A DNA stretch of 21,537 bases from a virus. This document shows positions 1 to 21,537 of the stretch, in pieces. The stretch spans positions 1-21,537 of IMG/VR virus record IMGVR_UViG_3300020172_003917, one strand, 5' to 3'. The position numbers and the translations under genes are program-made. The stretch's first letter is position 1, and every line of letters begins with the position of its first letter. Under the pieces are notes generated by a model that was given only the letters and a program-made list of their open reading frames with translations, did not search any database and was not told where the DNA came from.

Positions 1-3000
1 AATAGTTATAATAACAAAGATGTAAGAACATTTAATTTTACAGCAGGTTCTATAAATTTAAATTTTAAAATACAATCTGCACAATATACACCGGCTAATC
101 CACCATCCGATGAAATAATTAAATTACCAATAGATTCACCTTCACCGATTTTTATTAAAAAAAGTGAAACAATTCCAAATCCAAATAGTGAGTATGAAAT
201 AATATTTTCAAGCAACTTAAAAAATGAATTAGGAAATAGTATAAATCTTTCATATCAGTTGGTATCATCTACAAATGATATAGTAGATACTGGTATAGTG
301 GACTTAGATACTGGTAATTTAATAAGAAGAACATCAAAAGAATTATTAAATACGGGAAAAGTAAACTTCCAAATAAGTGGTAAATTACCAAACAATGTAT
401 CTATAAAGCAAGTATATAAAGGATTTGCTTCGAGATTAAAGAATAAATCTGAAATAGATTATTCTGTTATGGATAGTGTTAATTCGGCATTCTCTATTCC
501 AGCTTCTGAATTAAGAAATGGTATAGTGATAGTTGCTAATTGTGAAAAAGTAATTACTTTTGCAGAACCAACTATTAGATTAGGAGAAACGAATTACGAT
601 GTTAAAGTAAAAGATTCAGATGTTGAGAAATCAATAACAATACCATTTTTGACAGAAAACGCTGAAAATGTATTAGTTTATATCTCAGCTGATAAAGTAT
701 TAAATGTTCCTGCGGCTGATAAGCAAATAACATTATACTTTCAAAAAGATTTTAGAGAAGAATATGGTTCAAAAAGAATTATATTTGTTCCTACTAGCTC
801 AGGGTTTGGTACGGGAGGTAGAGCAGATGCTTTATTAACTTTCACAGCCATTAATGATTTTCCATCTATTACTGAAACAACATATGCAGATTTAATAGAT
901 GTTCCATCGTTTTCCGATTTCAATATTGAATATGAATTAAAATATTCAACATTTTCGGCATCGTCTGTTGATATATTTTTAAAACTAAAAGATAATACTT
1001 TAGTTAAAATATTTGCAAATCAACCGGCTAATAATAATTTAAAAATTAATCTTAAAAAATTAAGAGATAACTATCCAGCATGGGTAGGTAGTGATAATAT
1101 TACATTAATACTAAAGCCTTACAATAGAAGTGGAGCCGAAGAATTAATTGGTAATGATTATCAAGTAGTTACAAAATTAATATTACCGGCTATTCAATTA
1201 GACGAAGATATATTTGGTAAAGCTTTATTTGATGCATTTTTTGATAAATTAAAAGTAATTGAGCCAGAAAAAGAAAGTAAGTATCTTACTCATCTTGCAA
1301 ATTTTGGTAACAATGAGCAAACTTTAATTTCTTCTTGGGAAAATGATGATTGGACTTTATCTAAAAAATCTGAAGATGAATTTGGAAATCAAATTGTAAA
1401 AAGAGAAGATAAAATTGATTCCATAATATTAAAATTATATTCACCATTACCGGCTAACATACAACCAAATTCTACGTTTTGGGTTACAAAATTACTGACT
1501 AATCCATTAATAGAAACAGTAATATTAACGGAACAAAGTGATTTACAATGTCCTCCATTAAAAGGACCTAATTTCGATATTGAAATAGATTTTGTAAAAG
1601 GACAATCTACTAATTATGAATCATTAGATAATTTAATTTTAAGTGGTTCTACATCTTCTACGGAATTAGTTCAAACTTATTTGAGCGCATCTTTAATTGA
1701 TACCTCAAATTTAAATGTAGATTATGTAAGTGGTTCTACTTATTTGTGGAATAATTTTACACACTTTAGTTCAGCAAAAGAAAGAGTTGATAACTTTGTA
1801 TATAAAGTACAATTAATTGAAACTTACGAAACTGCGATATTAAACGCACAAACATCTTCTTGGATTAATTCTATATCATCTTTACAGCAAGTTGAAAAAT
1901 ATAACATTAAGAAAAATGAAATATTAAAAGGATTTGATGGATTTGAAAACTTCTTATATACTTCATCATCGTATACATTAGCAACAAGCAATTCAATGAC
2001 TTGGCCACATAATGGTTCAACTCGTTTGTTATCTACCAATACGGAAGTTAGTAGTTGGTATGATAATATAATTGAAATATCGGAAGAATATGATGTGAAT
2101 AATGTTAACTGGGTTCAAAATAATATACCACAATACATTGTAAATAATGAAGAAAATGCTAACTTAGTTCTTTTCTTTTCAATGATTGGACATCATTTTG
2201 ATAACATTTATTTTTATACAAAAGCAATTGAAAAAAGTAGAGGGTTAGGATATAAATCAAAAGATGGAATATCTGATAAATTATTATTTGATACTTTAAA
2301 ATCTTTCAATTGGGATGCTAAAAACTTAGCAGCTGATTCTAAATTGTGGGAATATACATTTGGATTAGATTCTGATGGAAATATAAAAAATACTAATCCT
2401 GCTAAACAAAGAACGCATGAAGTATGGAGAAGAATTATAAATAACTTACCATATCTTTTAAAACATAAAGGAACTAAGAGGGGTATTTACGCATTGATGG
2501 CTTGTTATGGAATTCCATCATCAAATCTTTCAATTTTAGAATTTGGTGGACCTGAAGTAACAGAAACAACAAAAAGTAAATTGGTAATGGATAATATAAC
2601 CACAGCTATCAATATGGTGACTGGTTCTAATATCCAAATGCAATGGAAATCTACGAATAAAGGTAGAAATCCAAATACAATTGAAATGTTTGTAAAGCCG
2701 GCATATTCAAGAGAATATCAATTGATATCGGGAAGTAGTTGGGGAGTATATCTTAGTGGTTCATTGGATTCATCTTATGGACAAGTTAAATTTACTTATC
2801 AAGGTTCAAATTCATCGATAAACACAATTTCATCATCTTTGTTACCAATATTTAATGATAGATTTTTTGGTGTATCTGTAAGTAGTGGTTCTAATGGGTT
2901 AAAATTAGATATTAGACAATCTGATAAGGAAAAAACAATATTCCAAGAATCAATAACGGCTTCGGTTTCAAATAATTGGAATAATGGTTCTACTTTACAA

Positions 3001-4683
3001 TTGGGTGGAAATTATATTGGTAGTGTGGATGAATTTCGTATATGGTCCGAAGTATTAGATACCGATAGATTCTATGAGCACGTTTCATTCCCTGAAATGA
3101 TAAATGGTAATAGTGTTTCGGCATCTACTGCTGATTTATATTTCCGTTTAGATTTTGAATATCCAAAGAATTTAGCTTTATCATCTTCATTAATAAATGT
3201 TGATACAAACATATATTTTAGTGGAAGTGTTACAAGAAATGATTTAGAAATAGGAAAAGTAAATATAATATCAGGTTCTACAATATTTTCCGAAACACCT
3301 TCGGCATTATTATCTGCATCTGCATATAATTTCCCAAGTAGTGGTTCGTATCCATTTAATTTTGAAGCAATTGATAGAACAATTGTAATGGAATACCCAG
3401 ATGGAGGAGCAAGTAGATTCTCAACAAATAAAATTAGATTTGAATCTCAAGAATTAATTGGAAGTTTATCTTCTAAAAGTAGAGCAACTAAAAAAGCATT
3501 TGACCAATCTCCAACCGATTCTAATAGAGTAGGATTATTTTTCTCACCTACCAAAGAATTAAATTTGGATATTGCAAAATCATTGGGTGGCTTAAATTTA
3601 GATAACTACATTGGTGACCCATCGGATAGGTATAAATCTAACTATAAACGTTTAGATGATTTAAGAAGTTACTATTTCCAACGATTCGATGGTAAAGATA
3701 TTTACGCATATATTAATTTAATCAAACTATATGAGAAATCAATGTTTGATGATATTAAAAAAATGTTGCCGGCAAGAGTTAAAGCAACCACAGGTCTTTT
3801 AATTGAACCACATATTTTAGAAAGAAATAAAGTTTCTCAAAAGAAACCAACTGGTTTATACAATTATTGGGAAAGTGAAATTGATACAAGAACTCATACT
3901 GAAGTATTTTTTGAAAATATCCAAAAAGAAGTAACATTGGATGCAAATTCTAATTACGAATTAATTGGAGAAAATAATCAATACGAAGCAAATATTGTTT
4001 CATCATCTTTGGATAAAATTGAAGCTAGCAATTATCAATACGATTCATTAATAGATACAAATACTGAAACCAATTTAATATCAGAATATTATCAAAAAGA
4101 TGTTACAATAGACGCTGGAGTAGGTGATGCAACTATTTTAAGTGAAATAGATGTATACGATATCAATACAATAGTAGGTCAAAGTGATTACGAAACAATT
4201 GGGTTTGGTATTTATGCACAAAATGGACATGCTATTAGAACTTATTTTGATAAAGATGGTAGAAGAGTTAAAGAAAGAATTAAAGCAGATTTGGTTAAAG
4301 AAAGAAAAGTAAGAGATGTTGTTAAGTTTAAAGTAAAAATTAATGGACAAGGTGACCCAAGAGGTGGAGTAGAATTAACTTCTTCTGTATATTATGAAAC
4401 TAAATTAAATATACAACCATACTCTGGCTCAAAAGTAATTAATGCTGGAACGGGTAGTATTGTAGAAGTAACTCCTTTGGGTGGATATTTACCAACACAT
4501 TATAGAAATACTTCAGATTTAACAAGAGGATTACAAAATTCTTATTATTTAGGTTCAAAAAATACTGCAGCAACTACATTAGATGGTACGGATCCGGTTG
4601 AAACATTTATCACTAATCCTAATACATTGAGAGTAAATAAAGCAGGTAGAGATGCAAGTGAACCAATTTTGGAAGTAGAATAA
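1..4683 (+). CDS. Giant tail/baseplate-type structural protein with LamG-like domain (5' end outside window)
   Basis: The frame is open from base 1, so the gene starts left of the window; a TTG at 259 is not needed as a start. The window holds 1560 codons and a TAA. The N-terminal third looks beta-rich. Residues about 700-740 (IPQYI, then FSMIGHHFDNI) and 808-840 (WRRIINNLPYLLKHKGTKRG, then CYGIP) are helical; the KGT-x-RGI...YGIP pattern resembles baseplate or tail-assembly proteins of the P2 gpI kind, but this is pattern memory, not a search. Residues about 874-1055 look like a LamG/concanavalin-type jelly roll, with the signature GSVDEFRIWSEVLDTDRF at about 1006-1023. Ser-Gly-Ser tripeptides are frequent. 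Near the C-terminus QKEVTLDA and QKDVTIDA recur 57 residues apart. It leads a run of structural genes, with a 50-bp gap before the next. A virion role is inferred from context; the jelly roll may bind carbohydrate or protein. Confidence 0.8.
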   Translation, partial: NSYNNKDVRTFNFTAGSINLNFKIQSAQYTPANPPSDEIIKLPIDSPSPIFIKKSETIPNPNSEYEIIFSSNLKNELGNSINLSYQLVSSTNDIVDTGIVDLDTGNLIRRTSKELLNTGKVNFQISGKLPNNVSIKQVYKGFASRLKNKSEIDYSVMDSVNSAFSIPASELRNGIVIVANCEKVITFAEPTIRLGETNYDVKVKDSDVEKSITIPFLTENAENVLVYISADKVLNVPAADKQITLYFQKDFREEYGSKRIIFVPTSSGFGTGGRADALLTFTAINDFPSITETTYADLIDVPSFSDFNIEYELKYSTFSASSVDIFLKLKDNTLVKIFANQPANNNLKINLKKLRDNYPAWVGSDNITLILKPYNRSGAEELIGNDYQVVTKLILPAIQLDEDIFGKALFDAFFDKLKVIEPEKESKYLTHLANFGNNEQTLISSWENDDWTLSKKSEDEFGNQIVKREDKIDSIILKLYSPLPANIQPNSTFWVTKLLTNPLIETVILTEQSDLQCPPLKGPNFDIEIDFVKGQSTNYESLDNLILSGSTSSTELVQTYLSASLIDTSNLNVDYVSGSTYLWNNFTHFSSAKERVDNFVYKVQLIETYETAILNAQTSSWINSISSLQQVEKYNIKKNEILKGFDGFENFLYTSSSYTLATSNSMTWPHNGSTRLLSTNTEVSSWYDNIIEISEEYDVNNVNWVQNNIPQYIVNNEENANLVLFFSMIGHHFDNIYFYTKAIEKSRGLGYKSKDGISDKLLFDTLKSFNWDAKNLAADSKLWEYTFGLDSDGNIKNTNPAKQRTHEVWRRIINNLPYLLKHKGTKRGIYALMACYGIPSSNLSILEFGGPEVTETTKSKLVMDNITTAINMVTGSNIQMQWKSTNKGRNPNTIEMFVKPAYSREYQLISGSSWGVYLSGSLDSSYGQVKFTYQGSNSSINTISSSLLPIFNDRFFGVSVSSGSNGLKLDIRQSDKEKTIFQESITASVSNNWNNGSTLQLGGNYIGSVDEFRIWSEVLDTDRFYEHVSFPEMINGNSVSASTADLYFRLDFEYPKNLALSSSLINVDTNIYFSGSVTRNDLEIGKVNIISGSTIFSETPSALLSASAYNFPSSGSYPFNFEAIDRTIVMEYPDGGASRFSTNKIRFESQELIGSLSSKSRATKKAFDQSPTDSNRVGLFFSPTKELNLDIAKSLGGLNLDNYIGDPSDRYKSNYKRLDDLRSYYFQRFDGKDIYAYINLIKLYEKSMFDDIKKMLPARVKATTGLLIEPHILERNKVSQKKPTGLYNYWESEIDTRTHTEVFFENIQKEVTLDANSNYELIGENNQYEANIVSSSLDKIEASNYQYDSLIDTNTETNLISEYYQKDVTIDAGVGDATILSEIDVYDINTIVGQSDYETIGFGIYAQNGHAIRTYFDKDGRRVKERIKADLVKERKVRDVVKFKVKINGQGDPRGGVELTSSVYYETKLNIQPYSGSKVINAGTGSIVEVTPLGGYLPTHYRNTSDLTRGLQNSYYLGSKNTAATTLDGTDPVETFITNPNTLRVNKAGRDASEPILEVE
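3919..4135 (+). repeat. Imperfect duplication inside the giant structural gene
   Basis: The protein strings QKEVTLDA (codons from about 3922) and QKDVTIDA (codons from about 4093) are 171 bases, or 57 codons, apart. Each is followed by an acidic, Tyr/Ile-rich stretch. The DNA copies differ at several positions, so this is an old or protein-level repeat, possibly two copies of a small beta unit. Confidence 0.4.
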
Positions 4684-4701
4684 CGGATTTTTATAAAAAC
4701 T

Positions 4702-4710
4702 ATATTTATT
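4702..4710 (+). promoter_or_regulatory. Candidate phage promoter core ATATTTATT
   Basis: The word ATATTTATT lies in the 50-bp gap, 23 nt before the ATG at 4734, and is followed by an A-rich leader. The same 9-mer, ATATTTATW, precedes the genes at 6675, 7658 and 12699, and the - strand gene starting at 12593. The preceding T makes it TATATTTA, one base from the Bacteroidota -7 box TAnnTTTG. No clear -33 TTTG is seen. The promoter call is an inference from recurrence. Confidence 0.45.
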
Positions 4711-4733
4711 ATTAAAATAGAAATAATTTAACA

Positions 4734-5357
4734 ATGGGATATTTAAGTAATACCGAATTAACAGTAGATGCTATCTTAACAAAAAAAGGTAGAGAAAAAC
4801 TAGCAGCAGGGGGTGGTTTGAACATCACTCAATTTGCATTAGCAGATGATGAAATTGATTATACGCTTTATGAACCAGCACATCCGTTGGGTTCAGCTTA
4901 TTATGATACGGCAATTAAAAATATGCCTGTATTAGAAGCTTCTCCGGATGAAACTCAAGTAATGAAGTATAAGTTAGTAACATTGCCAAAAAATACAACT
5001 AGAATTCCTGTTGTTGAATTTGGTGTTCCTAATATTTCAGTTAATCAAAAAAGTGGTGAAGTTGCTTTATCACCAACTACATCTCCGGCAGGAAATAGAA
5101 GATTAGGATATACAATTATCCTTTCTAATAAAAATGCAGGTGATATTGTGGGTGAAGGTGTAACATCTGATGTAGGTACTGTTCCAGTATTTATTGGTGA
5201 TGATGTTTCAGCAACAGCTGCAGTAGCAAAGGGATTAACATTTAAGTTTATTCCAAACCCATCATTAACTTCGAGTATCAGAACAACAATAACTGTTTAT
5301 GGTAACGAAACGGGTGGTTCACAAACGATTCCAATAACCGTAACATATGTACAATAA
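4734..5357 (+). CDS. Conserved phage structural protein, 207 aa (function unknown)
   Basis: The ATG opens a 207-residue protein with no signal peptide or membrane segment. The N-terminal half (residues about 4-95: LSNTELTVDAILTKKGREKL, then ITQFALADDEIDYTLYEP and MPVLEASPDETQVMKYKLVT) is a sequence type I associate with uncharacterised virion proteins of environmental tailed phages, but I cannot name a family. The C-terminal half is rich in Thr, Val, Gly and Pro and looks like a beta-sandwich. The gene follows the giant structural gene and ends 7 nt before the next structural gene, so the two are probably co-transcribed from the candidate promoter at 4702. There is no Shine-Dalgarno sequence before the ATG, only an A-rich leader. 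A minor tail or baseplate component is likely by context; the exact role is unknown. Confidence 0.75.
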   Translation: MGYLSNTELTVDAILTKKGREKLAAGGGLNITQFALADDEIDYTLYEPAHPLGSAYYDTAIKNMPVLEASPDETQVMKYKLVTLPKNTTRIPVVEFGVPNISVNQKSGEVALSPTTSPAGNRRLGYTIILSNKNAGDIVGEGVTSDVGTVPVFIGDDVSATAAVAKGLTFKFIPNPSLTSSIRTTITVYGNETGGSQTIPITVTYVQ

Positions 5358-5364
5358 TTAAACT

Positions 5365-6603
5365 ATGGCAGTAATAAGAGACAATAGAGGAGCCCTATTA
5401 GCAAGTAATTTATCACAATACTTAGCAGGTGCAGCTAACACCGCAGGAACTCCGGTCGATACAAACGAATTAGTAAACATCGTAAACCAATTTTTGGGTC
5501 AAGGTGAACAAATTAATGCAGATATAACTACCATCTCTAATGGTATTTACAAGAAATTTGGAACAATTGATAAAGTAACAAATAGAACGGAAATAGTAAC
5601 TTCCGGTATATGGAGTGGTGATACTGGATCTTTAGCACCAAAAGCTGATTATACATCATCTACACAACAAGCGGGTGTAAGTGGTAAGTATTATTTAGAT
5701 GTATACAACGCATTAACAGGATCTGATACAGCAGAGGTTCAATTCTCTATTGCATATGGTGATATCGATGGTAAAGGAGCACCTACGTTAACGCAAGATG
5801 ATTCATCTACACTTTCAACGAAGGCGATATACAATCAATTTAAAAATGTTTTATTAGATAGTGGTGATTTCTATTTTAGTGTTTATAGTGGTTCAACCGC
5901 AGGTGGACATGATTTAAAAAACTTCTATGTAATAAATGTTAATAGAGCAAGATATAAAGAAAGATTGGATCCAGGTAATTTCTCATTAACACTATCTGGT
6001 TCAAATGGTATAACAACTTTAATTGATGATAGTGGTGGAACTGATGAAAATGTAACAACCGCAGGTAGAGTTTATAATATTGTAAGTGGTTCATTGAATA
6101 TAGGAAACGCATTAACTGCATCTATCAATAGTTATCAACACTTAGGACAAGGATATGGTTTATTCTATCCTGATATGGGTGTTATATTGTTGAATCCTAA
6201 AGCTATGGCATCTTCAACTTCTCCATTCTTAGGTGAAGCTAGTTCTTCTATATCAAACACTTACCATCAAAATAATGGTAACAAATCTGGTTCAGTAGCA
6301 TTATTGATGGCAATTAGTGGTGGAGCTGATTTTCAAGCTCGTAGAACTGAAAATGTTTCTACATCACACTATTTTGTAAGAGCGAACAATAGAGAGTTTA
6401 ATTTCTCAAACAACCCAACATTCGTAACTGGTTCAGTTGGAGCATTTGTTCAATCAACATTTGAAAGAGACCCTAAAGTGTATATCACTTCAGTAGGTTT
6501 ATACGATGATGCAAATGAATTATTAGCAGTAGCAAAAACTTCTAAACCAATTGAAAAATCATTTGATAAAGAAGTAGCAATAAAAGTAAAGTTGGATTTC
6601 TAA
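5365..6603 (+). CDS. Tail/baseplate structural protein, 412 aa, paralogue-like to the gene at 6675
   Basis: This 412-residue protein starts 7 nt after the previous stop, without a Shine-Dalgarno sequence. The N-terminus (residues 1-70) looks helical (TNELVNIVNQFLGQGEQINA); the rest looks beta-rich and carries several Ser-Gly-Ser strings. Three ordered motifs recur in the product of the gene at 6675: GLFYPDMGVILL at about 262-273, REFNFSNNP at about 341-349 and SVGLYDDANELLAVAK followed by KPI near the C-terminus. This points to a common ancestor for the C-terminal halves. A Rho-independent terminator directly follows, so this gene probably ends the transcript that includes 4734-5357. By context it is a virion tail component. 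I do not recognise a characterised homologue, and exact function is not claimed. Confidence 0.75.
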   Translation: MAVIRDNRGALLASNLSQYLAGAANTAGTPVDTNELVNIVNQFLGQGEQINADITTISNGIYKKFGTIDKVTNRTEIVTSGIWSGDTGSLAPKADYTSSTQQAGVSGKYYLDVYNALTGSDTAEVQFSIAYGDIDGKGAPTLTQDDSSTLSTKAIYNQFKNVLLDSGDFYFSVYSGSTAGGHDLKNFYVINVNRARYKERLDPGNFSLTLSGSNGITTLIDDSGGTDENVTTAGRVYNIVSGSLNIGNALTASINSYQHLGQGYGLFYPDMGVILLNPKAMASSTSPFLGEASSSISNTYHQNNGNKSGSVALLMAISGGADFQARRTENVSTSHYFVRANNREFNFSNNPTFVTGSVGAFVQSTFERDPKVYITSVGLYDDANELLAVAKTSKPIEKSFDKEVAIKVKLDF

Positions 6604-6627
6604 TCGGAAATAACTAATAAACTACTG

Positions 6628-6650
6628 ACCCACCTTTTTGGTGGGTTTTT
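6628..6650 (+). terminator. Rho-independent terminator
   Basis: ACCCACC (6628-6634), a TTTTT loop and GGTGGGT (6640-6646) form a perfect 7-bp GC-rich stem running into a T-tract (6646-6650). Outside it, AAACT (6619-6623) can pair with AGTTT (6651-6655). It lies 24 nt after the stop at 6603 and before the ATG at 6675. In such an AT-rich region a GC-rich stem with a T-tract is distinctive. Confidence 0.9.
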
Positions 6651-6659
6651 AGTTTCTGA

Positions 6660-6668
6660 ATATTTATA
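6660..6668 (+). promoter_or_regulatory. Candidate phage promoter core ATATTTATA, very close to the start codon
   Basis: ATATTTATA lies just after the terminator and only 6 nt before the ATG at 6675. A TTTG in the terminator loop region (6637-6640) is 18 nt upstream of AATATTTA, a spacing compatible with a -33 element but possibly accidental. If this is a -7-type box, transcription would begin at or within a few bases of the start codon, giving an almost leaderless mRNA. It is the same 9-mer as at 12668 and differs from those at 4702 and 7632 only in the last base. Confidence 0.45.
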
Positions 6669-6674
6669 TACGAT

Positions 6675-7628
6675 ATGTTAAAAAGAATACCTAAATCAGA
6701 TATTAGTATTAGACCATTCAAAGCCTACAAAGAGTGGAGCTTTTTAAGTGGTTCTGATATTACTTTAATGCAAGCTGAAAATACATCATACTATGATGCA
6801 GCTAACGATATAACTCTTGGAAACGGAGTTACATATAATAAACATTCATTATATGGTCAATTGAATTCTTTATTCTATGCAAATGTAGATAATCCATTTT
6901 ATAGAGTTGGAACAAAATCAAACCAACCTTCATCGGTAAGTGGTGAAAGAATATTTAATGATAAAGCTAAAATACTAGCTATTCCACAATCTATATTTGG
7001 TGAGCAAATTAAACAAGGAAGTTTATCATTAAAAGATAATCTTACATCTCAAATTTTTACTGATAATGGTTCTGGTTCATTAATGAGTGGTTCTCTTATA
7101 GTAGGAGATGTATTCTATGACCATGGATTAGTTGTGTATACTCACACTGCTTCATTAAATACCACATTGACGGGGAGTTGGCAAATAGATTTTAAATCAA
7201 CTGAAACTATATACGAAAACGAATATCTAATCATAGTAAATGAAGATGAATTTAATATATCAACAAATCCTTCAGCAATTGTTTCGGTGGGGGGTTCTAC
7301 TATATCTTTTACAGATTCCGATGGAACTACTAAGATTGTAACAGAAGAAACTCCTGTAAAATATATTCGTAAAAAATCTACATTAGATGATGGTTCGGTA
7401 ATAGACCGTAGATTTGGTTCTAATGTTAATAATTCTATATCTGGAGGATTTGAACATTGGGATTTAAGTGGTTCGGTTGATTCAACAGGTTCATTTTTAT
7501 CACCATTCATTACTACAATTGGATTATATGATGATAATTGTGATTTAGTAGCTGTTGCTAAACTTCCGCAACCAATTAAATCAGAACCTGATATTCCTGT
7601 AAACTTTATTGTACGATTTGATACATAA
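6675..7628 (+). CDS. Tail/baseplate structural protein, 317 aa, sharing C-terminal motifs with the 5365 product
   Basis: The ATG begins MLKRIPKSDISIRPFKAYKE; the next in-frame Met is about residue 33, so this start is favoured. Motifs in order are VFYDHGLVVYT (about residue 150), DEFNISTNP (about 191-199) and TIGLYDDNCDLVAVAK followed by QPI near the C-terminus. The same series occurs in the 412-residue protein upstream. The protein looks beta-rich and carries Ser-Gly-Ser strings. It is separated from the upstream structural genes by a strong terminator and has its own candidate promoter, so it is probably a separate transcription unit. A virion tail or baseplate role is inferred. I recall similar C-termini in environmental phage tail proteins but have no named family. 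Confidence 0.75.
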   Translation: MLKRIPKSDISIRPFKAYKEWSFLSGSDITLMQAENTSYYDAANDITLGNGVTYNKHSLYGQLNSLFYANVDNPFYRVGTKSNQPSSVSGERIFNDKAKILAIPQSIFGEQIKQGSLSLKDNLTSQIFTDNGSGSLMSGSLIVGDVFYDHGLVVYTHTASLNTTLTGSWQIDFKSTETIYENEYLIIVNEDEFNISTNPSAIVSVGGSTISFTDSDGTTKIVTEETPVKYIRKKSTLDDGSVIDRRFGSNVNNSISGGFEHWDLSGSVDSTGSFLSPFITTIGLYDDNCDLVAVAKLPQPIKSEPDIPVNFIVRFDT

Positions 7629-7631
7629 TCT

Positions 7632-7640
7632 ATATTTATT
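7632..7640 (+). promoter_or_regulatory. Candidate phage promoter core ATATTTATT
   Basis: ATATTTATT begins 3 nt after the stop of the structural gene and ends 17 nt before the ATG at 7658. The context CTATATTTATTA-N-TAAA is shared with the copy at 4702. A TTG at 7609-7611 is 19 nt upstream of TATATTTA and could be a -33 element, though it may be chance. Confidence 0.45.
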
Positions 7641-7657
7641 ACTAAACAAATAAAAAC

Positions 7658-7867
7658 ATGTCAAAGATTTTAGAATTATACAAAGCAGCACAAAAAAATC
7701 TAGGAGTAGATAAAATCACTAAAGAAGCTGGTGTTAAGAAACAAACACCATACACTACTAACGATTTAAAAAAAGTAGATGAGCAGGTATTAACTGCTGA
7801 TAAATTTAAAGTAGGTAGAAAAGGAGAATTGAAATCAGCTAAATATTCTGATTCAATCAAAAAATAA
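7658..7867 (+). CDS. Small lysine-rich protein, 69 aa, function unknown
   Basis: An ATG with an A-rich leader opens a 69-codon frame, and the stop lies 12 nt before the next gene. The product (MSKILELYKAAQKNLGVDKI at the start, SAKYSDSIKK at the end) has 16 Lys and one Arg against about nine acidic residues, so it is basic. No membrane segment, signal peptide or cysteine motif is seen. Its position between a tail gene and endonuclease I, its own candidate promoter and tight spacing support a real gene. The basic charge would fit a DNA-associated or virion-packaged protein, but nothing in the sequence proves it. I do not recognise a family. An 89-codon frame on the opposite strand is its shadow. 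Confidence 0.65.
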   Translation: MSKILELYKAAQKNLGVDKITKEAGVKKQTPYTTNDLKKVDEQVLTADKFKVGRKGELKSAKYSDSIKK

Positions 7868-7879
7868 AAAAAACATTTA

Positions 7880-8290
7880 ATGGCTAAAAAAGTTACAAAG
7901 AATTCTAGCAAATGGGTTGCTAGAAAATACGGATTTAAATCTGGTCTTGAGGAAAATATATCTAATCAAATAGATAGTAAGGGGATTGAAGTAAAATACG
8001 AATCTGAAAAAATCCCATATACTATACCTGCATCCGAACATCACTATCATCCTGATTTCAAACTACCAAATGGTATATTTGTGGAAACAAAAGGTAGATT
8101 TGTTGCAGCTGATAGGAAAAAACATATGTTAGTTAAGGCGCAAAATCCTACAATTGATATTCGTTTCGTATTCTCTAATTCAAAGAATAAAATCACTAAA
8201 ACATCAAAAACCACCTATGGAGATTGGTGCGATAAGAACGGAATCAAGTATTCTGACAAAATAATACCAGATTCTTGGTTCGAGGAGTAA
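7880..8290 (+). CDS. T7 gp3-type endonuclease I (Holliday-junction resolvase)
   Basis: This 136-residue protein strongly resembles phage T7 endonuclease I, a PD-(D/E)XK dimer that cleaves four-way junctions and branched DNA to resolve replication intermediates. Shared blocks recalled from T7 gp3 are F-K/R-SGLE, PY-x-IPAS-x-H-x-Y-x-PDF, LPNGIFVETKG, DRKKH and YG-(D/E)-(W/F)-C-x-K-x-GIK. The four catalytic residues of the T7 enzyme (Glu20, Asp55, Glu65, Lys67) align with Glu24, Asp59, Glu69 and Lys71, each shifted by four, so the site is intact. Length is close to T7 gp3. The ATG is 12 nt after the 69-codon gene, with no Shine-Dalgarno sequence; the primase follows after 52 nt. T4-type phages normally use the unrelated endonuclease VII (gp49) for this job. 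Confidence 0.95.
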   Translation: MAKKVTKNSSKWVARKYGFKSGLEENISNQIDSKGIEVKYESEKIPYTIPASEHHYHPDFKLPNGIFVETKGRFVAADRKKHMLVKAQNPTIDIRFVFSNSKNKITKTSKTTYGDWCDKNGIKYSDKIIPDSWFEE

Positions 8291-8306
8291 AATAGTTCCC
8301 AAATTA

Positions 8307-8338
8307 TTTGGAAATATCAAATATTGTTCATATATTTG
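8307..8338 (+). promoter_or_regulatory. Candidate host-type (Bacteroidota) promoter for primase and SbcCD fusion
   Basis: TTTG at 8307-8310, a 20-nt spacer and TATATTTG at 8331-8338 match the Bacteroidota primary sigma consensus of TTTG near -33 and TAnnTTTG near -7. It lies in the 52-bp gap before the primase start at 8343. Transcription would begin at or just past the GTG, giving a leaderless or nearly leaderless message. It differs from the ATATTTATW class by a G in place of A after TATATTT. Confidence 0.5.
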
Positions 8339-8342
8339 TATT

Positions 8343-9284
8343 GTGTTGAATAGTACTGACAAATCCAAAGTTATTACAACGCTTTCTAATGCGTTGGGTA
8401 GTTACTCCAATTTAAAGGGTAACGAGTTAGCATTTTATTGTCCATTTTGCAATCATCATAAACAAAAACTTCAAGTTAATACCGAAACTCAAAAGTGGCA
8501 TTGTTGGACTTGTAATAGTGGTGGTAAGAAATTAACTTCTCTATTAAAGAGATTGGATGTAGATAGAAACACTATCTCAATCATTAGAGAAATATATGGA
8601 GATTCTCATTATAATCCCCAAAATGAGGATGAAGGAACAAAAGTATACATTCAGTTACCAAAAGAATTTAAATCGCTTAATGGAGTTCCTAAAGGGTTTA
8701 ATCCCGAATATAAACATGCTATGTTTTATCTTTCTCAAAGAGGAATTGGTATAAAAGAAATCATTAAATATAATATTGGATATTGTACGGAAGGTTTGTA
8801 TGCAAAACGAGTTATTATACCATCGTATTTATCAGATGGGCAATTAAACTATTTCGTTTCTCGTTCATACTATCCTGATGAAAAAATGAAATATAAAAAT
8901 CCTCCAATTAGTAAAAATGTAATTTGCTTAGAATCTCAAATCAATTGGAATGAGCCAATCATATTATGTGAGGGTGTATTTGATGCAATTACAATTAGAA
9001 GAAACGCAATTCCACTTTTAGGTAAATTCCCATCCAGAACATTGGTTGAGAAAATCTTTATGAATGGAGTTACTGATATTATTATTTCATTAGATAATGA
9101 TGCGATAAATGAAGCACTAAAAGCTGCAGATTATTTTAGAAAGCAAGGTATAAATGTAAAGATGATGCATATGAAAGATAAAGATGCATCTGAAATTGGA
9201 TATGATAAGTTTTATGAAGAACTAAAGAAAACTAAAGAGTTTTCAAGCGAACAATTATTATTAAATAAGATTAATAGTTTATGA
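8343..9284 (+). CDS. DNA primase (zinc ribbon + TOPRIM), stand-alone
   Basis: The 313-residue protein would make RNA primers for lagging-strand synthesis. Residues 33-57 form a zinc ribbon: Cys33-x2-Cys36, then Cys54-x2-Cys57, in the CPFC...WHCWTC setting typical of phage primases. The TOPRIM core follows, with CEGVFDA (Glu about 210) and SLDNDA (Asp about 251 and 253), then DKDASEIG, which may give the last metal ligands. No helicase domain is attached, unlike T7 gp4; the layout is closer to T4 gp61 or a short DnaG. No in-frame ATG lies near the start: GTG at 8343 is the first usable codon after an upstream stop at 8262, with TTG at 8346 as alternative. The stop overlaps the next start as ATGA (9281-9284), implying translational coupling with the SbcCD fusion. 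Confidence 0.9.
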   Translation: MLNSTDKSKVITTLSNALGSYSNLKGNELAFYCPFCNHHKQKLQVNTETQKWHCWTCNSGGKKLTSLLKRLDVDRNTISIIREIYGDSHYNPQNEDEGTKVYIQLPKEFKSLNGVPKGFNPEYKHAMFYLSQRGIGIKEIIKYNIGYCTEGLYAKRVIIPSYLSDGQLNYFVSRSYYPDEKMKYKNPPISKNVICLESQINWNEPIILCEGVFDAITIRRNAIPLLGKFPSRTLVEKIFMNGVTDIIISLDNDAINEALKAADYFRKQGINVKMMHMKDKDASEIGYDKFYEELKKTKEFSSEQLLLNKINSL

Positions 9285-12200
9285 GTAGATTAAAAAAGAT
9301 TTACCACATTGCCGATGTACACATCCGTAATGTGAAGAGACACAATGAGTACAGACAGGTTTTTGAAAAAATGTTTGAGGAGATTCGTAAAAGAGGTACG
9401 GAAGATTCAATCATTTATTTAGCAGGGGATATTGCCCATGCTAAATTAGAATTATCTCCTGAATTAGTTAGAGAGATAAGTTGGTTATTTACCGAATGTT
9501 CTAAATTATGTGAAACAATCCTTATTACAGGTAATCACGATTGTAATATGAACAATTCGGATAGATTGGATGTTCTTACTCCAATTGTAGAGGCGTTAAA
9601 TCTACCAAACTTTACATACCTAAGAGATACTCAAGTTTATGGAATTGGTGGAGTTGATTTTGCAGTATTTAGTATTTTTGATAACAAAGATAATTGGCCT
9701 AAGGCGGAAACTTTATCTGGCAATAAAAAGATTGCTTTATTTCACGGACCGGTTGATAATTCTCAAACGGATATTGGATATGTAGTATCTTCTCGTCATT
9801 TTACAACAGATATGTTTGATGGATATGATTTAGCTTTATTAGGTGATATCCACAAAAGACAAGAGATGATTTCTCCTAAAGGTTGTAAGGTAGTTTATGC
9901 CGGTTCATTGGTTCAACAAAACTTTGGTGAAACTTTGGATAAGCACGGATTCTTAGTTTGGGATTTGGATACAATGAGTTACGAAGCAGTTGATATTCAT
10001 AATGATTATGGATATTATACGATGGATATTGATAATGGGAAAGTTCCTATTGTAAACGATATGCCAAATAAACCTCGTTTGAGAGTTCTTTTATCTAATA
10101 CCGATTCTGCCGATACTAAAAGAGTAATGGCTGAAATTAAGATGAGATATGGTGTTGAAGATTTTACAATTATCAGAACCGATTCTCTTTCTAAATCAAA
10201 AACGGGTAATAGATTAAACAAATTAGATTTTGAAGATATTTCCGATATCAATTATCAAAACTCACTTATAAATGAGTATGTTGAGAGAATGATGCCGTTT
10301 GTAGCTAAAGAAGATTTAGATAAATTAGAAGGAATCAATAGAGATATCAATAGTAGAATTGTAAATGAAGATGTTCAAAGAAACATTCAATGGAAACCAA
10401 TTCGTTTTGAGTTTTCAAATATGTTTAGTTATGGAGAAAACAATAAAATTGATTTTACCAAATTAGGTGGATTAATGGGATTGTTTGCACCAAATGCAAC
10501 GGGTAAATCTTCTTTATTTGATGCAATATCATTTTGTTTATACGATAAGAGTAGTAGAGCTTATAAAGCAGCAAATATTCTAAACAATCGTAAATCAGAA
10601 TTTGCTTGTCATCTTTACTTTCAAATTGATGGATTAGATTATCATATTGAAAGAACTGCAAAAACAATTAACAAAGGAAAGAATGTTAAAGTGGATGTGG
10701 ATTTTTATAGAATGGATGGTGATGATAAAACATCTTTAAATGGAACGGAGAGAAGAGACACAAATACTATTATTGAACAATATGTTGGTACATATGAAGA
10801 TTTTGTATTAACTGCATTATCTTTACAAGGTAATAACGCCCTATTCATTGATAAATCACAATCAGAGAGAAAAGATTTATTAGCACAATTTATGGGATTA
10901 AACGTATTTGATAAATTATATGAAACTGCTACTGAAGATATCAAAGAGGTATCAGTATTGATTAAGAATTTTAAGAAAACTGATTTTACTTCAGAACTTG
11001 CTGATAAAGCAACTGAATTAAAAGAGAAGAAAGCTGAATTAAAAGATTTAGAAAAGGAATTAGCTAGATTAAATACTGATTCAACCGACTTAGGTAATAG
11101 AATTGTTGGATTGAGTAGAGAGTTAACTCCTATCGATAGTAACCTAAATTTAGAATCTTTAACAAAGCAAGAGGGTGATTTGGGTAGAGATGTATTACAT
11201 ATTTTTGCAGAGAAAAAGTTAAAAGGAACTAAAATAGAAGAATATATTAATTTAATAGCAGAAGTTTCTCAATCAATCGAAGAAAATAAAACTATTAATG
11301 ATTTACCTATTGAAGAAGCTAAAAGAGAATGGGATTTATTAAAAGACCAAATAAACGATACACTCCATCAGATAGAATTGTTGGAAAAGGGTATCGAACA
11401 TAATAAAGAAAAACTTTCTCATTTAGAAGAGCATGAGTATGACCCTAATTGTAACTTTTGTATGAACAATGTATTCGTAAAGGATGCAATTGAAACACAA
11501 AAGAAAGTAGATGAGCAGAGTAATCAATTAGAAACTCTAAATATTTTACATAGTGCTTTAATTAACCAAGCAGGTAAGATTGCAGATGTAGAAGAACAAT
11601 GGGAAACTTTGGTTGAATTAAAATCCAAATATCAGAAAGCAATTGTTATTAAAGAAAAAGCAGAAGCTGAATCTTTAGGGTTTGATACTAAGAAGGAATT
11701 ATTAGAACATCAATTACAATCGGTAAAAGATAATATTCAAAAATATCACGATAATGAAGAAACCATTAAACGTAATGCACAAATAGATGGAGTTATTGCT
11801 GGTTTACAAAGAACCAAAGGTGAGATTGAATTGGAAATCAAAAATGTTACAAAGGATATAGCAGGTGTGAATGGCGCTATTTCTTCCATATCTTCGTTTA
11901 TAGAGGGGATAAAAGGTAAGATGAATGATGTTAAGGAATTAGAAGAAAAGAACCGCTTATACACCTATTATTTAGATGCAGTTAAGAGGGATGGTATTCC
12001 TTATGAGTTAATTTCAAAAGCATTACCGGTAATCGAAAATGAAGTAAATAATATCCTTTCACAGGTTGTAGATTTCGGAGTAGTGATGGATGTTGATGGT
12101 AAATCAATTAATGCCAAAATTGTTTATGATGACCAAGAATGGCCATTAGAAATGTGTAGTGGAATGGAGAAGTTCGTTAGTGGATTAGCAATCAGAGTTG

Positions 12201-12427
12201 CACTTATTAACGTATGTAATTTACCTCGTCCAAACTTCTTAGTAATAGATGAAGGATTTGGTACATTAGATAGTGATAACTTATCTTCTTTATTTATGAT
12301 GATGCAATATCTTAAAACCCAATTTGATTTTATATGGGTAATTTCTCACTTAGAACAAATGAGAGATATTGTTGATGGATTAATAGAAATTAAAAAAGAA
12401 AATGGATTTAGTAAGATTGACTTCTAA
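9281..12427 (+). CDS. SbcD-SbcC (Mre11-Rad50, T4 gp47-gp46 type) single-chain fusion
   Basis: This 1048-residue protein joins two subunits that are usually separate. Residues 1 to about 345 are the Mre11/SbcD phosphoesterase: Asp12-x-His14, GD at 49-50, GNHD at 84-87, FHG with His155, GDIH with His191 and YAGS. Residues from about 372 are the Rad50/SbcC ATPase: WKPIRFEFSNMFSYGENN, Walker A APNATGKS at 403-410, a Q-loop region near SLQGNN, coiled coils around a zinc hook (Cys724-x2-Cys727), signature CSGME at 959-963, Walker B with Asp990-Glu991, and H-loop His1023. All key residues are present. Such complexes process DNA ends and hairpins for recombination and replication. The frame is continuous, with no start or stop at the junction. 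It overlaps the primase stop by 4 nt and the tail of the - strand gene by 20 nt. Confidence 0.95.
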   Translation: MSRLKKIYHIADVHIRNVKRHNEYRQVFEKMFEEIRKRGTEDSIIYLAGDIAHAKLELSPELVREISWLFTECSKLCETILITGNHDCNMNNSDRLDVLTPIVEALNLPNFTYLRDTQVYGIGGVDFAVFSIFDNKDNWPKAETLSGNKKIALFHGPVDNSQTDIGYVVSSRHFTTDMFDGYDLALLGDIHKRQEMISPKGCKVVYAGSLVQQNFGETLDKHGFLVWDLDTMSYEAVDIHNDYGYYTMDIDNGKVPIVNDMPNKPRLRVLLSNTDSADTKRVMAEIKMRYGVEDFTIIRTDSLSKSKTGNRLNKLDFEDISDINYQNSLINEYVERMMPFVAKEDLDKLEGINRDINSRIVNEDVQRNIQWKPIRFEFSNMFSYGENNKIDFTKLGGLMGLFAPNATGKSSLFDAISFCLYDKSSRAYKAANILNNRKSEFACHLYFQIDGLDYHIERTAKTINKGKNVKVDVDFYRMDGDDKTSLNGTERRDTNTIIEQYVGTYEDFVLTALSLQGNNALFIDKSQSERKDLLAQFMGLNVFDKLYETATEDIKEVSVLIKNFKKTDFTSELADKATELKEKKAELKDLEKELARLNTDSTDLGNRIVGLSRELTPIDSNLNLESLTKQEGDLGRDVLHIFAEKKLKGTKIEEYINLIAEVSQSIEENKTINDLPIEEAKREWDLLKDQINDTLHQIELLEKGIEHNKEKLSHLEEHEYDPNCNFCMNNVFVKDAIETQKKVDEQSNQLETLNILHSALINQAGKIADVEEQWETLVELKSKYQKAIVIKEKAEAESLGFDTKKELLEHQLQSVKDNIQKYHDNEETIKRNAQIDGVIAGLQRTKGEIELEIKNVTKDIAGVNGAISSISSFIEGIKGKMNDVKELEEKNRLYTYYLDAVKRDGIPYELISKALPVIENEVNNILSQVVDFGVVMDVDGKSINAKIVYDDQEWPLEMCSGMEKFVSGLAIRVALINVCNLPRPNFLVIDEGFGTLDSDNLSSLFMMMQYLKTQFDFIWVISHLEQMRDIVDGLIEIKKENGFSKIDF

Positions 12428-12593
12428 CCTTGTCAGCTTTCAACACAGTCGCTTGAGGTTTGGTAACACCAACGTGTTTCTTAATTAAGTTTTCTACTAA
12501 GCTTCCCATTTTGAACCCGTGTTCTTCACAATAATTTTTGAGAAGTTCATGGGTTTCTTTTTTTATTTGTAACATTGCGTATTTCATAACCAT
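12408..12593 (-). CDS. Small ribbon-helix-helix-like protein, 61 aa
   Basis: This is the only convincing - strand gene. The 61-residue product begins MVMKYAMLQIKKETHELLKN; Met3 is an alternative start. A short strand (residues about 5-10), a helix (about 12-26) and, after HGFKMG, a second helix (about 29-41) fit the ribbon-helix-helix pattern of Arc/MetJ/CopG DNA-binding proteins, usually dimeric repressors. A basic tail follows. I recall similar small proteins in other large phages, but no named family is claimed. It is convergent with the SbcCD fusion, overlapping its last 20 nt, and diverges from the tail fibre gene across 105 bp holding an inverted repeat. A regulator of its own promoter and perhaps of the fibre gene is plausible, but unproven. 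Its A-rich leader has no Shine-Dalgarno sequence. Confidence 0.75.
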   Translation of the reverse strand: MVMKYAMLQIKKETHELLKNYCEEHGFKMGSLVENLIKKHVGVTKPQATVLKADKVRSQSY

Positions 12594-12637
12594 TTTAGTT
12601 TTCTTTAGTTTAATAAAGTATTTGTTAGTTTTCTAAA

Positions 12638-12646
12638 TATAAATAT
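12638..12646 (-). promoter_or_regulatory. Candidate promoter core ATATTTATA for the - strand gene
   Basis: Read on the - strand this is ATATTTATA, 44 nt before the ATG of the 61-residue protein (start at 12593). On the + strand the same bases include TATAAATA (12638-12645), identical to the T4 late promoter core, so a + strand late promoter for the fibre gene is an alternative reading. Confidence 0.4.
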
Positions 12647-12667
12647 GTATAGTTTATTTTTTTAGAA

Positions 12668-12676
12668 ATATTTATA
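12668..12676 (+). promoter_or_regulatory. Candidate phage promoter core ATATTTATA for the tail fibre gene
   Basis: ATATTTATA lies 22 nt before the ATG at 12699, followed by an A-rich leader. It matches the 9-mer at 6660 exactly. No TTTG is found at the -33 distance, so a phage-encoded or modified sigma would be needed if this is a promoter. On the opposite strand it reads TATAAATAT. Confidence 0.45.
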
Positions 12677-12698
12677 GAAAACAATACAAACTTTATAA

Positions 12699-15600
12699 AT
12701 GGCTTTACTTAAAAAAACTCTATTTGATGAAAAATTAGAGACATACAATGTATTAGTTGAAGATACAGCTCCTTTTAGTGATTATTTTAAAATAACAGAA
12801 CTGCCAGATACTTTTACAGGTGGTAAAAACGCATTTTTAATTCAAGGTTCTGAAGAATTAGTTGCGGATAGTGTTGTTAAGATACAAATAAAAGATTCAC
12901 AAGGAAATATAATTTATAATGAGCCCGGCGAAGGTATTCCCGAATATTACGAAGGTACTTCAAAAGTAATATCACTTTACATATACCCTGATACTTCTTT
13001 TGGCCCATGTACTATTACAATCTTAGGAGAATTAAAAGAATATTATTCAAATGGTTTAAAAGTACCTGTTCCAACAAATTGGCAAGATACATATAATGTA
13101 AGATGGCAAACGCAAGTAAACGTAAATCCATTATTACAAAATACTACAAAAATACGTTTTTATCGTAGACCTAAAGTAGATATTGTAGAAACAATTTTAC
13201 CAATCTATAATAGAACTGTAAATAGAGTTACTATAAGTGGAAGTATCGATGGTATTGCAATTAATCCAGAGGTTGGTAGTAATTTTAAAACATTTAAGGG
13301 TGATACTTTTTATGAATTAAAAATAAGTGGTAGTAATTTTAGTTCTTCAATGGAAGGAGAAACTATAACAATTACAAATTTAAACCAAGCGTATTCTACT
13401 ATAATAAAAGATGTAGTAAATTCTAAAAAAGCTATAGCAACCATTCCTTATTATGAAACATCATCTAATAGTATATTAGCTTCACAAATAGTAACGGAAT
13501 TTTCATCGGCTTCATTTACATTACCTTATAATGAAAGTATTACTTTAAGTAATTCTACAATAAGTTCTTCATTTGCTAAAATAAAGTTAACTGATTTAGA
13601 AACATTTAGTGGTGATGTAAATCGTTTAAAAATATATGCAAGTAGAAAGGCTGATATTGGTAATTACACTTTATTAGAAGATATTCAATTAGAATCTAAT
13701 GAAATATTACAAAAAGATGAATACAGTGGTAGTGTAAACATAAGAACGGGTCTTTTTAGTTCACAAAATATAATAAATGAATTTTGGGTATATAAAGATT
13801 ACGATTCATCAACAAAATATACTGCTACATTAAATAATACTGATTTAGTTTCATCTGTAAAAATAGTAGATGATGGTATTCAAAATACATCAGATTATCC
13901 ACAAAGAATATTTTATTATTCATCATCGCTTGATTTATTAAAGAATACAGAATACCAATTAGATTTTACACCAATACTATCATCATCTTTATATGGAAAT
14001 AATATAATAGAAATATATGGTAGTGGTTCTGCGTTTGTTAATTCGGATAGTAATATTGGATTGGGGAAAAACATAGGTAAATTAGTTACCAATTCTCAAT
14101 TTAGAAGATATGATAAACAACAAGTTAATTTTAAAACAGATGCCGATGGTACAGGTACTATTGTATTTGCTGTTTATCAGGGTAATTGGCAATTATCAAA
14201 TATAAGTTTAAGAGCAACTCAAGAAACAAATTTTTCACCAAATGAATTAACTTTAAATGTAGCAGTTCCTACAAAAGTAAATAATGATGCATTTGATTTT
14301 AAATTTGAATTTTATGATATAAATAATAATTATGTTCCTATCACATTAGAAAAAGAATTTACATTTTCAGGTGGTACGGATTCAGTTGTTAGAAAAAGTT
14401 TATTAGTAGTACCAAGTTCAAATTTATTTAGTTTTTCAGGTTCAGGTTCACCGGTAGGAACAACATCTATAACTCTTGATATAACAAAAGTAGGATTAAC
14501 GGGTTCGGTTACGTTTATATCAGCTGCATTTGATGCAACGGGTGGATATTTATCACCTTCTTTGTATAGTGGTGGAACGTATCCCGGCTTATTATCAAAC
14601 GTAACGGATACATCGGCAACCTTAACTGTTGGAAACTTTACAGGTTCAGTTAATGGTATAGTTGTTAGTAGAGTATTATATACTGCTTCTTGTGAAGATG
14701 TTTCTGATTTTGTAAACATTTATAGAATAGACCAAGGTTCAACGGGTAGAGATGGTAGAGAAGGAGTTGATGGACAAAATTTTATAGCAATAGCTAATAA
14801 AAATCAATTTGTTTACGATCCAGATAACCACAATGTTCCTGCACAATTAAATGATTTTATTGATATAAAATTATCTTCAAATATAGTAAGTGGTTCTTTA
14901 ACAATATCATCGGGTTCGTATTTACCAAGATTGGATAAGATAAGTACAAATCAAATTGGTTTTTATACAGAATCAATTTATAGAATTTATAGTGGAGATG
15001 ATGAGCACGATGTTGCTATGCTTGGTACGAATGTGGCGTCTTGGTCATACAATACACCAACGAATGATATACATAAAGGAACTTATATATTTACTCAAAA
15101 TGGATTTAGTGCATCTGTACAAATTGAAGGAGTTTTAAAAGGAGAGAAAAGTAAAAATTTAAATGCTACTTCAAACGCAAATCAGTTTTTTTACAAAATG
15201 ACTGATGTTAGTTTATCTCCTTCTGGTCAATCTATAACGATTGATGTTAAAAGAAATAATTTAGGAAGTACTACCAATACTATAACTGTAACAAGCGGTA
15301 GTGGAAAGCCAGCATTGACTGTTGGTTCAAATAATGGAACTACGGGTGTACAAAGTTATAGTATAAATGGAAGCGATTATCCATATACAGCAGGTGATAC
15401 TAAATATACATTTACTTCTGAAGATTTAAATTTTGATTCATATAACGATAGTATAACTATTACACCTGTAATTGCAGAATCTCAAATAGCTGTAAATCTA
15501 TCTAATGAAAATACAACATTTCCTGCATATTCCGGAGGAACTGTGTTTGGAGGATTTTTAGCAAGTAGTGGTTCTATTTCAGTAAAAGTTGGTAGTGAAG

Positions 15601-18600
15601 ATATTGTATATGCATCTACAATTGGAAATAATAAATTTAGTGCAAGTATTTCTTCTTCGTTAAATGTAACACCTGTATTAACAAATAACAATTATTCTAT
15701 TACAGCATTATCAGCTGATAGTGGTAGTATTAATTTAAAAGTAACATATAGAGATGGAAGAGGTACGGATAGTGTATTTACAAAATTAGTAACATATTCA
15801 AAAGCTAAAGCAGGTTCACCAAATGTATTGGCAGCAGTATCCCCATCGGCTCAATCCATTTCATCAAACTCAAAAACAAGTGGTTCATCCACTCCAACTG
15901 CATTAACTATTACTGCATTGGAAGCAGGTACAAGTAGATTTACATCCATTGGAACTCCTACATATACAAATGGTTTAACGGGTAGTATTTCATCAAATGT
16001 AATAACAATAACATCTACCGCATCAACTATAACAGGTTCAAATGCACAAGTAACTATTCCTGTAAATTATACGGATAGTGAGGGTGCATCTGGAACTAAA
16101 AATGTTGTAGCTACTGTTTCAAAAGCATTAGCAGCTGCACCATCGGTAGTGGTATCAATTGAAAAGGATGGACAAACTGTAACAAAGAATACTTCAAATT
16201 CATATGGAACTCCATCTTCATTTAAGTTATATGTAGCAGAAGGTGGTAGTTCTTATACATACGATGGAACTCCTGCTTATGGTAATTCCACATTTAGAAT
16301 TGTATCCGTAACCAATGGTACGACAAGTGGAACTGATGGAAATACTTTTGCATCAATTACACCAACTACCCCATCTTCTACAAGTGGATTATTGGTTAGT
16401 ATTACAGGTTCATATGTGGATTCGGAAGGAACATCTACAACATTTTATAAAACTCACAATGTAAATGTTGCATCCGATGGTACAAATGGAAATACTGGCG
16501 CAACGGGGCCTGGTATAGTTTTAAGAGGTGAATATGCGGCAGGAACAACTTATTATTATACAACTGTAGCTGGTTCATCAAGAAGAGATGCAGTTTATCA
16601 GAATTCGGGTGGTGTTACAAAATATTATGCAACTTTACAAGGAACAACAGGTAACGCCCCTACTGATGGTGCAAGTAACTCTTATTGGGAATTTTTAGGA
16701 ACACAAGATTTCTTTGTAGCTGCTAAAATTGCTATATTTGATGAATCTTATGTAAAAAATACTTTAAACGTTGGAACAAACGCATCGGGAAGTGCAGCAA
16801 ATATAACATTGGCAGGTGGTACTACAAAACCATTTGTTTCAATAGGACAAGGTAATCAAAAATATTCCTGTAATGGAATTTTTATGGGTATTAGTGGTAG
16901 TAATAATATACCGGTAGTTAGTTTTGTAAGTGGGAGTAATTATTTAAAATTTGATGCAGGAGCTGAAAGTATAGTAGATATTGGTGGTAAAATTTCAGCA
17001 ACAATATTGACAGCTCAAACGGGTTCGATTGGGGGTTTTCAAATTCAATCAAACCTATTACAAGGAGGTAGTACAACTTCAGGTATAGAATTGAATGGAA
17101 ATAACTCTACAATAATAGTTGGAAATCTAACTTCAAATGCATCAGCTAGAGTATCACCAGCAGGATTTTATGCTGGAAATACTGTATTTGGTTCAGCTCC
17201 TTTTAGTGTAGACTTGAATGGAGCTTTAAAGGCAAATAATGCAGATATTTGTGGTAAAATTACGGCAACAGGTGGTACAATTGGTGGGTGGATTATAAAT
17301 CAAAATAGTATTTCAAAGGATAGAATTACATTGAATGCAGGAGGAACTGGTGCAGAAAATTATATACAAATTACAGGAGACCCAAATGATACATATTCAG
17401 GTAACCGTGTTTTTATTCATCCAGGCCCTTTAACTTCATTATCAGGAACAGGCGGTAACGTAATTAATGCGACAATTGCATCTAATTATGTAAACGTTTC
17501 ATCGGCTGCTACAATATGTGCAGGTAATACTGGTACAACAGCTACAATGGGTGCATCCGGTATAACGATGGGTACTAGTCTTAGTTCATCTTCTACTTTT
17601 AATATTATAGCTAAACTTAGATTTAAAATAGATGTAGCATATGAATCTGTAGCTACAACTCAAGTTTTAGGATGTACAAATACTCGTTCATATACAAGTG
17701 TAAATAATGCAGGAGGCCAAATGGCTTGGTCAACATTAAATGAAACAGGATATGTAAATTTAACAACAGCAAGACCAGATTGGGGATGGATACCAATGGC
17801 TGATACCTCAGCCGTTTCCAACTTCTTAACAGCATTGTATAATGCTACCGGTAATTCTTATGGCTCAGTTCAAGCTATGGCAGAAGATCTTGGTAGTTGG
17901 TCAATGGTTACTGCACTATCATATATGAATGGTTCAATAGGAATAAATTCAACAATGACTTATAAAACAAGTTCAGGTGGTACAACAATATCTACATTTT
18001 CTCCATCTTCTCAAATTACTAGTGAAGAATTGGCTGAAGTTACATATAATGTAAATTCAACAGGAAATGGAACAACGGGCCCATCATTTGCTATAACAAA
18101 AACAAATACATTATTTAGTTCATATAGACAAGTCATATGGAAAGCAGGTTTTTTTAATTTTAACTTCACAGGGTATGGTGGAGGAGGTACACAATATACA
18201 GGATGGGCTATTTATGCAGAAGTAGATGATAATTACATTAGTACTCCAACCTCTGTTGTATATAGTGCAAAAACAACTTCGTTAACGGCAAATGCTTTAA
18301 CCAAACAAGTAGAAATATCTGAAGCCGGTTTACAAGCATTGTTTAATGCAACTCAATCATCAGCAGGTAACTATTTTAAAATATCAGATGTAGGAACACC
18401 ATCCACATCCAATTTTAATATTGAATCGGCAGGATATCTTGCTCACTATGGAGAGATGCATGTTAAAGGTGATATAGCAGGTTTTTCAACAGCTCTTTCA
18501 TCCGATAGAAGATTGAAAAAAGATATAGTAGATATCGAAGATACCGAAATAGAAGATATGGATAAATTACATCCTGTAACATATAGTTGGAAAGATGATA

Positions 18601-18794
18601 AAGATGATAATAAACATTATGGATTTATAGCACAGGATGTTCAAAAAATATATCCACATTTAACTAAAACAAAAATTATGGGAGAATATTTAACTATAAA
18701 CTACAACGAATTAATTCCCGTAATGGTTAAGCAAATTCAAAATTTGAAAAAAGAATTAGAAGATGTAAAAAAGGTTTTAGGTAATGGCAAGTAA
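12699..18794 (+). CDS. Giant tail fibre with C-terminal intramolecular chaperone (peptidase S74) domain
   Basis: This 2031-residue protein is a receptor-binding fibre or spike. The N-terminal part (to about 680) is beta-rich and may attach to the baseplate. A collagen-like Gly-X-Y stretch (Gly680-Asn694) leads into several Ig-like modules (about 690-1258). A second one (Gly1261-Gly1272) precedes a segment about 1270-1330 (GPGIVLRGEY...GTTYYYTT, then KYYATLQ) resembling small carbohydrate-binding modules. GKISAT...GSIGGFQI (about 1430) and GKITATGGTIGGWII (about 1519) are repeated shaft units. Residues 1934-2031 are the S74 chaperone: SSDRRLKKD, YGFIAQDVQKIYPHL, INYNELIPVMVKQIQNL and a terminal coiled coil. 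In this family the domain drives trimer folding, then cuts itself off before the Ser of Ser-Asp, here Ser1935. The gene has a 105-bp divergent control region upstream and overlaps the next frame by 11 nt. Confidence 0.92.
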   Translation: MALLKKTLFDEKLETYNVLVEDTAPFSDYFKITELPDTFTGGKNAFLIQGSEELVADSVVKIQIKDSQGNIIYNEPGEGIPEYYEGTSKVISLYIYPDTSFGPCTITILGELKEYYSNGLKVPVPTNWQDTYNVRWQTQVNVNPLLQNTTKIRFYRRPKVDIVETILPIYNRTVNRVTISGSIDGIAINPEVGSNFKTFKGDTFYELKISGSNFSSSMEGETITITNLNQAYSTIIKDVVNSKKAIATIPYYETSSNSILASQIVTEFSSASFTLPYNESITLSNSTISSSFAKIKLTDLETFSGDVNRLKIYASRKADIGNYTLLEDIQLESNEILQKDEYSGSVNIRTGLFSSQNIINEFWVYKDYDSSTKYTATLNNTDLVSSVKIVDDGIQNTSDYPQRIFYYSSSLDLLKNTEYQLDFTPILSSSLYGNNIIEIYGSGSAFVNSDSNIGLGKNIGKLVTNSQFRRYDKQQVNFKTDADGTGTIVFAVYQGNWQLSNISLRATQETNFSPNELTLNVAVPTKVNNDAFDFKFEFYDINNNYVPITLEKEFTFSGGTDSVVRKSLLVVPSSNLFSFSGSGSPVGTTSITLDITKVGLTGSVTFISAAFDATGGYLSPSLYSGGTYPGLLSNVTDTSATLTVGNFTGSVNGIVVSRVLYTASCEDVSDFVNIYRIDQGSTGRDGREGVDGQNFIAIANKNQFVYDPDNHNVPAQLNDFIDIKLSSNIVSGSLTISSGSYLPRLDKISTNQIGFYTESIYRIYSGDDEHDVAMLGTNVASWSYNTPTNDIHKGTYIFTQNGFSASVQIEGVLKGEKSKNLNATSNANQFFYKMTDVSLSPSGQSITIDVKRNNLGSTTNTITVTSGSGKPALTVGSNNGTTGVQSYSINGSDYPYTAGDTKYTFTSEDLNFDSYNDSITITPVIAESQIAVNLSNENTTFPAYSGGTVFGGFLASSGSISVKVGSEDIVYASTIGNNKFSASISSSLNVTPVLTNNNYSITALSADSGSINLKVTYRDGRGTDSVFTKLVTYSKAKAGSPNVLAAVSPSAQSISSNSKTSGSSTPTALTITALEAGTSRFTSIGTPTYTNGLTGSISSNVITITSTASTITGSNAQVTIPVNYTDSEGASGTKNVVATVSKALAAAPSVVVSIEKDGQTVTKNTSNSYGTPSSFKLYVAEGGSSYTYDGTPAYGNSTFRIVSVTNGTTSGTDGNTFASITPTTPSSTSGLLVSITGSYVDSEGTSTTFYKTHNVNVASDGTNGNTGATGPGIVLRGEYAAGTTYYYTTVAGSSRRDAVYQNSGGVTKYYATLQGTTGNAPTDGASNSYWEFLGTQDFFVAAKIAIFDESYVKNTLNVGTNASGSAANITLAGGTTKPFVSIGQGNQKYSCNGIFMGISGSNNIPVVSFVSGSNYLKFDAGAESIVDIGGKISATILTAQTGSIGGFQIQSNLLQGGSTTSGIELNGNNSTIIVGNLTSNASARVSPAGFYAGNTVFGSAPFSVDLNGALKANNADICGKITATGGTIGGWIINQNSISKDRITLNAGGTGAENYIQITGDPNDTYSGNRVFIHPGPLTSLSGTGGNVINATIASNYVNVSSAATICAGNTGTTATMGASGITMGTSLSSSSTFNIIAKLRFKIDVAYESVATTQVLGCTNTRSYTSVNNAGGQMAWSTLNETGYVNLTTARPDWGWIPMADTSAVSNFLTALYNATGNSYGSVQAMAEDLGSWSMVTALSYMNGSIGINSTMTYKTSSGGTTISTFSPSSQITSEELAEVTYNVNSTGNGTTGPSFAITKTNTLFSSYRQVIWKAGFFNFNFTGYGGGGTQYTGWAIYAEVDDNYISTPTSVVYSAKTTSLTANALTKQVEISEAGLQALFNATQSSAGNYFKISDVGTPSTSNFNIESAGYLAHYGEMHVKGDIAGFSTALSSDRRLKKDIVDIEDTEIEDMDKLHPVTYSWKDDKDDNKHYGFIAQDVQKIYPHLTKTKIMGEYLTINYNELIPVMVKQIQNLKKELEDVKKVLGNGK
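14774..16475 (+). repeat. Tandem Ig-like modules within the tail fibre
   Basis: FIAIANKNQFVYD (from about 14779) and NATSNANQFFYKM (from about 15164) start two related units about 128 residues apart. Later units are marked by VTYRDGRGTDSVFTKLVTYS (about 15740), VNYTDSEGASGTKNVVATVS (about 16060) and GSYVDSEGTSTTFYKTHNVN (about 16405), spaced about 107-115 residues. Similarity is at protein level only. Confidence 0.6.
16987..17310 (+). repeat. Two shaft repeats G-K-I-(S/T)-A-T...G-(S/T)-I-G-G in the tail fibre
   Basis: GKISATILTAQTGSIGGFQI and GKITATGGTIGGWII lie about 89 codons apart. Each is followed by an Ile/Asn/Ser-rich stretch (QSNLLQGG and NQNSISKD). This is typical of repeating beta-structured shaft segments in phage fibres; the exact fold is not determinable here. 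Confidence 0.5.
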
Positions 18795-21537
18795 TATTAA
18801 ATTAGGTGATTTGGGAACTTCCGCAGGATTAAATACAGCAACAACAACTGTAAGTGGTTCTTATGTTGCTACTGTATTTTTAACAGGTTCAATTGGCGCG
18901 GGTATACGAGATTTACCTCTAACTGCTAGCACATTAACAGGCACATCTGCTAGACCTTATGGTCAACAATATGAATTTATAGAATTTGATGGCAAAACCC
19001 CAACCGTTACAATAATATCAATTGCAAGTCCAAATACATCAAATAGTTTTAGTGGTAAAAACATTACTTGGGAATATTCAATAGCAGGAATGCTATCAGG
19101 TGAATCCGCTGTATTGAAGATATATGTAAATGGTGCAGATACGGGTGAGTATTATAATGTATATGGAAATACGGCACTTGCTAATGGTACTTATACTGAT
19201 TCTGCTAATGCATATATTGTACCAAATTCAATTAATACATTAAAATTAGTATTAAATATAAATTCATCTACTAAGACAGGAAATGATAGTAAGACTGTAT
19301 ATGTGTATCCAATTGATTTAACAATAACATCTATAACACAAACTCCATCACTAACGGGAGCTACTACATATAATTATACAACAGGTTCAATTTCATTTAA
19401 TGCAAGTGTTGCTGGAGGCGTTTCGCCATATATTTACAATTGGAATAGTGGGGCAGGTTCATCAAATCCATATTCATTTAATAACGCATCTACAACAACT
19501 GATACACAAATAACATTAGTTGTAACGGATTCAAATACACCAACGGCTGATACTGCAAATGGGACAGGTTTACCTATTATGAGAAGACCGGTATCAGTTA
19601 GTATTTCAAATGCAGCAGTTAGTGAACCATATGTAGATTATACATTGGATTCTACTGTAAATTATAATGTTCAAGGATTAAATATTTCTTATAATTGGAC
19701 CGTAGGAAGTGGCACTGGTTACAAATTTGGTTCAGCATCTAATAGTGCAGACCCCATTGTATATTATTCAACATTGGGTAGTAAAACTCATAGATTGGAT
19801 ATAAGTTCATTTGAAAACGCATCTATTAGAAACCATACTACATCAACTACAACTGTTCAAGTTTCCCCAACAGCAAATGTAAGTGTAACATATACAACTA
19901 ATACAGAAACTTGGGCTGCTACATTTGATAGTGTAGTAAATGCTTCGTATGGTACACGAACATACGAATATCAAGTCCGTTCAAAAGATTCGGGAGGAAC
20001 ATATACAGCATATGGTAGTAGTGTATTTGTATCATCAAATTCAATATCAGCTCAATCATTTGCAGGTAAAACTGCCAATGCACAATATGTTCAAATCCGA
20101 GTAAGAGTTAAAAGAACATATACAACTGATGCGTTTGATGCAGTTTCGGATTGGGTAGAATCTAATGAAGCATTAATTCCACAAAAGGGAATAATAAATA
20201 TGGATGACCTATATTCCAATATATTAACAGGTGGAAGTAGAACCTTAACCGATGGTAGTGTTACAATTGGTGGAGTAGCTGATACGGGATATAATACACC
20301 ATCTATAACCGCAGTAACAACCGGTGGTACTGTTACGGCTAGTATTACTAAACCATCTTCTAATATTGTTAGAGTAGTTGTTAATAATCCATGTACAAAT
20401 CTAAACGATGGAACTGCTACTCATGTAATATCTCTGAAAGATGGGAATGGGTATAATATAACTAAAAGTTTTACAACTCAATATAAAATAAGTACAACAT
20501 CGGTAAATCTAACTGCTAGTTGGGAAAATGAAAGATATTACAATGGAGCTCGAAATTCAATTGCAAATAGTTTAGCACAATATTCATTTATATTAAATTC
20601 ATTTGCCTATAAAATTGGAGCTGGTTCATATACTATACTAAATAGTGGAGATATGTCAAGTTCGTTTTTCCATAATTATACCGCACCCACTTCAAATCAG
20701 ACTTGGACTTATAGAATTGTTGCGAGTGGAGGTACATATACGGCTTCGGATACAGCAGAAACTTCTTTAACTGTTTATGGTTACCCTGGACAAGAATATG
20801 GATATTCGGTTGGAGGAGTTCCATCATCAGGCACATTATCACAGGTGGGTAGTGTTGTAGCAAGAATAAGTAGAAATGGAATAGCAGGTAGTACTTTTGC
20901 ATCAATGTCAGTAAATAGTTATTATGTAACAAGACCTACCGGTACAGATGTTTCACCTGCTGGAATAGCTGAGACTAGTATATCGGATTCAGCTACTAGC
21001 TTTGATTCATCAACTTTCTCTTTATATGATTCCGGTGAATGTGGTAATAATGTAGTTGGTGTAGCTACATTAATGGCTTATTTAAAATATGCAATCGATG
21101 GAACTAGATATTATTTACACCAATTAATAGGTTCAAATATAACTGTTTCAAACGAACCATCGACTTTATCTTCTACATTAATTAGTGGTATAACAAGTAC
21201 TTTTGCAATTAGAGGAAATACTATAACACATGAAATTTCATATGCATCCTTTGGCCCGCCGCTATCTGGTTATTATGATTTTGATGGTACAATTTATGAT
21301 AATTCTGCATATGCATATCTATCTCAAAATACAAATCCATCTGCATTTACTGGTACAACTGTTAGCGATGAAAGTGCTCCATTTTATACACCATTTGGGT
21401 ATTATAGAATAATTGATGATGGAACATTTTGTAGAAAGACTAGAAATTTATCATTTGGATACGTTCCTACTTCTGCTGATGTTGGTACTAATATAACATT
21501 AACTTATTATGGAAGAGCATATAGAATAGTTGAAAAT
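18784..21537 (+). CDS. Second giant fibre-like protein, Ig/FN3-type modules (3' end outside window)
   Basis: ATG at 18784 opens a frame with no stop to the last base: 918 codons, continuing to the right. It starts inside the tail fibre gene, overlapping its last 11 nt in another frame, so the two are probably translated from one mRNA. The N-terminus is MASNIKLGDLGTSAGLNTAT, with no signal peptide or membrane segment. The protein looks beta-rich and modular: a PKD/Ig-like unit at about 185-262 (GGVSPYIYNWN, then TQITLVVTDSN), a second Ig-like unit at about 270-368 (LNISYNWTVGSG), and an FN3-like unit at about 368-475 (TETWAATFDSV, YEYQVRSKD, QIRVRVKRTYT). The rest, to 918, is Ser/Thr/Gly/Tyr-rich without a recognised motif. 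No S74 domain appears in the window. An adhesin, accessory fibre or fibre-tip protein is the likely role, from position and composition. Confidence 0.85.
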   Translation, partial: MASNIKLGDLGTSAGLNTATTTVSGSYVATVFLTGSIGAGIRDLPLTASTLTGTSARPYGQQYEFIEFDGKTPTVTIISIASPNTSNSFSGKNITWEYSIAGMLSGESAVLKIYVNGADTGEYYNVYGNTALANGTYTDSANAYIVPNSINTLKLVLNINSSTKTGNDSKTVYVYPIDLTITSITQTPSLTGATTYNYTTGSISFNASVAGGVSPYIYNWNSGAGSSNPYSFNNASTTTDTQITLVVTDSNTPTADTANGTGLPIMRRPVSVSISNAAVSEPYVDYTLDSTVNYNVQGLNISYNWTVGSGTGYKFGSASNSADPIVYYSTLGSKTHRLDISSFENASIRNHTTSTTTVQVSPTANVSVTYTTNTETWAATFDSVVNASYGTRTYEYQVRSKDSGGTYTAYGSSVFVSSNSISAQSFAGKTANAQYVQIRVRVKRTYTTDAFDAVSDWVESNEALIPQKGIINMDDLYSNILTGGSRTLTDGSVTIGGVADTGYNTPSITAVTTGGTVTASITKPSSNIVRVVVNNPCTNLNDGTATHVISLKDGNGYNITKSFTTQYKISTTSVNLTASWENERYYNGARNSIANSLAQYSFILNSFAYKIGAGSYTILNSGDMSSSFFHNYTAPTSNQTWTYRIVASGGTYTASDTAETSLTVYGYPGQEYGYSVGGVPSSGTLSQVGSVVARISRNGIAGSTFASMSVNSYYVTRPTGTDVSPAGIAETSISDSATSFDSSTFSLYDSGECGNNVVGVATLMAYLKYAIDGTRYYLHQLIGSNITVSNEPSTLSSTLISGITSTFAIRGNTITHEISYASFGPPLSGYYDFDGTIYDNSAYAYLSQNTNPSAFTGTTVSDESAPFYTPFGYYRIIDDGTFCRKTRNLSFGYVPTSADVGTNITLTYYGRAYRIVEN

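Follow-up and report, generated by a model that had tools for sequence, protein, structure and literature searches.

The window analysed here is a viral record of 21,537 bases from a large uncultured phage, in which a small gene and a giant fibre gene diverge from a short intergenic region. Here it is proposed that the small gene, which probably encodes a ribbon-helix-helix (RHH) protein, is repressed by its own product, whose dimers would occupy phased 10-bp direct repeats in the leader of the gene, next to one another on the same face of the helix. This candidate operator, suggested by comparison of the locus among related viral contigs, is the reading to which we give a good probability.

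Organization of the divergent region

The small gene (12411..12587, minus strand, stop codon at 12408-12410) encodes a protein of 59 amino acids (MKYAMLQIKKETHELLKNYCEEHGFKMGSLVENLIKKH...), and the giant fibre gene (12699..18794, plus strand) one of 2031 amino acids with a C-terminal Peptidase_S74 chaperone domain. From the small gene to the fibre gene, the region between them contains the decamer array, which is the candidate operator (12597..12636, minus strand, four 10-bp units), a promoter-like core ATATTTAT for the small gene (12639..12646, minus strand), an A-rich spacer of 21 bp between back-to-back cores (12647..12667), a second ATATTTAT core for the fibre gene (12668..12675, plus strand) and the fibre leader of 23 nt (12676..12698, plus strand), whose AGAAAAC start is not generally conserved. 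On its other side, the small gene is convergent with a gene for a fused SbcD/SbcC-like (gp47/gp46-like) nuclease (9281..12427, plus strand), and the 3' ends of the two genes overlap antisense in their last codons (12411-12427).

Of 127 relatives that the small protein has on viral contigs, the best 80 were taken for comparison of the upstream DNA. The locus records are not independent, a single contig sometimes carrying several identifiers, and distinct sequences are therefore quoted where possible. The window and its nearest relatives have an ATG in frame at 12593, which had given the 61-residue protein of an earlier, sequence-only reading of this DNA; however, GTTATGAAATA(C/T) is read at the position of 12593 in most relatives (among the best 80 of 127), where the start at 12587 is conserved, and the true start is therefore most likely 12587 (MKYAML..., 59 amino acids).

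The same reading had described a divergent control region with a 15-base inverted repeat, placing the same core and an AGAAAAC-like leader before each gene. The arms do exist in the window: GTTTTCTAAATATAAATAT (12628-12646) agrees with GTTTTCTATAAATAT, which is positions 12668-12682 reverse-complemented, over 8 and 7 bases with a 4-base insertion between. An equally high-scoring inverted repeat was found in 27 of 2000 dinucleotide shuffles of 12594-12698, a stretch with 86.7% A+T, so that the inverted repeat by itself is merely modestly unusual. Conservation among relatives marks the arms as real features, though not as a 15-base inverted repeat. Their inner eight bases are ATATTTAT, in the sense orientation to each gene, and it is this core alone that relatives conserve on both sides, which bears out a divergent region with a repeated core ahead of each gene. 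The AGAAAAC part, in contrast, is general on the small-gene side only, agaaaac or aggaaac starting 3 of 47 distinct fibre leaders (the window, L017 and L179 types); in the window this start of the fibre leader extends the arm and, joined to the last bases of the core, forms one 8/10 match to the decamer described below.

The distance between the cores is narrowly held, with spacers of 19, 20, 21 and 22 bp in 6, 11, 51 and 1 of the 69 loci with the pair, and in the remaining four loci (L010, L065, L068, L072) the pair precedes an inserted gene. A core pair at a spacing of 15-26 bp was found in 239 of the 251 RHH-bearing locus records that were long enough (20 too-short records left out, and one contig possibly having several identifiers), and the other 12 belong to the diverged L235-L245 and L247 group. 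By eye, the cores of L237, L242 and L243, in the diverged clade, seem to be about 9-10 bp apart, about one helical turn closer than 19-22 bp.

The core as a candidate promoter element

The ATATTTAT core was counted upstream of 206 ORF starts from the window and twelve 20-kb stretches of three mutually related relatives, the present locus included. The 100 nt before these starts contain 42 sense copies compared with 3.2 expected, of which 34 begin at -40 to -11, and 6 copies of the reverse complement. No -35-like box was found among 35 listed sites; the base after the core is A at 27 of these, leaders after the core being A-rich in general. Other plus-strand copies in the window, at 4702-4709, 6660-6667 and 7632-7639, stand shortly before ORFs at 4734, 6675 and 7658, respectively. 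The core is less frequent in more distant, annotated phages: it occurs three times before 51 annotated starts of Microcystis phage Mel-JY01 (0.64 expected) and twice before 25 hand-picked starts of Flavobacterium phage immuto (0.15 expected), both immuto copies lying in the structural region of that phage. The strand and position bias makes ATATTTAT a candidate for a promoter element used throughout the phage group, and because it lies upstream of many genes, the inverted repeat is read as two back-to-back copies of this promoter-like element.

A sigma-70-type consensus scan of 11500-13800 gave no site within 12594-12698 and nine overall, against a shuffle mean of 14.2, and no intrinsic terminators were found in 11500-13800. 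Late promoters of phage T4 consist of a single short A+T core, and the element resembles them in having a lone short A+T core with no -35 box seen. It is nevertheless very improbable that the arms are T4-type late promoters (TATAAATA): this motif is found on both strands at the locus, but before the 206 starts it occurs in the sense orientation only 8 times against 3.3 expected, whereas its reverse complement TATTTATA occurs 31 times and ATATTTAT 42 times. The identity was rejected on this strand bias, the sense core here, ATATTTAT(A), being reverse-complementary to that of T4.

A phased decamer array in the leader of the small gene

From the core to the start codon, the leader of the small gene is made of head-to-tail 10-bp units with the consensus AAAGAAAACT, the first of them 10 bp from the start of the core. 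The four units of the window, read on the minus strand, are TTAGAAAACT (12636-12627), AACAAATACT (12626-12617), TTATTAAACT (12616-12607) and AAAGAAAACT (12606-12597). Among 49 distinct leaders, 16 have three units, 21 have four and 12 have five, and every one of the 125 unit matches (at least 8/10 to AAAGAAAACT) lies at 0 mod 10 from the core. As the script for these 49 leaders required the first match to lie 8-15 nt from where the core begins, the phase test was redone without a match threshold; the last unit, placed by best match, was then at 0 mod 10 in 72 of the 73 distinct records whose RHH protein is close, the exception being L326. When the phase was left free in a set of 79 distinct leaders that took in diverged ones, 159 match pairs were obtained, of which 132 were at 0 mod 10 (shuffles gave 26.8 pairs, 2.3 of them in phase), and each of the 27 off-phase pairs involves a single A-rich match, located 13-14 bp upstream of the core.

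The fibre leaders serve as an internal control. The 47 distinct ones are 12-19 or 22-23 nt long, without 10-bp steps, a single leader of 43 nt (L008 type) being a parsing artefact in which a start codon in frame, at 15 nt, was passed over. In the corresponding core-plus-leader stretches, 39 have no decamer match, eight have one (the window included) and none has two. A repeat is co-conserved with the small gene on its own side of the region, though not on the fibre side, and the inverted repeat, which had been taken for the operator, is displaced in that role by the direct-repeat array in the RHH gene's leader as the likelier candidate.

By the script rule, 13 of 160 locus records have no array, and in 11 of them the contig ends within 44 nt of the gene. 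L050/L190, a single contig, was also scored as lacking an array by this rule; it has a weaker first unit, which is in phase. L014 and three other records with an empty leader from parsing were left out, L014 being in phase by eye. Under a laxer rule, which asks for a core and two matches of 8/10 inside 75 nt, chance yields off-phase hits on the opposite strand in 7 of 121 loci. Mapped on a nuclease tree of 69 distinct rows, with the counts of L186 and L050 set by hand, unit number needs 13 changes, a count that recombination could raise.

Mean pairwise identity was computed from 254 records less 13 with diverged proteins and 17 without a core (at most one mismatch), which leaves 224 records and 73 distinct sequences. 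It is 0.90 for unit 1 (unfiltered) and 0.76 for unit 2, compared with 0.77 for the third codon positions of the RHH gene and 0.61 for the 20 bp upstream of the core; unit 1 is thus more conserved than either of these references and unit 2 is not. The last unit, placed by best match, also gives 0.90, and pattern-filtered values for unit 1 and the last unit are 0.91 each and inflated. The units are A-rich, as leaders after the ATATTTAT core are in general, and they are phased near the helical repeat, as would suit phased A-tracts that, independently of any RHH binding, curve the DNA or stop the leader from folding to the benefit of translation. This explanation is unlikely given that the bases flanking the A-rich part of unit 1 are kept as well, G being 0.89, the final C 0.92 and the final T 0.97 identical (unfiltered), and that the paired box AGAAAACT-N(2-32)-AGAAAACT, sought with exact words that favour close relatives, is confined to this locus in five of five relatives (137-245 kb, possibly fragments; control 0), although the core is common to many genes. 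Each of these five large relatives also has one match to the RHH family per genome.

The array departs from this arrangement in some relatives. Its phase to the core is shifted by +14 in L326, +21 in L242 and, by eye, +9 in L215, and the spacing within the array still looks like 10. The diverged L235 and L247 have no decamers, and ATATAGAACTCTATAT and ATATAGAAATCTATAT were found there instead, with 7-base inverted arms and a 2-base centre (by eye). The RHH-like proteins of these two loci have the strand YTTIQI where YAMLQI is read in the others, and this palindrome replaces the decamers in their leaders; it is possible that the type of operator changed along with the DNA-reading strand.

The small protein and its relatives

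The small protein likely has an RHH fold, in agreement with the earlier suggestion of an RHH-like protein. In terms of curated RHH-type families, all 54 distinct members match the Arc-like repressor PHROGs 3180 and 582. The window protein scores 19.3 for Pfam RepB-RCR_reg, below the cut-off of 21, which the diverged L235 exceeds with 22.6, and Pfam RHH_1, RHH_4 and RHH_5 are matched by diverged homologs only, below their cut-offs. The RHH fold has a beta strand at the N-terminus and then two helices, all within about 45 residues. A first AlphaFold model, built on 54 near-identical rows, has an N-terminal helix at residues 2-22, while a second, also of the monomer but from a diverse alignment, has an extended stretch at 1-9 without a partner strand and helices at 10-23 and 27-39 (mean pLDDT 73.5). 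Most of the leading structural matches bear RHH names: VapB, CopG, Arc, ParG, omega and NikR are among those of Foldseek, with a weak best E-value of 0.25 and probabilities up to 0.97, and the best Z of VIA-align is 5.0. Sequence searches of solved structures returned no RHH protein, the best match being a SUMO chain (E 0.003; 0.054), with ribosomal proteins also present, and hhalign gave probabilities of 3.6% for Arc, 0.8% for CopG and 0.2% for the control Rop. No RHH relative was found at E 0.1 in the annotated phage collection, nor did Mel-JY01 match the RHH PHROG used. Binding of DNA as a dimer through a beta ribbon is predicted from the fold class.

Three Bacteroidota genome-bin contigs, L116 (3211-3384), L117 (464-607) and L118 (1068-1211), encode an RHH protein that is 76-82% identical, and the decamer array is absent from the 160 nt upstream of the gene in all three. 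The genome of L116 is the sole match to the RHH protein among 247 genomes of the class searched. In L116 and L117 the gene is flanked, by eye, by long ORFs of one look-alike family. These contigs may reflect exchange of the RHH gene between phage and host. The nearest annotated records of the nuclease are Microcystis phage Mel-JY01, whose host is given as Microcystis elabens, a cyanobacterium, and a 484-kb phage, and those of ORF 1 also include Flavobacterium phage immuto. We lean towards a Bacteroidota host without claiming one, Mel-JY01 speaking against it.

Two other roles of small RHH proteins were considered from the gene neighbourhood. A type II toxin-antitoxin antitoxin was rejected on the absence of a toxin gene from an operon with the RHH gene, no co-directional ORF of at least 45 amino acids being found directly beside it in the window; the co-directional neighbour seen in relatives is an occasional upstream GDSL-like gene. 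Type Ib or II partition was likewise rejected, with no ParA/ParM-type motor adjacent, the neighbours being the fibre gene and the SbcCD-like nuclease and, in some relatives, an insert that is GDSL-like, a 2OG oxygenase gene or a gene without a name.

Proposed autorepression through the array

The autoregulatory reading is built on the motif, its strand and position bias, the phasing, the private location of the array and the predicted RHH-like fold, and from these we infer a promoter role for the cores, binding, repression and a possible effect on the fibre gene. The two back-to-back ATATTTAT promoters would serve the fibre gene rightward and the small RHH repressor gene leftward, and the three to five units (four in the window) between the RHH core and the start codon would be the operator. 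One RHH dimer per decamer would insert its beta ribbon into the major groove of each successive helical turn, so that the dimers sit side by side on the same face of the DNA and bind cooperatively over the stretch where transcription begins. Bound dimers would block initiation or promoter escape at the RHH promoter, resulting in negative autoregulation, with a repression threshold set by the number of units. The fibre promoter would stay outside the array; since the cores are merely 21 bp apart, two polymerases probably cannot sit on both, and the fibre promoter could gain indirectly when the RHH promoter is shut off.

The RHH protein is a candidate binding partner of the array, which leaves room for some other phage or host factor that binds there and activates the RHH gene. 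The location between core and start codon would fit repression better than activation, and the four loci with an inserted gene keep the array ahead of both the insert and the RHH gene, all of which renders the activator a distinctly improbable explanation, more so than the A-tracts. The proposed autorepression replaces an ill-defined inverted repeat by a candidate pair of protein and operator that is open to test, with natural variants of three, four and five units and a natural deletion.

Possible control of the fibre gene

The sequence-only reading had made the region a self-contained switch for the host-recognition gene. Such a true switch, in which filling of the array silences the RHH gene and represses or frees the fibre promoter, thus timing or dosing the tail fibre, is possible but doubtful. 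The cores are held 19-22 bp apart although both leaders vary in length, the whole-gene inserts seen lie on either outer side of the pair, whose spacing is 15-26 bp in the 239 of 251 records given above, and the fibre core and leader of the window contain one decamer match. Against this, arrays are found on the RHH side only, with 39 of 47 fibre stretches lacking any decamer, and in L324/L325 the fibre core has outlived the array; as stated, the switch is therefore not borne out.

L324 and L325 are identical over 5352 bases and represent one event, in which the RHH start, the array and the RHH core were lost, and an RHH remnant adjoins the retained fibre-side core. The remnant of the RHH gene lies at 3735-3885, and the fibre-side core stands ahead of a 267-aa gene and the fibre gene. 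This deletion shows that the fibre-side core can be kept without the RHH gene; the joint deletion of neighbours is weak evidence for a functional link among them. In L229/L316 (one contig), the fibre-side core is separated from the fibre gene by a gene of 267 amino acids, and in L010, L065, L068 and L072 the array precedes the inserted gene, with the RHH gene next, the L010 insert being weakly GDSL-like. All inserts seen in relatives are outside the core-to-core stretch, on either outer side of the pair. The flanks of the pair and the RHH gene are thus an insertion spot, with inserts at 3411-4007 in L010, 3393-4007 in L065, 4190-4924 in L016, 3040-3753 in L325 and 1694-2494 in L229; in different relatives they include a 2OG-Fe(II) oxygenase, an ORF with weak GDSL likeness, one of 244 amino acids that has no hit in Pfam and a very weakly TANGO2-like ORF of 267 amino acids.

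More speculative, and somewhat less probable than the plain switch, is a self-tuning two-way arrangement, in which the RHH protein would polymerise along three, four or five decamers, close its own promoter and hand the core-to-core region to the fibre promoter, so that the balance of fibre and repressor would be retuned in evolution by whole 10-bp units. Should the repressor act on the adjacent fibre promoter as well, the locus would provide compact control over the amount of the host-recognition fibre. Apart from the array, the sense ATATTTAT core, as a candidate promoter element, would aid the annotation of transcription units in a little-studied group of large phages.

Comparison with known systems

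The components of the locus are all of known kind, and by its architecture the small gene would be classed as an RHH autorepressor with an iterated operator; the repeats of that class overlap the protein's own promoter or stand beside it, as do the three to five decamers from core to start in 49 distinct leaders, where the promoter status of the core is itself deduced. Searches of open-licence PMC brought up no title or abstract opening on the present locus, on the ATATTTAT element or on tail-fibre control by RHH proteins. Neither a phage RHH decamer array that varies by whole units nor the sense ATATTTAT element turned up in these searches.

Arc of phage P22 and CopG are small phage and plasmid RHH repressors whose operators consist of symmetric half-sites. 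Both are among the leading structural matches of the small protein; unlike theirs, the putative operator here is made of direct repeats, and there is no significant direct sequence similarity. In MetJ, RHH dimers bind tandem 8-bp met boxes, AGACGTCT, which have AG....CT ends in common with the decamer unit AGAAAACT; the spacing here is 10 bp rather than 8 bp, and the array is found at a single gene only.

ParR/parC of plasmid R1 has 11-bp iterons and an actin-like motor that serve a DNA segregation machine, in contrast to the decamers of the present locus. ParR is an RHH protein that is reported to autoregulate its operon, with ten direct repeats flanking the promoter (PMC5016525), a resemblance to the direct repeats at the own promoter of the RHH protein predicted here. 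Iterated sites are known for RHH repressors: omega of pSM19035 is a small RHH repressor acting on iterons that overlap promoters, with an affinity that depends on iteron number (PMC5016525), and its units are heptads, NATCACN (PMC4803016). The small gene would be like omega/parS of pSM19035 and ParG (type Ib partition) in pairing a small RHH repressor with iterated repeats that overlap a promoter. It differs from omega in that no motor ATPase gene was seen adjacent, its units are decamers of another sequence, and it lies at a phage tail-fibre locus.
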